A stretch of 64,000 bases of DNA from positions 248,001-312,000 of the forward strand of contig NZ_JACOEA010000003.1 of NCBI RefSeq assembly GCF_014281125.1, given 5' to 3'. This document shows positions 1 to 64,000 of the stretch, in pieces (the stretch's first letter is position 1; the number at the start of each line of letters is the position of its first letter). This stretch comes from Lawsonibacter celer (GTDB lineage Bacteria > Bacillota > Clostridia > Oscillospirales > Oscillospiraceae). The notes beneath the pieces are model-generated. The model searched no databases. It was given only the letters and a program-made list of their open reading frames with translations, and was not told the origin of the DNA. A program made the translations under genes and the position numbers.

Positions 1-17
1 GCATCTGCAGGTATGCT

Positions 18-1355
18 TTACGTTCCATCTTTGACGCGGCGGTGATACCAGCGCTCAAATTCCTCCTCCAGCCAGGCCCGGAAGTCCGGATGGGCGATGG
101 AAATGAGCGCCTTGGCCCGCTGCGGCAGGGTCAGTCCCCGCAGGCACACCGCGCCGTATTCGGTGGCCACAAAATGGGTGTTGGCCCGGGTAAGGGTCAC
201 CGGCGTGCCCTGGGGCAGCACCGGCAGGATGCGGGACTGGAGGCGCTTCTCCCCGGTGTGCTTGTCCCGGCTCTCGTAAGTAGAGTGCACGATGATTACG
301 GATTTTCCCCCGGGGGACATCTGGGCGCCCACGGCGGTATCCACTTGACCGCCGCTGCCGGAGATCTGGCGGGTACCCAGGCTCTCCGAGGCACACTGGC
401 CGGTCAGGTCCACCTGGAGGGCAGCGTTGATGGAGGCCATGCCCCGGTTAGCGGCAATTACATTTGGGTCGTTGGTGTAGGACAACGCCTTATGCACGAT
501 CGCGGGGTTGTCGTCAATAAAGTCATAGAGGGCCTTGGTGCCCATGGAAAAGCTGGTCACCGTGCGGCCCCGCTCGCTGGTTTTTCGGGAGTTGTCCACC
601 GCGCCGCATTGCATCAGCTCCATGGCGGAGTCGGAAAACATCTCCGTGTGAATCCCCAGGTGCTTCTTCTCCCGCAGCTCCACGGCCAGGGCGTCAATGG
701 TCCCGCCGATGCCCAGCTGAATCGTGTCGCCGTCCTCCACCAGGTCAGCTACCACCTTACCCAGGCGGCGGTCCACCTCGTCCGGCGTGCGGCGGGGCAG
801 CTGGGCGGGATAGCGGTCGGACTCCAGAATGGCGTCCACCTGAGAGATATGGATCATCACATCGCCGAACACCCGGGGTGCTCTGGAGGCCACCTCCACC
901 ACCAGGCGCCTGGCATGGGAGAGCAGGTCGCTCTCCAGCAGAGAGGCCCCAGCCAGGGAGAAGTAGCCATGCTTGTCCATGGGAGAGACACATACCGCCA
1001 TCACGTCGTATTCCGGCACCGCAAAGGCCCAGTCCCGGGCGGCGTTGCGCAGGTTGTTGGGAATAAAACTGCACCGGCCCAAGGCGTCCGCCCCGGTAAG
1101 CAGCCCATTGTAGAACACGGACTGGAACTGAAAGGTATCCTGACACGCGGGATCGCGGAACGCGGAAATGTCCTCCAGCGGCTGGTAGTGAAGCACCCGC
1201 ACATCCCTGACCCGTCCGGCCAGCTGGCCAAGCCCTTTGGCAAAATCCACCGGCATCAGAGACGCGCCGCCCATATAAATTGTGTCCCCGGAGCGGATGC
1301 GGGCGATCTCATCCGCCACAGTAGTGCGTTTGCGGAGATATTCGGTTTGATACAT
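18..1355 (-). CDS. Acetyl-CoA hydrolase/transferase family CoA-transferase (4-hydroxybutyrate or butyryl-CoA:acetate type)
   Basis: Class I-like CoA-transferase of about 445 residues, the usual size for butyryl-CoA:acetate and 4-hydroxybutyrate CoA-transferases. It should move CoA from acetyl-CoA or a similar donor onto a carboxylic acid in the cytoplasm. Family marks seen are the GIGG turn in 'IQLGIGGTIDALA', 'GIHTEMFSDSAMEL' carrying the likely catalytic Glu, and the glycine-rich 'ISGSGGQVDTAVGA' near the C-terminus. I chose the ATG at 1355 because GAAGGGAG lies about 8 nt upstream; a TTG six codons earlier overlaps that site. It is the last gene of a sigma-54 operon after a cyclase and a sodium symporter, which suggests it activates the acid those genes import or make. 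Acceptor specificity cannot be read from the sequence. Confidence 0.88.
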   Translation of the reverse strand: MYQTEYLRKRTTVADEIARIRSGDTIYMGGASLMPVDFAKGLGQLAGRVRDVRVLHYQPLEDISAFRDPACQDTFQFQSVFYNGLLTGADALGRCSFIPNNLRNAARDWAFAVPEYDVMAVCVSPMDKHGYFSLAGASLLESDLLSHARRLVVEVASRAPRVFGDVMIHISQVDAILESDRYPAQLPRRTPDEVDRRLGKVVADLVEDGDTIQLGIGGTIDALAVELREKKHLGIHTEMFSDSAMELMQCGAVDNSRKTSERGRTVTSFSMGTKALYDFIDDNPAIVHKALSYTNDPNVIAANRGMASINAALQVDLTGQCASESLGTRQISGSGGQVDTAVGAQMSPGGKSVIIVHSTYESRDKHTGEKRLQSRILPVLPQGTPVTLTRANTHFVATEYGAVCLRGLTLPQRAKALISIAHPDFRAWLEEEFERWYHRRVKDGT

Positions 1356-1378
1356 GGAGAAAACTCCCTTCAAACAGA

Positions 1379-1412
1379 CTATGGCGGAGCGGTCATTGCC
1401 GCTCCGCCATAG
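1379..1412 (-). terminator. Intergenic hairpin between symporter and CoA-transferase genes
   Basis: A 14-bp perfect stem (CTATGGCGGAGCGG with its complement, 6-nt loop) fills the gap between the symporter stop and the CoA-transferase ribosome site. It has no T-run, so an mRNA processing or stability element inside the operon is more likely than a full terminator. Confidence 0.5.
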
Positions 1413-1448
1413 CTTTCTGGAACTGGATTTGGTTCGTGGAGGCGTCGA

Positions 1449-3419
1449 TCAGGCGTACTTCTGAACCGCTGCGGAACCCTTGTCGGTAATGCGCAGCTTA
1501 CGCTTGAACAGACCACCCTCAATGATGTAGCCCTGACGGGTCAGGTGAGAAGAGATAGCGGCCATCTGCATGGAGCGAATGTCATGCTTCTTCACAAACT
1601 CAGCCTGCTTGTCGGGGTTGTTCTTCACGATGGAGAGCAGCTCCACGTACAGGGGGGACAGGCCCTCCTTGGCCATGTCGGCCTCAGCGCCGGACAGGGG
1701 CGCCAGAGCAGCCAGGCCCTTCTCAGTGATAGAATAGGTGTAGAACTTGGTGCCGATCATACCCTCGCGCATGAGCAAACCACCCTGGTCCAGCTTCTCA
1801 ATGGAAGCGGCGGTACGGGAGGAGTCCACGCCCATGTAGTCGGTGATGTCGGCCTGATAGCAGTGGCCCAGACGGAGCAGGCTCAGGACCTGCTTGTCAA
1901 AGTCGTCCAGCTTCACGTCAATGCGGTTGGTGGCAGTGGGGACACGCTCCCAGCCGGCCTTGCCGTAGTACTTGGGCTTACCGAAAAAGTTGCCGATGAC
2001 AGCGGCCACCAGGGTAATCAGGAAGCCGGCGGTAGCCATGTAGATGTAGTTGTCAATGACAAAAATCTTCAGCACGGTGCCCAGCAGGGTAAACAGGCAC
2101 ATGGAAATCATGCCCACGAGGGCGCCCACAAAGGCTCCGGTGTTGTTGAAGCGGGGCCAGATCGCGCCCAGCATCAGCAGGATCGCGGGGGGCACCAGCC
2201 AGCAGTTGGCGAAGGCAAACAGGTAGGTGGCGCCGCCGGGGAACTGGCAGAGGATCCAGGTGATGACGCCCAGGAAGATCATGATGATCTTGGACATCTT
2301 CAGCACCTTCTTGGCGTCAGCCTTGGGGTTGATCAGACGCTGATAGATATCGCGGCTGGCAACAGCGGAGGCACCCAGAGCGGAGGTGGAAGCGGTGGAG
2401 ATGGAAGCTGCGCAGGCACCCACCACGAAGAAGGAGCCCAGCAGAGGCACGAAGGTGCTGGCCAGGAAGCCGTACGCGCCGGTGGCGGCCAGCTTGCCGC
2501 CGCCCTGCACGAAGACCTCGGGATGATGCGCGCCGGCATACAGGCCGATGATAGCGAAGGGAACGGTGAAGATGATGGTCAGCAGGATTGCGGCGAGAAC
2601 GAAGGACTTCTTCGCCACCTTCTCACTGCGGCAGGAGGCGATCTTCATCCAGTAGTAGTTGTTGCCCCACACCAGAGCGGCGGCAAACAGGATGATGAAG
2701 TTCAGCCAGGAGGGGTAGGTCAGCGCCAGCACGGGGGCGCCGGCGGCGCCATTGATGCCGAAATTCACAAAGTCGTTGTTGGCCCAGTTTGCGGCAATAG
2801 CGTCAAAGCCGCCGAACTTGTTGGCCAGCAGGGTGAGCATCAGAGGCACGGCAACGACACCCAGGCAGACCTGGAAGAAGTCGGTGATGGTGGCGGCCCA
2901 CAGACCGGAGATAAAGGTAAAGGCAATGATGACGATAAAGATCACCAGGGTCACAACGGTGGTGTTCCAGCCGGTGTAGCCCACGATGGAGGACACACAG
3001 GAGACGATGTTGTTGGCCAGGATGCCGCACATGCCGATGACGGAGGTAATGGCGATAACGGGACGAATCTTGGCGGAGTAACGCATCTCCAGGTACTCAG
3101 GCAGGGTCTGGGCGCCGTTGAGACGGACGAACTTGCCCCACAGCACACCGTAGAGCAGCAGACCGGCGATGCCGTAGATCAGGCCCCAAGCCAAAGAAGT
3201 TTTCAGGCCGTACATGACGGTGAAGCCAGGGGCCAGGGCCACAGTGGTGCCCGCAAAGCCGATGGCGATAACGCCCATCATGTTGATGAAGGTGGAAACC
3301 TCACGGCCAGCCAGCACGTAGTCGGCGGCCTCGGATACCCAGCGCTTAGCATACAGGCCACAGCCGACCAGGATGCCGATAAACACGACGAACATGATTA
3401 CGAATACGGTATTACCCAT
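1449..3419 (-). CDS. Sodium:solute symporter (SSS) with a C-terminal double winged-helix-like tail
   Basis: 656-residue protein. Residues 1-480 form an SSS-family sodium symporter with about 13 hydrophobic segments and the typical N-terminal 'AADYVLAGREVSTF' signature. Ordinary family members are about 480-550 residues; here about 175 soluble residues follow the last membrane segment. The tail reads as two helix-turn-helix/wing units (about 505-575 and 588-656), each ending in a MarR/PadR-like wing: 'FYTYSITEKGLAAL' and 'RKLRITDKGSAAV'. Such units normally bind DNA or mediate protein contacts, so a signalling role is possible but inferred. Start: ATG at 3419 after a purine-rich GGAGAGG. It sits between the cyclase and CoA-transferase genes of one sigma-54 operon. 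The substrate is probably an organic acid. Confidence 0.85.
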   Translation of the reverse strand: MGNTVFVIMFVVFIGILVGCGLYAKRWVSEAADYVLAGREVSTFINMMGVIAIGFAGTTVALAPGFTVMYGLKTSLAWGLIYGIAGLLLYGVLWGKFVRLNGAQTLPEYLEMRYSAKIRPVIAITSVIGMCGILANNIVSCVSSIVGYTGWNTTVVTLVIFIVIIAFTFISGLWAATITDFFQVCLGVVAVPLMLTLLANKFGGFDAIAANWANNDFVNFGINGAAGAPVLALTYPSWLNFIILFAAALVWGNNYYWMKIASCRSEKVAKKSFVLAAILLTIIFTVPFAIIGLYAGAHHPEVFVQGGGKLAATGAYGFLASTFVPLLGSFFVVGACAASISTASTSALGASAVASRDIYQRLINPKADAKKVLKMSKIIMIFLGVITWILCQFPGGATYLFAFANCWLVPPAILLMLGAIWPRFNNTGAFVGALVGMISMCLFTLLGTVLKIFVIDNYIYMATAGFLITLVAAVIGNFFGKPKYYGKAGWERVPTATNRIDVKLDDFDKQVLSLLRLGHCYQADITDYMGVDSSRTAASIEKLDQGGLLMREGMIGTKFYTYSITEKGLAALAPLSGAEADMAKEGLSPLYVELLSIVKNNPDKQAEFVKKHDIRSMQMAAISSHLTRQGYIIEGGLFKRKLRITDKGSAAVQKYA

Positions 3420-3483
3420 AAAACGAAACCTCTCCTTCTCTCTATTTCCTAGAGGGCATCCATGCCCTCAGGTACGATGAATC

Positions 3484-4299
3484 TTACTCCTCGTCCAGAA
3501 TGGCAATGACGCGGCACCAGCCGGCGCTGCCGCCCTTGACGGGGATGGGCAGGGCATACACGGTGTAGCCGTCGTCGGGCAGCTGCTCCAGGTTGGCCAG
3601 CTTCTCAATGTGGCAGTAAGCGCGGTTGCGGCCGGCGCGGTGGCCTTCCCAGATGATGGACTTGTCGTGGGTCTTCTCAAACTCCTTGGCCTCCAGAGGC
3701 AGGGGCACGTCCCAGCTCCAGCCGTCGGTGCCCACTACGTGGACGCCCTGCTCGGCCATCCACAGGGTGGCCTCGGCGCTCATGCCGGCGCCGGCAACCA
3801 GATACTCCTGGGTACCCCAGCGGTCTCCAGCGGTATTGCTGCCGGTGCCGCCCCGTGCGCCGCTGCGCAGCAGAACAATATCGCCGGCCTTCAGCTCGTG
3901 GCCAATCTTGGCCAGGTAGTCCTGGACGTCCTGCTTGCTGATCTTGTAGCCGTCAGGCTTGTCGGAGAAGTCCAGCTTCACGCCGCGGCCGATGCACCAG
4001 TCCAGAGGCACCTGGTCAATGGTCCAGGCCTTCTCGCCGCCGGGGATGATATCCTCGTTCTGGGTGGGATAATAGTGCCAGGGGGCGTCCAGATGGGTGC
4101 CGGAATGGGTGCACATCTGCACAAAGTCGATGGCCCAGCCGTTGCCACCGGGCAGGTCATCCACCGTGGTGCCGGGGAAAAAGCTAGGCATCTCCGGTGC
4201 AGTGTCCTTGTGGTCGCGCCGCTGGATCTTGGGGATCTGAATCGGGGGATCGCAAGGCAGATCTTCCTCCAGGGTCACTGTCAGGTCGATAATCTTCAT
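3484..4299 (-). CDS. Cyclase family protein (kynurenine formamidase-like metal hydrolase)
   Basis: About 271 residues of the cyclase/KynB-like fold, whose members hydrolyse amides or lactones using a metal centre. The family motif 'HSGTHLDAPWHY' (about residues 82-93) supplies the metal-binding His/Asp residues, and 'VGTDGWSWD' matches a second conserved loop. ATG at 4299 is preferred because the protein then begins 'MKIIDLTVTLEED', the usual start; AAAGGAG lies 13 nt upstream, and a GTG at 4311 is an alternative. First gene of the operon behind a sigma-54 promoter at 4387-4402, followed by a symporter and a CoA-transferase. It probably opens a ring or amide before CoA activation, but the substrate is unknown. 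Confidence 0.85.
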   Translation of the reverse strand: MKIIDLTVTLEEDLPCDPPIQIPKIQRRDHKDTAPEMPSFFPGTTVDDLPGGNGWAIDFVQMCTHSGTHLDAPWHYYPTQNEDIIPGGEKAWTIDQVPLDWCIGRGVKLDFSDKPDGYKISKQDVQDYLAKIGHELKAGDIVLLRSGARGGTGSNTAGDRWGTQEYLVAGAGMSAEATLWMAEQGVHVVGTDGWSWDVPLPLEAKEFEKTHDKSIIWEGHRAGRNRAYCHIEKLANLEQLPDDGYTVYALPIPVKGGSAGWCRVIAILDEE

Positions 4300-4386
4300 G
4301 GTTACACACACGCTCCTTTATGATAGAATGGTTTTGCTGGCTCCGCCGGCCTCTGGTTCGGTGCCGACTTCGCACTAAAAATATAT

Positions 4387-4402
4387 AGCAAATTCCATGC
4401 CA
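4387..4402 (-). promoter_or_regulatory. Sigma-54 (-24/-12) promoter of the cyclase-symporter-CoA-transferase operon
   Basis: On the minus strand the site reads TGGCATGGAATTTGCT, with GG and GC at exact sigma-54 spacing. It lies about 90 bp upstream of the cyclase start and reads away from the adjacent sigma-54 activator gene. Confidence 0.88.
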
Positions 4403-4420
4403 AGTTTTTAGTATTCCCTC

Positions 4421-4443
4421 AATCCATTGCAGCGCAATGGATT
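4421..4443. promoter_or_regulatory. Perfect 10-bp inverted repeat, candidate activator site
   Basis: AATCCATTGC, a 3-nt spacer, then GCAATGGATT: a perfect inverted repeat about 20 bp upstream of the -24 element. No gene runs into it from either side, so a terminator is unlikely. It is a candidate enhancer site for the divergent activator. The whole 4300-4769 gap is AT-rich and otherwise non-coding. Confidence 0.55.
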
Positions 4444-4460
4444 TTTTAGATTTCTAAAAA
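4443..4460. promoter_or_regulatory. Second palindrome (TTTTTAGA-TT-TCTAAAAA)
   Basis: An 8-bp perfect inverted repeat directly abutting the previous one. Its half-site TCTAAAA recurs three times upstream of the sigma-54 promoter at 59465-59480, so it may be a shared enhancer-binding half-site. Confidence 0.45.
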
Positions 4461-4705
4461 CGTCCCTTTTTTATTTGTCCGATTTTCCGTACGCTTCTTT
4501 TTCTCTTTCAGAAAAAAATTTTCAAAAACCCCTGATAAATCAGCTTTTTTCTGTAGTGTTCCGTTTTCTTTACATGTTCTATTTTCCTTACATATTTTTG
4601 CGTTTTCTTTCGTTAAATTACCTATTTTTTATAAAAATCTCATTTAGTTTTGTATTTTCTACCTTTTGTCTAAAGGAAAGTTCTAAATTTTGTTTGGAAT
4701 CCCCC

Positions 4706-4734
4706 TTGAAACCGGCCTTTTGGCCTGTTATAGT
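4706..4734 (+). promoter_or_regulatory. Sigma-A-type promoter of the PAS/sigma-54 activator gene
   Basis: TTGAAA (4706-4711), 17-bp spacer, TATAGT (4729-4734), about 35 bp before the TTG start of the activator. Confidence 0.65.
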
Positions 4735-4769
4735 TTTTTTGATATTGTCCGTATGGTGGTGGTGTTATT

Positions 4770-6152
<1,383 letters not shown>

Positions 6153-6187
6153 AAATTTATTGGTAAGTTAAGAAAGGAACGATATTT

Positions 6188-7351
6188 ATGATGCAACAGC
6201 TCCACGAAGCAGTGGTTGTGGCCTATGGCCGCTCTCCGCTGTGCAAGGCCCGCAAGGGCTCTTTTGCCAACGTCCACCCGGTGGAATTTGGCGCCCAGAC
6301 CCTCAAGGGCGTGCTGGCCAAGGTACCCCAGCTCAAGCCCGAGGAGATCGGGGATGTGATCGTGGGCTGCGCCCAGCCCAAGGGCGTGCAGGACACCAAC
6401 ATAGCCCGGCTAATTGTCCAGCGGGCGCAGCTGCCCGACTGTGTGACCGCCATGACGGTCAATCGCTTCTGCTCCTCCGGCCTGCAGACCATTGCCACCG
6501 CCGCCAACGCCATCCGCTGCGGCGAGGAGGACGTGATGGTCGCCGGCGGCGTGGAGAGCATGTCCATGGTCTCCATGATTCCCGATCCCGAGACCTTTGA
6601 CCCCTGGCTGAACGAGCACTATCCCGACGCCTACATCTCCATGGGCATGACCGCGGAAAACGTGGCCGCCCAGTACCATGTCTCCCGTGAGGACATGGAC
6701 GCCATGGCGGTGGAGAGCCACCGCCGCGCCATCGCCGCCTGGGACGCCGGAAAATTCAACGATGAGATTATCCCCGTCACGGTCCCCGGTCCTGACGGCA
6801 AGGAGATCACTGTCACCCGCGACGAGGGCATGCGCCCCACCACCCTGGAGAGCCTGGCGGGCCTGAAGCCCTGCTTTAAGCCCGACGGTGTGGTCACCGC
6901 CGCCACCTCCTCCCAGATGACCGACGGCGCCGGCTTTGTGGTGCTCATGTCCCGGGAGAAGGCCGAGGCCCTTGGCGTGAAGCCCATCGCCCGCTTTGTC
7001 AGCTTTGCCACCGGCGGCGTGCCCGCCGAGGTCATGGGCATCGGCCCCATCGCCGCTATCCCCAAGGTGCTCAAAAAGACCGGCCTGACCGCGGACGACA
7101 TGGACGTGATCGAGCTCAACGAGGCGTTTGCCGCACAGGCTCTGGCCGTGATCCGCACGCTGGGCCTGAACATGGACAAGGTGAACCCCTGGGGCGGCGC
7201 TATGGCTCTGGGCCACCCCCTGGGCGCCACCGGCGCGATCCTCACCTGCAAAATGCTGGATTACCTGAAGCAGAACAACGGCCGCCGCGGCATGGTCACC
7301 ATGTGCATCGGCGGCGGCATGGGTGCCGCCGGCATCTACGAGATGCTGTAA
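6188..7351 (+). CDS. Acetyl-CoA C-acetyltransferase (thiolase)
   Basis: 387-residue thiolase of normal length. It reversibly condenses two acetyl-CoA to acetoacetyl-CoA or cleaves 3-ketoacyl-CoA. The nucleophilic Cys is in '[12 protein letters not shown]' (about residue 95), with '[15 protein letters not shown]' and the C-terminal '[10 protein letters not shown]' supplying the catalytic His and Cys. AGAAAGGAA precedes tandem ATGs at 6188 and 6191. It sits 35 bp after the activator gene and is closed by a strong terminator. It is similar in sequence to the second thiolase of the window (25687-26856). It may finish degradation of the acid handled by the divergent operon; it could equally serve butyrate synthesis. 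Confidence 0.93.
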   Translation: MMQQLHEAVVVAYGRSPLCKARKGSFANVHPVEFGAQTLKGVLAKVPQLKPEEIGDVIVGCAQPKGVQDTNIARLIVQRAQLPDCVTAMTVNRFCSSGLQTIATAANAIRCGEEDVMVAGGVESMSMVSMIPDPETFDPWLNEHYPDAYISMGMTAENVAAQYHVSREDMDAMAVESHRRAIAAWDAGKFNDEIIPVTVPGPDGKEITVTRDEGMRPTTLESLAGLKPCFKPDGVVTAATSSQMTDGAGFVVLMSREKAEALGVKPIARFVSFATGGVPAEVMGIGPIAAIPKVLKKTGLTADDMDVIELNEAFAAQALAVIRTLGLNMDKVNPWGGAMALGHPLGATGAILTCKMLDYLKQNNGRRGMVTMCIGGGMGAAGIYEML

Positions 7352-7375
7352 CTGCCCATCCAGGCGCAAACAGAA

Positions 7376-7405
7376 GGGACCGGTCTGACGGACCGGTCCC
7401 TTTTT
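7376..7405 (+). terminator. Rho-independent terminator after thiolase
   Basis: Stem GGGACCGGTC / GACCGGTCCC with a 5-nt loop followed by TTTTT, 24 bp after the thiolase stop. Confidence 0.9.
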
Positions 7406-7461
7406 GCCCAAAGGGCCCCATCCCTGGTGCCCGGCTCCCTTTTTCCCCAATATCTTCTGTA

Positions 7462-7490
7462 TTGACTCGTACAAAAGTTCGATATATAAT
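7462..7490 (+). promoter_or_regulatory. Sigma-A promoter of the DNA-repair pair
   Basis: TTGACT (7462-7467), 17-bp spacer, TATAAT (7485-7490), located about 40 bp upstream of the GTG start of the radical SAM gene. Confidence 0.85.
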
Positions 7491-7509
7491 AGAGGGGTAC
7501 ATTAGTTCG
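7468..7509 (+). promoter_or_regulatory. Two LexA-like (SOS) operators
   Basis: CGTACAAAAGTTCG (7468-7481) lies between -35 and -10 and differs at one position from the Gram-positive SOS box CGAAC-N4-GTTCG. GGTACATTAGTTCG (7496-7509) follows 28 bp later with two differences. Placement over the promoter suits repression by LexA of a repair operon. Confidence 0.6.
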
Positions 7510-7527
7510 ATTTGGGGGAGCTGTGCT

Positions 7528-8793
7528 GTGGAACTGCTGGATAAGCTAACCATCCTTACCGACGCGGCGAAATACGACGCCGCCTGCACCTCCAGCGGCC
7601 TGGACCGGAACGGCCGCCCCGGCGGACTGGGGAGCACCATGGCCGCCGGGTGCTGTCACACCTTTTCCGCCGACGGCCGGTGCGTTACCCTGCTGAAGGT
7701 GCTGATGACCAACCGCTGTATCTACGACTGCCAGTACTGTGTCAACCGCCGCTCCAACGACGTGCCACGCACAGCGTTCACGCCCCAGGAGCTGGCCGAA
7801 CTGACCATCGGCTTCTACCGCCGCAACTACATCGAGGGTCTCTTTCTCTCCTCCGCCGTGTGGGGCAGCCCCGATCACACCACGGAACGCATGATTGAGG
7901 CTCTGCGCCTGCTGCGGGAGGAGCACCATTTCTGGGGCTATATCCACGCCAAGGCCATTCCGGGGGCTGATCCGCTGCTCACCCGGCGGCTGGGGGAGCT
8001 GGCCGACCGCCTCAGCGTCAACATCGAACTGCCCAGCGAACAGTCTCTCCGCCGGCTGGCCCCGGACAAAAGCAAGGCCTCCATCCTGGCCCCCATGGCC
8101 CAGATTCGGGACAGCATTCAGGTCTCCCGGCAGGAGCTGGCCAAATACCGCCACGCCCCGCGCTTTGCCCCGGCGGGGCAGTCCACCCAGATGATTATCG
8201 GGGCCACGCCGGAGGATGACCGCCATATCCTTTTGCTCACCCAGGGCCTGTACGATCAATATGGGCTCAAACGGGTCTTTTTCTCGGCCTATATGCCCGT
8301 CTCGGACAGCCGTCTGCTCCCCGCCCGGCAGGGCTTCAAGCCCCCTCTGCTGCGGGAGCACCGGCTCTACCAGGCCGACTGGCTGCTGCGCTACTACCAC
8401 TTCCGGGCGGAGGAGCTGCTGGACGAGGCCCACCCCAATTTTAACCCCCTGGTGGACCCCAAGTGTTCCTGGGCACTCAATCACCCGGATTTTTTCCCGG
8501 TGGACATCAACCGGGCTGACTATGAGGCCCTGCTGCGGGTGCCCGGCGTGGGCGTGCGCTCCGCTCGGCGCATCCTCACCGCCCGCCGGTGCGGTCCTTT
8601 AAACTTCGAGGGCCTCAAGCGGCTGGGCGTGGTACTCAAGCGCGCCCAGTACTTTATTACCTGCTCAGGCGCCTTTTTGGAGGGCCTGCGTGTCAGCCCG
8701 GACGGAGTGCTCCGCCATCTGGTGGCCCAGGAGCGTCCCCTGCTGGCCCAGGGTGCGCCGCAACAGCTCTCTCTTTTCGAAGCGGGCGCATAA
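7528..8793 (+). CDS. Putative DNA modification/repair radical SAM protein
   Basis: 421-residue radical SAM protein matching the family found next to a uracil-DNA-glycosylase-like partner. The [4Fe-4S]/SAM motif is 'CIYDCQYC' (CxxxCxxC, about residues 69-76). A C-terminal helix-hairpin-helix, 'RVPGVGVRSARRILTARR', is a non-specific DNA-binding element, supporting action on DNA. Start is GTG at 7528 because GGGGGAG is 7 nt upstream; longer frames run into the terminator and promoter. Its partner gene follows 16 bp later. LexA-like boxes over the promoter suggest damage induction. The chemistry and lesion are not known from the sequence. Confidence 0.88.
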   Translation: MELLDKLTILTDAAKYDAACTSSGLDRNGRPGGLGSTMAAGCCHTFSADGRCVTLLKVLMTNRCIYDCQYCVNRRSNDVPRTAFTPQELAELTIGFYRRNYIEGLFLSSAVWGSPDHTTERMIEALRLLREEHHFWGYIHAKAIPGADPLLTRRLGELADRLSVNIELPSEQSLRRLAPDKSKASILAPMAQIRDSIQVSRQELAKYRHAPRFAPAGQSTQMIIGATPEDDRHILLLTQGLYDQYGLKRVFFSAYMPVSDSRLLPARQGFKPPLLREHRLYQADWLLRYYHFRAEELLDEAHPNFNPLVDPKCSWALNHPDFFPVDINRADYEALLRVPGVGVRSARRILTARRCGPLNFEGLKRLGVVLKRAQYFITCSGAFLEGLRVSPDGVLRHLVAQERPLLAQGAPQQLSLFEAGA

Positions 8794-8809
8794 AAAGGGG
8801 GGATTTTCC

Positions 8810-9583
8810 ATGCCAAACTGGACCCCGGTGTCTTATACCTATGACGGCAGCTTTGCCGGCTTCCTCACCTGTGTGTTTGAGGCATACCTCCACCGTGAGG
8901 AGCCTGCCTGCTTTTTTGCCCCCGAGGACTCCCAGGTATCCCTCTGGCCGGAGCGCCCGGTGGTCACCCACCAGGCGCACGCCCAGCGGGTCTACCGCTC
9001 CCTCTCCCTCAGGATCTCCCCGGACGCCCAGGCGTTGCTGCGCTGTGGCTTTCTCACCTGTCTGGAGGACCGGGAGCTCCACCTGTGGCATTTTCTCCGG
9101 CTTGGCTATGCCGTGGGCGGCAGGGTGATGGGAATGCTCACCGATTCTCGGGTGGACGCTGTGCGCCGGGCAGTCCTGCATCTGGAGCACGAGGCCCACC
9201 AGTACAAGGGCTTTCTGCGCTTTTCTGATCAGGAGGGGGTGCTGATCGCGGAGATTGATCCGAAAAATCGGGTGCTCCCCCTGCTGCGGCCCCACTTTTG
9301 CACCCGTTTTTCCGCCGAGCGCTTTCTGATTTATGACCGCACCCACCGGGAGGCGCTGTTTTACCAGCCCCGGCAGTGGGCCATCCTGCCCCTGGAGGAC
9401 GTTCAGCTCAGCGCGCCCGACGAGACGGAGCGGCGCTTCCGCGCCCTCTGGCGGCGCTTTTACCAGACCATTGCCATTGAGGACCGGTACAACCCCAAAT
9501 GCCGCATGACTCACATGCCCAAGCGCTATTGGTCGGCCATGACGGAATTTCGAGCGGATACGCCGCCCAATACCCTTCCCTGA
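8810..9583 (+). CDS. Putative DNA metabolism/repair protein (DUF4130, UDG-linked partner)
   Basis: 257 residues; DUF4130-type protein always paired with the radical SAM protein encoded just upstream. Recognisable parts are the N-terminal 'YTYDGSFAGFLTCVFEAY' and the C-terminal 'RYNPKCRMTHMPKRYW'. In many genomes this family is fused to a uracil-DNA glycosylase domain; here no clear glycosylase domain is seen. ATG at 8810 follows AAAGGGGGG by 6-7 nt. It is the second and last gene of the cassette, closed by a shared bidirectional terminator. Function in repair is inferred from the partnership and the LexA-like sites. Confidence 0.8.
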   Translation: MPNWTPVSYTYDGSFAGFLTCVFEAYLHREEPACFFAPEDSQVSLWPERPVVTHQAHAQRVYRSLSLRISPDAQALLRCGFLTCLEDRELHLWHFLRLGYAVGGRVMGMLTDSRVDAVRRAVLHLEHEAHQYKGFLRFSDQEGVLIAEIDPKNRVLPLLRPHFCTRFSAERFLIYDRTHREALFYQPRQWAILPLEDVQLSAPDETERRFRALWRRFYQTIAIEDRYNPKCRMTHMPKRYWSAMTEFRADTPPNTLP

Positions 9584-9672
9584 AGCGCTGCCCCGGTGGT
9601 TCTGGCCGTGTGGGCCTACACTTGGCGGCGGCCGGACAAACAGACCGCCTCCACACAGGGACAGTCGGCAAA

Positions 9673-9725
9673 AAACAGCGCCGGGTGACAGTCAAGGAAC
9701 TGCCGCCCGGCGCTGTTTCTCTTTT
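9673..9725. terminator. Bidirectional terminator between convergent genes
   Basis: Stem AAACAGCGCCGGG / CCCGGCGCTGTTT with a 20-nt loop; A-run on one side and TTTCTCTTTT on the other, so it can stop transcription from both sides. Confidence 0.75.
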
Positions 9726-10561
9726 CAGTGCTGATGTACCGCCTCGCCCAAGCAGGGCTCCGGACGCTCGGGGAGATTGCCTTTAAAATCCCGGTCAAAC
9801 CATTTGGGAATCGGAATGCCCTGTTCCACGGCCGCGAAAAAGCCCCCAATCTGGCGCGCCGACTCTGGAACCGCCCCCTCCAGCCGCCGCAGCAACTCAG
9901 CATTGCTCTCCTCAGCGGCCGGGTGGGGCGCCTGTTTCAGTGTGATCCCCCGAATGGATCCGCACCCGGGCAGATGGGACACCGCCTCCACTGCCACAGC
10001 CCGGCGCCTGCCGTGGCAGCGGGCCAGCATCCCCGTATACCGCACCATGGCCCGGTAGGCCATCTCCATCTTATGGGGGGAGACATGCTCATAGACCGCG
10101 GCGGCCGCCGTCCAGACGGCCGGGTCGTCCACCCGGGGCAGATAGGAGCGCCCCAAAGGCTTCAGTCCGTCCCGCTCCATAAGCATCCGGTCAAATTCCC
10201 CCTCCATGGCCATATGGGTCACCACGCCGTCCTCCAGCTTTCGATAGACGTAGGCGTGGCAGGCGCTGTCCAGCGCCAGGTGGCAGAGGAAGCCCGCCCC
10301 ATAGCCCCCGGCCATGGGCACCCCCTCCTCCACGGAGGCCCGCAGCCTGGCGCACACCTCCAGAGCGGAGCGGCTGTGGAGCTCCAGCCCCTCCCTTCGC
10401 ACGGCGCTTGGGTGCAGAATATGGTAAAAAAACAGCGGGTCGGGGCCCAGACAACCCAGATCAAAGGCCGTCCGCTCCGCCGCCAGGACCTCCGCCAGCC
10501 CGGCGGGCAGCAGGGCGAGCACCTTACCGCCGAATTTCAGATGCGCATAGTAATTGGGCAT
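9725..10561 (-). CDS. Zinc-dependent phospholipase C family protein
   Basis: 278 residues resembling the zinc-dependent phospholipase C / S1-P1 nuclease-like family. It opens 'MPNYYAHLKFGGKVL' and carries spaced His residues typical of metal ligands: 'FFYHILHPSAV', 'GFLCHLALDSACHAYVY' and 'HMAMEGEFDRM'. No signal peptide is visible, unlike secreted clostridial phospholipases, so this is probably a cytoplasmic or membrane-associated relative of unknown substrate. ATG at 10561 is preceded by AAAGGAGTC. It is monocistronic and convergent with the repair pair. Confidence 0.8.
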   Translation of the reverse strand: MPNYYAHLKFGGKVLALLPAGLAEVLAAERTAFDLGCLGPDPLFFYHILHPSAVRREGLELHSRSALEVCARLRASVEEGVPMAGGYGAGFLCHLALDSACHAYVYRKLEDGVVTHMAMEGEFDRMLMERDGLKPLGRSYLPRVDDPAVWTAAAAVYEHVSPHKMEMAYRAMVRYTGMLARCHGRRRAVAVEAVSHLPGCGSIRGITLKQAPHPAAEESNAELLRRLEGAVPESARQIGGFFAAVEQGIPIPKWFDRDFKGNLPERPEPCLGEAVHQH

Positions 10562-10683
10562 GATTCAGACAGACTCCTTTGCGCCATAGACTATCTCTAT
10601 TATAGCACCCGCGTCAACACCCGGCGCCTCCTCTCGGTATAAAACCGCATGCGCCCCATGGCGCCGCCGCGAAACTGCATAAA

Positions 10684-10709
10684 TGCGGCGGGACAGCTGT
10701 CCCGCCGCA
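10684..10709 (-). terminator. Perfect 26-bp palindrome after livF
   Basis: 13-bp arms (TGCGGCGGGACAG and its complement) without a loop, followed on the minus strand by TTTAT. It lies just after the last gene of the ABC operon and probably ends it. Confidence 0.6.
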
Positions 10710-10725
10710 CTCAAATCCCATTCGA

Positions 10726-11436
10726 TCAGCCGCCCAGGTAGGCCTTCTTGACCCCCTCGTCCTCCAGCAGCTGCGCGCCGGGCCCGGAGAGGGTAATCCG
10801 CCCGGTCTCCAGCACATAGCCCCGATTGGCCACAGACAGGGCCATGCGGGCGTTTTGCTCCACCAGCAGGATGGTGGTGCCCGCCTGATGAAGCTGCTGA
10901 ATGATCTCAAAAATCTGCTCCACCAGGATGGGGGCCAGGCCCATGGAGGGCTCATCCAGCATCAGCAGCTTGGGGTTGGACATGAGCGCCCGGCCCATGG
11001 CCAGCATCTGCTGCTCACCGCCGGAGAGGGTTCCGGCCGTCTGCTTCCGGCGCTCCTTCAAGCGGGGGAACTGCCCGTAAACCCGCTCCAGCCCCGGGGC
11101 GATGGTGCTCTTGGGCTGGGTATAGGCGCCCATTTCCAGGTTTTCCTCCACGGTCATCTGCAAGAATACCCGCCGCCCTTCCGGGACCTGGGCCATGCCC
11201 CGGGAGACCAGCTTCGCAGCCGGCACGCCGCCGATGGGCTCCCCCATAAAGTGAATGGAGCCGGTCTTGGAGTGGAGCAGGCCGGAGACGGTCTGCAGGG
11301 TCGTGGTCTTGCCCGCGCCGTTGGCGCCAATGAGGGTGACGATCTCCCCCTCGTCCACGTGAAAGGAAATGCCCTTGACGGCGTGGATGGCGCCATAATA
11401 GACATTCATATTCTCAACTTGCAGCAAAGCCCCCAT
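10726..11436 (-). CDS. livF: Branched-chain amino acid ABC transporter ATP-binding protein LivF
   Basis: 236-residue ATPase of the HAAT importer family. Walker A 'GANGAGKTTTL', signature 'LSGGEQQMLAMGRAL' and Walker B 'LLMLDEPSMGL' are all present. It powers import of leucine, isoleucine, valine or related substrates with LivG. ATG at 11436 ('MGALLQVENMNVYYG') is the natural start, 4 bp after livG ends; the longer frame is only low-complexity read-through. Last gene of the operon. Confidence 0.93.
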   Translation of the reverse strand: MGALLQVENMNVYYGAIHAVKGISFHVDEGEIVTLIGANGAGKTTTLQTVSGLLHSKTGSIHFMGEPIGGVPAAKLVSRGMAQVPEGRRVFLQMTVEENLEMGAYTQPKSTIAPGLERVYGQFPRLKERRKQTAGTLSGGEQQMLAMGRALMSNPKLLMLDEPSMGLAPILVEQIFEIIQQLHQAGTTILLVEQNARMALSVANRGYVLETGRITLSGPGAQLLEDEGVKKAYLGG

Positions 11437-11440
11437 GCCG

Positions 11441-12286
11441 TTACGCCTCCTTCCCGCTGCCCAGATAGGCCCTGATGACCTCCGGGTTGTTCTGGATCTC
11501 CTCCGGGGTGCCCTTGGCGATGATCTCACCGAAGTTGAGCACACAAATCCCCTCGCAGATGCCCATGACCAGGCTCATATCGTGCTCAATGAGCAAAATA
11601 GCGATCTGGAAGGTATCCCGAATTTTTACAATATTGTCCATCAGCTCGGCGGTCTCAGAGGGATTCATGCCTGCCGCCGGCTCGTCCAGCAGCAGCAGGG
11701 ACGGGTTGGTCCCCAGGGCGCGGACAATCTCCAGCCGGCGCTGAGCGCCGTAGGGCAGCGCGCCCGCCTTGACGCCCGCCAGGTCCTGCATGTCAAAAAT
11801 GCTCAGCAGCTCCATGGCCCGCTCGTGGGCGGCCTTCTCCCCCCGCCAGTAGGCGGGCAGACGGAACAGCCCGCTGAAGGTCCCATATTTCATCTGATTG
11901 TGCAGGCCGATCTTGACGTTGTCCTCCACACTCAGCTTGTCAAACAGGCGGATATTCTGGAAGGTGCGGGCAATGCCCGCCTTGTTCACCTGGACGGTGT
12001 TCATATTGTGGGTGTCCTTTCCGTCCAGCAGGACGGTGCCCCGGGTGGGCTGGTACACCTTGGTCAGCAGGTTGAACACCGTGGTCTTGCCCGCGCCGTT
12101 GGGGCCGATCAGGCCGGCGATCTCCGTGCGGCCAATGGCCATATTGAACTCATTGACCGCAGTAAGGCCGCCGAAGTCGATGCCCAGATGCTGGGCCTCC
12201 AGAATGGGCGACTTATCCACGTCCCGCTCAGGAATCAGGTTGGGGCTGGGCACGGGCACCAGCTTTGTCTTCTGCCGCTCAGGCAT
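11441..12286 (-). CDS. livG: Branched-chain amino acid ABC transporter ATP-binding protein LivG
   Basis: 281-residue ATPase partner of LivF. Walker A 'GPNGAGKTTVF', a signature reading LPYGAQRRLEIVRAL (typical LivG variant) and Walker B 'LLLLDEPAAGMN' are seen, plus the C-terminal LivG extension. An N-terminal tail of about 25 residues precedes the ABC fold. Its start overlaps livM by 8 bp, indicating translational coupling. Confidence 0.93.
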   Translation of the reverse strand: MPERQKTKLVPVPSPNLIPERDVDKSPILEAQHLGIDFGGLTAVNEFNMAIGRTEIAGLIGPNGAGKTTVFNLLTKVYQPTRGTVLLDGKDTHNMNTVQVNKAGIARTFQNIRLFDKLSVEDNVKIGLHNQMKYGTFSGLFRLPAYWRGEKAAHERAMELLSIFDMQDLAGVKAGALPYGAQRRLEIVRALGTNPSLLLLDEPAAGMNPSETAELMDNIVKIRDTFQIAILLIEHDMSLVMGICEGICVLNFGEIIAKGTPEEIQNNPEVIRAYLGSGKEA

Positions 12287-13352
12287 GGGTGCTCTCCTCC
12301 TCTCCCTCTTGCTTCCGCTTTCCGCGGATGCGGTCTAGAAAGCCCCGCAGCTGCGGATTGTTGGTGGCCAGCATCACCAGGATCAGGACCACGGCGTACA
12401 CCAGCATGCGCCATTTATCCAGGTTGAAGCTGCGCAGCAGCTCGGGCAGGAAGGTGAGGAAGGCCGCCGCGATGATGGAGCCGCGGATATTGCCGATACC
12501 CCCCAGCACCACAAACACCAGGATCAGGATGGAGGTGTTGAAGTCGAATTTCTTGGGCAGCACAGAGGAGTAGTTGAGGGCGTAAAGGGCGCCCGCCGCG
12601 CCGGCCAGCACCGCGGAGGTGACAAAGGCCATCAGCTTGTATTTGGTGGCGCCGATCCCCACGCTCTCAGCCGCGATGCGGTTGTCCCGCAGCGCCATGA
12701 TGGCCCTGCCGGAGCGGCTGTTGACCAGATTCAGCACCACGGTCAGGGCAATGAGCACCAGGATAAATCCCGCCGTGAAGGTGGCCAGCTTTGTGATGCC
12801 CGTGGCCCCCATGGGCCCCTTGATGATGGCCCTGCCTCCTTCTGCCAGCTGGAGCGCGGCCTCTCCCTTTGTGGAGAAGTGCAGACCGGCTTCGTCCACG
12901 CCCACGTAGAGGACCTGGAGCACGTTTCGAATGATCTCTCCGAAGGCCAGCGTAACGATGGCCAGATAGTCGCCACGCAGGCGGAGCACCGGCACACCAA
13001 CGATCACGCCGGCCACTCCGGCGAGGAGCGCGCCCACGATCATGGCGATCACCAGCCGCACGGGGGCGAAGGGGACCGCCTGCTGAAGGGCGGCGGCGGC
13101 GATGACGCCGGAGAAGGCACCCACACTCATAAACCCGGCGTGGCCCAGGCTCAGCTCACCGGAGATGCCCACCACCAGATTCAGGGAAAGGGCCATGACG
13201 ATGTAGGAGCAGATGGGGATCAGCTGCCCCTGGAAGGAGCTGCTCAGACCCACCGTGGCGCCCAACACCTGGACAATCACAAAGGCCGCCACCACGATGC
13301 CGTAGGTGATCAGATTGCTGGTCAGGCGCTTGTGCGAGGATTTTTCTTTCAT
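12279..13352 (-). CDS. livM: Branched-chain amino acid ABC transporter permease LivM
   Basis: About 357-residue integral membrane permease with 8-10 hydrophobic segments and the conserved 'GDYLAIVTLAFGEIIRNVLQ' region that contacts the ATPases. It forms the membrane channel with LivH. ATG at 13352 is chosen because GAGGTGG, overlapping the livH stop, lies 5-6 nt upstream; a GTG three codons earlier is within that site. Confidence 0.93.
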   Translation of the reverse strand: MKEKSSHKRLTSNLITYGIVVAAFVIVQVLGATVGLSSSFQGQLIPICSYIVMALSLNLVVGISGELSLGHAGFMSVGAFSGVIAAAALQQAVPFAPVRLVIAMIVGALLAGVAGVIVGVPVLRLRGDYLAIVTLAFGEIIRNVLQVLYVGVDEAGLHFSTKGEAALQLAEGGRAIIKGPMGATGITKLATFTAGFILVLIALTVVLNLVNSRSGRAIMALRDNRIAAESVGIGATKYKLMAFVTSAVLAGAAGALYALNYSSVLPKKFDFNTSILILVFVVLGGIGNIRGSIIAAAFLTFLPELLRSFNLDKWRMLVYAVVLILVMLATNNPQLRGFLDRIRGKRKQEGEEESTHA

Positions 13353-13362
13353 TTCCGCCACC

Positions 13363-14247
13363 TCACACTTTCTCTCGGATTTGCTTGCCCAGCAGGCCCG
13401 TGGGCTTGACCAGCAGCACGATGATAAGCACCGCGAACACCACCGCGTTGGACAGCTCGGTGGAGAAGGTCATGGCAAAGATCTCGATCACGCCCAACAG
13501 CAGGCCGCCCAGCAGGGCCCCGGGGATAGAGCCGATCCCGCCGAACACGGCGGCGGTAAACGCCTTGATGCCCGGCAGAGAGCCCGTGGTAGGGGTCAGC
13601 TGGGGATAGGCCGAGCAGAGCAGCACCCCCGCGATGGCGGCCAAAGCGGAGCCGATGGCAAAGGTCATGGAGATGGTGCGGTTGACGTCAATTCCCATCA
13701 GCTGAGCCGCCGCCTTGTCCTCCGAGCAGGCCCGCATGGCTTTGCCCATCTTGGTCATTCCGGTAAAGGCGGTCAGCGCCACCATGATGATCACGCAGGC
13801 CAGCACGGTCACCACAGTGGTGCCGGTAATGCTCCGGCCCAAAAATGTAATCCCCTTGTCCCCAAAGATTCCGTTGAGGAACGTGGGAAAATTCTTGGGG
13901 TCGGACTGCCACAGCAGCAGAGCCGCGTTCTGCAGAAAATAGCTCACGCCAATCGCGGTAATCAGCACCGCCAAGGAGGCGGACTGACGCAGGGGCTTAT
14001 AGGCCAGGCGTTCAATTACAACGCCCAGGACGGTACACACCGCCATGGCCAGCAGAATGCCCACCAGGGGGGGCAGCTGGTATTTGGATACCGCGTAAAA
14101 GCAGATGTAGGCGCCCACCATAATCACGTCGCCATGGGCAAAGTTCAACATCTTGGCGATGCCGTACACCATTGTATAGCCCAGCGCGATAATGGCGTAG
14201 ACGCTTCCCAGGCTGATCCCGTTGATCAGGTTCTGGAGGATGTCCAA
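13363..14247 (-). CDS. livH: Branched-chain amino acid ABC transporter permease LivH
   Basis: About 294-residue permease with eight or so membrane helices. Family marks are 'GISLGSVYAIIALGYTMVYG' and 'MLNFAHGDVIMVGAY' near the N-terminus and 'GGIGSIPGALLGGLLLG' near the C-terminus. I place the start at TTG 14247 because GAGGTG lies 6 nt upstream; a GTG at 14256 overlaps that site and is the alternative. The gene follows livJ by about 180 bp and precedes livM by about 10 bp. Confidence 0.92.
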   Translation of the reverse strand: MDILQNLINGISLGSVYAIIALGYTMVYGIAKMLNFAHGDVIMVGAYICFYAVSKYQLPPLVGILLAMAVCTVLGVVIERLAYKPLRQSASLAVLITAIGVSYFLQNAALLLWQSDPKNFPTFLNGIFGDKGITFLGRSITGTTVVTVLACVIIMVALTAFTGMTKMGKAMRACSEDKAAAQLMGIDVNRTISMTFAIGSALAAIAGVLLCSAYPQLTPTTGSLPGIKAFTAAVFGGIGSIPGALLGGLLLGVIEIFAMTFSTELSNAVVFAVLIIVLLVKPTGLLGKQIREKV

Positions 14248-14428
14248 ACCGCTCACCTCTCTCGTTTTCTCTCTTCGGATCACGGCAGAGCACGCGGCGG
14301 CCGAAGGAGCCGCCGTCTGCTCCGCCATATCCGTCTGGTTCCATTGCAGCGGCCAAAAAAGCAGGGGCAGAGGGCTGCCGGACACACCGGCAACCCTCTG
14401 CGGACACTGCTCTCATTGTGCCAGTCAC

Positions 14429-15655
14429 TTACTGAGCCACGTATACGCCGTTCTCTACCTTAAAGACCTGGGGGTCCTTGGTGATCTCGCCGCTGGCGGA
14501 CCAGCTCATGCCGGAACCGGTCAGACCGTCCACGGTAAAGTCGCTGCTGGTAAAGGTCTCAATCAGCTTGTCGCACACCGTCTCATGGTCCATATCGGCG
14601 GTAATGCCGGCCTTCTGCACCGCCTCATAAATGGCGTACATACAGTCATAGCCGTCCGCGGCAAACTGGTTGGGGAGGTTGCCGTAGGCCTCCTGATACT
14701 TGGCCACGAAATTGGCGGTGCGCTCCTCAGTGGAGGACGCGTTGAAGGGGGTCATCAGCAGCAGTCCCTCCGCCAGCGAGGTGTCAAATCCGTCGATGTC
14801 CAGGATGCCGTCCATCCCGTCGCCGCCCATGAAGATGGGGGAATAGCCCATGCCCTTGGCCTGGTTGAGCACCAGGGAAGCGGGGCCGTAGTAGATGGGC
14901 ATGAACACCAGCTCGGCGCCGGCGCTCTGGGCGTTGCCCAGCTGCACGGAGAAGTCGGTGTTGGTGTCGTCCGGGAAGGTCTCCTCGGCCACCAGCTCCA
15001 GGCCGATCTCCTTGGCCTGGGCGATAAAGCCCTGGGCAATGCCCGAGGAATAGGCATCGCCGTTGTTGTAGATCACAGCCACCTTGTTGGCCAGGCCGTT
15101 CTCCTGGATGTAGTTGGCCGCGGTCACACCCTGATCCGGGTCGGTGAAGCACATCTGGAATACATTGTCCTTGCCCTCCGTCACATCGGTGGAGGAGGCC
15201 GAGGGGGTCAGCTGGAAGTAACGGTCGGCGTAGGTCTCACTGGACACGGCCACGCAGGGCTGCGTGGTGGTGCAGCCGTAGAGGATCTGCATGCCGTCGT
15301 CTTTTAGCTTGTTGTAGGCGTTCAGGGCCTTCTCAAAATCGCCTTCGTCATCCTGGAAGTCCAGGGAAAGCTGTACGCCGCCCAGGGCGTTGATCTCGGC
15401 CACGGCGATCTCAGCGCCCTGCTTGGTGGCCACGCCATAAGTAGCGGCGCCGCCGGTCAGAGGGCCGATGCCGCCGATCTTGATCGCGCCGGAAGCGTCG
15501 CCCGAGGGCTCAGCGCTGCCACCGGCCGGGGTCTCAGTATTGCCGCCTGTGGGCGTGTTGGCCGTCCCTCCGTTGCTGCTGCCGCATCCGGCCAGCACGG
15601 AGAAACAAAGCGCGCCTGCCAGTGCAAGAGACAGGATACGAAGTTTCTTCATCAT
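14429..15655 (-). CDS. livJ: Branched-chain amino acid ABC transporter substrate-binding lipoprotein
   Basis: 408-residue periplasmic-type binding protein (Peripla_BP_6, LivJ/LivK family) anchored as a lipoprotein: signal 'LALAGALCFSVLAGC' with the lipobox Cys about residue 24. A Gly/Thr/Pro-rich linker (about 25-52) leads to the two-lobe binding domain starting 'IKIGGIGPLTGGAATYG'. It captures a branched amino acid or similar ligand for LivHMGF. ATG at 15655 follows GGAGG by 6 nt. A near-consensus promoter lies 92 bp upstream, and the leader contains two hairpins. Confidence 0.93.
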   Translation of the reverse strand: MMKKLRILSLALAGALCFSVLAGCGSSNGGTANTPTGGNTETPAGGSAEPSGDASGAIKIGGIGPLTGGAATYGVATKQGAEIAVAEINALGGVQLSLDFQDDEGDFEKALNAYNKLKDDGMQILYGCTTTQPCVAVSSETYADRYFQLTPSASSTDVTEGKDNVFQMCFTDPDQGVTAANYIQENGLANKVAVIYNNGDAYSSGIAQGFIAQAKEIGLELVAEETFPDDTNTDFSVQLGNAQSAGAELVFMPIYYGPASLVLNQAKGMGYSPIFMGGDGMDGILDIDGFDTSLAEGLLLMTPFNASSTEERTANFVAKYQEAYGNLPNQFAADGYDCMYAIYEAVQKAGITADMDHETVCDKLIETFTSSDFTVDGLTGSGMSWSASGEITKDPQVFKVENGVYVAQ

Positions 15656-15683
15656 TCATTACCTCCATCTAGCTTATCCTTGG

Positions 15684-15730
15684 CCCTCGCCTCCTTCGTT
15701 CCGAGGCGAGGGAAAAGGCCATGGCCTTTC
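15684..15730 (-). promoter_or_regulatory. Two hairpins in the livJ leader
   Basis: Stem CCCTCGCCTC / GAGGCGAGGG (15684-15712) and palindrome AAAGGCCATGGCCTTT (15715-15730) lie between promoter and start codon. There is no T-run, so they may stabilise the mRNA or bind a regulator rather than terminate. Confidence 0.45.
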
Positions 15731-15739
15731 CAAGAAGTT

Positions 15740-15776
15740 GTTGACAATTATATCTTCCCCACCATTGGTTGTCAAC
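15740..15776 (-). promoter_or_regulatory. livJ promoter with flanking inverted repeat
   Basis: On the minus strand TTGACA (15775-15770), 17-bp spacer, TATAAT (15752-15747): a perfect sigma-A promoter. The 8-mer TTGTCAAC/GTTGACAA occurs inverted at 15769-15776 and 15740-15747, spanning the -35 and the start-site side, which suits a repressor such as an Lrp- or CodY-like protein. Confidence 0.8.
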
Positions 15777-15851
15777 CACAAAAATGCACAATGGAGCCAA
15801 TCAGAACATGCCGATCTGCGGTAAAGGCCACAAATATTTAAACGTGCCGGT

Positions 15852-16568
15852 TTAAATTACCAGTCCGCCGTTGGGCGCAATCACCTGCCCGGTTATAAAC
15901 TGCGCCGCCTCCGAGGCCAAAAAGCAGATGCTTTCCGCCGCATCTCTGGGCGTTCCGATCGCCCCCAGGGGCGTCTCCTCCCGCAGCGTCTCCAGCGCCG
16001 ATGCGTCCAGATGGGCGTTCATCTCCGTGGCAATCACCCCCGGCGCCACACAGTTTACCGTGATACCGGACGGCCCCAGCTCCTTGGCCAGCGCCCGGGT
16101 CAGGCCGATGACCGCCGCCTTGGAGGCGGAATAGGCCACCTCGCAGGAGGCCCCCACCTGTCCCCACATGGAGGAGACCGTAATGATGCGCCCGGCCTTG
16201 TTGTGAATAAAGTGGGGCAGCACGGCGCGGATGGTGTAAAACATCCCGTCCACATTCACGCCGAACATATGCCGCCAATCCGCATCAGTCAAATCGCCAA
16301 ATAATTTCTGCTGGGCAATTCCGGCGTTGCATACCAAAATGTCAAGTTGACAAAATTTCTCCAACACATTGTCAACCATTTTCTGCACCTGTGCCGCGTC
16401 GGATACATCTGCCTGCACGGCAATTCCACCCAACTCGCCGGCCAGGGCCTCCGCCTCCCTCCGGGAGCGGTGATAGTTGACCGCCACCCGGTATCCTCTG
16501 TTGGCAAAAAGCTGGGCCGCCGCCGCGCCGATGCCCCGGCTGGCACCGGTAATGAGTACTGTTTTCAT
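15852..16568 (-). CDS. SDR-family 3-oxoacyl-[ACP] reductase-like dehydrogenase
   Basis: 238-residue short-chain dehydrogenase/reductase. The NAD(P) motif is 'TGASRGIGAAAA' (about 7-18), followed by 'DILVCNAGI', catalytic Ser in 'ITVSSMWG' and 'YSASKAA' with catalytic Tyr and Lys, and 'GPSGITVNCVAPG'. It looks FabG-like and reduces 3-ketoacyl-ACP or another ketone using NADPH. It is not in a fatty-acid gene cluster; it follows an alpha/beta hydrolase gene by 3 bp, so the two form a small operon and the true substrate may differ. Confidence 0.88.
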   Translation of the reverse strand: MKTVLITGASRGIGAAAAQLFANRGYRVAVNYHRSRREAEALAGELGGIAVQADVSDAAQVQKMVDNVLEKFCQLDILVCNAGIAQQKLFGDLTDADWRHMFGVNVDGMFYTIRAVLPHFIHNKAGRIITVSSMWGQVGASCEVAYSASKAAVIGLTRALAKELGPSGITVNCVAPGVIATEMNAHLDASALETLREETPLGAIGTPRDAAESICFLASEAAQFITGQVIAPNGGLVI

Positions 16569-16571
16569 ATT

Positions 16572-17354
16572 TTACAGTCCTTTCAGCCATTGAATGCACA
16601 GCGGAAACCAAGTGGCTACATGGGGATCCTGCTGCTCCGGCCACCCCCGGGTCCGCTCATCCGCCAGTGCCATGGCGTGGGGTCCCTTGGGGTAGACGTG
16701 CAGCTCAAAGGGCACCCCTGCCCGCCGAAGCGCGCCGGCGTATATCAGGGTATTTTCCATGGGAACGCTATCGTCCTCGCCCGTAACCCACAGAAAGGCG
16801 GGCGGCGTGTCCGGCCCCACCGAGTCCTCCAGGGAAAGCGGCGGCGGCACAGCGCGCCCCTCCCCCACCAGGTGCAGAAAGCTGCCCGGATGTCCATAGG
16901 GGGGCTTGGCGGTGATAACCGGGTAGCACAGAATCGCGGCGTCCGGCCGGGCCAGTTCTTCTTCCAGCCCCAGCTGCGCGGCAATCACGCCGCTGTGCCA
17001 CAGGTTGGCCAGGCTCCCAGCCAGGTGTCCACCGGCCGAGAAGCCGCACACCGCCACACAGCGCGCTCCCCGCTGCCGGAGCAGCGCCACAGCGGCCGCC
17101 GCTTCCAGCATGGCCTGGGGCCAGCGGTCCGGAGACACGCTGTACTCCAGAACCGCAGCCCTGAAGCCCGCCTCAGCAAAGGCCTCCGCCACAGGCACAC
17201 CCTCCCGGGGCGCGGTCATGTGATAGCCGCCGCCAGGCAGCACCAGTACCGCCCAAGGCGAATGCGCCTCTCCCAACAGCGTCAGGCAAATATCCCGATT
17301 TCCGGCCCTCAGCCGCGGGTTTAAGCTCTCCCGGCCTATTTGCTCCTGTTTCAT
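16572..17354 (-). CDS. Alpha/beta hydrolase (BD-FAE/esterase-like)
   Basis: 260 residues of the alpha/beta hydrolase fold. 'LPGGGYHMTAPREG' is an HGG-like oxyanion region, 'VCGFSAGGHLAGSLA' carries the nucleophile elbow Ser (about residue 108), and 'GEDDSVPMENTL' and 'YPKGPHAMALAD' hold the likely Asp and His. It is most like small acetyl-xylan or carboxyl esterases, cytoplasmic since no signal peptide is seen. ATG at 17354 has GGGGGAG upstream. First gene of a two-gene operon with the SDR. Confidence 0.85.
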   Translation of the reverse strand: MKQEQIGRESLNPRLRAGNRDICLTLLGEAHSPWAVLVLPGGGYHMTAPREGVPVAEAFAEAGFRAAVLEYSVSPDRWPQAMLEAAAAVALLRQRGARCVAVCGFSAGGHLAGSLANLWHSGVIAAQLGLEEELARPDAAILCYPVITAKPPYGHPGSFLHLVGEGRAVPPPLSLEDSVGPDTPPAFLWVTGEDDSVPMENTLIYAGALRRAGVPFELHVYPKGPHAMALADERTRGWPEQQDPHVATWFPLCIQWLKGL

Positions 17355-17376
17355 ACTGTATCTCCCCCTTTTCTAT

Positions 17377-17405
17377 AGTATACCAGCCGAGCCTTTTCCT
17401 GAAAA
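17377..17405 (-). promoter_or_regulatory. Promoter of the hydrolase-SDR pair
   Basis: Minus strand TTTTCA (17405-17400), 17-bp spacer, TATACT (17382-17377) with an extended TGG before the -10. Confidence 0.6.
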
Positions 17406-17433
17406 GAGGAAAGCAGGAAAATGACAAAACCTA

Positions 17434-17462
17434 TTGACAAAGCACGCTTATTTGGATATAAT
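17434..17462 (+). promoter_or_regulatory. Promoter of tRNA-Val
   Basis: Perfect TTGACA (17434-17439), 17-bp spacer, TATAAT (17457-17462), 15 bp before the tRNA. Confidence 0.9.
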
Positions 17463-17476
17463 AATTTATGCTGTTT

Positions 17477-17552
17477 GGACGATTAGCTCAGCTGGTAGAG
17501 CATCCGCTTGACGTGCGGGAGGTCACAGGTTCAAGTCCTGTATCGTCCACCA
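17477..17552 (+). tRNA. tRNA-Val (anticodon GAC)
   Basis: 76-nt cloverleaf with encoded CCA. The acceptor GGACGAT pairs with ATCGTCC. The D arm is GCTC/GAGC. The anticodon loop TTGACGT gives anticodon GAC on a TCCGC/GCGGG stem, and the T arm is ACAGG-TTCAAGT-CCTGT. It reads GUC and GUU valine codons. Confidence 0.97.
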
Positions 17553-17591
17553 AAAAACTCCCTGTGCCTCCAATGGCTGCAGGGAGTTTTT
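17553..17591 (+). terminator. Terminator of tRNA-Val
   Basis: Stem ACTCCCTG / CAGGGAGT with flanking A- and T-runs directly after the CCA end. Confidence 0.85.
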
Positions 17592-17597
17592 ATATTG

Positions 17598-17638
17598 AAA
17601 GAAGCGGCGGCGGGCCTTTTCCCGCCGCCGCTTCTTTA
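17598..17638. terminator. Strong bidirectional hairpin
   Basis: 14-bp stem GAAGCGGCGGCGGG / CCCGCCGCCGCTTC with a 6-nt loop, flanked by AAA and TTTATT. It lies between the tRNA and the convergent permease operon. From here to 17943 (about 300 bp) I see no confident gene, only short open frames without good ribosome sites. Confidence 0.7.
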
Positions 17639-17943
17639 TTCAGGAATCCAAAGCAGAGAGGTCTCTATCTGCTATTGGGTCTGACCGGGAGAAATAGCGT
17701 CTCCGGCATAATTCTTTCGAGTGGAAGGCGCGATAGTGCATACCGATTCATCGGCAGCCTGTATCCGCCCGCCTCTGTGCAGGCCCATGCGTCTTCCCAG
17801 CCAAACAATTGGGCCGGATACGGCAATTTCTCCCATGCTCTTTCAAGCAAATTTGGCGTTCAGGGATTACGTAATGGGCTGTGTTTGCGTGTCTCCAGCC
17901 TTTCCGGCACCATGCGGGACACCCCTTTTGCCTTGGATAAGCA

Positions 17944-19266
17944 CTACACCACGATCCCCAGCTGGATCAGGATCATCACAACGATAAACACAGGCAGCCC
18001 GCCGATATAGGACAGGCGCTGCCAGTTCATAAACGCCTTCTTATAGGGAACCTTCAGGATGTTGCAGGTATTCACAATTCCCGCCGACTGCGGCGGCACG
18101 CTGGTCAGGGCGCACAGGGTCATCAGGCGATGGGAGGTGGCAGGCGTCAGTCCGCCCGCGGTAAAGAGCGCAAACGCATCGGCGCCGACCGGATTCAAAC
18201 CGCCGGTAGAGGAGGCCGCGCAGAAGCTCATAACGAGGATCATCAATGTGCCGCCCAGAACGCTGGGCAGAGTGGCCAAGCCGCTCATGATGACCGTGTA
18301 GCCGGCAGCTGCCTTCAGGCAGGTACCTACGGCACTGGCGGAAGCTACGCCCATAATCTGGCCGATGCTGTTGGTGATGCCAACAGTGATGGTCTCCATA
18401 GGATTCTTGATACGGCCGGGCATCACCACAAAGCACAGAATGATGCCGACTGCCAGGCAGATGACAATATGGAGCTTAACCACGGCGGCCAGGACAATCA
18501 TGACCACCAGAGGAATCACAGCCTGAACCAGGCTGGGCAGGCTGCTGGTGTCAGTATCCAGCTCGCTGTCCGCGTCAGGATCACTGGCGACAAAAGCGGC
18601 GCCTGTATCCATAAAGCCCTCGCCGTTCTTCTCAGAGCGCTTGGCATCCCAGAAAATCACCAGGAAATCGATGACGATCAGGGCGGCGGCGCAGCAGAGA
18701 CCCAGCAGAGGCGCTGCGGTGACGGTAGTCCCGCAGAAGCCGGCCGCGGCAATGTTGTTCAGCTGCAGGTTGCCGGGAAGCACCATGGTAACCAGGAAGG
18801 TGGCGCCGCCATAAGTAAACATTCTCCAAGGCACATCGTTCTTTCGGTACACGTGCTTGGCAATGTCCAGCACAGTATACACGACCACGAAGCCGCTGAC
18901 CCCCACATAGCTCATAATCATGTACATAATGGGCACAAATAGAGCGGTCTTGAAGCGCTTATTTTTGCTGCCCATATGCTCAATCACATGATATACCGCC
19001 AGCGCAATGCGGCGGGAACCGCCGCAGGCGGCCAGGCACTTTCCAAACAGGGCCCCCAGGGCAAACAGCAGGAAGTAAGACTTGATAAACCCGGACAGTC
19101 CGGCCAGATAGGTACCGGTGACCCCCTCAAGGATATTTCCGCCGGAGGTCAGGATAATCACAAAAGACCCGATAAAGCCGGCAATCAGCGTATTTACGCC
19201 CTTAACACAGCAGAGGATAAATACGATGAGGCCAACCACGATGCCAACCAAACTAATGATTTCCAT
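17944..19266 (-). CDS. GntP-like/anion permease (organic acid uptake)
   Basis: 440-residue membrane protein with about 12 hydrophobic segments, resembling the GntP/hydroxy-acid permease group: 'GGNILEGVTGTYLAGLSGFIKSY' and 'GALFGKCLAACGGSRRIA' match the conserved N-terminal half, and 'MSFCAASSTGGLNPVGAD' and 'TSVPPQSAG' the C-terminal half. A hydrophilic loop of about 35 residues in the middle is Asp/Ser-rich. It likely imports a carboxylate with protons. It is the last gene of the beta-oxidation operon, which also encodes an SSS symporter, so the operon has two uptake systems or an uptake/export pair. Confidence 0.8.
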   Translation of the reverse strand: MEIISLVGIVVGLIVFILCCVKGVNTLIAGFIGSFVIILTSGGNILEGVTGTYLAGLSGFIKSYFLLFALGALFGKCLAACGGSRRIALAVYHVIEHMGSKNKRFKTALFVPIMYMIMSYVGVSGFVVVYTVLDIAKHVYRKNDVPWRMFTYGGATFLVTMVLPGNLQLNNIAAAGFCGTTVTAAPLLGLCCAAALIVIDFLVIFWDAKRSEKNGEGFMDTGAAFVASDPDADSELDTDTSSLPSLVQAVIPLVVMIVLAAVVKLHIVICLAVGIILCFVVMPGRIKNPMETITVGITNSIGQIMGVASASAVGTCLKAAAGYTVIMSGLATLPSVLGGTLMILVMSFCAASSTGGLNPVGADAFALFTAGGLTPATSHRLMTLCALTSVPPQSAGIVNTCNILKVPYKKAFMNWQRLSYIGGLPVFIVVMILIQLGIVV

Positions 19267-19295
19267 CTATGTTTCTCCCTCCAAAAGTATAGTGT

Positions 19296-20156
19296 TTACT
19301 TGCTGTAGTCGTACCAGCCCTTTCCGCTCTTTTTGCCGAACTCGCCGCGTTTTACCTTTTCTTCCAGCAAGTCGTATCCGATCGGTTTGACGCCGGTCTT
19401 TTCATACTCTCTCTTCCTGGTGTCATATGCGATGTCGATACCGGTAAAATCCTGCATGCGGAAAGGCCCAAGCGGGTAGTTTAGGCCGTTTTCCACAGCA
19501 ATGTCGATCTCCTGGGGGGTAGCAATCCCTTGTTCCGCAATGTACATGGCCTCGGTTCCCACCGCGCGGAGGATCCGGTTTGCTACAAACCCCTCCGCCT
19601 CTTTTCGCACCCAGATAGGGGTCTTCCCGTTGCGGCGGGCAAAGTCCATCAGCGCCTGGACGGTGTCCTCACTGGTGTGGGGTCCCTGCACCACTTCTAC
19701 CAGCTTCATGACCAGAGCTGGATTAAAAAAGTGGAGATTGGCCAAGCGGGCGGGATTGTCAAGGCAGTCTGCGAAGATAGAGGAAACCATAAAGCTGGAG
19801 TTGGTTCCAATAATGGCGTCCTTTGGTGCAAGTGTGTTGAGGTCCTTGAAGAGCCGCTCCTTAACCTCTTTGTTCTCAATAATGGCTTCGACAACCAGGT
19901 CGGCGTCCGCCGCCGCATCGGCCAGGCTGGAAGTTACGGAAAAATGCTCCAGGGCGGCTTTGCAGTCCCCTTCTGCCATCTTTCCTTTGGCGATGCGTCC
20001 AGTCAGATATTCTGCCACCCAGGGCTGAAGGGCTTCACAGACGGCAGGAATGGCGTCTGTAATTTTTACCTTAAACCCATGGATCGCCGCATTCAGGGCA
20101 ATTTGCTTCCCCATCTGACCGCCGCCGATTACACAAACTTTCTCAATCTTTTTCAT
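19296..20156 (-). CDS. 3-hydroxyacyl-CoA (3-hydroxybutyryl-CoA) dehydrogenase
   Basis: 286 residues, the size of stand-alone clostridial Hbd. 'VCVIGGGQMGKQIALNAA' is the NAD-binding turn; 'DLVVEAIIENKEVK' and 'IGTNSSFMVSSI' are active-site strands; 'NLHFFNPALVMKLVEVV' includes the catalytic His, and 'GFVANRIL' begins the C-terminal domain. It oxidises 3-hydroxyacyl-CoA to 3-ketoacyl-CoA. ATG at 20156 is the natural start. One step of a complete beta-oxidation set in this operon. Confidence 0.93.
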   Translation of the reverse strand: MKKIEKVCVIGGGQMGKQIALNAAIHGFKVKITDAIPAVCEALQPWVAEYLTGRIAKGKMAEGDCKAALEHFSVTSSLADAAADADLVVEAIIENKEVKERLFKDLNTLAPKDAIIGTNSSFMVSSIFADCLDNPARLANLHFFNPALVMKLVEVVQGPHTSEDTVQALMDFARRNGKTPIWVRKEAEGFVANRILRAVGTEAMYIAEQGIATPQEIDIAVENGLNYPLGPFRMQDFTGIDIAYDTRKREYEKTGVKPIGYDLLEEKVKRGEFGKKSGKGWYDYSK

Positions 20157-20214
20157 CTTAAATCTACTTCCTTGTTTCGGATGGTTGAACTGCAGGCTGA
20201 CGCATGACTTCCGC

Positions 20215-20403
20215 TCACTCCACGGCCCCGTCGTCATTTACAATCTCGACCGCCTGGGAGGGACAGCATTCTTTGCACAGGCCGCATGAGCTGCACAGCT
20301 CGGGGTTGATGGTCCATGCCCCGTATTGACTGATCGCCTCCACGGGGCAGACGTCCGCGCACAGGCCGCATGCAGAACACTTGGCTTTTATAATCTGATA
20401 CAT
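20215..20403 (-). CDS. 2[4Fe-4S] ferredoxin
   Basis: 62-residue clostridial-type ferredoxin with two CxxCxxCxxxCP cluster motifs, 'CSACGLCADVCP' and 'CSSCGLCKECCP'. A low-potential electron carrier in the cytoplasm. It sits between the CoA-transferase and the hydroxyacyl-CoA dehydrogenase genes, so it may take part in the redox step of acyl-CoA oxidation or reduction. No ETF genes accompany the dehydrogenase in this operon, which makes the ferredoxin notable. Confidence 0.93.
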   Translation of the reverse strand: MYQIIKAKCSACGLCADVCPVEAISQYGAWTINPELCSSCGLCKECCPSQAVEIVNDDGAVE

Positions 20404-20479
20404 AATACCTCGGTCCTTACTCGCAGGTTGTGATGTCTATGCCGCTCATTGGACACAGGCGGTTTCCATGCGTCTCACA

Positions 20480-21685
20480 TTATTTGGCGTACTTCTCGTT
20501 CCACTCCTTCTGGAGGGCATGAATCTCGTCCATGTTGAAACCGAATGTCTGGAACACCTCGTCGTTGTGCTGGCCCAGCATGGGCGGACGGCCGATATGG
20601 CCAGGCGTCTTAGACATATGGACGACCACACCGCGGCCCTTCATGTCGGTGACGGAGGTAACGTCTGCAGGAGGCTGGAAGTCAGCAATCATTCCGCGGG
20701 CCACCAGCGCGGGATCATCGCACAAGTCAGCGCCCGTCATGACCTTGGAGCAGGGAATTCCGGCCTTTTCCATGGCATCCACGGCATCTTGGATGTTGTC
20801 AAAGGTCTTGAGCCACCCCTCAATAATATCGATTACACGGCTGCGGTGGGCACAGCGCTGTGCGCCGGAGCTCAGCGCTGGATCACTCTTCAGCTCCGGT
20901 TTCCCGGCAAGGTCGAGAATGATGCCCCACAGACGATCGTTGGGTGCACAAATCACCACGCTATCGTTTTTTCCCGAAAATACGCCGTAGGGGCAGACCT
21001 GGTTATGATGGGCACCGCTGCGTTTGAACGACTTCTTGAGGGCGCTGTAGCCCTCCACATTGTTGTTGAGGGAAACCAGCGCATCCACCAGGGAGAGATC
21101 AAGGTACTGTCCCTCGCCGGTCTTTTCACGGTAATACAGGGCCTGTGCAATGGCATAAGCGCCATAGACGCCTCCCAGCAGATCCCCAAACACAAAAGAG
21201 GTCTGGCAGGGTGGCATATCCGGGAATCCGTTGTAATCCATAATGCCCGCCTTCGCCTGAGCGATCAGGTCATAGCCAGGCTTCTTCGCGTTGGGGCCGG
21301 TCTGTCCGTAAGCAGATACCGAGCAATAGACCACATTGGGGTTCAGCGCCTGAGCACTCTCGTAATCAAGGCCGAATTTTTTCATCACGCCGGGGCGGAA
21401 GCTCTCCACGATGACGTCCACCTTGGGGATCATCTGCTTGAGAAGATCAAGTCCCCTAGGGTCATTCATATCCACGGTAATGGACTTCTTTCCGCGGTTA
21501 TACCACCAGTATACAAAGCCCGAGCCGTCAATCTGAGGCGCGAAGCCCCTTGTATCATCTCCGCGCACCGGGCGCTCTACCTTAATAATATTGGCGCCGA
21601 AGTCACCCAGCATGCCGGTGGCATAGGGACCCGCTACGTTATTGGTAAAATCCAGAATGGTAATATTGTCATAAACTGAGCTCAT
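20480..21685 (-). CDS. CaiB/BaiF family (class III) CoA-transferase
   Basis: 401 residues, full length for class III CoA-transferases. 'LDFTNNVAGPYATGMLGDFGANIIKVERPVRGDD' region matches the family N-terminus; the conserved catalytic Asp lies in 'FVFGDLLGGVYGA' (about residue 170). It moves CoA from an acyl-CoA product to the incoming free acid, starting its oxidation without ATP. ATG at 21685 has AAGGAGG upstream. Similar enzymes act on carnitine, bile acids, formate or aromatic acids; specificity cannot be assigned here. Confidence 0.92.
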   Translation of the reverse strand: MSSVYDNITILDFTNNVAGPYATGMLGDFGANIIKVERPVRGDDTRGFAPQIDGSGFVYWWYNRGKKSITVDMNDPRGLDLLKQMIPKVDVIVESFRPGVMKKFGLDYESAQALNPNVVYCSVSAYGQTGPNAKKPGYDLIAQAKAGIMDYNGFPDMPPCQTSFVFGDLLGGVYGAYAIAQALYYREKTGEGQYLDLSLVDALVSLNNNVEGYSALKKSFKRSGAHHNQVCPYGVFSGKNDSVVICAPNDRLWGIILDLAGKPELKSDPALSSGAQRCAHRSRVIDIIEGWLKTFDNIQDAVDAMEKAGIPCSKVMTGADLCDDPALVARGMIADFQPPADVTSVTDMKGRGVVVHMSKTPGHIGRPPMLGQHNDEVFQTFGFNMDEIHALQKEWNEKYAK

Positions 21686-21718
21686 ATCAAATCCTCCTTT
21701 TCACACGTGTTATGAAAA

Positions 21719-21769
21719 ACGCCCGACCGGTACTTAGGGGGCAGTGTAGTCACAGTACCGGCCGGGCGT
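21719..21769 (-). terminator. Intercistronic hairpin before the CaiB-like gene
   Basis: 16-bp stem with one mismatch (ACGCCCGACCGGTACT versus AGTACCGGCCGGGCGT), loop 19 nt, no T-run. A possible mRNA processing or partial attenuation point inside the long operon. Confidence 0.45.
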
Positions 21770-21815
21770 CCTAGCGGTGGATTACTCCGCTGCGGAAGCG
21801 TGTCCGAAGGTCAGA

Positions 21816-23075
21816 TTAGTCGCCGTAATCCTTCTCGCTCTCGCCCTCAATGGCGCTGACACAATCGTACTCGCAGTTGCGGGTCAGTCCGGCGGCAAGG
21901 GCGGCTTTGCGCTCGTTATACCACTGCTTCTGGCAGATCATGGACATGACCTCGTTGCTGCCGGTCCAGATGGTGGCCAGAGCCAGATCGCGGATGATCT
22001 TTTCAACAGGATACACATCGGTGTAAGCAATACCACCCATGACCTGCATACAGTCGTTGGCGATTTTCTTACAGGTCTCGGTAACAAATTTTTTGGCCTG
22101 AGAGCAGAGGCGGCGCACATACTGGCCGTCCAGCTGGTCAGCAGCCTGCACCGCACGGGCGGTGGTGTAGATGTAGGAGCGGCACACGTCCAACATCTGG
22201 GCACACTCGGCCACCTTGAAGCTCACGCCCTGATAGCGGTTGATTACCTGGCCGAACGCCTTGCGTTTGGCGGTGTAGTCGGTGGCAACTTCCAGAGCAG
22301 GACGCACGGCGCCAATAGTCATGGCCGCGGTACCAAAACGTTCAGGAATCATCATCTCTTCGTAGACGTCATAGGCGCCGTTGACCTCGCCCAGCACGGC
22401 GGAGTCAGGGACCCAAATGTTGTCAAACACGACGCGGGCAGTCCCGCCGCCGTGGCAGCCCATCAGGTTGTACAGATAGTCGGTCTTGACGCCCATTTCA
22501 CGCTCCACAATAAACACCGTCAGACGCTTCTTGGGACCGGCTGTAGGATCCGTGCAGGCATAAACCAGCATAATGTCGGCAGCATCACCGCCCACGATGA
22601 AGCGTTTTTGACCGTTCAGCCTCCAGCCGTCGCCATCCCTGACCGCGGAGGTGGTGGCGCCGAACAGGTTGGAACCGCCGCGGGGCTCGGTCAGGCACTC
22701 CGCTCCGAAAATCTCACCGGTGGCCAGCCGGGGCAGGTACTTACGCTTCTGCTCCTCGGTACCAAAGGAGTTGATGCAGTGGGGAACCAGGCAACCAGTC
22801 ACGCCAGTGGCACACATCACGATGTAGCCCAAAGTAGCGATCTCCTCCTGGATGATAATATCATCCTCCCACTTCAGTCCCTGGCCGCCATACTCCTTGG
22901 GAATCATGGTACAAATCAGGCCATGCTTGGCAAAGTGGCGGATCAGCTCCTTCGGATACTTAATCTTCTCCTGATCCATATCCTTGATATACTGCGGATC
23001 CACCGCCTTCACTGCCTCGCGGGCGATATCACGGTATTTTTTCCCAGTCTCGCTCATCAAAAAATCATATGCCAT
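21816..23075 (-). CDS. Acyl-CoA dehydrogenase with relocated catalytic glutamate
   Basis: 419-residue FAD enzyme of the acyl-CoA dehydrogenase superfamily. 'GAECLTEPRGGSNLFGA' and 'WRLNGQKRFIVGG' are the FAD/substrate loops. The C-terminal site that reads Y-E-G-T in butyryl- and medium-chain enzymes reads 'IWTGSNEVM' here, so the usual catalytic Glu is absent. A Glu appears instead in 'MMIPERFGTAAM' (about residue 242), the position used by isovaleryl-CoA and long-chain dehydrogenases. This hints at branched or bulky acyl-CoA substrates. A C-terminal extension of about 25 residues follows the core. No ETF genes are adjacent. Confidence 0.9.
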   Translation of the reverse strand: MAYDFLMSETGKKYRDIAREAVKAVDPQYIKDMDQEKIKYPKELIRHFAKHGLICTMIPKEYGGQGLKWEDDIIIQEEIATLGYIVMCATGVTGCLVPHCINSFGTEEQKRKYLPRLATGEIFGAECLTEPRGGSNLFGATTSAVRDGDGWRLNGQKRFIVGGDAADIMLVYACTDPTAGPKKRLTVFIVEREMGVKTDYLYNLMGCHGGGTARVVFDNIWVPDSAVLGEVNGAYDVYEEMMIPERFGTAAMTIGAVRPALEVATDYTAKRKAFGQVINRYQGVSFKVAECAQMLDVCRSYIYTTARAVQAADQLDGQYVRRLCSQAKKFVTETCKKIANDCMQVMGGIAYTDVYPVEKIIRDLALATIWTGSNEVMSMICQKQWYNERKAALAAGLTRNCEYDCVSAIEGESEKDYGD

Positions 23076-23209
23076 GGTTTGTCCTTCCTTTCCTTTTCTG
23101 GTTTGGTTTGTTTTCTCTCTACCTGCAGGGCTGCGTTATTGCTTGTTCGCATCCCCTCCTTTCCGTCTATTGAAGGATTCTATCCGATCTGACCGTCGGA
23201 ATCCGCCGG

Positions 23210-24667
23210 TCAGTGGGCGCGCTCAGCGGCTGCCTCTTCTTCCATCTCACGCACCGCCTCCTGATAGCGCAGGTAGCCGGGGGACACCTTCTCTTTGCTC
23301 ATCAGCGTCATGGGGATAAGAATCACAAGGCACACAACAGCGGCTGGCCAAAGCGGCTCAATGTCGAAGGGTTTTCCTCCGAAGAACCAGGCCATTGCAA
23401 CCACGCCGCCGCCCAGCATGGACCAAAAGGCGGCGTTTGCACTGACCCGCTTCCAAACAATTGCCGCGACCAAGACAATGCCGACCACCGAGCGGATCTG
23501 AAGCGCGCCCAGCAGTTGGTTAAGAATCGAAGTGGCATTCAAGCCCAGCAGAGTGGCCACGGCCGCAGCAATCAGAACCACAGTCCGTGAGCACCAGACT
23601 TGCTGTTTTTCCGTCGCCTTTGGGTTTATAAACGGCACATAGAGATCCTTTGCCACACAGCCGCCGACGATCAGCAGCAGTGCCGGACCGGAGGACCAGA
23701 TTGCGGCCAGGACCGCCAGGGAAATGATGGTGGAAAACGCCGGCCCAAGATATTCTGCCATAGATACCAGCGCAGTGGAGGATGTAATATTTGGCATAAC
23801 CAGCTTTGCGCAAATACCGGTGATGGCGGGCATCAGCGCAAAGGGAAACACGAGAATGCCAGCCAGCAGCGTCCCCTTAGTCGCCGCACCGCTGCTCTTG
23901 GCACTGAAAGACGCGTTGGTAATGTTAGCCGCCGCGAGGAAGGAAATGGCAGTTCCCAGCGCATTGGCCAGCGTGGTCGCCAGGGAGGGCTGTGCAAGGC
24001 TGAAGTATGTAGTGGGGAGTGCACTCTGTAGCTCCGCCCAGCCGCCGACACGGTGCACGGCCAGTATGGCAATCACCGCGGAGCCAACAAACATAATGGC
24101 ACTATGGAGGATACCGACGGCGGCAATGCCGTACATACCGCCCACCATTGCCACAATCACGAAAATCGCTGTGACAATCCACGCGATCAGGGTGGTATTT
24201 TCCGTCCCCAGCAGCGGGGCCAGAATTCCAGCTGCCGCCACGGGCTGGGAGGAATAGAAAATGATATAGACAACCGCCACCACGAAGATCATCAGCACCC
24301 GGGAGCGCTGGTCAAACATGTAGCCAAAGCAGTTCGGAATGGTCATGAGGCCCCTGCGCTCACGGAAGGCACGGTAAAACTTCCGCACCAAGAGCAGAAA
24401 CAGGAAGCAGCCGATGCCCATACCCCACTGGGCCCAGACGGAGGAAAGCCCTCTGTTAAAGGCTGTCTGTGCGTTGCCCACTGTGCCGGACCCGGCAACG
24501 ATTTCAGAGAAGATTAGGGCGGCGATCATCATTGTGCCCAGGCTCTTATCCGCAGTCAGGTACTTTCCGGAGTCCTTGTTCCGTTTGGCAAACAAGGCGC
24601 TGATAACGGTTGTCCCAACGATATATACTAGGATTACGGCCAACGATATTATCTGCACAAAACTCAC
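23210..24667 (-). CDS. Sodium:solute symporter (SSS family)
   Basis: 485 residues with about 13 membrane segments. 'SGKYLTADKSLGTMMIAALIFSEI' and 'GNAQTAFNRGLSSVWAQWG' are the SSS N-terminal signature and sodium-site region. It lacks the winged-helix tail present on the symporter at 1449-3419. Probably the main sodium-driven uptake system for the acid degraded by the operon. ATG at 24667 lies 23 bp after the upstream crotonase gene; upstream purine-rich sequence is weak, so translational coupling is likely. Confidence 0.88.
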   Translation of the reverse strand: MSFVQIISLAVILVYIVGTTVISALFAKRNKDSGKYLTADKSLGTMMIAALIFSEIVAGSGTVGNAQTAFNRGLSSVWAQWGMGIGCFLFLLLVRKFYRAFRERRGLMTIPNCFGYMFDQRSRVLMIFVVAVVYIIFYSSQPVAAAGILAPLLGTENTTLIAWIVTAIFVIVAMVGGMYGIAAVGILHSAIMFVGSAVIAILAVHRVGGWAELQSALPTTYFSLAQPSLATTLANALGTAISFLAAANITNASFSAKSSGAATKGTLLAGILVFPFALMPAITGICAKLVMPNITSSTALVSMAEYLGPAFSTIISLAVLAAIWSSGPALLLIVGGCVAKDLYVPFINPKATEKQQVWCSRTVVLIAAAVATLLGLNATSILNQLLGALQIRSVVGIVLVAAIVWKRVSANAAFWSMLGGGVVAMAWFFGGKPFDIEPLWPAAVVCLVILIPMTLMSKEKVSPGYLRYQEAVREMEEEAAAERAH

Positions 24668-24690
24668 TCCAACACAATTTTTGGGGGATC

Positions 24691-25668
24691 TTAATTCCGC
24701 AGTTTCTGACCGGTCTTCAGGAACATCTCAATGCGTTCCTGCGTCTTGGGGTGCCGGAGCAGGTCGATAAAGCACGCCCGCTCGGTATCCAAGATCTGCT
24801 GCTCCGTGTATTCCGACGGGCCCGAGGTATCGCTGCCCGCCAGGATCCGCGCAATATGCCGGCCAATATACAGATCGTGAGGCGCAATTCTGCCCTCCTC
24901 CAGAAGCTGTTCTGCATGCGCAGCCATTTGGATGTAGGCAGCCCGGCCGGGCAGGGTCACCCGAACCTGTTCCCTGCCCGCAGGGGGACGCCCAACCATA
25001 TGCCGGCACAGATCCTTGGCCGTATCTAACTGCCCGGAGGCCTCCGCGACCACCTTGTCGGCAGCGTTCAGGTACCCCAGCCTGGCGGCGTTGGCGGCAT
25101 TTTGGGAGACCGTACCGAGCAGGAGCCGATCGTAGAGCGCGCAGATTTTTTCGCTGTCCTGCTCCGGGTCCAGGCCTTCCATACACAGCGCAGTCTCCTT
25201 GGTGCCGCCGCCGCTTGGGAGGAGGCCGACGCCCACCTCCACAAGACCCATATAGCTCTTCTCCCGCGCCACACGGGCATGGGCGTGAAGCGCGATTTCC
25301 AGCCCGCCCCCCAGCGTCATGCCATAGGGCGCGGCCACAATCGGCTTGCCGTAGCGCTTTACCTGGACATTCATCTGCTGGAAGTAATTCACGCTGTCCT
25401 CAAACAGATCGAACCGGTTCCTTTTAATCTTGTCCAGCATGGCACTCAGATCGGCACCGGCGGAAAAGTGCTTGCTCTCAGAGCCGATTACCATTCCGTC
25501 AAACCCGAGGAGATCCCTTTCCATCAGATCCAGAAGAAACTCCTTAATGGCAGGCGTGATGCTGTTGCCCTTGGACCGGAACTCCAGACAGCAGATGCCG
25601 CCGCCCAGATCGTGCAGCGCGGCATCCCTGATGGAAGCTGTAATTTCTGTCTCACTCAGATGGAGCAT
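24691..25668 (-). CDS. Enoyl-CoA hydratase/isomerase family protein
   Basis: 325 residues, longer than a minimal crotonase (about 260). The oxyanion-hole strands are seen in 'GSESKHFSAGADLSAML' (about 62-78) and 'YGMTLGGGLEIALHAHARVA', and 'GLVEVGVGLLPSGGG' contains the conserved Glu region with 'PSGGGTKE'. It hydrates enoyl-CoA to 3-hydroxyacyl-CoA. The C-terminal extension (about 230-325) resembles that of long crotonases in multi-step acid degradation. Adjacent to thiolase (18 bp). Confidence 0.9.
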   Translation of the reverse strand: MLHLSETEITASIRDAALHDLGGGICCLEFRSKGNSITPAIKEFLLDLMERDLLGFDGMVIGSESKHFSAGADLSAMLDKIKRNRFDLFEDSVNYFQQMNVQVKRYGKPIVAAPYGMTLGGGLEIALHAHARVAREKSYMGLVEVGVGLLPSGGGTKETALCMEGLDPEQDSEKICALYDRLLLGTVSQNAANAARLGYLNAADKVVAEASGQLDTAKDLCRHMVGRPPAGREQVRVTLPGRAAYIQMAAHAEQLLEEGRIAPHDLYIGRHIARILAGSDTSGPSEYTEQQILDTERACFIDLLRHPKTQERIEMFLKTGQKLRN

Positions 25669-25686
25669 CCTGTTCCCCCCCTTTTC

Positions 25687-26856
25687 TCACAGCAGTTCAA
25701 ACACTCCGGCAGCGCCCATACCGCCGCCGATGCACATGCTGACCAGGCCATACCTGCCGCCGTTGTCCTGCAGGTAGGACAGCGCCTTGCACACCAGGAT
25801 CGCGCCTGTTGCGCCCAAGGGATGCCCCAGCGCCATAGCGCCGCCGCGGGGATTTACAATCTGCGGATTAAGCCCCAGCTCCTTCTGGCACGGGATTGCC
25901 TGAGCAGCAAAAGCCTCGTTCAGCTCAATCACATCCATGTCATTTACCGTCAGGCCAACCTGCTTCATCACCTTGGGAATAGCTTTCATGGGGCCGATGC
26001 CCATCACGCGGGCGGGCACACCGGCCACCGCGTAGCCCAGGAATCTGGCAATCGGGTGCACTCCAAGCTCAGCGGCCTTTTCTTCGGACATCAGCACTAC
26101 AAAGCCGGCGCCGTCGCTGGTCTGGGAGGAGGTCGCGGCGGTCACAACACCGCCCTCCTGAAAGCAGGGCTTCAGGCCGGCCAGGCCCTCCGCAGTGGTC
26201 CCCCTCCGTATACCCTCGTCTTTGTCAAAAACCCGCTCTGTCCCGTTTCCATCCACGTAATGAACCGGGATAATTTCCCGTTCAAATGCGCCGGAATCCT
26301 GGGCCAGTTCAGCTCTTGTATGACTTATGGCCGCAGCCTCGTCCATCTCAGCCCGGGTGACGTGGTAATCCGCGGCCACGTTCTCAGCCGTAATCCCCAT
26401 CGGCATATAAACCGCGCTTCCGTGTTCCACCAGCCAGGGATTGCGGAAGCTGGGGTCGGTCACCATGGGAATACTGCTCATGGACTCCACACCGCCGGCC
26501 ACGATAACCTCCGCCTGTCCGGCCATAATGGCGTTTGCCGCGGTCGCAATCGCCTGAAGCCCGGAAGAGCAAAATCGGTTGACCGTTTGCCCAGGCACCT
26601 CGTCCGGCAGCTGGGCCCGCTGGGCGATGACCCGGCCCACATTGGTGCCCTGCGTTTGCTCCGGCTTGGCGCATCCGACGATCACATCGTCAATCTGCCG
26701 GCGGTCCAGCTGGGGAATCCGGTCAAGTACGCCGGACAAGACCTCAGCGGCGTAATCGACTGGATGCACTTGGCTCAGCGCGCCCTTTTTTGCCTTTCCC
26801 ACTGCGGAGCGGCCATAGGCTACAATGACGGCGGTTTTCCCTTTTCTGTTCTCCAA
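25687..26856 (-). CDS. Acetyl-CoA acetyltransferase (thiolase)
   Basis: 389-residue thiolase. Nucleophile in '[16 protein letters not shown]', then '[15 protein letters not shown]' and C-terminal '[15 protein letters not shown]'. It cleaves the final 3-ketoacyl-CoA. The TTG at 26856 is chosen: GGGAG lies 8 nt upstream and the protein then begins '[18 protein letters not shown]'. A longer frame to 26982 crosses the sigma-54 promoter and cannot be the start. First gene of the operon and a close relative of the thiolase at 6188-7351. Confidence 0.93.
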
Positions 26857-26933
26857 AAATATCACTCCCAAATTTTTCGACGTTCCCTTACATATTTTTT
26901 CAAACGAAAAAATTCCTGTCGTTCTGACTACCA

Positions 26934-26949
26934 AGCAACTTCTGTGCCA
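26934..26949 (-). promoter_or_regulatory. Sigma-54 promoter of the beta-oxidation operon
   Basis: Minus strand TGGCACAGAAGTTGCT, a full match with correct GG/GC spacing, 78 bp before the thiolase start and divergent from the PrpR-type activator. Confidence 0.9.
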
Positions 26950-27120
26950 ACTTCCCCAATTCCTGTGGATCCGACCGCGCAATCCACTGGAGTTTCAACA
27001 GAAAATTCAGGATGGCCTGTGGCCAATCGGCCCGCCTGACCGGGTGCCGCCCTTCCAGAAAATTTCATCCGTGCAATTCACACAATTTCAAATTTGTAAT
27101 CGAGCGCACATGCATGCAGT

Positions 27121-27149
27121 TTGACATTTTTCCTCGTATCTGGTAAGTT
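27121..27149 (+). promoter_or_regulatory. Promoter of the PrpR-type activator
   Basis: TTGACA (27121-27126), 17-bp spacer, TAAGTT (27144-27149), about 50 bp before the ATG. The gap 26857-27201 also holds AT-rich partial repeats (CAATTCACACAATT, 27075-27095 area) that may be activator sites. Confidence 0.6.
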
Positions 27150-27201
27150 CAAAAGAAAGGTCGCCAGCGGCTGAGTCTGTCATTCAGGGGGGCATTCAGA
27201 A

Positions 27202-29121
27202 ATGTATCGGATCGGTATCTTATCTCACTACTCAAGCATGGAAAAGGATTTTATGCATTTGCAGGGTTGGGAGGGCTGCCAGCTTATTTTTAAAATGGGT
27301 GTGCTGGATCTCGCAATTGAGGTGGCCCGCAAGATGATTGAGCAGGAACGGGTGGAGGCCATCATTGCCAACAGCAAGACGGCCGCCTTTATTCGTCCGT
27401 ATCTTTCCGTACCCGTGATTCCCCTCTATCTGAAAACGTACAATCTGATCCGGGCATTTCATCTTGCAAAGACCGTGGGCAATAAGATCGCCTTTGTGGA
27501 ATACGATAATGAAACACAAAAGGACGCCAGCGTCTATGATCTGGATATTGTTCAGCAAATACTGAATATCAAGGTCAATCGCTATCAGGCCGCGGATCTG
27601 TCCTTAATGCCGGAGGTCCTGGAAATCCTCATCCGCGACGGCTGCGATACAGTGGTCAGCTCAGCCAGCTGTATGATCGCTCGGGCCTCCAGGAGCGGAC
27701 TGCATACCTTTTTGATGAAAACCGAAGAGGGTGATATGCAGGAAGCCATTCTCAATGCCGCCAATATGCTGAAAATACAGGCCAAGGATGCCGAGCGCCG
27801 TGATTGGCTGACCTCCATTGTGGAGAACTCCGACAGCGGATATCTGATTTTAAGCCGCACCGGACTGGTCAATCTTGTCAATGAACGTGCCACAGAGCTG
27901 CTGGAGCTTCCCGCCTCCAAGCTGGAGGGGCACCACTTTCAGTCCCTTGCGGAAAAGTATCCTGTGATTGAACAGCTGAGCCGGTGCACCAAAAAGATGG
28001 AGCTGATTAAGTATCTCGACCAGGAGCTTCTGGTTCAATATCTTCCCGTACAGTCCCAAAACTCCAATTTCATGGGCACGCTCTATGTCCTGAACAAGCT
28101 GAAAAACATTCAGGATACCGAACTGCAGGCGCGGCGTCTGCTGCTCAAGAAGGGGTTTATTGCAAAATATCAATTTCATGACATTGTCAGAGAGAGCACT
28201 CACATCAAATCTCTGATTCAAAAAGCCAAACTCTTTGCAAGGACCAACGCCCCGGTGCTCATTCACGGGGAGAGTGGGACCGGAAAAGAGCTGTTTGCAC
28301 AGAGCATTCACAATGCCAGCCCTCGGGCCCGAAAGCCCTTCCTTGCAATCAACTGCGCAACGCTTCCGCCCCAGCTGCTGGAGTCTGAGCTGTTCGGCTA
28401 TGAAGGGGGCGCTTTTACCGATGCGCGGAAAGATGGAAAGCTGGGCCTGTTTGAGGTTGCAAACGGCGGCACCGTCTTTTTGGACGAAATCGGCGAAATG
28501 CCGCCTGAGCTCCAGGCCAGGCTGCTGCGCGTCCTGCAGGAGAAGGAGATTCGCCGGGTGGGTGGCGACAGCAACATCGCCATTGATGTGCGCATTATCT
28601 CCGCCACACACCGGAACCTTCGGAAAGCAGTGGCAGAGCGCCAGTTCAGAGGGGATCTCTACTACCGTCTCAACATTCTCCCTTTGGAGCTTCCACCCCT
28701 CAGAAGCCGGCCGGACGATATCGCTCCGCTGATCAGTTCCTATCTGCAAAATATCTCCCTGCCCTATCCGAAACGCTTTAAAATGCCTGCGCAGTGCTTG
28801 TCTGAAATGGAACATTATGCATGGCCCGGAAACGTCCGGGAGTTGTACGCCTTCATGGAACGGCTGGTTGCCACTGCCCAAAGCGACGCCATCACAGTGC
28901 AGGCCTTTCATGATGCCTTCCGCGATTTGACTCAGCCCTCCGACGCTGCGGACCATGGGGCAGACGACAATACGATCTCCGTCCCCATTGGGACTTATCA
29001 AGAAATGAACCGCGATATTGTACTCCTGCTCCTGGAGCATTTTCACGGCGATCGCAGGGCGGTAGAGCAGACCCTGAATATCAGCCCCACAACCCTCTGG
29101 CGGCGGATTAAAGAAAAATAG
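27202..29121 (+). CDS. Sigma-54-dependent activator with PrpR-type sensor (GAFTDA variant)
   Basis: 639 residues. An N-terminal PrpR/propionate-catabolism-activator sensor domain (about 1-185) is followed by a PAS-like domain (about 200-310), the AAA+ domain with Walker A 'GESGTGKE' (356-363) and Walker B '[10 protein letters not shown]', and a Fis-type HTH ('[19 protein letters not shown]'). The sigma-54 contact loop reads GAFTDA (403-408) instead of GAFTGA. It should sense a small acid or its CoA ester and activate the divergent promoter at 26934-26949. Start ATG 27202 has GGGGGG about 10 nt upstream. The gene ends in an unusually long hairpin. Confidence 0.92.
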
Positions 29122-29184
29122 TCTTTTCCACAGCAAAAGCCCCCGCAGTCTCGGGACTGCGGGGGCTTTTGCTGTGGAAAAGAC
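29121..29184 (+). terminator. 30-bp perfect inverted repeat after the activator gene
   Basis: Two 30-nt arms match perfectly around a 4-nt TCGG loop, beginning at the last base of the stop codon. The inner part (AAAAGCCCCCGCAGTC and its complement) resembles a terminator core, extended by another 14 perfect pairs. Confidence 0.75.
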
Positions 29185-29277
29185 GCTCTCTTCTCTGGAC
29201 CGCGGGCTGCTTTTATGGTACGATATTTCCTATCAGCAAACACTCAAATTTTGGATTGAGAAGGCAGGAGTAAGAGA

Positions 29278-30582
29278 ATGAACCCACAAGAGCTTTATCA
29301 GAAAAAGCAAATGACCGCGGATCAGCTGGCTGCCTGTATTCCGGACAACAGCGCGATCAGAACCGATCTGTTCCTGGCGCAGCCCAAAACCATCTTTGAA
29401 GCCTTAAACCGCCGCTGCCAGGCCAACAACATCCACGGCTGCTCTATCACCACCGGTCTGGAGCTCTACCCTCTTCTGTGCTACCAGGACCCCAAATATG
29501 CAGAGAATCTGCGCCCCATCTGCCAGTTCTGTTCCGGTCTCAGCCGCAAGGCCGTTAACGGCGGTCTGGCCGATTTTCTGCCCTTTACTTATTGGGACCA
29601 GCCCGCCTTGGTGCGCAACTATCTCGACACCGATGTGTTTATGGTCTCTGTCTCTCCCATGGACGCCCACGGCTACTTCAGCATGGGCGTAACCGGCTCC
29701 GCCTGTGGGGCCTATATTGAGACAGCCCGCATGATCCTGGTGGAGGTCAACCAGAAGATGCCCTACTGCGCCGCCGCACCCAAGGTTCACATCTCCCAGG
29801 TGGCGGGCGTGTGTGAGGCTGACTACCCCCTGTCCGCCCTCCCCACCGCCGAGCTGGATGAGGCCAGCCTGACCATCGGCGGTCTGATTGCCGAAGAAAT
29901 CCCGGACGGTGCCTGTCTGCAGTTGGGAATCGGCGCCATTCCCGATGCGGTGGGCATGGCTTTGAAGGACAAGCACCACCTGGGCATCCACACCGAGATG
30001 CTCACCGATAGCATGATCGAGCTGCTGGAGTGCGGCGCGGCGGACAATTCCCAAAAGGAGACCTACCGGGGACAGACCGTGGCCACCTTTGCCTTTGGCT
30101 CCCAGCGCATTTACGACTATGTAAATCACAACCCGTCCCTGATGATCCTGCCGGTGGATGTAGTAAACAACCCCTACAACATTGCCAAAAACAGCAATTT
30201 CGTCTCCGTCAACGCTGCGCTGGAGGTAGACTTCCTGGGACAGGTGTGTGCCGAGACCATGGGGATCAAAATCTACTCCGGCTCAGGCGGCCAGCTTGAT
30301 TTTGTGCGGGGTGCCACCATGAGTCGGGGCGGCCAGAGCTTCATCGCCTTCTCCTCCACTGCCAAGGGGGGCACGCTCTCCAAAATCAAACCCATACTGA
30401 CGCCCGGCTCAGCGGTCACCACCGGCAAAAACGAGGTGGACATGATCGTCACGGAGTATGGCATCGCACGCCTGCGGGGCCGTTCCATGTCCCAGCGGGT
30501 AAAGGCCCTCATCTCCATTGCCCATCCCAAATTCCGGGATGAGCTGACCTTTGAGGCCAAACAGCGTAGCATGATCATTTGA
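29278..30582 (+). CDS. Acetyl-CoA hydrolase/transferase family CoA-transferase
   Basis: 434 residues, same family as the gene at 18-1355 but clearly diverged. 'LQLGIGAIPDAVGMAL' and 'GIHTEMLTDSMIELLECG' (likely catalytic Glu in HTEM), then 'YSGSGGQLDFVRGA' are family marks. It exchanges CoA between short-chain acids, for example butyryl-CoA and acetate or 4-hydroxybutyrate. ATG at 29278 follows GGAG by 7 nt. It stands alone between two terminators, downstream of the PrpR-type activator; a -24-like sequence at 29216 lacks the essential -12 GC, so its promoter is unclear. Confidence 0.9.
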   Translation: MNPQELYQKKQMTADQLAACIPDNSAIRTDLFLAQPKTIFEALNRRCQANNIHGCSITTGLELYPLLCYQDPKYAENLRPICQFCSGLSRKAVNGGLADFLPFTYWDQPALVRNYLDTDVFMVSVSPMDAHGYFSMGVTGSACGAYIETARMILVEVNQKMPYCAAAPKVHISQVAGVCEADYPLSALPTAELDEASLTIGGLIAEEIPDGACLQLGIGAIPDAVGMALKDKHHLGIHTEMLTDSMIELLECGAADNSQKETYRGQTVATFAFGSQRIYDYVNHNPSLMILPVDVVNNPYNIAKNSNFVSVNAALEVDFLGQVCAETMGIKIYSGSGGQLDFVRGATMSRGGQSFIAFSSTAKGGTLSKIKPILTPGSAVTTGKNEVDMIVTEYGIARLRGRSMSQRVKALISIAHPKFRDELTFEAKQRSMII

Positions 30583-30593
30583 CCCCATATGCG

Positions 30594-30634
30594 AAGAGCC
30601 CCTGACGGCAGCTGCCGTCAGGGGCTCTTTTCCA
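30594..30634. terminator. Bidirectional terminator
   Basis: Stem AAGAGCCCCTGACGGCAG with its complement and TTTT, between the CoA-transferase and the convergent PBP gene. Confidence 0.88.
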
Positions 30635-30635
30635 T

Positions 30636-32009
30636 TTAATACCCGTTGACAATAGCGTCCAGCACCTGGGCGGCCACAGTGCCCGCCACATCGGAGCCGC
30701 CGCCGCCGTTTTCCACCAGCACCACGAAGGCGTAGGGGGTGTCCTCCCCCCGCAGGAAGCCGGCAAACCAGGCGTTGGGGGCCTTCCCTCCTCCCACCTC
30801 GGCCGTGCCCGACTTGGCGCAGAGATCCATATTGGGGAAACGGCCCGTGCCGTAGGTCTCGGCCACATTTCGGGCCATCATCTCCGCCAGGGCGCCGGCG
30901 GTGTCGGCCTCCACCAGGGTCTTGGTGTGTTTGGTAAGCGATGGGAGGGACGGCAGGCCCAGAGGGCTCTGCGTCCTGAGCACCAGGCGGGGCACAGCGG
31001 CCTTTCCGCCGTTGGCAATGGCCCCCATGTACACCATCAGGGCGCAGGGATTGACCAGGTCGTCGTCCTGGCCCACCCCCGCCCAGCCCAGCTGGTGTTC
31101 TGTGGCGCTGGAGAAATCGAACTGACCGGCGGCGGTGCGGATGCCGTCCACGGTATAGCGGCTGGTCAGCCCGGCCTTTTCAGTATACTGTTCCAGGGCA
31201 GCCGCCCCCAGCTCGGCGGCCAGCTGGGCAAACACCCCGTTGCAGGAGTTGGCCAGGGCGTCGTAAATGTCCTGCTCCCCATGGGCATGGGGGCAGGTGA
31301 CCGCCCCGTCCCCCACCACAGTGGAGCCGGTGCAGGTCCACCGCCGCTCATACAGGTCTGGAATTTGCTCCAGAGCCGCGGCCAGGGTGACCGTTTTATA
31401 CACCGAGCCGGGCACAAAGGCGCCGGAGAGAAAGCGGTTGAGGTACACGCCGTCATAGCGCTCGTCCCCCTCTGCAATCTCCGGCGGGCTCTCCGGATCA
31501 AAGGTCGGGGAGGAGACCATGCACAGCACCTCGCCGGTCTGGTAGTTGTACACCCCCACCGCGCCCTTTTTGCCGCCCAGGGCGTTGTAGGCGATGTAGT
31601 TATAGCGGGCGTCAATGGTCAGGTACAGGTCGTTGCCCTCCCCCAGGGGGGAATAGGCGCCGGTGAGCAGGTTGTACCCGGAGAGCCGGTCGGCAAAGGC
31701 CACCAGGGCGCTGGTGCCGATATAGCCGTTGGGGTCGCCCACCGCGTGGAGGGTGGCCTTGCGCACGGTCTCCCCGTCGTACCAGCGGCGGGAGCCGTCC
31801 TTCTCCGGCCAGGAGAGCACATCTCCGTCCCGGTCCAGAACCCGCCCCACGGAGAGCTGGCCCTTGCTGTTGTACAGGTGCCGGTTCCCGGAAAAGGAGG
31901 CCCACCGCCCGCCCCGCAGGACGAAGCGGAAGGAAAACACGCACAGCCCCAGCACCAGGGCCGCGGAGAGCAGCAGGCAGAACAGCGCCCGGCGTTCAAT
32001 CTTCTTCAC
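30636..32009 (-). CDS. Class B penicillin-binding protein (peptidoglycan transpeptidase)
   Basis: 457-residue bPBP with one N-terminal membrane helix (about 9-31). Transpeptidase motifs are SxxK in 'PGSVYKTV' (about residue 190), SxN in 'NSCNGVF' and KSG in 'CAKSGTAEVGG'. It cross-links peptidoglycan outside the membrane and works with the SEDS glycosyltransferase encoded immediately upstream, whose frame it overlaps by 14 bp. It is shorter than PBP2/FtsI proteins that carry a large N-terminal domain. ATG at 32009 lies within the upstream gene's end. Confidence 0.9.
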   Translation of the reverse strand: MKKIERRALFCLLLSAALVLGLCVFSFRFVLRGGRWASFSGNRHLYNSKGQLSVGRVLDRDGDVLSWPEKDGSRRWYDGETVRKATLHAVGDPNGYIGTSALVAFADRLSGYNLLTGAYSPLGEGNDLYLTIDARYNYIAYNALGGKKGAVGVYNYQTGEVLCMVSSPTFDPESPPEIAEGDERYDGVYLNRFLSGAFVPGSVYKTVTLAAALEQIPDLYERRWTCTGSTVVGDGAVTCPHAHGEQDIYDALANSCNGVFAQLAAELGAAALEQYTEKAGLTSRYTVDGIRTAAGQFDFSSATEHQLGWAGVGQDDDLVNPCALMVYMGAIANGGKAAVPRLVLRTQSPLGLPSLPSLTKHTKTLVEADTAGALAEMMARNVAETYGTGRFPNMDLCAKSGTAEVGGGKAPNAWFAGFLRGEDTPYAFVVLVENGGGGSDVAGTVAAQVLDAIVNGY

Positions 32010-33813
32010 AGCCGTCCTCCTCTCCTGTCTCCGGCCTGCGGCGTTGAGCCAGCTGGGCGCCCCGCCGGTCCTCCCCCCGGGTGGGCAGGCGGATGGCGAA
32101 GCTGGCGTTGGGCCGGGTGTCCGTGGCCTTCAGAAAGGCCAACAGCCCCCAGGAGGCCAGCATGGCCGTCCCCCCGTTGGACACAAAGGGGAAGGTGACC
32201 CCGGTGAGGGGCAGCAGATCCACTGCTCCGAACACATTCAGGCAGGTCTGAAACACCATCATGGAGGTGGCGGCACAGGCGGCGATGATATAAAAGCTGG
32301 ACCGCCCGGCACGGCACGCACGCACGGCGAACACCGCCAGGGTGACGATGGACAGCACCGCCAGAATGGCGATGATCAGCCCCCACTCCTCGCACAGCAT
32401 CCCGAACACCAGGTCCGTGTCCCCGGCGGCCACATTGTGGAGCCAGCCCTCCCCGGGGCCCACCCCCACCAGGCCGCCCGAGGCGGCTGCGGACATGGTG
32501 CGGGCCTGCTGATAGCCCGCGCCCCAGGTGGTGTTCTCCCAGGCGTGGCCCCAGGTGGAAAATCGCCGCAGGATATAGGGCTTCAGGGAGAGCATGGTGA
32601 GCACGGCGAACACCCCGCCGCCGCAGATGAGGGCCAGGGTGGCAAAGTCGCCGGAGCGCAGGTAGGCGATCACCAGGAATGTAATAAAGAAGATGGCCGC
32701 GGTGCCAAAATCGCTCATCAGGGCCAGACAGCCCAGACACGCGCCGGTGAGCACGATGAACAGCCCCAGGTTCCGCTTGCGGAACAGCCGCTCCAGGGTG
32801 GCCGCCCCGGCGAAGATGTAGCAGATCTTGGCCAGCTCCGAGGGCTGGACGGACACCCCGCCGATGGTGATCCAGTTGGCGGCCCCGTATTTGATCTGTC
32901 CCAGCACCAGAGAGATCCCGCACAATCCGATGGCCGCCGCGGCCATGAGCCAGCGGATCTTCTTGGCCCGCTCCAGATCCCGCAGAAAAACGCCCAGCAC
33001 CAGAAAGGCCAGTATCCCCAGCACCACGCACAAAAACTGCTTGAACAGGGCGGCCGTATTGGAGGAGGCCGTGACCCCCAGAGACAGTGTGGAGAGAAAA
33101 AAGGCGATGGTCTCCATCTCAAAGCCCACCCGCCGCAGGGCGCGCAGGGTGAGAAAGTAGAGCCACATCACCGCCGTCAGGCACAGGAAGGTCAGGGGGA
33201 TCATCACCGTGGCCCGCTCCCCCTCGCTGATGACCAGTTGAATGGCCGTGAGTACCTGGAACAGGGTGAGCAGCAGCAGGCCCAGCCAGGGGGACACCGG
33301 CCGCTCCTCCCTCCGGCGGCGCTGGCGGCGCTCCTGCTTTTCCTCCGGGGAGAGGGGCAGCAGCACCGTCTCCACCCCGCCCAGGGAGAGTACGTCGCCG
33401 TAATTCACCGGGGCCTCCCCCTCCACCCTCTGGCCGTTGACCGACACGCCCCCTTTGGACTCCAGGTCGTACACGGTCCAGGTGTCATCCTCGGCACGGA
33501 TCAGGGCGGCGTGCTGCCGGGAGACCACCGGGTAGTTGAGGGGCACGTCGCAGGACCCGGCCCGGCCCAGAATATTCTCCCAGTGGGTCAGCGGCTCGCT
33601 GGCCCCATTGGGCAGAGTCAGATAGGCCCACACCTCAGGCACATGGGGCACCGTCAGCAGGGAGCGGATGGTCCGGATCAAAATCAGCAGCGCCAGAACG
33701 GGAAACACAAAGCGCACAATCGTGGTATACCAGGCGCCGAACATAGGGTTGGCGGCCAGCAGGCCGGAGAGGTGATCCATCAGCGTCTGTGGCAGTGAGA
33801 GCAAATTCACCAA
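31996..33813 (-). CDS. FtsW/RodA/SpoVE (SEDS) glycosyltransferase with N-terminal FHA domain
   Basis: 605 residues. After one membrane helix (about 24-46), an FHA phosphothreonine-binding domain occupies about 75-150 ('LGRAGSCDVPL', 'VSRQHAAL', 'GGVSVNGQRV'). A ten-helix SEDS core follows with 'NWITIGGVSVQPSELAKI' and 'VGVGPGEGWLHNVAAGDTD'. SEDS proteins polymerise lipid II; the FHA domain suggests Ser/Thr-kinase control, as known for some Gram-positives. GTG at 33813 follows AAGGAGGTGA. Operon with the bPBP, forming a SEDS-PBP pair for elongation, division or spore wall. Confidence 0.9.
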   Translation of the reverse strand: MVNLLSLPQTLMDHLSGLLAANPMFGAWYTTIVRFVFPVLALLILIRTIRSLLTVPHVPEVWAYLTLPNGASEPLTHWENILGRAGSCDVPLNYPVVSRQHAALIRAEDDTWTVYDLESKGGVSVNGQRVEGEAPVNYGDVLSLGGVETVLLPLSPEEKQERRQRRRREERPVSPWLGLLLLTLFQVLTAIQLVISEGERATVMIPLTFLCLTAVMWLYFLTLRALRRVGFEMETIAFFLSTLSLGVTASSNTAALFKQFLCVVLGILAFLVLGVFLRDLERAKKIRWLMAAAAIGLCGISLVLGQIKYGAANWITIGGVSVQPSELAKICYIFAGAATLERLFRKRNLGLFIVLTGACLGCLALMSDFGTAAIFFITFLVIAYLRSGDFATLALICGGGVFAVLTMLSLKPYILRRFSTWGHAWENTTWGAGYQQARTMSAAASGGLVGVGPGEGWLHNVAAGDTDLVFGMLCEEWGLIIAILAVLSIVTLAVFAVRACRAGRSSFYIIAACAATSMMVFQTCLNVFGAVDLLPLTGVTFPFVSNGGTAMLASWGLLAFLKATDTRPNASFAIRLPTRGEDRRGAQLAQRRRPETGEEDGCEED

Positions 33814-33834
33814 GCGCTCACCTCCTTTCCGGGC

Positions 33835-33843
33835 AGTATAGCA
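33835..33843 (-). promoter_or_regulatory. Extended -10 promoter of the SEDS-PBP operon
   Basis: Minus strand TGCTATACT (33843-33835), 22 bp before the GTG start; no clear -35. Confidence 0.5.
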
Positions 33844-33953
33844 TATTTCCCCGGAGAAAAAAAGCGCACATCCCCTGTCAAAGGCCGATTTCAGGAAAGT
33901 TTTAGAGAATCTTTACATTTTTCGCCCCGTTCCCAGGCCATTGAGGGCCTGTA

Positions 33954-34028
33954 CATGATGGGCACTCATGCAATCCTTTTTGTGTCTTTTTGGCGCATTT
34001 TCTGCTTCTCTTTGTCACATGTGCCCAT
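33954..34028 (+). promoter_or_regulatory. Candidate enhancer region upstream of the TRAP promoter
   Basis: CATGATGGGCACTCATG (33954-33970) contains CATGA/TCATG arms; its ATGGGCAC core recurs inverted as GTGCCCAT at 34021-34028. They lie 130-205 bp upstream of the sigma-54 promoter, a usual enhancer distance. The gap 33814-34449 has no gene. Confidence 0.35.
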
Positions 34029-34158
34029 AATTTTTGCCCCAGATGCTCTTTTGCCACAGCGTTATCCCGCCATCTATTTGTGCCAATTTTTCTCCATATT
34101 ACATATTTTTCTGAATCTTTTGCAGCGTTTTATCGTTTTACCACTCTTTTTCCCATGT

Positions 34159-34174
34159 TGGCATTATTCTTGCT
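34159..34174 (+). promoter_or_regulatory. Sigma-54 promoter of the VOC-TRAP operon
   Basis: TGGCATTATTCTTGCT matches the -24/-12 consensus with exact spacing. It lies about 275 bp upstream of the VOC gene. No activator gene is adjacent. Confidence 0.85.
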
Positions 34175-34248
34175 TTATTAAAATGCGAGAGCTCCATTTG
34201 CCTGGATTACCCACCCCCTCCTATAAACAAGTGACCATAAGGCTTATC

Positions 34249-34303
34249 AAAGAAGCTGTACAGCTTCTTTGCGTTTCCGGCGCCGGAAACGCGGTTGTTT
34301 TTT
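34249..34303 (+). promoter_or_regulatory. Tandem palindromes with T-run in the TRAP operon leader
   Basis: Two abutting perfect 22-bp palindromes (34249-34270, core AGCTGTACAGCT; 34271-34292, core TCCGGCGCCGGA) are followed by GGTTGTTTTTT. This resembles a leader terminator between promoter and first gene. Confidence 0.65.
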
Positions 34304-34449
34304 GCCAGCCTGGAACCGATACAGGCACCCGTCTCACCGGGACGGCCCACATCGCATAAACGCACTGCCGCTTCATGATCAACTGGAGAGGAGGTATCAA
34401 TCGTTCAGCCGCTCTCACCTTTACAAGCATGAAAAAGGAGGAGGATAAC

Positions 34450-34926
34450 ATGGAAGTTCTAAACAAGTACGGCATTGAGCACGTCGGTTTCCTTGTGCGC
34501 AATCTGGACCCGGTGGTCAAACATCTGCAAGAACAGTTTCCCACGATTGAATTTCAGTTTTACGACTACCGCCCTCTGCACGCCTGGTCCTATGGCAGGC
34601 GCGTTGAAAACTACCATCTGAAGATCGCCATGGGCTCCATTCCAGGCCACGATACCGGTCTGGAAATCATCCAATGGGTCTCCGGCGACGGCGTCCACCG
34701 CGATTTTGTCGGGAGTGGAACCGGCGGAATGCACCACATCGCCTATCGGGTGGACAATTACGATTATTGGAAAGACCACTTTTCCAAGTCCGGTGTCCCT
34801 TTTATTTTTGAAGCGGAGACTGAGGACGAAAAAAATGGGTATCGGCGCTGTTTCTATGCCTGGGACGAAGTCGCAGGCATGGTTTACGAAATCAAAGAGC
34901 AGGCCCACTTCCGTCATAAAACATGA
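34450..34926 (+). CDS. VOC family protein (glyoxalase/epimerase-like)
   Basis: 158 residues of the vicinal-oxygen-chelate fold: 'YGIEHVGFLVRNLDPVVKHL' opens the first beta-alpha-beta module and 'GTGGMHHIAYRVDNYDYW' the second, each with a metal-ligand His; 'GMVYEI' ends with a ligand Glu. Members include methylmalonyl-CoA epimerase and lactoylglutathione lyase. ATG at 34450 has GGAGGAGG upstream. First gene of a sigma-54 operon with a TRAP transporter, so it probably acts on the imported hydroxy- or keto-acid. Confidence 0.85.
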   Translation: MEVLNKYGIEHVGFLVRNLDPVVKHLQEQFPTIEFQFYDYRPLHAWSYGRRVENYHLKIAMGSIPGHDTGLEIIQWVSGDGVHRDFVGSGTGGMHHIAYRVDNYDYWKDHFSKSGVPFIFEAETEDEKNGYRRCFYAWDEVAGMVYEIKEQAHFRHKT

Positions 34927-34957
34927 AAAAAGATTTAATATAGGAGGAATCGATAAG

Positions 34958-36022
34958 ATGAAAAAGCGCTCTTTTTCCATCCTCGCACTGGTTCTGGCCA
35001 TGGTTATGAGCCTGGCCGCCTGCGGCAGCAGCGGCAACACCCCTTCTGGCAACAAGGAAACCTCCAAGCCCGCGCCCTCCAGTGACGGTACTGTCTATGA
35101 GTTCAATATTTCCCATATTGCCTCTGAGAGCGACCCCATCCATATGGGCTGGACCCTGCTGAAGGAGACGTTGGAGGAGAAGTCCGGCGGCCGGATTGTG
35201 GTCAATATCTTTGGTAACAAGCAGCTGTCAAATTCTAACAATGAAGACGCCGAGAAGGTTCAGCAGAATATCGTACAGGCCACATCCGTTCCCACTTCTT
35301 CCCTGTATGCCATGGGCAACATCAAGGAATATCAGGTATTTGACTATCCCTACCTGTTCGAAAACGACGACGAGCTGTACACCGTATGCGACAGCGATTT
35401 TATGGACGGCCTGTCCGAGAAGCTGGCCAGTGCCTGCGGCGTGCGCGCCTACGGCGGCTATAATCTGGGCTGGTGCCAGATTTCCACCAACAAAGGCCCC
35501 ATCAATACGCCCAATGATCTGTTCAACCAGAAAATCCGCACCATGAGCTCCGACCTGCAGATGGCTATTGTCAACTCCACCGGCGCCGGCGCCACCATTG
35601 TCAACTACGGCGAGCTCTTTACCGCCTGCCAGCAGGGCACCGTGGATGGCATGATGACCTCCACCGGCCTGTATGTCTCCGACCGCTTCTATGAGTGCCA
35701 GAAGTACATGGGCGTGGTGCATGTCATCCCCCTGCTCCATGTCCCCATCGTGAATAACAGCTGGTACGAGGCCCTCCCCGACGACCTCAAGCAGATTTTT
35801 GACGAGAGCATGGAGATCTATCTGGACGGCGTGCGGCAATACGAGAAGGACTTTGAGGCCGAGGCGCTTCAGAACCTCGCCGAGCTGGGCATGGAAATCC
35901 GGGAATACACCGACGAAGAGCTGCAGGCCTTTAAAGGCGCGACCTCCGTGGTATACACCGACTACGCCGACGTGGCCGGCCAGGAGACGATTGACACCGT
36001 AAAGAGTATTCTCGGCAAGTAA
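34958..36022 (+). CDS. dctP: TRAP transporter solute-binding lipoprotein (DctP)
   Basis: 354 residues. Lipoprotein signal 'LALVLAMVMSLAACGSSG' with the lipobox Cys near residue 21, then a DctP-family domain ('ISHIASESDPIHMGWTLLKE', 'GGRIVVNIFGNKQL', 'IRTMSSDLQMAIVNSTGA'). It binds a carboxylate outside the cell for the DctQM membrane unit. ATG at 34958 with TAGGAGG upstream is the true start; longer frames overlap the VOC gene. Confidence 0.93.
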   Translation: MKKRSFSILALVLAMVMSLAACGSSGNTPSGNKETSKPAPSSDGTVYEFNISHIASESDPIHMGWTLLKETLEEKSGGRIVVNIFGNKQLSNSNNEDAEKVQQNIVQATSVPTSSLYAMGNIKEYQVFDYPYLFENDDELYTVCDSDFMDGLSEKLASACGVRAYGGYNLGWCQISTNKGPINTPNDLFNQKIRTMSSDLQMAIVNSTGAGATIVNYGELFTACQQGTVDGMMTSTGLYVSDRFYECQKYMGVVHVIPLLHVPIVNNSWYEALPDDLKQIFDESMEIYLDGVRQYEKDFEAEALQNLAELGMEIREYTDEELQAFKGATSVVYTDYADVAGQETIDTVKSILGK

Positions 36023-36062
36023 GTCAACCGCCCTGTTTTGCTGACAAAGGATGGAGTTGGAA

Positions 36063-36572
36063 ATGCAAACAAAAAAAGAAAAATTCTACAACATGATTGA
36101 AGAAAACGTGGGCGCCGTCGTGATGGCGATTATCCTCATCGTCCTCACCCTGCAGGTCATTCTGCGTTTTCTGCCCTGGCTGCCGCCCAATTCCTGGTCG
36201 GAGGAGCTCTCCCGCTATCTGTTTGTATGGTTTGTGTACTTAACCGCCTGTGTAGCCATCTACCACAACGCCCATATCAAGATTGACGCGGCCCTTAATC
36301 TCTTCCCCAAGAAAGCACGCATCTACGTTATGGTTTTGAGCAATCTTATTTTCCTGCTGTATGCATTGGGCATCACCTATTATGGCTTCCATTACACAGT
36401 GGATATCTGGCGCTCCGGCCAGATATCCATGGGCCTGCATATCAAGATGGCCTATGTGTATGCCTCCATTCCCGTGTGCCACTTCATCATGGCGCTGCGG
36501 CTGATCCAGTTGTCGGTCAAAATGCTGCGCCATCCGGATCAGTATCTCAACCAGGGCGCGCTGGAAATTTAA
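36063..36572 (+). CDS. dctQ: TRAP transporter small permease (DctQ)
   Basis: 169 residues with four predicted membrane helices; 'SWSEELSRYLFVWFVYLTACVA' is the conserved DctQ segment. It links the binding protein and the large permease. ATG at 36063 has GGAG 6 nt upstream. Forty base pairs after dctP, 30 before dctM. Confidence 0.92.
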   Translation: MQTKKEKFYNMIEENVGAVVMAIILIVLTLQVILRFLPWLPPNSWSEELSRYLFVWFVYLTACVAIYHNAHIKIDAALNLFPKKARIYVMVLSNLIFLLYALGITYYGFHYTVDIWRSGQISMGLHIKMAYVYASIPVCHFIMALRLIQLSVKMLRHPDQYLNQGALEI

Positions 36573-36602
36573 AAAAGTCAGAATAGTAAGGGTGGTGAAC
36601 CT

Positions 36603-37943
36603 ATGCAAGGCCTTTTGGTTATCCTAATTTTTGCGGTGATGCTGGTTCTGAACGTCCCGGTGGCAATCTCCTTGGGTGTGGCCAGCTTTGCCTACCTGTT
36701 CTTCATGTCCCCCCTGCCGGTGGACATCGTGGTACAGTCCTTTGTCAGCGGCGTGGACTCCTTCACCCTGCTTGCCGTTCCCTTCTTTATCCTGGCCGGC
36801 GACGTAATGATGGAGGGCGGCATTTCCAAGCGGCTGATCATGTTTTGCCGTGTCTGCATGGGCAAGAAGATTGGTGCTCTTGGCATGGTAACCGTATTCG
36901 CAAGCATGATTTTCGCGGCCATCTCCGGCTCCGGCCCAGCCACTGTAGCCTGTATCGGCGGCATTATGATTCCCGCCATGATCAAAGAGCGGTATGACCG
37001 CTCCTACTCCTGTACACTGGCCTCCTGCGCCGGCGCTCTGGGGCCGATTATCCCTCCCAGTCTCTCCTTTATTATGTACGGCGTCAGCGCACAGTTGTCG
37101 ATTACAGAGCTATTCCTGGCCGGTATTGTACCCGGAATTCTCATGGGCGTAGCGCTGATGGTCTACAACCGTTTCATTGCCAAACGCCATGGCTTCGGGC
37201 CAGGCACCCCAGGCTATGAGCAGGCCATGCTGGCCGAGGGCGGCGGTGACCAGGAGGAATTACCCAGCCTGGGCAAGGCGACCAAAGAAGCCATCTGGTC
37301 CCTGATGGTCCCCGTCATCATCCTGGGCGGTATCTATGGCGGCATCTTTACTCCCACCGAAGCTGCCGTGGTCGCCTCGGTCTACGCCATTCTAATCGGT
37401 CTGTTTGTCTACAGGGAGATCAAATTCAAGGATCTAGCCGGTATTTTCCGCAAATCGGTCCTTACCTCCGGTACGGTCATGATTCTGGTCGCCTGTGCAA
37501 CCGCTTTTGGCCGGGTACTCACCATGGAGCACGTTCCCACCGCGGTGGCTCAGATTATCCTTGGCCTGTCCACGAATAAGTATGTCGTGCTACTGCTGAT
37601 CAACGTTTTCCTTTTCATTGTGGGTATGCTTATGGAAACCCTGGCCGCCATTATCATCCTCACCCCCATTCTGCTGCCCGTTGTGACCCAGCTGGGCGTC
37701 GACCCCGTTCACTTCGGCGTCATTATGGTGGTCAACCTGGTTATTGGCATGTGTACGCCTCCCGTTGGCGTCAACCTTTTCGTAGGCGCCCGCCTGGGCG
37801 GCATCAAGGTGGAAAAAATGTTCAAGTGGCTTGTCCCTATGATTGGAGTCCTTCTGATCGTCCTGATGGCCGTTACATATATCGAGCCCATATCCACCTT
37901 CCTGCCGAATCTGGTAAAGACCCTATCCGCCTGGGGAAGCTGA
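36603..37943 (+). CDS. dctM: TRAP transporter large permease (DctM)
   Basis: 446 residues with about 12 helices. Conserved parts are 'LLAVPFFILAGDVMMEGGIS', 'ISGSGPATVACIGGIMIPAM' (sodium/substrate site) and 'MLMETLAAIIILTPILLPV'. It is the sodium-coupled transport channel of the system. Last gene of the operon, followed by a terminator at 38007. Confidence 0.94.
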   Translation: MQGLLVILIFAVMLVLNVPVAISLGVASFAYLFFMSPLPVDIVVQSFVSGVDSFTLLAVPFFILAGDVMMEGGISKRLIMFCRVCMGKKIGALGMVTVFASMIFAAISGSGPATVACIGGIMIPAMIKERYDRSYSCTLASCAGALGPIIPPSLSFIMYGVSAQLSITELFLAGIVPGILMGVALMVYNRFIAKRHGFGPGTPGYEQAMLAEGGGDQEELPSLGKATKEAIWSLMVPVIILGGIYGGIFTPTEAAVVASVYAILIGLFVYREIKFKDLAGIFRKSVLTSGTVMILVACATAFGRVLTMEHVPTAVAQIILGLSTNKYVVLLLINVFLFIVGMLMETLAAIIILTPILLPVVTQLGVDPVHFGVIMVVNLVIGMCTPPVGVNLFVGARLGGIKVEKMFKWLVPMIGVLLIVLMAVTYIEPISTFLPNLVKTLSAWGS

Positions 37944-38006
37944 CTGGCTCAGGTTGTTCCCTGTTGATCCCGCCCCCCTATCTCTACCTTTCACATATCC
38001 CCTGTG

Positions 38007-38046
38007 GAAGAAACCGGGCTGAAATGCCCGGTTTCTTCCTTTTCTG
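38007..38046 (+). terminator. Terminator of the TRAP operon
   Basis: Stem GAAGAAACCGGGC / GCCCGGTTTCTTC with CCTTTTCTG downstream. Confidence 0.85.
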
Positions 38047-38073
38047 TTTTATCTGTTCATCCCGGTTTTACGC

Positions 38074-38102
38074 TTGACCATGGGGATTCCACGTGATAAA
38101 GT
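38074..38102 (+). promoter_or_regulatory. Promoter of the thioesterase gene
   Basis: TTGACC (38074-38079), 17-bp spacer, TAAAGT (38097-38102), about 60 bp before the start. Confidence 0.5.
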
Positions 38103-38165
38103 AAATATTAAATTCTATACTCGCACTGTTTTATACAGCACACATTAAAATGGAGGCATATGATA

Positions 38166-38603
38166 ATGGACCCAGAATCCATTCCACAGGAAGTATTATT
38201 TGAGAAACTGCTGCGCCACTCGCTGAAGGACGGCTATGCCGGCCACAACGACATTCGGGTCACCGCTCTGCGGGAGGGCTTTGCCCAAGGGGAGCTTCTG
38301 GCGTCGGACCAGGCGCTCAATCCTCTGAAGATGGTACACGGCGGGGCGCTGACCGGCCTGGCCGATACGATTGCCGGCTTTGCCGTGTGCACCCTCGGTG
38401 TGCAGAGCGTCACCAACGACTGCCTGATGACCTTTCTCCGCCCGGCCCGGCCTGGCCGGCTGGTCTGCACCGCCCAGGTGCGCAAGGCGGGCAAAAAGGT
38501 CTGTATTGTCCACGCCACGGTCTGTGACGAGGCCGGTACGGAGCTGGCCATCGGCACCTTTAACTTTTCCATCATCGGCGAGCTGAAGTTCCGGCATCCC
38601 TGA
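38166..38603 (+). CDS. PaaI-type hotdog thioesterase
   Basis: About 145 residues of the hotdog fold. 'NPLKMVHGGALTGLADTIAGFA' is the PaaI/YbgC signature with His-Gly-Gly and the catalytic acid. It hydrolyses short or aromatic acyl-CoA thioesters, releasing CoA. ATG at 38166 is chosen since GGAGG lies 9 nt upstream; ATG at 38160 is too close. Single gene between two terminators; fits a housekeeping role for stalled acyl-CoA from the nearby catabolic operons, which is inference. Confidence 0.88.
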   Translation: MDPESIPQEVLFEKLLRHSLKDGYAGHNDIRVTALREGFAQGELLASDQALNPLKMVHGGALTGLADTIAGFAVCTLGVQSVTNDCLMTFLRPARPGRLVCTAQVRKAGKKVCIVHATVCDEAGTELAIGTFNFSIIGELKFRHP

Positions 38604-38617
38604 TTGTTCCACACACC

Positions 38618-38657
38618 AAGGTACCCCCGGCGGTTTAACCCGCCGGGGGTACCTTTT
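38618..38657. terminator. Bidirectional terminator (thioesterase / purL)
   Basis: 14-bp stem GGTACCCCCGGCGG with its complement and 6-nt loop, AA before and TTTT after. Confidence 0.88.
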
Positions 38658-38659
38658 CA

Positions 38660-41600
38660 TTATTTAAAGTAGGCCGCACCGCTGTCAAAAATGGGCTGGT
38701 GCTTTTCACCGGGGATATTGCGCCCCACAAAGGGGCCGCAGCGCTCGGAGTGGCCCATCTTGCCAAACACCCGGCCGTCGGGGGAGAAGATGCCCTCGAT
38801 GGCCAGCAGGGAGCCGTTGGGGTTCACGTCCATGTCCATGGAGGGCACGCCGTCCTCGTCCACGTACTGGGTGGCCACCTGGCCGCCCGCGATCAGCTGC
38901 TCCAGCACGGCCTGAGGGGCCACGAACCGGCCCTCGCCGTGGGAGATGGGGATGGCGTGGAGGTCGCCCACGTTGGATTTCAGCATCCAGGGGGAGTTGA
39001 CGCTGGCCACCCGGGTGGTGACGTACTTGCTCTGGTGGCGGCCGATGGTGTTGTGGGTCAGGGTGGGGCAGTTCTCGTCCATGTCCCGGATCTCGCCGTA
39101 GGGCACCAGACCCAGCTTGATGAGGGCCTGGAAACCGTTGCAGATGCCCAGCATCAGACCGTCCCGGTTTTTCAGCAGGTCGTGGACGGCGTCGGTGATG
39201 CGGCTGTTGCGGAAGAAGGAGCAGATGAACTTGGCGGAGCCGTCGGGCTCGTCTCCGCCGGAGAAACCGCCGGGGATAAAGACGATCTGGGCGTTGCGGA
39301 TGGCCCCCTCCAGCTCCACGGCGGACTGGAGCAGGTCGTCGGCGGTCAGGTTGCGGATATTCACCGTCTCGGCGGTCATGCCCGCCCGCAGGCAGGCCCG
39401 CACGGAATCGTACTCGCAGTTGGTGCCGGGGAACACGGGGATCACCACCCGGGGCCGGGCGATCTTGGACTTGCACACCGCCGGGGAGCGCTCTGCCCAG
39501 GAAATGGCCTCCACCGCCCCGGTCTCAGCGGTGTTGGTGGGGTACACGTCCTCCAGCACATTCTCGTTGAGGGAGAGCAGCTCGTCAATGGAGGCGGTGT
39601 CCTCCCCGAAGGTAAGCACCGGCTGGGCGGTGGTATGGCCCACCAGCACGGCACCCTCCACGGCCCCGTCGCACTCGGCCAGGATCATGCCCTGGCAGGC
39701 GGGGCCGGTGAAACCTTCGTCCATGGTGAAGCCGATGCCGTTGCCGAAGGACATCTGCATGGCGGCCTCTTTCACTCCGCCGGGCTCCAGCACCCGGGCG
39801 GCCTTCACCTTGCCGGTCTGGCACAGGGCGTGGAAGGCTTCCCAGGCCGCCTTCTGGCCCGCGAAGTCGCCCAGATGGGGCACGCCGAAGAGGTAGACCG
39901 GATGGCCTGCCTCCTTGAACTCGGGAGAGAGCACCTCGCCCGCCCTGGCGGGGGCGATGGCGAAGGAAATCAGCGTGGGGGGCACGTCCAGATCCAGGAA
40001 GGAGCCGGACATGGAGTCCTTGCCGCCGATGGCGGCGCAGCCCAGGCCGATCTGGGCATCCATGGCGCCCAGCAGGGCCTGGAAGGGCTTGCTCCAGCGC
40101 TGGGGCTCCTCCCGCAGCTTTTCAAAGAACTCCTGGAGGGTGAGGTATACCTTCTTGTAATCGCCGCCTGCGGCCACCACCTTGGCCACCGAAGTGACCA
40201 CAGCCTGCACCGCGCCGTAGTAGGGGTCCCGGCTGAGCTGCTTGGGGTCGCAGCCCCAGGCCATGATGGAGGCCTGGTCGGTCTCCTGGCCCGGCTCCAC
40301 GGGGAACAGGGCGGCCATGGCCTGGGCGGGGGTGCGCTGAGTCTTGCCGCCGAAGGGCATCAGCACGCTGCCGGCGCCGATGGAGCCGTCAAACCGCTCG
40401 GTGAGGCCCCGGCGGGAGGCGTAGTCCAGCTCCCGGGCCAGCTCCCACAGGGAGCGTTCGGTCCAGGTCTGGGGGGCGGGCCGCTGGGCCACCTGCACGG
40501 CGGCGTGCTTCACCGCGCCGTTGGTGTTCAGGAAAGCGCGGGACAGGTTTGCCACGGTCTGGCCCCGCCAGGTCATCACCATCCGGGGGCTCTCGGTGAC
40601 GGTGGCCACCTGGTAGGCCTCCAAATTCTCGAAGGAGGCAAAGTTCATCAAAGTCTGGGCGTCCTCAGGGGCCACCACCACCGCCATCCGCTCCTGGGAT
40701 TCGGAGATGGCGATTTCGGTGCCGTCCAGGCCGTCATATTTCTTGCGCACGGCGTCCAGGTCGATGGCAAGGCCGTCGGCCAGCTCGCCGATGGCCACCG
40801 ATACGCCGCCGGCGCCGAAGTCGTTGCACCGCTTGATCAGCCGGGTCACATTGGGGTTGCGGAACAGCCGCTGGAGCTTGCGCTCCTCGGGGGCGTTGCC
40901 CTTCTGCACCTCGCTGGCCATGGTGTCCAGGCTCTTCAGGTTGTGGCTCTTGGAGGAGCCGGTGGCGCCGCCGATGCCGTCCCGGCCGGTGCGGCCGCCC
41001 AGCAGGATGACCACGTCGCCGGGGGCGGGCACCTCGCGGCGGACATGGTCGGCGGGAGCGGCACCCACCACCGCGCCGCACTCCAGGTGCTTGGCGATAT
41101 AGCCCTCGTGGTACAGCTCGGCCACGTGGCCGGTGGCCAGACCGATCTGGTTGCCGTAGGAGGAGTAGCCCGCCGCCGCGGTCTGGGCGATCTTCCGCTG
41201 GGGCAGACGGCCCTCCAGGGTCTGGTCCACCGGGGTGCGGGGGTCGCCGCAGCCGGTGAGGCGCATGGCCTGGTGGACATAAACCCGGCCGGACAGGGGG
41301 TCGCGGATGCAGCCGCCGATGCAGGTGGCCGCGCCGCCGAAGGGCTCGATCTCGGTGGGGTGGTTGTGGGTCTCGTTCTTGAACATCAGCAGCCAGTCCT
41401 GCTCCTTGCCGTCCACCGTGGCGGGGACATGGATGGAGCAGGCGTTGATCTCCTCGCTCTCGTCCAGCTCAGGCAGTTCGCCCCGCTTTTTCAGCACCTT
41501 GGTACCGATGGTAGCCAGGTCCATCAGGGTCTGGGGGCGCTTGGCGGCCTTTTCCGACCCGTACACCTCGTCCCGGGCGGACAGATAGCGGAGATAGGCA

Positions 41601-42346
41601 CCGTTGATGGTGGGGTCCTGGATGTCCACCCGGTCCAGGTGGGTGGAGAAGGTGGTGTGGCGGCAGTGGTCGGACCAGTAGGTGTCCACCACCCGCACCT
41701 CGGTGAGGGTGGGATCCCGCTGCTCCTCGTCCTTGAAGTAGCTCTGGAGGAAGGTCAGGTCCGCCAGGTCCATGGCCAGGCCGTACTGCTCCAGCAGGGC
41801 GGCAAGACCTTCCTGGTCCAGCTCCCGGAAGCCCGTCAGCACCGGCACATCCGCCGGTTCGGGGTACTGCTGGATCAGGGTCTCGGGCTTGTCCAGGGAG
41901 GCCTCCCGGCTCTCCACCGGGTTGATGAGGTAGCTCCTGGCCTTGTCCATGTCCGCCTCAGACAGTTCCCCCGCCAGTAAGTACAGGGTGGCGGAGCGCA
42001 CCACAGGCCGCTCCCCGCCGGTGAGCATCTGGATGCACTGGGCGCAGGAGTCCGCCCGCTGGTCATACTGGCCAGGTAGGGCCTCCACCGCCAGGAGGGT
42101 ATGGGCCCCCTGGACCGGCGGCAGATCCTCCTCATATACGTTGTCCACCTGGGGTTCGGACAGGACGGTGGTGCGGGCGGCCTCATAGGCACCCCAGTCC
42201 ACCCCCTCCACGTCGTACCGACGGAGGATGCGCACGCCGGCCAGCCCGGTCAGGCCCAGCGCGCCCCGGAGCTCCTGCAGCAGATGCGCCCCCTCCACGG
42301 CGAAAGGCGGCCTTTTCTCCACATAGCAGCGAAATACGTTTCCCAT
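38660..42346 (-). CDS. purL: Phosphoribosylformylglycinamidine synthase (single-chain FGAM synthase)
   Basis: 1228 residues, the large fused form with an N-terminal PurS-like part, two AIRS-type halves and a C-terminal glutaminase. It makes FGAM from FGAR, glutamine and ATP in purine synthesis. Seen: 'FKNETHNHPTEIEPFGGAATCIGGCIRD' region, 'GGRTGRDGIGGATGSSKSH', 'GGKDSMSG', and the glutaminase nucleophile in 'LGICNGFQALIKLGL'; 'GRFVAP' near the end. ATG at 42346 has AGGGGAG upstream; a longer frame enters the previous gene. Last gene of pgeF-SBP-purL, 20 bp after the SBP gene. Confidence 0.95.
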   Translation of the reverse strand: MGNVFRCYVEKRPPFAVEGAHLLQELRGALGLTGLAGVRILRRYDVEGVDWGAYEAARTTVLSEPQVDNVYEEDLPPVQGAHTLLAVEALPGQYDQRADSCAQCIQMLTGGERPVVRSATLYLLAGELSEADMDKARSYLINPVESREASLDKPETLIQQYPEPADVPVLTGFRELDQEGLAALLEQYGLAMDLADLTFLQSYFKDEEQRDPTLTEVRVVDTYWSDHCRHTTFSTHLDRVDIQDPTINGAYLRYLSARDEVYGSEKAAKRPQTLMDLATIGTKVLKKRGELPELDESEEINACSIHVPATVDGKEQDWLLMFKNETHNHPTEIEPFGGAATCIGGCIRDPLSGRVYVHQAMRLTGCGDPRTPVDQTLEGRLPQRKIAQTAAAGYSSYGNQIGLATGHVAELYHEGYIAKHLECGAVVGAAPADHVRREVPAPGDVVILLGGRTGRDGIGGATGSSKSHNLKSLDTMASEVQKGNAPEERKLQRLFRNPNVTRLIKRCNDFGAGGVSVAIGELADGLAIDLDAVRKKYDGLDGTEIAISESQERMAVVVAPEDAQTLMNFASFENLEAYQVATVTESPRMVMTWRGQTVANLSRAFLNTNGAVKHAAVQVAQRPAPQTWTERSLWELARELDYASRRGLTERFDGSIGAGSVLMPFGGKTQRTPAQAMAALFPVEPGQETDQASIMAWGCDPKQLSRDPYYGAVQAVVTSVAKVVAAGGDYKKVYLTLQEFFEKLREEPQRWSKPFQALLGAMDAQIGLGCAAIGGKDSMSGSFLDLDVPPTLISFAIAPARAGEVLSPEFKEAGHPVYLFGVPHLGDFAGQKAAWEAFHALCQTGKVKAARVLEPGGVKEAAMQMSFGNGIGFTMDEGFTGPACQGMILAECDGAVEGAVLVGHTTAQPVLTFGEDTASIDELLSLNENVLEDVYPTNTAETGAVEAISWAERSPAVCKSKIARPRVVIPVFPGTNCEYDSVRACLRAGMTAETVNIRNLTADDLLQSAVELEGAIRNAQIVFIPGGFSGGDEPDGSAKFICSFFRNSRITDAVHDLLKNRDGLMLGICNGFQALIKLGLVPYGEIRDMDENCPTLTHNTIGRHQSKYVTTRVASVNSPWMLKSNVGDLHAIPISHGEGRFVAPQAVLEQLIAGGQVATQYVDEDGVPSMDMDVNPNGSLLAIEGIFSPDGRVFGKMGHSERCGPFVGRNIPGEKHQPIFDSGAAYFK

Positions 42347-42366
42347 TCCAAACTCCCCTGTTCTCT

Positions 42367-43929
42367 CTATGGGCCGACGGCCCAGTCTGCAAAGCCGTAA
42401 AACACATTCTGCTGGGTGGGCGTCAGGCCGGAAACCTGTCTCCACTGGGTCAGCACCGACCAATTCTTAAAGCAGAGCACCGCAAAGGCCGGCTGCTCCG
42501 CCAGCCGCTGATAGAGGGCCTGCGCGGCCGCAGACCGCTCCTCTCCCCGGGCAGCACGGAGTGCGGCCAGCCGCTGCACAGCCGTCTGGTCCGAATAGCC
42601 GCCGTAGTTCAGCGCCCCGTCCGGGGAGAGAAGCGCTGTTGGGTCAAAATCCGCGGTCATGCGCACCTCCCCCAGGTAGAGATCAAACGCCCCCTGCCCC
42701 AGGGCCGTCAGATACTCCTCCCAGGGCAGCTGCTCCAGCGTCACGGCAAAGCCGGCCTGGGTCAGGCTCCGGGCCAGGTACTCGGCCACGGCCAGCTTGT
42801 CCACATTGTCCGTGGATGTCAGCAGGGTAAGCTGCATGCTCTGGTGCCCCTTGGTATAAATCCCATCCGCCTTGCTCCATCCCGCCGCCGCCAGCGTCTC
42901 TTCCGCCGCCTGGGGGGAGTAGCTCAGTGTATCCGCCAGAGCGGCGTCGTAGAGCGCGCTCTCTGGCGCGACGGGCAGATCAGCCGGCCGTGCGTGCCGG
43001 GAGAGCAGCGCGGTGGAGACTGCGGAGCGGTCCATGCTCCGCTGGAGGGCCTGGCGTACGCTCTGGTCCCGGCACAGCCCGGATGTGCAGTTAAAGCCCA
43101 CATACAGCATCACGCTGGTGGGGTAGTCCGTCGTCTCATAGGAACCGGAAAAGCCCAGGGTATTGGTGCCGGTGAGATCCGTGGCCACCAGTGTGATCTC
43201 CCGGGTGTCAAAGGCGTGAATCAGATCTCCCGCCGCCTGGATCGCCCGCAGGGGAATCACATCGACCGGCAGGCTCCGCCCCTGCCACCAGCCGGAGCGG
43301 GCCGTAAGGGAGAGGCTTTCCCCCGCGCCGCTGAGCACATATGGGCCGGTCCCCAGGGGCAGGCTTCCTCCGCCGTCCTTGACAATGGGTATGTCCAGCA
43401 GTGCTGGCAGGCCGCCGTTCGGGGTGTTCAGGACAAGCGTCACCGCCCCGTCGGAGGCCGCAACGCTCCGGATGCCGGCCAGCCGGGCGGAATAGAGGGC
43501 GCTGTTCCGGGCCGCGTTCAGGGAGGCGGCCGCCTCCGCGGCGGTCAGCGGGCTGCCGTCGGAAAAGGTTACCCCGCCGCGCAGGGCAAACGTCCAGGTG
43601 AGCCCGTCCTCAGACACCGTGTAGCTACTGCACAGCAGGTTCTGGGGCTCAAAGCTGCCGTCCAGCTCAAAGAGCCCCTCATAGATCAGCCCGCCCAGGG
43701 ACAGATTGGTGCGGTTGGAGCCGGTAAACGGGTGAAACCCCGCCTCCGGATAACAGGGCAGGGTAAACGCCGTCTGCTCCGGCTCAGCCGTGGGAAGGGG
43801 CGTGGCCGTTGGGGAGGGCGCGGGCGTGGCCTCAATCCGGGGCGCGTCTGAGCCGCATCCGGCCAGGGCGCAGCACAGTCCCAGAGCCAAAACTCCGGCG
43901 GTCAGCCGCAGCAGCGCCGCGCGCTTCAT
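42367..43929 (-). CDS. ABC transporter family 5 (peptide/nickel) substrate-binding lipoprotein, orphan
   Basis: 520 residues. Lipoprotein signal 'GVLALGLCCALAGCGSD' with Cys near residue 27 and a Pro/Thr linker, then an SBP_bac_5 domain ('FHPFTGSNRTNLSLGGLIYEGL', 'WTFALRGGVTFSDGSPLTAAEAA'). Such proteins deliver oligopeptides or other solutes to Opp/Dpp permeases, yet no permease or ATPase gene is nearby. It overlaps pgeF by 4 bp (ATGA) and runs into purL, so it is co-expressed with cell-wall editing and purine genes. The ligand is unknown. Confidence 0.87.
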   Translation of the reverse strand: MKRAALLRLTAGVLALGLCCALAGCGSDAPRIEATPAPSPTATPLPTAEPEQTAFTLPCYPEAGFHPFTGSNRTNLSLGGLIYEGLFELDGSFEPQNLLCSSYTVSEDGLTWTFALRGGVTFSDGSPLTAAEAAASLNAARNSALYSARLAGIRSVAASDGAVTLVLNTPNGGLPALLDIPIVKDGGGSLPLGTGPYVLSGAGESLSLTARSGWWQGRSLPVDVIPLRAIQAAGDLIHAFDTREITLVATDLTGTNTLGFSGSYETTDYPTSVMLYVGFNCTSGLCRDQSVRQALQRSMDRSAVSTALLSRHARPADLPVAPESALYDAALADTLSYSPQAAEETLAAAGWSKADGIYTKGHQSMQLTLLTSTDNVDKLAVAEYLARSLTQAGFAVTLEQLPWEEYLTALGQGAFDLYLGEVRMTADFDPTALLSPDGALNYGGYSDQTAVQRLAALRAARGEERSAAAQALYQRLAEQPAFAVLCFKNWSVLTQWRQVSGLTPTQQNVFYGFADWAVGP

Positions 43930-44747
43930 ACCGGGTCAGTCAGGGCAATCACGGCAGCCTGGCTGCCCCGTTGCCCCTGAGTCACCCGGTGGGACCAGTA
44001 GCGCTCAGGCAGACAGGCGGTACAGTCCTGCGAAACAGCAATATGCTCAGGCAGAACCCCCGCGTTCTCCAGCCGCTCGGCGTTGAGGCCCTTCAGATCC
44101 ACCCGGAATTTGCCGGTGGGCAGCACCTCGATGCTGTGCAGGGCGCAGGCACCCATGGCCTCGGTCATGGCGTTGGGCACGTCCTCATGGGTCTCAAAAC
44201 AACACTTGGAGATACCGGGGCCGATGGCGGCCAGCAAGTCCGCCGGGTCGGTGCCATAGCAGTCCCGCATCTTCTCCACCGCCCGGGTGACAATGCCAGA
44301 GGCAGTCCCCCGCCAGCCCGCGTGGACGGCGGCCACCGCCCGGCGCACCGGGTCGTAGAGCAGGATAGGCAGACAGTCCGCAGAAAATACCGTGAGTGCC
44401 ACACCGGGCACATCGGTCATCAGGCCATCGGCCTCATATTCCACCACCGCATTCAGCCCCTCCCGGGCGTCTGCAGCAGTGACGGTGCGCACAATGTCTC
44501 CGTGGACCTGATTGGTAAACACCAGCTTGGCCGGGTCCACCCCGATGGCAGCGCAGAAAATGCGGTAATTCTCCGCCACATGTTTGGGGTCGTCCCCCCG
44601 GCGAAAGCCCAGATTCAGGGAGGAATAAATCCCCTGGGACACACCGCCCAGCCGGGTGGAAAAGCCGTGGGCCACACCGCCGGCGGCCTCAAAGCCGTCG
44701 GCGGTGAGATACACCACGCCATTTACATTGCGTTCGGTGATATTCAT
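43926..44747 (-). CDS. pgeF: Peptidoglycan editing factor PgeF (laccase domain, YfiH family)
   Basis: 273 residues of the DUF152/PgeF family, which removes misincorporated residues from peptidoglycan precursors and can also act as a purine nucleoside phosphorylase. Metal and active-site marks are 'NQVHGDIV', 'FSADCLPILLYD' and 'AAVHAGWRGTASGIV'. ATG at 44747 follows AAGAGGA. 72 bp downstream of secA on the same strand. Co-transcription with purL is of note given the reported purine-related activity of the family. Confidence 0.92.
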   Translation of the reverse strand: MNITERNVNGVVYLTADGFEAAGGVAHGFSTRLGGVSQGIYSSLNLGFRRGDDPKHVAENYRIFCAAIGVDPAKLVFTNQVHGDIVRTVTAADAREGLNAVVEYEADGLMTDVPGVALTVFSADCLPILLYDPVRRAVAAVHAGWRGTASGIVTRAVEKMRDCYGTDPADLLAAIGPGISKCCFETHEDVPNAMTEAMGACALHSIEVLPTGKFRVDLKGLNAERLENAGVLPEHIAVSQDCTACLPERYWSHRVTQGQRGSQAAVIALTDPV

Positions 44748-44819
44748 AAAAAATCCTCTTACAGAAAATCGTAACTGCCGGAAGGAAATCGGGAAAACAG
44801 GGTTGCCCGCATTGGCCCC

Positions 44820-47567
44820 TTAATCGGGATGGTACTCTTTACAGGTGCACTTCTTGAACTTCTTCCCGCTCCCGCACGGACAGGGTTCGTTGGGGCCGAT
44901 TTTATGGGCCTTCTTTACGGGCTGCTTTTTCACTGTGCCGTCGCTGCCTGCACTCTCTCCGGTCACCTTGGCTACCCGCTCGCGCTTGACGGCTCCGCCC
45001 ACCTGCACCCGGGCCAGGAACACCCGGCGGATGGTCTCGGCCTGGATGGCCGCGATCATCTCCTCGAACATCTCATAGCCCTCGCGCTTATACTCCACCA
45101 CCGGGTCGCTCTGGCCATAGGCCCGCAGGCCGATGCCCTGGCGCAGCTCGGTCATGTTGTCCAGGTGGTCCATCCAGTACTCGTCCACCACGCGGAGCAT
45201 CATGACCCGCTCCAGCTCCCGCATCAGCGGCTCGCCCAGCTCCGTCTCTTTTCTGGCGTAGATGTCCGCGGCCCGCTGGTGGAGCAGCTCCACCAGGCCG
45301 TCGGCGTCATACCCGGCCAGCTCCTCACCGCTCAGGTTCAGCTCGCCCGGACGCAGGAACTGACCCTGGAACTGGGCGCGCGTCTCGCGCCAGCCCTCCT
45401 CGTCCATATGCCCCTCGCCCATGTGGGCGTTTACTTCGTTGGAGATCACGGTGGTGAGCATGTTCTGCATGGAGTCCTTCAGGTTCTCCCCGTCCAGCAC
45501 CTGGCGGCGCTGCTTGTAAATGACCTCCCGCTGGGTGTTCATCACGTCGTCGTATTCCAGCACGGTCTTGCGGGTCTGGAAGTTGCGGGACTCCACCTGC
45601 TTCTGGGCGTTCTCAATGGCGCCGGAGAGGATCTTGGCGTCGATGGGGGTGTCCTCGTCCACGCCCAGCCGCTCCATCATGCCCTTCACCCGCTCGGAGC
45701 CGAACAGGCGCATAATGTCGTCCTCCAGGGACAGGTAGAAGCGGGTCTCGCCCGGGTCGCCCTGCCGGCCGGCGCGGCCGCGCAGCTGGTTGTCGATGCG
45801 GCGGGACTCGTGCCGCTCGGTGCCCAGGATGAACAGGCCCCCGGCGGCGCGCACCTTGTCGGCCTCCTCCTTGATCTCGTCCTTATATTTGGCCTCCGCC
45901 TCGGAGAACATCCGCCGGGCCTCCAGAATTTCCTGGTTGTCCGTCTCGGCGAAGCCGGTGGCCTCGGCGATGAGCTCGTCCGTCAGCCCGGCTTTCTTCA
46001 GGTCTGCCTTTGCCAGGAACTCCGCATTGCCGCCCAGCATGATGTCGGTGCCTCGGCCGGCCATGTTGGTGGCCACAGTGACGGCGTTGAGCTTGCCCGC
46101 CTGGGCCACAATTTCGGCTTCCTTCTCATGGTTTTTCGCGTTGAGGACGTTGTGTTTGATGCCCTTCTTTTTCAGCAGGCCGGACAGGTACTCCGATTTC
46201 TCGATGGAAATGGTTCCCACCAGCACGGGCTGCCCCTTGGTGTGGCACTCCTCAATCTGGTTGACAATGGCCCGGAATTTCCCCGCCTCGGTCTTGTACA
46301 CCACGTCCGGATGGTCCACACGGGCCAGGGGCTTGTTGGTGGGGATTTCCACAATGTCCAGGGCATAGATGGTGCCGAACTCCTCCTCCTCGGTCATGGC
46401 GGTACCGGTCATGCCGGAGAGCTTGGTGTACAGGCGGAAATAATTCTGGAAGGTGATGGTGGCCAGCGTCTTGGACTCCCGGGCCACCTCCACGTGCTCC
46501 TTGGCCTCGATGGCCTGGTGCAGGCCCTCGTTGTAGCGCCGGCCGAACATCAGTCGGCCGGTAAACTCGTCCACGATGATGACCTCGCCGTCCTTCACCA
46601 CGTAGTCGATGTCCCGCTTCATGATGCCGTGGGCCTTGATGGCCTGGTTAATGTGGTGGGAGAGGGTGGTGTTCTCCGGGTCGGCCAGGTTCTCCAGCTG
46701 GAACTGCTGCTCCGCCTTGGCGATGCCCCGGGCGGTGAGGGTGGCGGTCTTGGCCTTCTCATCTACGATGTAGTCGGCCTCCTCGTTTTCGTCCTCCTCC
46801 TCCTTGGTGTCCACACTGGTGACCTTCTTGCACTTCAGGCGGGAGACAAAGGAATCCACAATGGTGTAGAGCTGGGTGGACTTATCCCCCTGGCCGGAGA
46901 TGATGAGTGGGGTGCGGGCCTCGTCGATGAGGATGGAGTCCACCTCGTCCACAATGGCGAAATTGTGGCCCCGCTGCACCATCTCCGTCTTATAGATGGC
47001 CATGTTGTCCCGCAGGTAGTCGAAGCCGAACTCATTGTTGGTGCCGTAGGTAATGTCCGCGTCATAGGCGGCTTTGCGCTCGCCGGGCTTCACGTCGTGG
47101 ATCACCAGGCCCACGGTGAGGCCCATAAAGCGGTAGACCTTGCCCATCCACTCGCTGTCGCGCTTGGCCAGGTAGTCGTTCACCGTGACGATGTGCACCC
47201 CCTCGCCGGACAGGGCGTTGAGGTAGGCGGGCAGGGTGGCCACCAGGGTCTTGCCCTCGCCGGTTTTCATCTCGGCGATGCGCCCCTGGTGGAGGATGAT
47301 GCCGCCGATGAGCTGCACCCGGTAGGGCCGCATGCCCAGCACGCGCCAGGCGGCCTCCCGGCAGGCGGCAAAGGCCTCGGGCAGGATGTCGTCCAGGGTC
47401 TCGCCATTGGCCAGGCGCGCCTTGAATTCCGGAGTCTTGGCCTGGAGCTGCTGATCGGTCAGCCCCTTGTATTCCTCTTCCAGCGCCTCGATCTTGTTCA
47501 CCAGGGGCAGAATGGCCTTGACCTGCTTTTCCGAGGTGGTGCCGAAAAGTTTTTTCAGAAGTCCCAT
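44820..47567 (-). CDS. secA: Preprotein translocase ATPase SecA
   Basis: 915 residues, full length. '[20 protein letters not shown]' (Walker A), '[20 protein letters not shown]' (Walker B), 'GTDIMLGG', '[12 protein letters not shown]' and the C-terminal zinc tail '[14 protein letters not shown]' are all present. It drives secretion through SecYEG. ATG at 47567 has AAAGGTG 9 nt upstream; a GTG four codons earlier is an alternative. Extended -10 (TGGTATACT, 47655-47647) lies about 80 bp upstream. Confidence 0.97.
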
Positions 47568-47766
47568 AGGTCGATTCACCTTTCTTATCTGTCATCGCCC
47601 GCCTGCGCGGGCAGCGCGATCCTTTGGCATGTGGTTTTAACGATTAAGTATACCACATCCACCTCTTATAAATAAAGAGAAAATTGTAAACAAACGCCGG
47701 GCCGCCCCGGCCGGTTTCCAGGCAAAACATACAGCACCCATCCGGCAGGGAATCTCTTTTTTCCCA

Positions 47767-47795
47767 TTTACGCCGAGCCGCCGGGATGGTAAAAT
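47767..47795 (+). promoter_or_regulatory. Promoter of the lipoprotein-rlmD pair
   Basis: TTTACG (47767-47772), 17-bp spacer, TAAAAT (47790-47795) with an extended TGG. Confidence 0.6.
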
Positions 47796-47832
47796 AAAGG
47801 CACACCTTCTGCCTATGAAAAAGGAGCTTATT

Positions 47833-48630
47833 ATGAAACGAATGATTCTTCCGCTGGCGCTGGCTCTCCTGCTGGGCCTGTCCGCCTGTTCCAAGCGGCC
47901 CCCTCAGCCCACGCCCACCCCCACGCCGGAACCCACCCCCGTGGCCACGCCCACACCCACGCCGGAGCCCACGCCCAAGCCCATCCCCGCCCCCACGGCC
48001 GATCCCGACTGGAGCGAGCAGGTATTTGCCAAGGACTATACCGCCGGGGATGGCAACCTGGTCCTCTCCGTCTCCTATCAGCTGCCCCTGGTGCGCAACA
48101 CCGACGAATACCCTGCCGGCGAGGCCATCAACCAGTGGTACAAGACGGAGGGCGCCGCCCGCATGGCCGAGGCCGAGGAGCTCTACGAGCTGTCGGTGGC
48201 CGACTATGAGGTGTCCACCTCCTCCAATCTACCCTTCCAGGCCACGGTGCAGGAGATGACCTACAAGGTCACCCGTCAGGACGACACAGTGGTGAGCGTC
48301 TGCCGGGAGTGGTATGTGAACAGCGGCGGGGCCCATCCCAATGTATTCCGCCTGTCCGAGCAGTTTGACCCCCTCACCGGGCAGAAGCTGGGCTTTGCCG
48401 ACTTCTTTACCGACGCCGACGCGGTATCCGACGCCGCCATCGACGCCCTGGCCGCGGCCTACGATCTGGAGCGCACCGGCGTGGCGGCCAACTTCCAGCC
48501 GGAGAGCTTTTACTTTACCGACGAGGGCTGCACCTTCTGGATTCAGGGGGGGCAGGTCCCTGGCCTGAACAGCCCTGCGGAGGCCACTGTTTCCTATGAT
48601 GACCTGTCCGCCTGGATGCGAAATGGATAA
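47833..48630 (+). CDS. Pro/Thr-linker lipoprotein with DUF3298-like domain
   Basis: About 265 residues. Signal 'LPLALALLLGLSACSKR' with the lipobox Cys about residue 19, then a PTPTPEPTP-type repeat linker (about 24-60) and a compact domain with 'YVNSGGAHPNVFRLSEQFDPLTG', which matches DUF3298/DUF4163 (RsiV-like extracellular) proteins. Surface-anchored, function unknown; RsiV-like domains can bind lysozyme, but no anti-sigma part is present here. ATG at 47833 has AAGGAG 6-7 nt upstream. Overlaps rlmD by 8 bp. Confidence 0.83.
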   Translation: MKRMILPLALALLLGLSACSKRPPQPTPTPTPEPTPVATPTPTPEPTPKPIPAPTADPDWSEQVFAKDYTAGDGNLVLSVSYQLPLVRNTDEYPAGEAINQWYKTEGAARMAEAEELYELSVADYEVSTSSNLPFQATVQEMTYKVTRQDDTVVSVCREWYVNSGGAHPNVFRLSEQFDPLTGQKLGFADFFTDADAVSDAAIDALAAAYDLERTGVAANFQPESFYFTDEGCTFWIQGGQVPGLNSPAEATVSYDDLSAWMRNG

Positions 48631-49972
48631 GCGCCCAGCGGAAAACGAGATTTATCCTCTGGCCATCACCGGCTATGCCGGTGATGGCGCCGGGGTGGCC
48701 CGGCTGGACGGCATGGTGGTCTTTGTCCAGGGGGGCATCCGGGGCGAGGTGTGTGAGGTAAAGCTCACCAAGGTGGGGCGCAGCGCCATCTGGGGCCGGG
48801 CAGTCCGGCCCATCTCCCCCTCCCCCGCCCGGCAGACACCGGACTGCCCCCTCTACGGCCGATGCGGCGGCTGCGCCTACCGCCACATGACCTATACCGA
48901 GGAGCTGGAGGCCAAGCGCGCAAAGGTGGAGGACGCCCTGCGCCGCATCGGCGGGACGGAGCTGGCCGTGCCCGTCATTCTGGGGGCCCCGCAGCCGGAG
49001 CGCTACCGCAACAAGGTGCAGTTCCCCGTGTCCGCTGGGCCGAGGATCGGCTTCTATCAGGCCCGCTCCCATAGGGTCATCGACGCCCCGGACTGCCTGC
49101 TGCAGCCCCTCCCCGCCGCCCGCCTGCGCGCCGCAGCGGCGGACTGGATGCGCCGTTATCACATCAGCGCCTATGACGAGCGCACCGGCAAGGGCCTGGT
49201 GCGCCATGTATATGTCCGTACCAACCGGGCGGGCCAGTCCCTGTTCTGCCTGCTGGTCAACGGGCAGGCCGTCCCCCACGAGGCGGATCTGGTCTGCGCT
49301 CTGCGCGCCGCCGAGCCCGGTCTGGCCGGGGTGGTGCTGGGGATCAATGAGAAGAAGAACAACGTAATCCTGGGGGACGCCTACCGTACCCTCTGGGGGG
49401 AGGACGCGCTGACAGATACCCTGTGCGGCCTGGAGTTCCGCCTGTCGGTGCCCTCCTTCTATCAGGTCAACGCCGACCAGGCGGAGGTGCTCTACGGCCG
49501 GGCTCTGGAGCTGGCCGGGCTCACCGGACGGGAGACCGTGCTGGACCTGTACTGCGGCATCGGCACCATCAGCCTGTGCATGGCCCGCCGGGCGGGCCGG
49601 GTTTACGGGGTGGAGGTGATCCCCCAGGCGGTGGAGGACGCTAGGGCCAACGCCGCCCGCAACGGCGTGTCCAACGCGGAATTTTTCTGCGCTGACGCCG
49701 GTCAGGCGGCCCGCCGCTTGGCCGCGGAGGGAGTGCGCCCCGACGTGGTCTGTGTGGATCCGCCTAGGAAGGGCCTCGCCCCCGACGTGGTGGAGACCGT
49801 GGCGGGCATGGCCCCCCGCCGGGTGGTCTATGTCTCCTGTGATCCGGGCACCCTGGCCCGGGACGTGGCCCGCTTCGCCGCTCTGGGCTACGTCGCCCGG
49901 GAGGCCGTGGCGGTGGACCTCTTTCCCCGCACCGCCCATGTAGAAACGGTAGTTCTCTTGTCTCGTACCTAG
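48623..49972 (+). CDS. rlmD: 23S rRNA (uracil-5-)-methyltransferase RlmD (RumA)
   Basis: 449 residues. N-terminal TRAM domain ('ITGYAGDGAGVARLDGMVVFVQGG'), four-Cys FeS motif in 'PDCPLYGRCGGCAYRHM', SAM-binding 'LDLYCGIGTISLCMA' and catalytic Cys in 'VYVSCDPGTLARD'. It methylates a uridine in 23S rRNA. The last codons use AT-rich synonymous forms ('HVETVVLLSRT') unlike the rest, and a second GC-rich copy of this terminus lies 400 bp downstream, so the 3' end was probably replaced by an integrated element. Confidence 0.93.
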   Translation: MDKRPAENEIYPLAITGYAGDGAGVARLDGMVVFVQGGIRGEVCEVKLTKVGRSAIWGRAVRPISPSPARQTPDCPLYGRCGGCAYRHMTYTEELEAKRAKVEDALRRIGGTELAVPVILGAPQPERYRNKVQFPVSAGPRIGFYQARSHRVIDAPDCLLQPLPAARLRAAAADWMRRYHISAYDERTGKGLVRHVYVRTNRAGQSLFCLLVNGQAVPHEADLVCALRAAEPGLAGVVLGINEKKNNVILGDAYRTLWGEDALTDTLCGLEFRLSVPSFYQVNADQAEVLYGRALELAGLTGRETVLDLYCGIGTISLCMARRAGRVYGVEVIPQAVEDARANAARNGVSNAEFFCADAGQAARRLAAEGVRPDVVCVDPPRKGLAPDVVETVAGMAPRRVVYVSCDPGTLARDVARFAALGYVAREAVAVDLFPRTAHVETVVLLSRT

Positions 49973-49980
49973 GTTGAAAC

Positions 49981-50298
49981 TACAGAACTATTGTCGGAGC
50001 TGCTAGTGTTTTTTCTATTGGTCCAAATAAAGTTAAGCACCGCGCAGAGTTTGGTATAGCGATTGATAAGGACTACTGGGGTATCGGCATAGGAGAGGCT
50101 TTGACAGCAGCTTGTGTTGAATTTTCAAAAAGTGCTGGATATTCTCAATTGGAATTAGAGGTTGTGAGCGATAATACGGGTGCAATCACGCTGTATAGAA
50201 AAATGGGATTTATTGAATTTGGAAGAAATCCCAGAGGTTTTATTTCTCGTTTCCAAGGCTGGCAAGAACTAGTTTCTATGAGGCGGGAATTAAACTGA
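49981..50298 (+). pseudogene. 5'-truncated GNAT acetyltransferase fragment
   Basis: In frame from 49981, about 105 residues match the C-terminal two thirds of a GNAT N-acetyltransferase: 'RAEFGIAIDKDYWGIGIGEA' holds the acetyl-CoA loop, then 'LELEVVSDNTGAITLYRKMGF'. The first 60-70 residues and any start are missing; the frame runs straight from the rlmD stop. It is much more AT-rich than its neighbours, which points to transfer from a low-GC donor inside a decayed element. Confidence 0.8.
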
Positions 50299-50316
50299 TA
50301 AATCCCGGTTTGTCGG

Positions 50317-50428
50317 GTCGATATGTTCCCGCGTACTGTGGGTGGTAGATTAGTTTCCGAGTTGTTTCGACATTCACGGCATCGTCTCGACCCACGTGGA
50401 GACCGTCTGCGTTCTGGACCGGGCCTGA
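50317..50428 (+). pseudogene. Displaced 3' end of rlmD (integration scar)
   Basis: VDMFPRT is encoded at 50317-50337 and, after about 52 bp of unrelated sequence, THVETVCVLDRA-stop at 50390-50428. Both echo the C-terminus of RlmD (VDLFPRTAHVETV). The GC-rich second part looks like the original host 3' end, separated from rlmD by the inserted fragment. Confidence 0.65.
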
Positions 50429-50464
50429 GCCCGCAGCTTTTGTACGGAAAGGAGCCGATTGGCT

Positions 50465-50938
50465 GTGAAACTGCTGTTTCGTCAGCGCTTTTTCTCCTGG
50501 TTTGACAGCTATGACATCTATGACGAGGCCGGCCGCACCGTGTACACGGTGGAGGGGAAGCTCTCCTGGGGGCACCGGCTGGAGATCTACGGCCCTGCCG
50601 GGGACCATCTGGGCACCGTAAAGGAGGAGGTGCTCACCTTCCTCCCCCGCTTTGCCCTGTACATCGGAGAGGAATACCTGGGCTGCATCCGAAAGGAATT
50701 TACCTTCTTCCGCCCCCGCTTTCAGCTGGACTGCAGCGGCTGGCAGGTGGAGGGCAATTTTCTGGAGTGGGACTACACCGTTGTGGACCGCGCAGGCGGC
50801 CTGGTCATGCAGGCCTCCAAGGAACTGTTTCACTGGACGGACACCTATACACTGGATATTGTGCGCCCGGAGGATGCGCTGCTGTGCCTGATGATTGTGC
50901 TGGCCATTGACGCGGCCAAATGCTCCGCCGGAAATTGA
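50465..50938 (+). CDS. LURP-one-related (YxjI-like) protein
   Basis: 157 residues of the LOR/tubby-like beta-barrel family: 'LLFRQRFFSWFDSYDIYDEAG', 'VYTVEGKLSWGHRLEIYG', 'LGTVKEEVLTFLPRFALYIG'. The role of the family in bacteria is unknown. GTG at 50465 is 10 nt after AAAGGAG; TTG at 50459 is possible but very close. Monocistronic, likely transcribed with asnA 70 bp downstream. Confidence 0.82.
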   Translation: MKLLFRQRFFSWFDSYDIYDEAGRTVYTVEGKLSWGHRLEIYGPAGDHLGTVKEEVLTFLPRFALYIGEEYLGCIRKEFTFFRPRFQLDCSGWQVEGNFLEWDYTVVDRAGGLVMQASKELFHWTDTYTLDIVRPEDALLCLMIVLAIDAAKCSAGN

Positions 50939-51010
50939 CGAGCTCCCGCCTTGATTTCTCTCCTTCCGGCGGGTATAATAAATCATTCTTTCTGATTGCG
51001 AGGTAGTTCC

Positions 51011-52024
51011 ATGCTCCGGACTGTGATTCCTCAGGGGTACGCCCCCTGCCTGAACCTGTATGACACCCAGAAGGCTATCGGCCTGCTCAAGCGCCTGTTT
51101 GAGGACACCCTGGGTGGCGCCCTCCATCTGCGCCGGGTCTCCGCCCCCCTGTTTGTGGAGGCCTCCACCGGCCTGAACGACGATCTGAACGGCGTGGAGC
51201 GGGCGGTTTCCTTTGACATCCCCTTTGCCGGGCGGGAGGCCCAGGTGGTCCACTCCCTGGCCAAGTGGAAGCGCATGGCCCTCTACCGCTACCAGTTCTC
51301 CGTAGGCGAGGGGCTGTACACGGACATGAACGCCATCCGCCGGGACGAGGAGCTGGACAACCTCCATTCGGTCTATGTGGACCAGTGGGACTGGGAGAAG
51401 GTCATCGCCCCCCGGGACCGGAATGTGGACTATCTGAAGGACACGGTGCGCGCCATCGTCAGGGCCATGGGCGAGACCCAGGCCACCCTGCGGGCGGTAT
51501 TCCCCCAGCTGACCGCCCTGCCCCAGCTGGAGAGCGAGGTGTCCTTTGTCACCACCCAGGAGCTGGAGGACCGCTGGCCCGCCCTCTCCCCCAAGGAGCG
51601 GGAAGACGCCTGGGTGAAGGAGTACCCCGTCACCTTCCTGATGGGCATCGGCGGGGCCCTGAAGTCCGGAGCCCCCCACGATGGCCGCGCCCCCGACTAC
51701 GACGACTGGACCCTCAACGGGGATATCCTGCTGTGGAACCCGGTGCTGGAGCGGGCCTTTGAGGTGTCCTCCATGGGCATCCGGGTGGACCCGGCGGCCC
51801 TGGACCGGCAACTGACCATCGCCGGGTGCGACGAGCGGCGGGCGCTGCCCTTCCACCGGATGCTGCTGGAGGGAAAGCTCCCTCTGACCATCGGCGGCGG
51901 TATCGGCCAGTCCCGCCTGTGCATGCTCCTTCTGGGCAAGGCCCATATCGGCGAGGTGCAGGCCAGCGTCTGGGACCCGGAGACCATACAGGTCTGCCAG
52001 GACGCCGGAGTCGTACTGCTGTAA
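51011..52024 (+). CDS. asnA: Aspartate-ammonia ligase (asparagine synthetase A)
   Basis: 337 residues, class II synthetase-like AsnA that makes asparagine from aspartate, ammonia and ATP. Seen: 'VSAPLFVEASTGLNDDLNGVER', 'FSVGEGLYTDMNAIRRDEE', 'LHSVYVDQWDWEKVI' and 'LTIGGGIGQSRLCMLLL'. ATG at 51011 has GAGGT about 7 nt upstream. Confidence 0.95.
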   Translation: MLRTVIPQGYAPCLNLYDTQKAIGLLKRLFEDTLGGALHLRRVSAPLFVEASTGLNDDLNGVERAVSFDIPFAGREAQVVHSLAKWKRMALYRYQFSVGEGLYTDMNAIRRDEELDNLHSVYVDQWDWEKVIAPRDRNVDYLKDTVRAIVRAMGETQATLRAVFPQLTALPQLESEVSFVTTQELEDRWPALSPKEREDAWVKEYPVTFLMGIGGALKSGAPHDGRAPDYDDWTLNGDILLWNPVLERAFEVSSMGIRVDPAALDRQLTIAGCDERRALPFHRMLLEGKLPLTIGGGIGQSRLCMLLLGKAHIGEVQASVWDPETIQVCQDAGVVLL

Positions 52025-52049
52025 CGCCGGTCTGCCCTATCATGTAAGA

Positions 52050-52085
52050 AAAGCCGGGCGGTCTGAGATCGCCTGGCTCTTTCTA
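52050..52085. terminator. Bidirectional terminator (asnA / recQ)
   Basis: Stem AGCCGGGCG / CGCCTGGCT (one G-T pair) with AAAA before and CTTTCT after, between convergent genes. Confidence 0.75.
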
Positions 52086-53897
52086 TGTGTTTTCCCGGAT
52101 CTCCTTCAGAAACGCCGCGCCATAGCGCTCCAGCTTGGTCCTTCCCACGCCGGAGACCTCCAGCAGCTCCGCCTCGCTCCCCGGGCGCTTGGCGCACATG
52201 TCCCGGAGCGTGGCGTCGGAGAATACCATGTAGGGCGGGATCTTCTGGCCCCGGGCCAAAACGGACCGCAGGGCGCGCAGCCGCTGGAAGAGCCGCTCGT
52301 CCCCGGCCTTGTCGGCCGCCGGCGCCCGCTTTTTCTCCGGCTCCGCCCGCCGCTCCACAGTGATGGTCACCGCGCTCTCCCCGTCCAGCACCCAGCGGGC
52401 CCGCTCCCCCAGGCGCAGCGTGGGATACTGCCCCCCCAGCTGGAGCAGGTACTCCTGCTCCTCCAGGGCCCGAAGCCATCCGTCCACCTGCTCCCGCCGC
52501 GCCCCTTTCAGCGCGCCGTAACTCTCCAGGCGCTTCAGCCCCCACTGGCGGAGCTTTTGACTCTCCGAGCCCCGCAGCACGTCCGCGATCACGCCCCGGC
52601 CGAAGCGCTGCCCGCTCTCGGCCACGCAGCGCAGAATGGCCTGGGCCTGGCGGGTGATATCCTCCTCCTCCGTGACCCGGCAGCAGTTACCGCAGTTCCC
52701 GCAGCGGCCCGCGGCCCCCTCGCCGAAGTAGTCCAGGATGTACTGGCGCAGACAGCCCTGGGTATGGCAGTAGGCCGTCATCTGCTTCAGGCGGGCGTAG
52801 TCCCGCTCCCGCACCTGCTCCAGGGCGGCCGGGTCCAGGGCGTCGTTCTCCCGGTCCTGCCGGATGAGAAAGCGGGCCGTGGCCTCATCCCTGGGACCGT
52901 AAAGCAGAATACACCGGGCCGGCTCGCCGTCCCGCCCGGCGCGCCCCGCCTCCTGGTAATAGCTCTCCATGTCCTTGGGCATGTTGTAGTGGACCACGTA
53001 GCGCACATCAGACTTGTCAATGCCCATGCCGAAGGCGTTGGTGGCCACCATCACCCGCACCCGGTCATAGAGAAAATCCTCCTGGCTCTCCCGCCGCTCC
53101 TCCTGCTCCAGGCCCGCGTGGTAGCGGGCGGCGGACACCCCTTGGGCCTGAAGGTCCCGGCATACCTGCTCCACCCCCTTGCGGGTGGCACAGTATACGA
53201 TGCCGCTCTCCCCTGGGTGGGCGGCCACAATTTCCCGCAGCCAGCCCGGTTTGTCCCTCTCCCGGCCCCGTCGCACCTCAAAACAGAGGTTGGGCCGGTC
53301 AAAGCCGGTGACCAGCTGGAAGGGATCCCGCAGCTTCAGCAGCGTCCGGATGTCCCGCCGCACGGTCTGGGTGGCGGTGGCCGTAAATGCGGCCACCACC
53401 GGCCGCCGGGGCAGCCTGTCCACAAAATCCGGAATGGCCAGATAATGGGGGCGGAAATCCTGCCCCCACTGGGAGACGCAGTGGGCCTCGTCCACCGCCA
53501 CCAGGGAGATAGGAGCACGGAGGGCAAAATCCAAAAACCGCTCGGTCTCCAGCCGCTCCGGCGCCACGTAGATCAGCTTATACTGCCCTGCCCGGGCACG
53601 CTCCAGGGCCAGGGCATACTGCCGCTCGGTCAGGGCGCTGTTGAGGAAGGCGGCGGGTATGCCTGCCTGGACCAGGGCAGCCACCTGGTCCCGCATCAGG
53701 GAAATAAGCGGGGAAACCACCAGCGTAACGCCCTCCATCATCAGGGCGGGCAGCTGAAAGCACAGGGATTTGCCCGCCCCGGTGGGCATCACCGCCGCCA
53801 CGTCCCGACCGGAGAGGAGGGCGGAGACGATCTCCTCCTGTCCCTCCCGGAAGTGCGAATAGCCGAAGTAGGTTTTCAATGCGTTCTGCAATTCCAT
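52083..53897 (-). CDS. recQ: ATP-dependent DNA helicase RecQ
   Basis: 604 residues. Superfamily 2 helicase motifs: Walker A 'MPTGAGKSLCFQLPAL', DEAH in 'VAVDEAHCVSQWG', 'FTATAT', and 'QEAGRAGRDG'. A RecQ zinc-binding region follows ('CLRQYILDYFGEG', 'CGNCGNC'), then the winged helix and an HRDC domain at the C-terminus (about 530-604). 3'-5' helicase in recombination and repair. ATG at 53897 has AAAGGAG upstream. Confidence 0.95.
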   Translation of the reverse strand: MELQNALKTYFGYSHFREGQEEIVSALLSGRDVAAVMPTGAGKSLCFQLPALMMEGVTLVVSPLISLMRDQVAALVQAGIPAAFLNSALTERQYALALERARAGQYKLIYVAPERLETERFLDFALRAPISLVAVDEAHCVSQWGQDFRPHYLAIPDFVDRLPRRPVVAAFTATATQTVRRDIRTLLKLRDPFQLVTGFDRPNLCFEVRRGRERDKPGWLREIVAAHPGESGIVYCATRKGVEQVCRDLQAQGVSAARYHAGLEQEERRESQEDFLYDRVRVMVATNAFGMGIDKSDVRYVVHYNMPKDMESYYQEAGRAGRDGEPARCILLYGPRDEATARFLIRQDRENDALDPAALEQVRERDYARLKQMTAYCHTQGCLRQYILDYFGEGAAGRCGNCGNCCRVTEEEDITRQAQAILRCVAESGQRFGRGVIADVLRGSESQKLRQWGLKRLESYGALKGARREQVDGWLRALEEQEYLLQLGGQYPTLRLGERARWVLDGESAVTITVERRAEPEKKRAPAADKAGDERLFQRLRALRSVLARGQKIPPYMVFSDATLRDMCAKRPGSEAELLEVSGVGRTKLERYGAAFLKEIRENT

Positions 53898-53929
53898 GGC
53901 GCGCGGCTCCTTTATCCTGTGTTTGTTCC

Positions 53930-53959
53930 ATTATACCGCGCCCACCGGGTCTTTTTCAA
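53930..53959 (-). promoter_or_regulatory. recQ promoter
   Basis: Minus strand TTGAAA (53959-53954), 18-bp spacer, TATAAT (53935-53930). Confidence 0.75.
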
Positions 53960-53965
53960 TGGCAA

Positions 53966-53989
53966 GGGGAGGGCCTGCGGGCCCTCCCC
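53966..53989 (-). terminator. Terminator after spoVFB
   Basis: Stem GGGGAGGGCC / GGCCCTCCCC with a 4-nt loop, just past the spoVFB stop. It overlaps no promoter element of recQ but lies directly before it. Confidence 0.7.
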
Positions 53990-53993
53990 TCGG

Positions 53994-54578
53994 TCACCCG
54001 GCCGGTCCCAGCAGGAGCGGCTGGAGCTGCTTTCCCGCCAGAGCGGCCTCAATCGTCTGCGTCACCTGGCCGAAATCCGCCACCACGGAGGTGGGCTTCC
54101 TCACCGGGTCATCCTGGCGGAACGGGACAAAATACACGTTCTTTTTGTCCAGCAAAGCCCCGATGTTTTTGGCAGAGCCGGCCAGGGCATCATTGGTGGA
54201 TACGGCGATAACCAGGGGCCTGCCGTTGCGCAGGTGGGCCTTGGCCGCCATAGTCACCGCCGTGTCCGTAATCCCGCAGGCCAGCTTGGCCAGGGTGTTT
54301 CCCGTACAGGGACAGATGACCAGCACATCCAGCAGCCCCTGGGGACCGATGGGCTCTGCCTTTGCAATGGTGTCCACCACCCGTCTGCCGCAGATGCGCT
54401 CCATCTCCCGGAGGAAATCATGGGCGTTGCCGAAACGGGTGTCCGTGGCGGCGCTGGTTTCCGAGACAATAGGGACCACATCCTCAAACCTGGCGCGCAC
54501 CTGTTCCAAGGCCGCCATGGCCCGGTCGTAAGTACAGAAGGACCCGCAGAAGGCGTATCCCACTCTGATTGCTTCCAT
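53994..54578 (-). CDS. spoVFB: Dipicolinate synthase subunit B
   Basis: 194-residue flavoprotein-fold subunit. 'VGYAFCGSFCTYDRAMAALE' and 'VICPCTGNTLAKLACGITDTAVTMAAKAHL' match SpoVFB/DpaB. With subunit A it makes dipicolinic acid in the mother cell, the calcium chelator of the spore core. ATG at 54578 lies 2 nt after the spoVFA stop, so translation is coupled to spoVFA. Because spoVFA is split upstream, spoVFB is cut off from its natural promoter until the inserts are removed. Confidence 0.93.
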   Translation of the reverse strand: MEAIRVGYAFCGSFCTYDRAMAALEQVRARFEDVVPIVSETSAATDTRFGNAHDFLREMERICGRRVVDTIAKAEPIGPQGLLDVLVICPCTGNTLAKLACGITDTAVTMAAKAHLRNGRPLVIAVSTNDALAGSAKNIGALLDKKNVYFVPFRQDDPVRKPTSVVADFGQVTQTIEAALAGKQLQPLLLGPAG

Positions 54579-54580
54579 AG

Positions 54581-54721
54581 TTACACTCCCAACTCGTGCA
54601 GAATGTTATAAATGGTGTTTTTGATGCTTCTGCCCGCCGTCACCGGAGCCACCTTGCCGGGCAGGGACAGAGCCCAGATGACTCGTGTGCCCAGTCGGGC
54701 GGCGGCATCAAAGTCCACCCC
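54581..54721 (-). pseudogene. spoVFA: Dipicolinate synthase subunit A, 3' fragment (split gene)
   Basis: From the att core to the stop, 46 residues: 'GVDFDAAARLGTRVIWALSL' then 'PGKVAPVTAG', the C-terminal signature of SpoVFA/DpaA, ending in 'YNILHELGV'. No start codon or ribosome site belongs to it. Its first codon GGG begins at the central GG of the att site, in phase with the upstream fragment at 61115-61460. It is a split gene piece, not decay: no stops or frameshifts are seen. Confidence 0.9.
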
Positions 54722-54734
54722 GGCTGGTGTGGGA
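54704..54734 (-). other. Right attachment site (attR) of the spoVFA insert
   Basis: Minus strand: element arm TCCCACACCAGCC, core GG (54721-54720), then gene side GGTGGACTTTGATGCC. The element arm is the exact inverted copy of the arm at attL. Confidence 0.85.
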
Positions 54735-54751
54735 AATGGCCGGACCGGCGA

Positions 54752-54789
54752 CAAAAACAGCGTGGACGGGATCCCGTCCACGCTGTTTT
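54752..54789 (-). terminator. Terminator of the first serine recombinase
   Basis: Perfect stem AACAGCGTGGACGG with its complement around GATC, ending in TTTTTG on the minus strand, between the recombinase stop and attR. Confidence 0.88.
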
Positions 54790-54793
54790 CCCC

Positions 54794-56098
54794 TTATCCC
54801 TCCTGTGCCCGAAACCGAAACACCAACTCCAGCTCTCCCCGCTCCCCCACCAGGACGCGCTCCACCAGGGTAACCAGAGTCCTCCGCTCCGGCGGGTCAA
54901 AGGCGAGCAGCCGGCGGGCGGCCTGGACGGCGCGCTGGGGCTCCTCCGCTTTCTTTCGGCGGTTCGGGGCACAGACGAGCGCCTCCGGCCCGATTTCCGC
55001 ACTCAGGCGGCGCAGCTGGTCGGTCAGCGCCTGCAGGACCGCCGCCTCCCGCACCCGGTGGGGCGTACACAGGCCCAGCCGTCCGGAGCGGCGGTACCGG
55101 CTACACACCAGCACCGCGCCGCCCGCGGTCCGCACACAGGCCATGGGCGCGCCGCAGCAGGCACAGAACACAAGGCCGGTGAGCAGCCGGCGCGCCCCGG
55201 CCGCCGGGGTATAGCTGTGGGTGCGCAGCAGTCGCTGCGCCTGGTCAAAATCCGCCTGGCTGACCAGGGGCGCGTGGGTGTTGGGGATGGTGACCCACTC
55301 CTCCGCGGACAACGTCCGCCGACGGTTCACCTTATACCCCAGCTTTTCCGTGCGCCGCTGGGTCAGGTGCCCGGCGTAGGTGGGGTTGGTGAGGATCCGG
55401 CGCACCATGGTGTCGCTCCACACCCCGCCCCCCGCGCCGCTCCGGCAGGCCGCCGGGGTGGGCACCCCGGCCCGGGTAAGGGCCTTCGCGGTCCCCAGCA
55501 CAGACTCCAGAGCCAGATAGGTCTGAAACACCCGTACCGCCACCCAGGCGGCGGTGGGGTCGGGCAGCAGATGTCCCTTTTGCGCCGGGTCCTTTTGGTA
55601 GCCCAGCGGAGGTGCGGACCCGATAAACAGCCCCTCCCGTCTGCGGGTGTCCAGGGCGGTGCGCACCTTGCGGGAGATATCCGCAGTATAAAAATCGTTT
55701 GCTGCGGCCAGGAAGGGCAGCGCCAGGCTGTTCCCAAGGCCGGACGCCGTATCCACCCCCTCGTTGACTGCGATGTAGCGCACCCCGTGGGTGGGGAAAT
55801 AGACCTGATAATAGTAGAGGGTTCCGATCTGATCCCTGCCCAGGCGAGACAGATCCTTGGTGACCACCGTATCGATGCGCCGTGCCTCAATGTCCGCCAG
55901 CAGCCGCTGAAAAGCGGGCCGCTGGAAGGTTGTGCCCGACCACCCGTCGTCGGCGTACTCCGCCGCCGCCGTCCACCCCCGCTCTCGCACATAGCCCAGC
56001 AGAAAGGCCCGCTGGTTGGAGATACTCATGGATTCCTCCCGCCCATTCTCGTCGTCTCGGGACAGGCGGAGGTAAAGACCTACCCGCGGGGCGGCCAA
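54794..56098 (-). CDS. Large serine recombinase (first intervening element)
   Basis: 434 residues with the TTG start at 56098. Catalytic domain: nucleophile Ser13 in 'VGLYLRLSRDDENG', 'DGWSGTTFQRPAFQRLLADI' and 'VVTKDLSRLGRDQI' with the active-site Arg residues. A recombinase domain ('PPLGYQKDP', 'WSDTMVRRILTNPTYAGHL') and a zinc ribbon ('FCACCGAPMACV...C..C', about 308-345) follow; the coiled coil is short. Such enzymes integrate and excise DNA at attP/attB with a 2-bp core. TTG is chosen because ACGGGAG lies 5 nt upstream. It overlaps the small ORF by 19 nt and lies 60 bp from attR, so it is the likely excisionase-integrase of this element. Confidence 0.92.
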   Translation of the reverse strand: MAAPRVGLYLRLSRDDENGREESMSISNQRAFLLGYVRERGWTAAAEYADDGWSGTTFQRPAFQRLLADIEARRIDTVVTKDLSRLGRDQIGTLYYYQVYFPTHGVRYIAVNEGVDTASGLGNSLALPFLAAANDFYTADISRKVRTALDTRRREGLFIGSAPPLGYQKDPAQKGHLLPDPTAAWVAVRVFQTYLALESVLGTAKALTRAGVPTPAACRSGAGGGVWSDTMVRRILTNPTYAGHLTQRRTEKLGYKVNRRRTLSAEEWVTIPNTHAPLVSQADFDQAQRLLRTHSYTPAAGARRLLTGLVFCACCGAPMACVRTAGGAVLVCSRYRRSGRLGLCTPHRVREAAVLQALTDQLRRLSAEIGPEALVCAPNRRKKAEEPQRAVQAARRLLAFDPPERRTLVTLVERVLVGERGELELVFRFRAQEG

Positions 56099-56205
56099 GG
56101 CTGCTCCCGTTCCCCGTTTTCCAGCGCCAGCAGCTGCCGCAGCAGCTGTTCCAGCGTCTCCCCCTGCTCGGAAAAACGGCACGTCACCGGCACGTCGCGT
56201 TCCAT
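56080..56205 (-). CDS. 41-residue small protein upstream of the recombinase
   Basis: Starts ATG at 56205 with AAGGGGG 9 nt upstream and ends TAG at 56080, overlapping the recombinase start. It reads 'MERDVPVTCRFSEQGETLEQ' followed by 'LLRQLLALENGEREQ'; the middle is an amphipathic Leu-rich helix. Good ribosome site, overlap and position suggest a real, coupled gene. I do not recognise it. A recombination directionality factor or recombinase regulator is possible because the element shows no other small gene; this is inference. Confidence 0.6.
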   Translation of the reverse strand: MERDVPVTCRFSEQGETLEQLLRQLLALENGEREQPWPPRG

Positions 56206-56275
56206 TCCCCATCGCCCCCTTCTCCTGCTATGCTATTCTGCGGCGGGGACGGGTATGCCCGGCCGGCCCGGACAC

Positions 56276-56315
56276 AAAAAAGGGACCCCGGCCTGGCGGC
56301 CGGGGTCCCTTTTTT
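56276..56315. terminator. Terminator of the AtuA operon
   Basis: AAAAAAGGGACCCCGGCC and its complement with TTTTTT, between the AtuA-like gene and the recombinase gene. It isolates the cargo operon from the recombinase. Confidence 0.92.
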
Positions 56316-56321
56316 CAAAAT

Positions 56322-56621
56322 TCAGATGTCCATGTTCAGCAGGTAAGAGCTCAGGCCCTTGCCGTGCATATCCACAGACAGGGAGCGGGTCACGCCGCCG
56401 CCCAGGGCGGCGTACATGACGAAATTGAGGGCGTGGATGTTGGGTAGCTCATAGCGGACCACCTCGCCCTTGACCATGCCCTTGAAGTGCTCTTTTACCT
56501 TCTCGGCGGTGACCTTCTCCTTCAGGAGCTCAAAATCCTTGGGATCATAGGCGATGAGGGAGATATTGGAAATGTTGCCCTTGTCTCCGGTGCGGGAGTG
56601 GGCGATATCCCAGAGTTTCAT
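56322..56621 (-). CDS. AtuA-like small protein (AtuA-associated ferredoxin-fold)
   Basis: 99 residues matching the short C-terminal domain usually encoded with AtuA: 'LWDIAHSRTGDKGNISNISL' at the N-terminus and 'LNFVMYAALGGGVTRSLSVD'. In other genomes it is fused to or follows AtuA. It lies 14 bp after atuA, with AAGGAGG upstream of the ATG at 56621. Biochemical role unknown; probably a subunit of the AtuA enzyme. Confidence 0.85.
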   Translation of the reverse strand: MKLWDIAHSRTGDKGNISNISLIAYDPKDFELLKEKVTAEKVKEHFKGMVKGEVVRYELPNIHALNFVMYAALGGGVTRSLSVDMHGKGLSSYLLNMDI

Positions 56622-56635
56622 AGTGAAAAACCTCC

Positions 56636-57982
56636 TTAGACTTCAAAAATCTCAGCTTCGGGATGCACATCGTCGCGGTTGACCAGGATGGAGGCCACCG
56701 AGACGATGTCCCGGGTGCGCTTGACCGCGCCGCAGCCGCCGGCGGGGCCGTTGGTGTACAGGGCCTCCACCTCGTTGGCGATAATGTCGGCCTCGGCCTT
56801 GGTCTTGGCGCGGCCGGCCACCCGGACGCGCACCTCGCTGGGCTCTTCACTATACTTGAAGTCGGGGTTCCAGTACAGGCTGTTGCAGCCGATGATATCG
56901 AACTTCAGCTCGTCAAACACGTTGGGCGCAACCAGCTCCAGGCGCTCCTTCAGGATCTCCAGGGCCAGCTTGGCGCGGTTGACGCAGCCGGGGCCGCCGT
57001 AGCTGATTTCGCCGTCACCGATAAAGCAGTCGCGGTAGCCGATGGAACACTTGAAGGTCTGGGTCTTTTCCTTGCCGGTGGCGCCCTCTACCTTGACCAC
57101 ATCCTTGGCGGTCTGGGTGAACTTGACCTGCTTGAAGTTGGCCACCACGTCGGGGGTGAAGTAATTCTCCGGGTCGTGAATCTCGTAGACGATCTGCTCG
57201 GAGCAGGTCTCCACGGTGACCATGCCGCCCGCCTCGGGAACCTTGGTCACAAAGAAGGAGCCGTCCTCGCTGATCTCAATGATGGGGAAGCCCAGGTGGC
57301 CCACGCCGGGCACATCCTTTTTGCCGGGCTCGGCAAAGTAGCCGCCGGTGACCTGTCCGCCGCACTCCAGCAGGTGGCCCACCATGGTGCCCTTGCCCAG
57401 CTTATCCCAGTCGTCCAGAGACCAGCCGAACTCATGGATGATGGGGGCCATGAAGATGGCCGGGTCGGACACGCGGCCGGTGATGACCACGTCGGCGCCC
57501 AGATCCAGGGCCTTTAGAATGCCCTCCACACCCATGTAGGCGTTGGCGGAGACAATCTCGCCGGGCAGCTTGGACAGCGGCTCATGGGTCTCCCACACCT
57601 CAGTGTCCATATACTTGTCGATGACAGGCAACAGGTCGTCGCCGGTGACGCAGGCGATCTTCATGCCGCTGAGACCGTGCTTGCGGGCGATCTCCACGCA
57701 CTTCTTGGCCGCGGCCTGGGGATTGGCGGAGCCCATGTTGGTGATGAGCTTCACCTTGTGCTCCCAGCACAGGGGTAGAGCCTTCTCCATGCGGTGCTCC
57801 AGCAGGCCGTTATAGCCCTTGGTGGGGTCCTTCAGCTTGGCCTGCTGGCCGATGGCAATGGTGCGCTCAGCCAAGCACTCATAGCTGATGTAATCCAGGT
57901 TGCCCTTTTCAATGAGCTCCAGGGAGGGCTCCAGGCGGTCACCAGCGTAGCCCGCGCCGCTGCCGATACGGATGCTTCTCAT
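56636..57982 (-). CDS. AtuA family protein (DUF1446)
   Basis: 448 residues, DUF1446. 'IGSGAGYAGDRLEPSLELIE' begins the domain and 'GADVVITGRVSDPAIFMAPI', 'YGGPGCVNRAKLALEIL' are conserved. AtuA is named from acyclic terpene use in Pseudomonas, but in anaerobes with a CitMHS transporter the substrate is probably another hydroxy-acid or its CoA ester. ATG at 57982 has GAAAGGAAG upstream. Second gene of the sigma-54 operon in the intervening element. Confidence 0.88.
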   Translation of the reverse strand: MRSIRIGSGAGYAGDRLEPSLELIEKGNLDYISYECLAERTIAIGQQAKLKDPTKGYNGLLEHRMEKALPLCWEHKVKLITNMGSANPQAAAKKCVEIARKHGLSGMKIACVTGDDLLPVIDKYMDTEVWETHEPLSKLPGEIVSANAYMGVEGILKALDLGADVVITGRVSDPAIFMAPIIHEFGWSLDDWDKLGKGTMVGHLLECGGQVTGGYFAEPGKKDVPGVGHLGFPIIEISEDGSFFVTKVPEAGGMVTVETCSEQIVYEIHDPENYFTPDVVANFKQVKFTQTAKDVVKVEGATGKEKTQTFKCSIGYRDCFIGDGEISYGGPGCVNRAKLALEILKERLELVAPNVFDELKFDIIGCNSLYWNPDFKYSEEPSEVRVRVAGRAKTKAEADIIANEVEALYTNGPAGGCGAVKRTRDIVSVASILVNRDDVHPEAEIFEV

Positions 57983-58021
57983 AATAAGACTTCCTTTCTC
58001 AAACGAAACCTAGATGTATGG

Positions 58022-59401
58022 TCAGATGGTGATCCCACCGGTAATGACGCCCACCACCAGCATAATGATGGTCAGCAGGAAAGCCGCGGGGATGGTCTTT
58101 TTCTGGTGCTCGCCCAGGTCCACACCGGCCAGGCCCACCAGCAGGAAGGTGGAGGCAGTCAGCGGAGAGACCGGGAAGCCCGTGGTCATCTGGCCCAGGA
58201 TGGCGGCCTGACCCACGTTGACGCCGGCCACGCCGAAGCCCTCGGCGGTCTGTGCCAGCACGGGCAGTACGCCGTAGTAGAAGGAATCGGGGTCAAAGAG
58301 CAGAGAGGCGGGCATGGCAATCACGCCGGTGATAATGGGGAAGAAGCGGCCCAGAGACGCGGGAATCAGGGCGGTGAGGGCAGTGGCCATCTCGGTGATC
58401 ATGCCGGTGCCCTTCATAATGCCGGTAAAGCAGCCGGCGGCAAAGAGCACGGAGCACATCATCAGGCACTCCTTGGCATGGGCGTCCACACGGGCCTTGG
58501 ACTCCTTGACGCTGGGGTAGTTAATGACAGTGGCCAGCACATAGAACACCATAAAGACCACGGCCGGGGCAAAGCCGGAGAACAGCAGGGACAGAATCGC
58601 AGCAAGAATGAGAATAATGTTCACAGGGAACAGCTTGGGCCGCAGCAGGGCCTTCTGCTCATCGGTGAGCTCAGCGGCGGTGACGTTGGCGCTGGCCAGA
58701 GCCACAGCACCGATACGCGCCTTCTCACGCTTGCCCATAAAGGCGGCGAACACAACCACACAGACCAGACCCACGATGACCGCGGGCAGCACGGGCATAA
58801 ACAGATCCTTTACCACATCCACCTGCAGGGCGGTGGCGGCGCGAATGGTGGGGCCGCCCCAGGGGAGGATATTCATGGTGCCGGCGGCCAGGGCCACAAT
58901 GGTGGCCAAGGTGGTGCGCTTCATGCCCACCGCGTCGTACAGAGGCACCAGCGGAGGGATGCAGATCAGGAAGGTAACGGCGCCGGAGCCATCCAGATGG
59001 ACGCACATGGCCAGAATGGCAGTGCCGATGGCGATCTTTACCGGATCGGTGCCCATAAACTTGGTAATGCCGCCGATGATGGGGCGGAAGGTACCCGCGT
59101 CGGTCAGAACACCGAAGAACAGGATGGAGAAGATGAACATGACGCCGGTGGCGGCCACAGAGCCGATGCCGGAGGAGCCGGTGATCATCTTACCCAGGCT
59201 CTTGAAGTTGGCGACAAAGTCAATGACGCCGGGGGTCCCCTCTGCGGCCCCCTCCGGGACCACTGCGATGAAGAAGCAGGCGATAATGCCGGTAATGACG
59301 GGGACTGCGATCAGGGCCACCAGGGGTGACGCCTTTTTGGTCATAATGAGCACGAGCATCACGATGACCGTTACAAATCCGAGTATTGCGAGTGCTGACA
59401 T
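58022..59401 (-). CDS. CitMHS family transporter (organic acid/cation symporter)
   Basis: 459 residues with about 12 membrane segments. '[16 protein letters not shown]' and '[20 protein letters not shown]' fit the CitM/CitH N-terminal half, and '[28 protein letters not shown]' the substrate-site loop. It imports a di- or tricarboxylate with H+ or as a metal complex. ATG at 59401 has GAGGAGG upstream; longer frames cross the sigma-54 promoter. First gene of the operon, controlled by the activator encoded just upstream on the same strand. Confidence 0.87.
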
Positions 59402-59464
59402 GTTGGTATTCCTCCTCTTAACAAATTGCAACCAATTCCCAAAGCTGCGTACAGCCAAATTAAT

Positions 59465-59480
59465 TGCAATTTTCGTGCCA
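59465..59480 (-). promoter_or_regulatory. Sigma-54 promoter of the CitMHS-AtuA operon
   Basis: Minus strand TGGCACGAAAATTGCA, a perfect match to TGGCACG-N4-TTGCW, 64 bp before the CitMHS start. Confidence 0.93.
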
Positions 59481-59559
59481 ACTTTTAAGCAGCCGCTCTG
59501 TTTTCCCCGCAATCCGCTGCGCCCCAGCTGGTTTATCTTCCTTTTCCCACAAAGGATAA

Positions 59560-59600
59560 GGCCGCTCCAATTTCCAGTTTTTTAGAAATTGGGGCGGCCG
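59560..59600. repeat. Inverted repeat overlapping the first enhancer-like copy
   Basis: GCCGCTCCAATTTC (from 59561) pairs with GAAATTGGGGCGGC (to 59599) with one wobble and a 10-nt loop. It may terminate the activator transcript or present an activator site. Confidence 0.5.
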
Positions 59601-59680
59601 ATTTTCCCGAAAAAGGTCGGTGGTTCCTTGCCGTATCTGGTCTTTCTAAAATTCAAGAATACAATTCCAGTTTTTTAGAA
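59572..59680. promoter_or_regulatory. Three related 16-bp boxes, candidate enhancer sites
   Basis: TTCCAGTTTTTTAGAA occurs at 59572-59587 and 59665-59680; a related inverted copy TTCTAAAATTCAAGAA lies at 59644-59659. They sit about 95-215 bp upstream of the -24 element, typical enhancer distance for a sigma-54 activator. Confidence 0.65.
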
Positions 59681-61030
59681 TCATTTTTCATTTAATTTAT
59701 TGTAGAGGCTGGCCAGGGAAATCCCCAGCTCGGCGGCCGCTTTGCGCTTGCCCTCAGTGGTGGCTCCGTGACGGGCCAGGGCCTTGTCAATCTCCCGGCG
59801 TTCAAATTCCCGTACCCGCTGGGCCAGTGAGGCGGCCGCCGGCTTTTCTCCAAGACGGCTCAGGTCATCGGGCAGATTGTCCAGTCCAATCACCCCCTCC
59901 TGGGTCAGATAGGAGGAGAACTCCAGCACGTTGCGCAGCTCCCGCACGTTCCCCGGCCAGGTGTGGCGGCACAGTGCCTGCATGGCCTCATCGGTAATCC
60001 GGAGGGTACGGTGCAGCTTCCGTGAGAGTCCGGCGAGCAGATCTCTAGCCAGAACAGGAATATCCTCCACCCGCTCCCGCAGCGGCGGGATCCGGATCGG
60101 GAAGGTATTCAGCCGGTAATACAGGTCGCTGCGGAATTTTCCGGCTGCCGCATAGGCGCCCAGGTCCGCGTTACAGGCGGCAATCACCCGCACATCCACC
60201 TCCGCCTCCTTTACCGCGCCCACCGGGCGGATCCTCCGCTCCTGCAGTGCGCGCAGCAGCTTGGACTGCAGCGCCACGTCCATCTCCGAAATCTCGTCCA
60301 GGAAGAGCGTGCCACCGTCGGCGGCCTCAAACAGGCCCATTTTCCCGCCCTTTTTTGCGCCGGTAAAGGCCCCCTCCGCATAGCCGAACAGCTCTGATTC
60401 CAAAATATTGGCGTTGAAGTTGGAGCAGTTGATGGCCACAAATACGCTGTCCCGCCGGGGGCTGGCGTTGTGAATCGCCTGGGCATAGAGCTCTTTGCCT
60501 GTTCCGCTCTCCGACTCCAGCAGGACCGTGGCGTCCGTGGCGGCAATCCTCTCCGCCCGCTGCTTAACCTGCCGGGAGGCGGGGCTGACCGCCGTAATGT
60601 CGTCAAAGGTATATCGGGCACCATTCGCTTTGCTGATCGACCGCAGCACCTGGCGGCTGCGCAGCTCGATGGCCTCCAGCTCCTCCCGCGCTCGGTACGC
60701 GTCCTCCAGGAATGTGACCACCGAAAGGCCGCCCACCAGGGTCCCCTCCTGATAGATCGGGTACATGTTGACAAAGTAAAAGTCCTGGATCTCTTTCCGG
60801 GTTAGGTGGAGAATAGGCTTCCCCTCCTCCAGCACGTCAGGCAGACGGGCGCCCGGGCGCAGGTCCCGCAGGCGGTAGCCCTCAATCGGCCCCACGTCCC
60901 CGCCGGCCTCATTGTTGAGGAATTCCCGATAGGCCTTATTGCCGAAGACAATTGTGCCCTCGGTGTCGATGATGGTAATCCCCTCCCGCATGGCGTCAAA
61001 AGCGCTGCGGGCATCCTGGCCGAGCTGCAT
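59681..61030 (-). CDS. Sigma-54-dependent activator (PAS-AAA+-Fis HTH) of the intervening element
   Basis: 449 residues. PAS domain about 8-120 ('AMREGITIIDTEGTIVFGNKAY'), Walker A 'SESGTGKE' (about 172-179), an intact GAFTGA loop (about 220-225), Walker B 'TLFLDEISEM', and a Fis-type HTH ('KRKAAAELGISLASLYNKL'). ATG at 61030 has GGAGAGGG upstream and a sigma-A promoter at 61057-61085. It lies upstream of, and codirectional with, the CitMHS-AtuA operon, whose sigma-54 promoter it should activate. It is the gene next to attL, so cargo regulation is wholly inside the element. Confidence 0.93.
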   Translation of the reverse strand: MQLGQDARSAFDAMREGITIIDTEGTIVFGNKAYREFLNNEAGGDVGPIEGYRLRDLRPGARLPDVLEEGKPILHLTRKEIQDFYFVNMYPIYQEGTLVGGLSVVTFLEDAYRAREELEAIELRSRQVLRSISKANGARYTFDDITAVSPASRQVKQRAERIAATDATVLLESESGTGKELYAQAIHNASPRRDSVFVAINCSNFNANILESELFGYAEGAFTGAKKGGKMGLFEAADGGTLFLDEISEMDVALQSKLLRALQERRIRPVGAVKEAEVDVRVIAACNADLGAYAAAGKFRSDLYYRLNTFPIRIPPLRERVEDIPVLARDLLAGLSRKLHRTLRITDEAMQALCRHTWPGNVRELRNVLEFSSYLTQEGVIGLDNLPDDLSRLGEKPAAASLAQRVREFERREIDKALARHGATTEGKRKAAAELGISLASLYNKLNEK

Positions 61031-61056
61031 AGGACCCTCTCCTCTCTGTGCCTCCT

Positions 61057-61085
61057 ATTGTATCGGAGTGGGCAGCCAAGTGCAA
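61057..61085 (-). promoter_or_regulatory. Promoter of the element's activator gene
   Basis: Minus strand TTGCAC (61085-61080), 17-bp spacer, TACAAT (61062-61057), only 16 bp inside attL. It belongs to the element, so the activator does not depend on spoVFA transcription. Confidence 0.7.
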
Positions 61086-61100
61086 TCCTTTTATCATAAA

Positions 61101-61131
61101 TCCCACACCAGCCCCGCCCGGCTTTGATGCC
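61101..61131 (-). other. Left attachment site (attL) of the spoVFA insert
   Basis: Minus strand: gene side GGCATCAAAGCCGGGC, core GG (61115-61114), element arm GGCTGGTGTGGGA. The outer ten bases GGCATCAAAG are the inverted copy of CTTTGATGCC at attR. Confidence 0.85.
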
Positions 61132-61460
61132 AGGTCGATGACCAGGCTCCCTGGGCGCAGGTCCTCCAGTTCCTCTTCCCCCAGCAGGCGGACGGGCGCG
61201 GTGTTGATGACCAGGTCGCTGCGGCACAGACGGCCCGCCAGCTCCCCCATGGGCACGCTCTCATAGCCAAAGGCCTCCGCCCAGGCCAGATCCGAGCACT
61301 TCCTGGCAGCCACCGCCACCCGCGCCCCCAGGGCGGCAAACCGGTTGGCGAGCACCTTTCCCAGCCGGCCATAGCCCAGGATGAGCACGTTGGCCTCCTG
61401 CAGGGTGATGGGCAGCTCTTCCATGGCGATCTGAACGGCCCCCTCTGCGGTAGGTACCGC
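61115..61460 (-). pseudogene. spoVFA: Dipicolinate synthase subunit A, middle fragment (split gene)
   Basis: Open in one frame from 'AVPTAEGAVQIAMEELPITL' through 'VLILGYGRLGKVLANRFAAL' (NADP-binding turn) to 'LVIDLASKPGG'. These are consecutive parts of SpoVFA/DpaA from about residue 130 to 250. The N-terminal domain is missing upstream, where a second serine recombinase ends; the C-terminus continues at 54721 after removal of the 6.4-kb insert. An in-frame ATG at 61424 has no ribosome site, so this is not an independent gene. Confidence 0.9.
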
Positions 61461-61463
61461 CTT
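61447..61463 (-). other. Candidate attachment junction of the second element
   Basis: The recombinase stop codon (61464-61462) abuts the first conserved spoVFA residues. GCGGTA-CC-TACCGC (61460-61447) is a perfect short palindrome whose central CC may be the crossover. The partner site is outside the window, so exact limits are unproven. Confidence 0.45.
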
Positions 61464-62868
61464 AGCGATAACAGCCCGGCCTGGGGAGCACGATCGGATC
61501 CCGCCGCCCCCAAAGCCGGAGCTCCAGGCGGTCCGGGTAGACCACCGCCCGCTCCACCGCCGCGGCCAGCTCCCGCTCTCCGGCCGCCGGGGCGGCGGAG
61601 GTCTGCGCCGCCCGCTTGTCCAGGCGGGTCAGCTCCCGCTCGTACTTTTCCCGCGCCAGCGCCAGCTCCTCCCGGGTAATGGCCCCCGCCAGATAGGCGT
61701 CCACCGCCCGGGTGCGGCGTGCCACCAGACGGGCCCGCCGCTCCGCCAGATGGCCGGCGGCGTCCTCCTCCGGTGGCGCGGGCCGTTCCCCCAGCGCCTG
61801 CGCCGCGCAGGCGGTCAGCATTTCGTGCTCCACCGGGGCCAGAGTGCAGCGCTCCTCCCCGGTCCGGCCGCCGCAGGTCCAGGTGTGGACGGCGCTGCCG
61901 TCCCTCCGGCGGCGGATACGGGAGGTCAGGCGGCCGCCGCACAGGCCGCAAGTCAGCTTGCCGGAGCACCAGTAGCGGCCGGAATAGCGGCTGCCCTCTC
62001 CCCGCGCCGCCGCCCGCCGGGCCAGCTCGGCCTGAACCGCCTCCCAGACGGGCCGCTCCACAATGGCCGGGTGGTGGTCCCGCAGATAGATCTGTTCCTC
62101 CATGCCCCGGTTTTCCACCTTCCGGTGGGTGAGATAGTCGGTAGTAATGTACTTCTTCTGCAGCAGATCGCCCACATACTTCTCGTTGCGCAGCAACCGC
62201 AGCACCATGGTGGAGGACCAGGCAGCCGCCCGGGGGGGCTGCACCCCCTCCTCATTCAGCTCCCGGGCAATGACATAGGTCCCCTTGCCCTCCTGAAGAA
62301 ACCGCCGGTAGACCTCCCGCACCACTCCGGCCTCCCCCTCCCGGATGGACAGCCGTCCCTTTTGAGTGGCATAGCCGTAGGTGCTGTCGTTGCCGAAGGC
62401 CACCCCCGCCTCCATCCGCCGCAGCTGCCCCCACTTTACCCGCTGGGAGGTCTTGCGTGACTCCTCCTGTGCCATGCTGGCCATGATGGTCAGCCGCAGC
62501 TCCCCGTCGTTGTCCCTGGTGTCGATATGGTCGGAGAGGAAGCGTACGCCCACTCCTATCTGTAATAATTTTCTGGTATATTCCAATGTGTCAACGGTAT
62601 TTCGGGCAAAACGGGAGACCTCCTTGGTCAGGATCAGGTCCAGCCGGCCGTTTTCCGCATCCCGGAGCAGCCGCTGAAACGCCTGCCTGCGGCGGGTGCT
62701 GGTGCCCGAAACCCCCTCGTCCGCATAGACCCCCGCCAGGCTCCATCCCGGGTGTGCGTCAATGTAGTCCTGAAAATACCGCTGCTGGCTGCGCAGGGAA
62801 TTGGCCTGGTCCTCCCGGTCGGTGGACACCCGGCAGTAGGCCGCCACCCGCAGCTTTGCCTGTTCCAC
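61462..62868 (-). CDS. Large serine recombinase (second intervening element)
   Basis: 468 residues from GTG 62868, which has AAGGGGG 9 nt upstream. Nucleophile Ser15 in 'VAAYCRVSTDREDQANSL', then 'EGVSGTSTRRRQAFQRLL' and 'LILTKEVSRFARNTVDTLE'. A recombinase domain ('FGNDSTYGYATQKGRL', 'WSSTMVLRLLRNEKYVGDLL'), a zinc ribbon ('CGLCGG...C...C', about 300-335) and a C-terminal coiled coil (about 355-420) follow. It differs clearly from the first recombinase, so the two elements have separate origins. Its stop codon lies within a few bases of the spoVFA junction, the same end-proximal placement as in the first element. Confidence 0.92.
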   Translation of the reverse strand: MEQAKLRVAAYCRVSTDREDQANSLRSQQRYFQDYIDAHPGWSLAGVYADEGVSGTSTRRRQAFQRLLRDAENGRLDLILTKEVSRFARNTVDTLEYTRKLLQIGVGVRFLSDHIDTRDNDGELRLTIMASMAQEESRKTSQRVKWGQLRRMEAGVAFGNDSTYGYATQKGRLSIREGEAGVVREVYRRFLQEGKGTYVIARELNEEGVQPPRAAAWSSTMVLRLLRNEKYVGDLLQKKYITTDYLTHRKVENRGMEEQIYLRDHHPAIVERPVWEAVQAELARRAAARGEGSRYSGRYWCSGKLTCGLCGGRLTSRIRRRRDGSAVHTWTCGGRTGEERCTLAPVEHEMLTACAAQALGERPAPPEEDAAGHLAERRARLVARRTRAVDAYLAGAITREELALAREKYERELTRLDKRAAQTSAAPAAGERELAAAVERAVVYPDRLELRLWGRRDPIVLPRPGCYR

Positions 62869-62918
62869 GGCGCATACCCCCTTTCCACTCCAGAACCTAT
62901 GCGCCCAGGGGAAAGGAA

Positions 62919-62947
62919 TTGCCTCCGGGGACAAAAAACGGTATAAT
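62919..62947 (+). promoter_or_regulatory. Promoter of the TetR gene
   Basis: TTGCCT (62919-62924), 17-bp spacer, TATAAT (62942-62947), about 40 bp before the ATG. Confidence 0.7.
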
Positions 62948-62989
62948 ACGATATCATACGCTTCACACAGAGGAGGAGGACGGGGACTT

Positions 62990-63577
62990 ATGGCAAGGAA
63001 ATCCGCCCGCAATACCCGGGGCAAGATTGTCAGCGCTGCCTGGAAGCTCTTTTATGAGCAGGGGTACGAGCACACCACGGTGGAGGAAATCATCGATCTG
63101 TCTCGCACCTCCAAGGGTTCCTTCTACCACTATTTTGACGGCAAGGACGCCCTGCTGAGCACCCTGAGCGACCTGTTCGACGAAAAGTATGAGGCCCTGC
63201 GGGAGACCATGGACCCAGCTATGCCCGCCATGGAGCAGCTTCTTTTTCTCAACAGTGAGCTTTTCGGCATGATCGAGGACAGCGTCTCCTTGGAGCTGCT
63301 CTCCCGGCTGCTCTCCACCCAGCTGGTGACCAGCGGTGAAAAGCACCTATTGGACCACAAGCGCACCTACTACCGCCTGCTGCGCCGCATTATTGCCGAC
63401 GGGCAGTCCTCCGGACAGTTCTCCTCCAAACGGAGTGTCAATGAGCTGGTTAAGCTCTACGCCCTGTGCGAGCGCGCCCTTCTGTATGACTGGTGCCTGT
63501 GCGGCGGGGAATATAACCTGCGGGATTACGCCGCTCAGGTTCTGCCCCATTTTTTGAGCGGTTTCCTTCCAGGCTAG
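62990..63577 (+). CDS. TetR/AcrR family regulator
   Basis: 195 residues. N-terminal HTH: 'KIVSAAWKLFYEQGYEHTTV' then 'EEIIDLSRTSKGSFYHYFDGKDALL', the standard TetR DNA-binding unit; the C-terminal helical domain binds an unknown ligand. GGAGGAGG lies upstream of the ATG at 62990. The next gene downstream encodes a sodium symporter, and a 46-bp perfect palindrome between them is a likely operator. Located in the second element. Confidence 0.9.
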   Translation: MARKSARNTRGKIVSAAWKLFYEQGYEHTTVEEIIDLSRTSKGSFYHYFDGKDALLSTLSDLFDEKYEALRETMDPAMPAMEQLLFLNSELFGMIEDSVSLELLSRLLSTQLVTSGEKHLLDHKRTYYRLLRRIIADGQSSGQFSSKRSVNELVKLYALCERALLYDWCLCGGEYNLRDYAAQVLPHFLSGFLPG

Positions 63578-63632
63578 CCTCCTAAAATCCGTCTTGTCTT
63601 TATCCCTTCCTTTTTCTTATATTTTCTTCCAT

Positions 63633-63678
63633 AATACAGAACAGTGTATAGACTATAGTCTATACACTGTTCTGTATT
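63633..63678. promoter_or_regulatory. 46-bp perfect palindrome, candidate operator
   Basis: Two 23-nt arms match without a loop; the centre reads GTATAGACTATAGTCTATAC. It ends on the -35 of the symporter promoter, so a TetR-type operator is likely; a terminator is an alternative. Confidence 0.65.
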
Positions 63679-63705
63679 GCGTTCTATTTTTTGTCGTGAT
63701 ATGAT
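63677..63705 (+). promoter_or_regulatory. Promoter of the symporter gene
   Basis: TTGCGT (63677-63682), 17-bp spacer, TATGAT (63700-63705), followed by an 85-bp leader. Confidence 0.6.
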
Positions 63706-63790
63706 AACGGATAATTCCGATTTCCCGCCGTCTGCGCTTTGTGTGGGGCGCATCCGGTCAGAGAAATCTGTCTTTGGGGAGGTTCTCTAT

Positions 63791-64000
63791 ATGACCACAG
63801 CACAAATCTGTATCCTTGCGGCCATTGTGATCTATCTGGTGGCAATGGTCCTTGTCGGCGTCTATTTCAGCCGGAAAGGCAGCGGCGACTCCTCCGACCA
63901 GTTCTATCTGGGCGGGCGCGGCCTGGGCCCCATCGTGACCGCCATGAGCGCGGAGGCCTCCGATATGAGCAGCTATCTGCTGATGGGGCTGCCCGGCCTG
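63791..64000 (+). CDS. Sodium:solute (proline-type) symporter, 5' part only
   Basis: 70 codons up to the window edge. 'VIYLVAMVLVGVYFSRKGSG', 'DQFYLGGRGLGPIVTAMSAE' and 'ASDMSSYLLMGLPG' match the N-terminus of PutP, the sodium/proline symporter; the SAEASDMSS stretch includes sodium-site residues. ATG at 63791 follows GGGGAGG. Probably regulated by the TetR protein upstream. Confidence 0.88.
   Translation, partial: MTTAQICILAAIVIYLVAMVLVGVYFSRKGSGDSSDQFYLGGRGLGPIVTAMSAEASDMSSYLLMGLPGL

Follow-up and report, generated by a model that had tools for sequence, protein, structure and literature searches.

Two serine-recombinase elements at two codons of spoVFA in Lawsonibacter celer, putatively excised during sporulation

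The split spoVFA locus

In the window, the whole 64,000-nucleotide stretch of L. celer DNA analysed here, spoVFB (dpaB) was found intact at 53994..54578, with a score of 253.7 bits to TIGR02852 against a cut-off of 229. All features lie on the minus strand unless stated otherwise. The gene adjoins, on the 3′ side, the end of spoVFA (dpaA), which was recovered in pieces. The C-terminal fragment of 46 aa plus stop (54581..54721) matched dipicolinate synthase subunit A (PRK08306) at positions 248-290 with an E value of 5.6e-13. The middle fragment, Pro133 to Gly246 (61115..61454), was recognized by tblastn as DpaA residues 128-246 and was 64% identical to the intact DpaA of a related genome (L056); the profile search gave it no family match of its own. 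The tblastn search returned residues 128-246 and 244-290 only, and the N-terminal spoVFA piece is absent from the window. Dipicolinic acid is the compound that gives spores their heat protection.

Between the two fragments, spoVFA is interrupted in frame by a serine-recombinase element of 6,394 bp (element A). Joint analysis placed a core of GG on both sides, at 54720..54721 on the C-terminal side, where it forms positions 1-2 of the Gly246 codon, and at 61114..61115 on the N-terminal side. The joined frame across this GG is open and reads LASKPGGVDFDAAARLG. The ends of the element, TCCCACACCAGCC (54722..54734) and GGCTGGTGTGGGA (61101..61113), form a perfect 13-bp inverted repeat flanking the core, and the empty site A, when rebuilt, was palindromic, with the attB arms GGCATCAAAG (61122..61131) and CTTTGATGCC (54704..54713). 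The perfect inverted ends, the rebuilt arms, and the use of the same codon in all 12 genomes split here indicate that the join is more than a chance match. A sequence-only reading of this DNA had proposed a precisely excisable serine-recombinase element of about 6.4 kb in spoVFA, restoration of the expected SpoVFA frame by joining at GG, and coupling of spoVFB to the split gene, and each of these proposals was borne out at the level of the sequence.

The same reading had the middle fragment running from 61115 to 61460. Its start was right, but the fragment ends at CC (61453..61454), where it is cut again and abutted by a second recombinase element (element B). Joint analysis assigned this CC to the C-terminal side of site B, as positions 1-2 of the Pro133 codon. 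Read from the sequence, spoVFA is thus broken twice in this stretch; the element proposed earlier stands as element A, whereas the count of one does not, as the second element with its recombinase had been missed. Site B is visible from one side in the window, which stops short of both the far end of element B and the 5′ part of spoVFA; the N-terminal fragment would be expected upstream, past 64000, with its end at the CC of Pro133. By alignment to the solved structure of DpaA (2rir), the site falls at the PTVEG segment, ahead of its second domain.

Element A carries, besides its recombinase, genes for an AtuA ferredoxin-like protein (56322..56621, PF23544), an AtuA family protein (56636..57982, PF07287), a citrate transporter (CitMHS; 58022..59401, TIGR00784 above cut-off), and a sigma-54-dependent activator (59681..61030, PF00158). 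A phage origin of the window cargo was considered and found unsupported, the cargo families of element A being metabolic or regulatory. The visible part of element B carries a TetR-family regulator (62990..63577, plus strand, PF00440) and the start of a sodium:solute symporter gene (63791..64000, plus strand, PF00474), which is truncated by the window end.

Recurrence of the split in related genomes

The same two spoVFA sites were in use in 24 related genomes, several of which are incomplete MAGs. Site A (Gly246) accounted for 12 cases including the window, and site B (Pro133) for 22; element B measured about 2.7 to 43 kb in the relatives. In the cases with both sides seen, the joins were in frame at site A in 12/12 and at site B in 20/20. 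Four isolates with names had the split, namely F. plautii ATCC 29863 (site B only), Flintibacter muris DSM 110149, P. gallinarum DSM 107456, and C. viride DSM 6836 (both sites), and one genome (G171) had both elements within a single contig of 3.67 Mb. At all 25 split loci, spoVFB adjoined the spoVFA end fragment. Several further candidates were not counted: G014/L067, whose pair of matches is separated by just 8-14 bases, as by an indel or frameshift; G048, which has two full-length matches; G086, whose second match is partial and at a contig edge; and L033 and L075, which are cut by contig ends. A third spoVFA break in G061 (a piece of residues 203-250) was also rejected, as the contig ends there.

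Neither stops nor frameshifts occurred in the fragment cores of the 25 split genes (window plus 24 relatives), an analysis of every piece but the N piece of the window and the middle piece of G061. The split fragments were under purifying selection, with dN/dS values like those of intact genes; in the double-split pair G001-G002, dN/dS was 0.19 for the N piece, 0.07 for the middle piece, and 0 for the C piece. The sequence-only reading had named stop codons in the fragments of related strains, or a second intact spoVFA elsewhere in the genome, as grounds for refutation. The cores of the 24 split relatives were stop-free, and no second full-length DpaA was found in these 24 genomes, to which the search was confined; other matches scored below 27 bits.

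Recombinases, small ORFs, and predicted promoters

By their domains, both window recombinases are large serine recombinases, containing PF00239 and PF07508 (resolvase catalytic and recombinase domains). Recombinase A (54794..56098, 434 aa) also has the zinc ribbon PF13408, which in recombinase B (61462..62868, 468 aa) scored 23.7 bits, under the cut-off of 25.3 bits. TTG is the likely start of recombinase A, with an ATG at 56212 in the same frame, and GTG is the likely start of recombinase B, whose stop codon is 7 bases away from the site-B core. The two belong to separate clades, one for each site. When recombinase A was searched against 250 family genomes, the best ten matches all fell within element A of the ten genomes split at that site. 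Recombinase distances rose with host distances (Mantel r 0.70 and 0.60), a pattern consistent with largely vertical inheritance. Relatives of the recombinases also occur at broken cotJC-type and M14 peptidase genes, either inside or next to them. A one-to-one tie between recombinase family B and spoVFA was rejected, since spoVFA is intact in genomes where relatives of 49-62% identity sit next to broken catalase genes. Among the matches listed from phage records, identity reached about 40% at best for recombinase A and up to 54% for recombinase B, the latter in one unannotated faecal record.

A small ORF of 37-50 aa overlaps each site-A recombinase and is homologous in 12/12; in the window it encodes 41 aa (56080..56205) and overlaps the recombinase A start. 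Its layout is the same as that of Skr, the directionality factor of skin, which makes it a candidate directionality factor. At site B, a conserved overlapping small ORF was seen in 14 of the 21 visible operons, and none was found before the window recombinase B.

The sigma-K-like -10 of spoVFA itself was retained in 21/21 split genes tested. For the recombinase A operon of the window, a sigma-K-like promoter, TACCCG-n10-AGAATAGCATAG, was predicted at 56228..56255 (p 0.005 against 200 shuffles). Boxes resembling the spoVFA -10 were enriched at the recombinase operons as groups (Fisher p 9e-7, n=10, for A and 3e-4, n=17, for B), although these p values are generous because the operons are related by descent. 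Cargo genes showed no such enrichment (n=67, p 0.92). With the -35 included, the site-B group gave p 0.057. The -10 of the window recombinase B was not significant (p 0.15), and the A operons of G013, G061, and G171 were without the box.

Proposed mother-cell excision, its alternatives, and known elements

spoVFA is a mother-cell gene by homology and by the sigma-K-like promoter on the gene, and dpaAB is described as a sigma-K operon in C. difficile (PMC3789822). Excision of both elements in the mother cell during sporulation is the best explanation of the locus and a very probable one. The sequence-only reading had already favored excision during sporulation, and the in-frame joins at a single codon per site, the stop-free fragments, the purifying selection, the lack of a second copy in 24 relatives, the separate recombinase clades, the coupled small ORF at every site-A enzyme, the retained spoVFA -10, and the -10 boxes at the recombinase operons all argue for it. 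On the other side, neither an excised circle nor a joined gene was seen, and three patterns for joined or circular att DNA gave zero matches in IMG/VR.

In the proposed mechanism, sigma-E or sigma-K, acting in the mother cell, would switch on the recombinase operons, and the overlapping protein of ~40 aa at site A would serve as directionality factor, like Skr in B. subtilis skin. Each recombinase would work on its own site pair, GG at Gly246 for A and CC at Pro133 for B; since each core forms positions 1-2 of a four-fold degenerate codon, crossover would preserve both the frame and the residue. The excised circles, metabolic cargo included, would disappear along with the mother cell, and the forespore would retain the split gene. 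Where both elements are present, both excisions would be required, forming a two-key lock on dipicolinate synthesis.

That spoVFA was simply destroyed by insertion, leaving hosts that have given up this route to dipicolinate, is unlikely. Excision was not observed, an uninterrupted spoVFA is kept in many related genomes, and a DpaA match is lacking altogether in 51 of the 250 family genomes, so that hosts may be able to do without the gene. However, inactivated genes sit poorly with 25 split copies whose cores have stayed free of stops and frameshifts under purifying selection, with the promoter retained in every gene tested, with spoVFB beside every end fragment, and with insertions always at two codons permitting exact restoration. 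Serine-recombinase elements in general are integrative islands that leave at random or on stress, and the elements here might do likewise off the sporulation schedule, using spoVFA merely as a safe attachment site. Their metabolic cargo and the recombinase operons without a mother-cell-like -10 are in keeping with this, but the group-level enrichment of the spoVFA-like -10, seen at recombinase operons and absent from the cargo genes, together with the correlation between recombinase and host distances, leaves it a slightly smaller chance than inactivation. It is highly improbable that the pieces act unjoined as separate polypeptides or that the split is an assembly artefact. A protein split at site B might reassemble ahead of the second domain of 2rir, yet the C-terminal piece has just 46 residues and the downstream frames extend back into element DNA; and while many of the genomes are MAGs, the four named isolates and the single contig of G171 speak against an artefact.

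Beyond mother-cell excision at spoVFA, we lean towards a broader proposal, that gut Oscillospiraceae may run a soma/germline genome programme. Mother-cell genes would be kept as fragments (up to three for spoVFA, up to three for cotJC-type catalase genes, two for an M14 peptidase gene), with dedicated recombinase clades and coupled directionality proteins, and be reassembled only in the doomed mother cell, with the elements bearing ordinary metabolic genes in the germline copy. Ciliate DNA elimination would then have a parallel in bacteria, and dipicolinate synthesis would be controlled by two recombinases acting as an AND gate. Should excision be confirmed, growing cells of common gut commensals, F. 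plautii ATCC 29863 among them, have a key gene for spore resistance only in pieces, and a pipeline that takes an intact dpaA as its sign of sporulation would judge such species wrongly. Natural att sites accompany the two recombinase clades in matched sets, and the recurrence of the split opens to test the question of why mobile DNA settles in genes that only a dying cell uses.

Like known sporulation gene-intervening elements, those at spoVFA lie in a gene that is mother-cell by homology, bring their own recombinase, and have a core common to both ends at which exact removal would restore the frame. For vfbin, which sits in spoVFB of Bacillus weihenstephanensis KBAB4, excision in sporulation is reported (Abe 2013, as cited in PMC4191935, PMC10747680, and PMC6957869); it too splits a mother-cell-expressed gene for a dipicolinate synthase subunit, but it is described as phage-like and makes one break in spoVFB, whereas here spoVFB is intact and the insertion is in spoVFA. 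In skin, which interrupts sigK in B. subtilis and C. difficile (PMC6957869, PMC5025042), a serine recombinase, precise in-frame restoration, and a small directionality factor recur, the last in a putative role here; the start of the B. subtilis recombinase gene spoIVCA is overlapped by the skr ORF, under a sigma-E promoter (PMC6957869). Unlike the two elements at two spoVFA codons, skin is phage-derived and breaks sigK once. The 28.6-kb gin, in gerE of B. cereus ATCC10987, has three recombinases and demonstrated excision (PMC5595907). It resembles our elements as a non-phage element in a mother-cell gene, with a serine recombinase and a directionality factor (a candidate one here), but it is described in one gene of one strain, whereas here site-dedicated recombinase clades recur from species to species while the metabolic cargo changes. 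SP-beta in spsM and yin in yabG (PMC4191935, PMC10747680) likewise interrupt a sporulation gene reversibly by a recombinase element, but they are prophage or prophage-like and make single breaks in different genes. No sporulation gene broken at two sites was found in the surveyed literature, a survey not aimed at double splits. This kind of element is already known from skin, vfbin, and gin; what is new is the gene hit, the double split, the site-dedicated recombinase clades, and the recurrence with metabolic cargo.

The two breaks in spoVFA of Lawsonibacter celer

On the minus strand of the window, the middle piece of spoVFA (dpaA, encoding dipicolinate synthase subunit A) is followed by 6.4 kb of other genes, the 46-residue end piece of spoVFA (54581-54721) and spoVFB (dpaB, 53994-54578). 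As the sequence-only reading had proposed, a 6.4-kb element splits the gene, and the pieces can be joined at a central GG. Element A measured 6,394 bp, with a G+C content of 0.62 (0.61 window-wide), and the joined frame was open. The GG core lies at 54720-54721 and 61114-61115, positions 1-2 of the Gly246 codon as numbered in an intact reference DpaA (L056). The GG is flanked by a perfect inverted repeat, made up of the element ends TCCCACACCAGCC and GGCTGGTGTGGGA, and the arms of the empty site are GGCATCAAAG / CTTTGATGCC. AtuA, a citrate transporter and a sigma-54 activator make up the cargo.

The same reading had assumed a single-element split. Element A stood, but a second recombinase element lies beyond the middle piece, which begins at CC 61453-61454 in the Pro133 codon. 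There, a serine recombinase different from that of element A is encoded at 61462-62868. Next come a TetR gene and a sodium:solute symporter gene, of which the window takes in only the start. Since the middle piece is bounded by this second element (element B), spoVFA carries two breaks, at sites A and B. The N-terminal piece was not found within the 64-kb window.

Split spoVFA genes in relatives

In a SpoVFB scan, spoVFA was split in 13 of the best 80 loci among the matches listed, which were mostly Flavonifractor, Pseudoflavonifractor or Oscillospiraceae. A DpaA match was present in 199 of 250 family genomes, 20 of which had two or more. Sixteen of the 20 were splits verified at the joint and one (genome G112) was a split by position only, giving a frequency of at least 17 of 199 DpaA-positive family genomes, with single-partial-match genomes not all included. 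The other three (G014, G048 and G086) were not splits. G048 carries two full-length dpaA-like genes (contigs C61 and C4), and in G014 (L067:3445-4328) spoVFA is spread over two frames that are separated by 8-14 bases close to site B, with no element present, reflecting an indel, a sequencing error or a decayed site.

The study set comprised the window and 24 relatives. Nine members were split at both sites (the window, G001, G002, G003, G004, G013, G061, G162 and G171), three at A only (G010, G057 and G193) and 13 at B only (G005, G006, G007, G008, G009, G011, G012, G028, G036, G043, G058, G088 and G246). Named hosts include Flintibacter muris DSM 110149 (G012), P. gallinarum DSM 107456 (G010), C. 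viride DSM 6836 (G013) and F. plautii ATCC 29863 (G007), a species counted among spore-forming gut commensals in a passage of a review (PMC8953710). In G171 both elements (~32 kb and ~44 kb) sit on one 3.67-Mb contig, arranged in the order expected. On contig C10 of G005 (Flavonifractor sp. An10; loci L122 and L128), the N-terminal (132354-132776) and C-terminal (393808-394293) parts lie on the same strand in reversed order with 261 kb between them. That order would put the remainder of the chromosome inside the element, barring misassembly or rearrangement of the contig.

spoVFA is a real, recurrent split gene. The pieces joined in frame at the same codon in 12 of 12 cases at site A and in all 20 at site B with both sides seen, site B of the window and G061 being visible from one side only. 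The shortest identical run at the joint was 3 nt for A (G171) and 2 nt for B (G009), which points to cores of GG and CC; each occupies positions 1-2 of a four-fold degenerate codon. No stop codon occurred in the spoVFA fragment cores, a set without the N piece of the window and the middle piece of G061; stops in relatives' fragments, which the earlier reading had named as a refutation, were not seen in these cores. For pairs with dS <2, the median dN/dS of the N, middle and C pieces was 0.39, 0.32 and 0.21 in split genomes and 0.43, 0.44 and 0.28 in 53 of the intact loci. The corresponding values were 0.19, 0.07 and 0 for the close, double-split pair G001-G002, and 0.18, 0.17 and 0.07 for G004-G193, each with a site-A split. 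The 24 relatives (several of them MAGs) yielded no second full-length copy of DpaA, other matches scoring <27 bits.

Recombinases, cargo and small ORFs

Every element had a large serine recombinase, apart from B of G043 and B of G061, where the enzyme falls outside the DNA examined; G008 had one extra, unrelated recombinase. In a 33-row tree built without rows <400 aa, such as the cut-off B enzyme of G171, the site-A enzymes (12) and the site-B enzymes (20) fell into separate clades (97/99 and 100/100). Among the candidates scored, a part of those in each of the 250 genomes, the ten best recombinase A matches (50-65% identity) were exactly those of the ten site-A-split genomes in that sample, and all sit inside the element; the next-best match had 47% identity. 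The recombinase B family is broader. Recombinase distances correlated with SpoVFB distances between hosts (Mantel r 0.70, n=12, and 0.60, n=19; p 0.0005 each), consistent with largely vertical inheritance. Despite this correlation, cargo varies between hosts: genes for methylglyoxal synthase and for an RlmI-like methyltransferase are common to G001 and G002, and G057 carries a GntR-type regulator and an ABC ATPase. The site-A cargo of G193 (L129) includes thiamine biosynthesis genes (ThiF, ThiH, TenI/ThiE-like), with homologous ORFs in G004 (L111). The ~16-kb site-B element of G058 (L137; G+C 0.33) holds two B-type recombinases, each preceded by a small ORF.

Related enzymes were also seen at other broken genes. 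A recombinase sharing 47% identity with that of element A in the window separates two portions of a LysM-M14 peptidase gene in G016 (L148:1-4911), where the broken ends have a GGG core resembling site A; a similar enzyme in G121 (L147:2177-4515) adjoins the C-terminal part of such a gene. Where spoVFA is intact, B-like enzymes were located near a manganese catalase (CotJC-type) gene. Across the 12 catalase genomes searched (L157-L168: G038, G194, G066, G049, G081, G199, G088, G219, G080, G154, G124 and G094), this gene appeared to be in two pieces, in some in three. In this search, confined to genomes with B-like recombinases, none of the 12 gave a full-length PF05067 match, and a break near profile position 61-66 was visible from at least one side in 12 of 12 and from both sides in nine. 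In G088, spoVFA is split at site B besides the pieced catalase gene.

An ORF of 37-50 aa overlapping the recombinase start precedes 12 of 12 A recombinases; in leave-one-out searches against 590 small ORFs it came first for 11 of them (narrowly for G010) and second for G162. A different, SHOCT-like ORF stands ahead of 14 of the 21 visible B operons, and all 13 aligned copies ranked 1 of 590. This type was not found before B of the window, G004, G005, G007, G088, G162 or G246. Of three B ORFs tested, one matched SHOCT at 24.5 bits, under the gathering score of 27, and neither of two A ORFs tested had a Pfam match. In B. subtilis skin, the ORF of the 64-aa directionality factor Skr shares 101 nt with the 5' end of spoIVCA, and a sigma-E promoter lies upstream of skr-spoIVCA (PMC6957869). 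Element A has the same layout, with a small ORF overlapping the recombinase start, from which we infer that this ORF may function as a directionality factor like Skr.

Promoters and known interrupted genes

The 55 spoVFA upstreams have in common a -35 of CACCcc, a gap of mostly 11-12 nt and a -10 of gGcATAggATGG; the consensus reads AC, 16-17 nt, CATA. In the part of PMC3789822 consulted, AC is the sigma-K -35, the -10 is common to sigma-E and sigma-K, and dpaAB of C. difficile is a sigma-K operon. The -10 was retained in 21 of 21 split spoVFA tested, the window, G009, G028 and G043 having no usable upstream. The recombinase A operon of the window has TACCCG-n10-AGAATAGCATAG (p 0.005). For the -10 alone, with four near-copies (G002, G193, G012 and G058b) left out, five of ten A operons (Fisher p 9e-7) and four of 17 B operons (Fisher p 3e-4) fell <0.05, as did 4.5% of 67 cargo genes (Fisher p 0.92). 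These operon p values are generous because the operons are related by descent. No -10 was found at the A operons of G013, G061 and G171; that of the window recombinase B operon had p 0.15, and the B group with the -35 included gave p 0.057.

No report of a split spoVFA or split cotJC was recognised among the top-ranked papers listed from the literature searched, whose scope excluded most subscription papers and preprints. Excerpts of published work describe interruption of the sporulation genes sigK, spoVFB, spoVR, spsM, gerE, yabG and kamA (PMC4191935, PMC10747680, PMC5595907, PMC6957869, PMC5025042). Excision of the spoVFA elements, both the act and its timing, is a prediction. The spoVFA split looks like those made by skin (sigK), vfbin (spoVFB) and gin (gerE) and should work like them; here, two independent, site-dedicated elements interrupt one gene.
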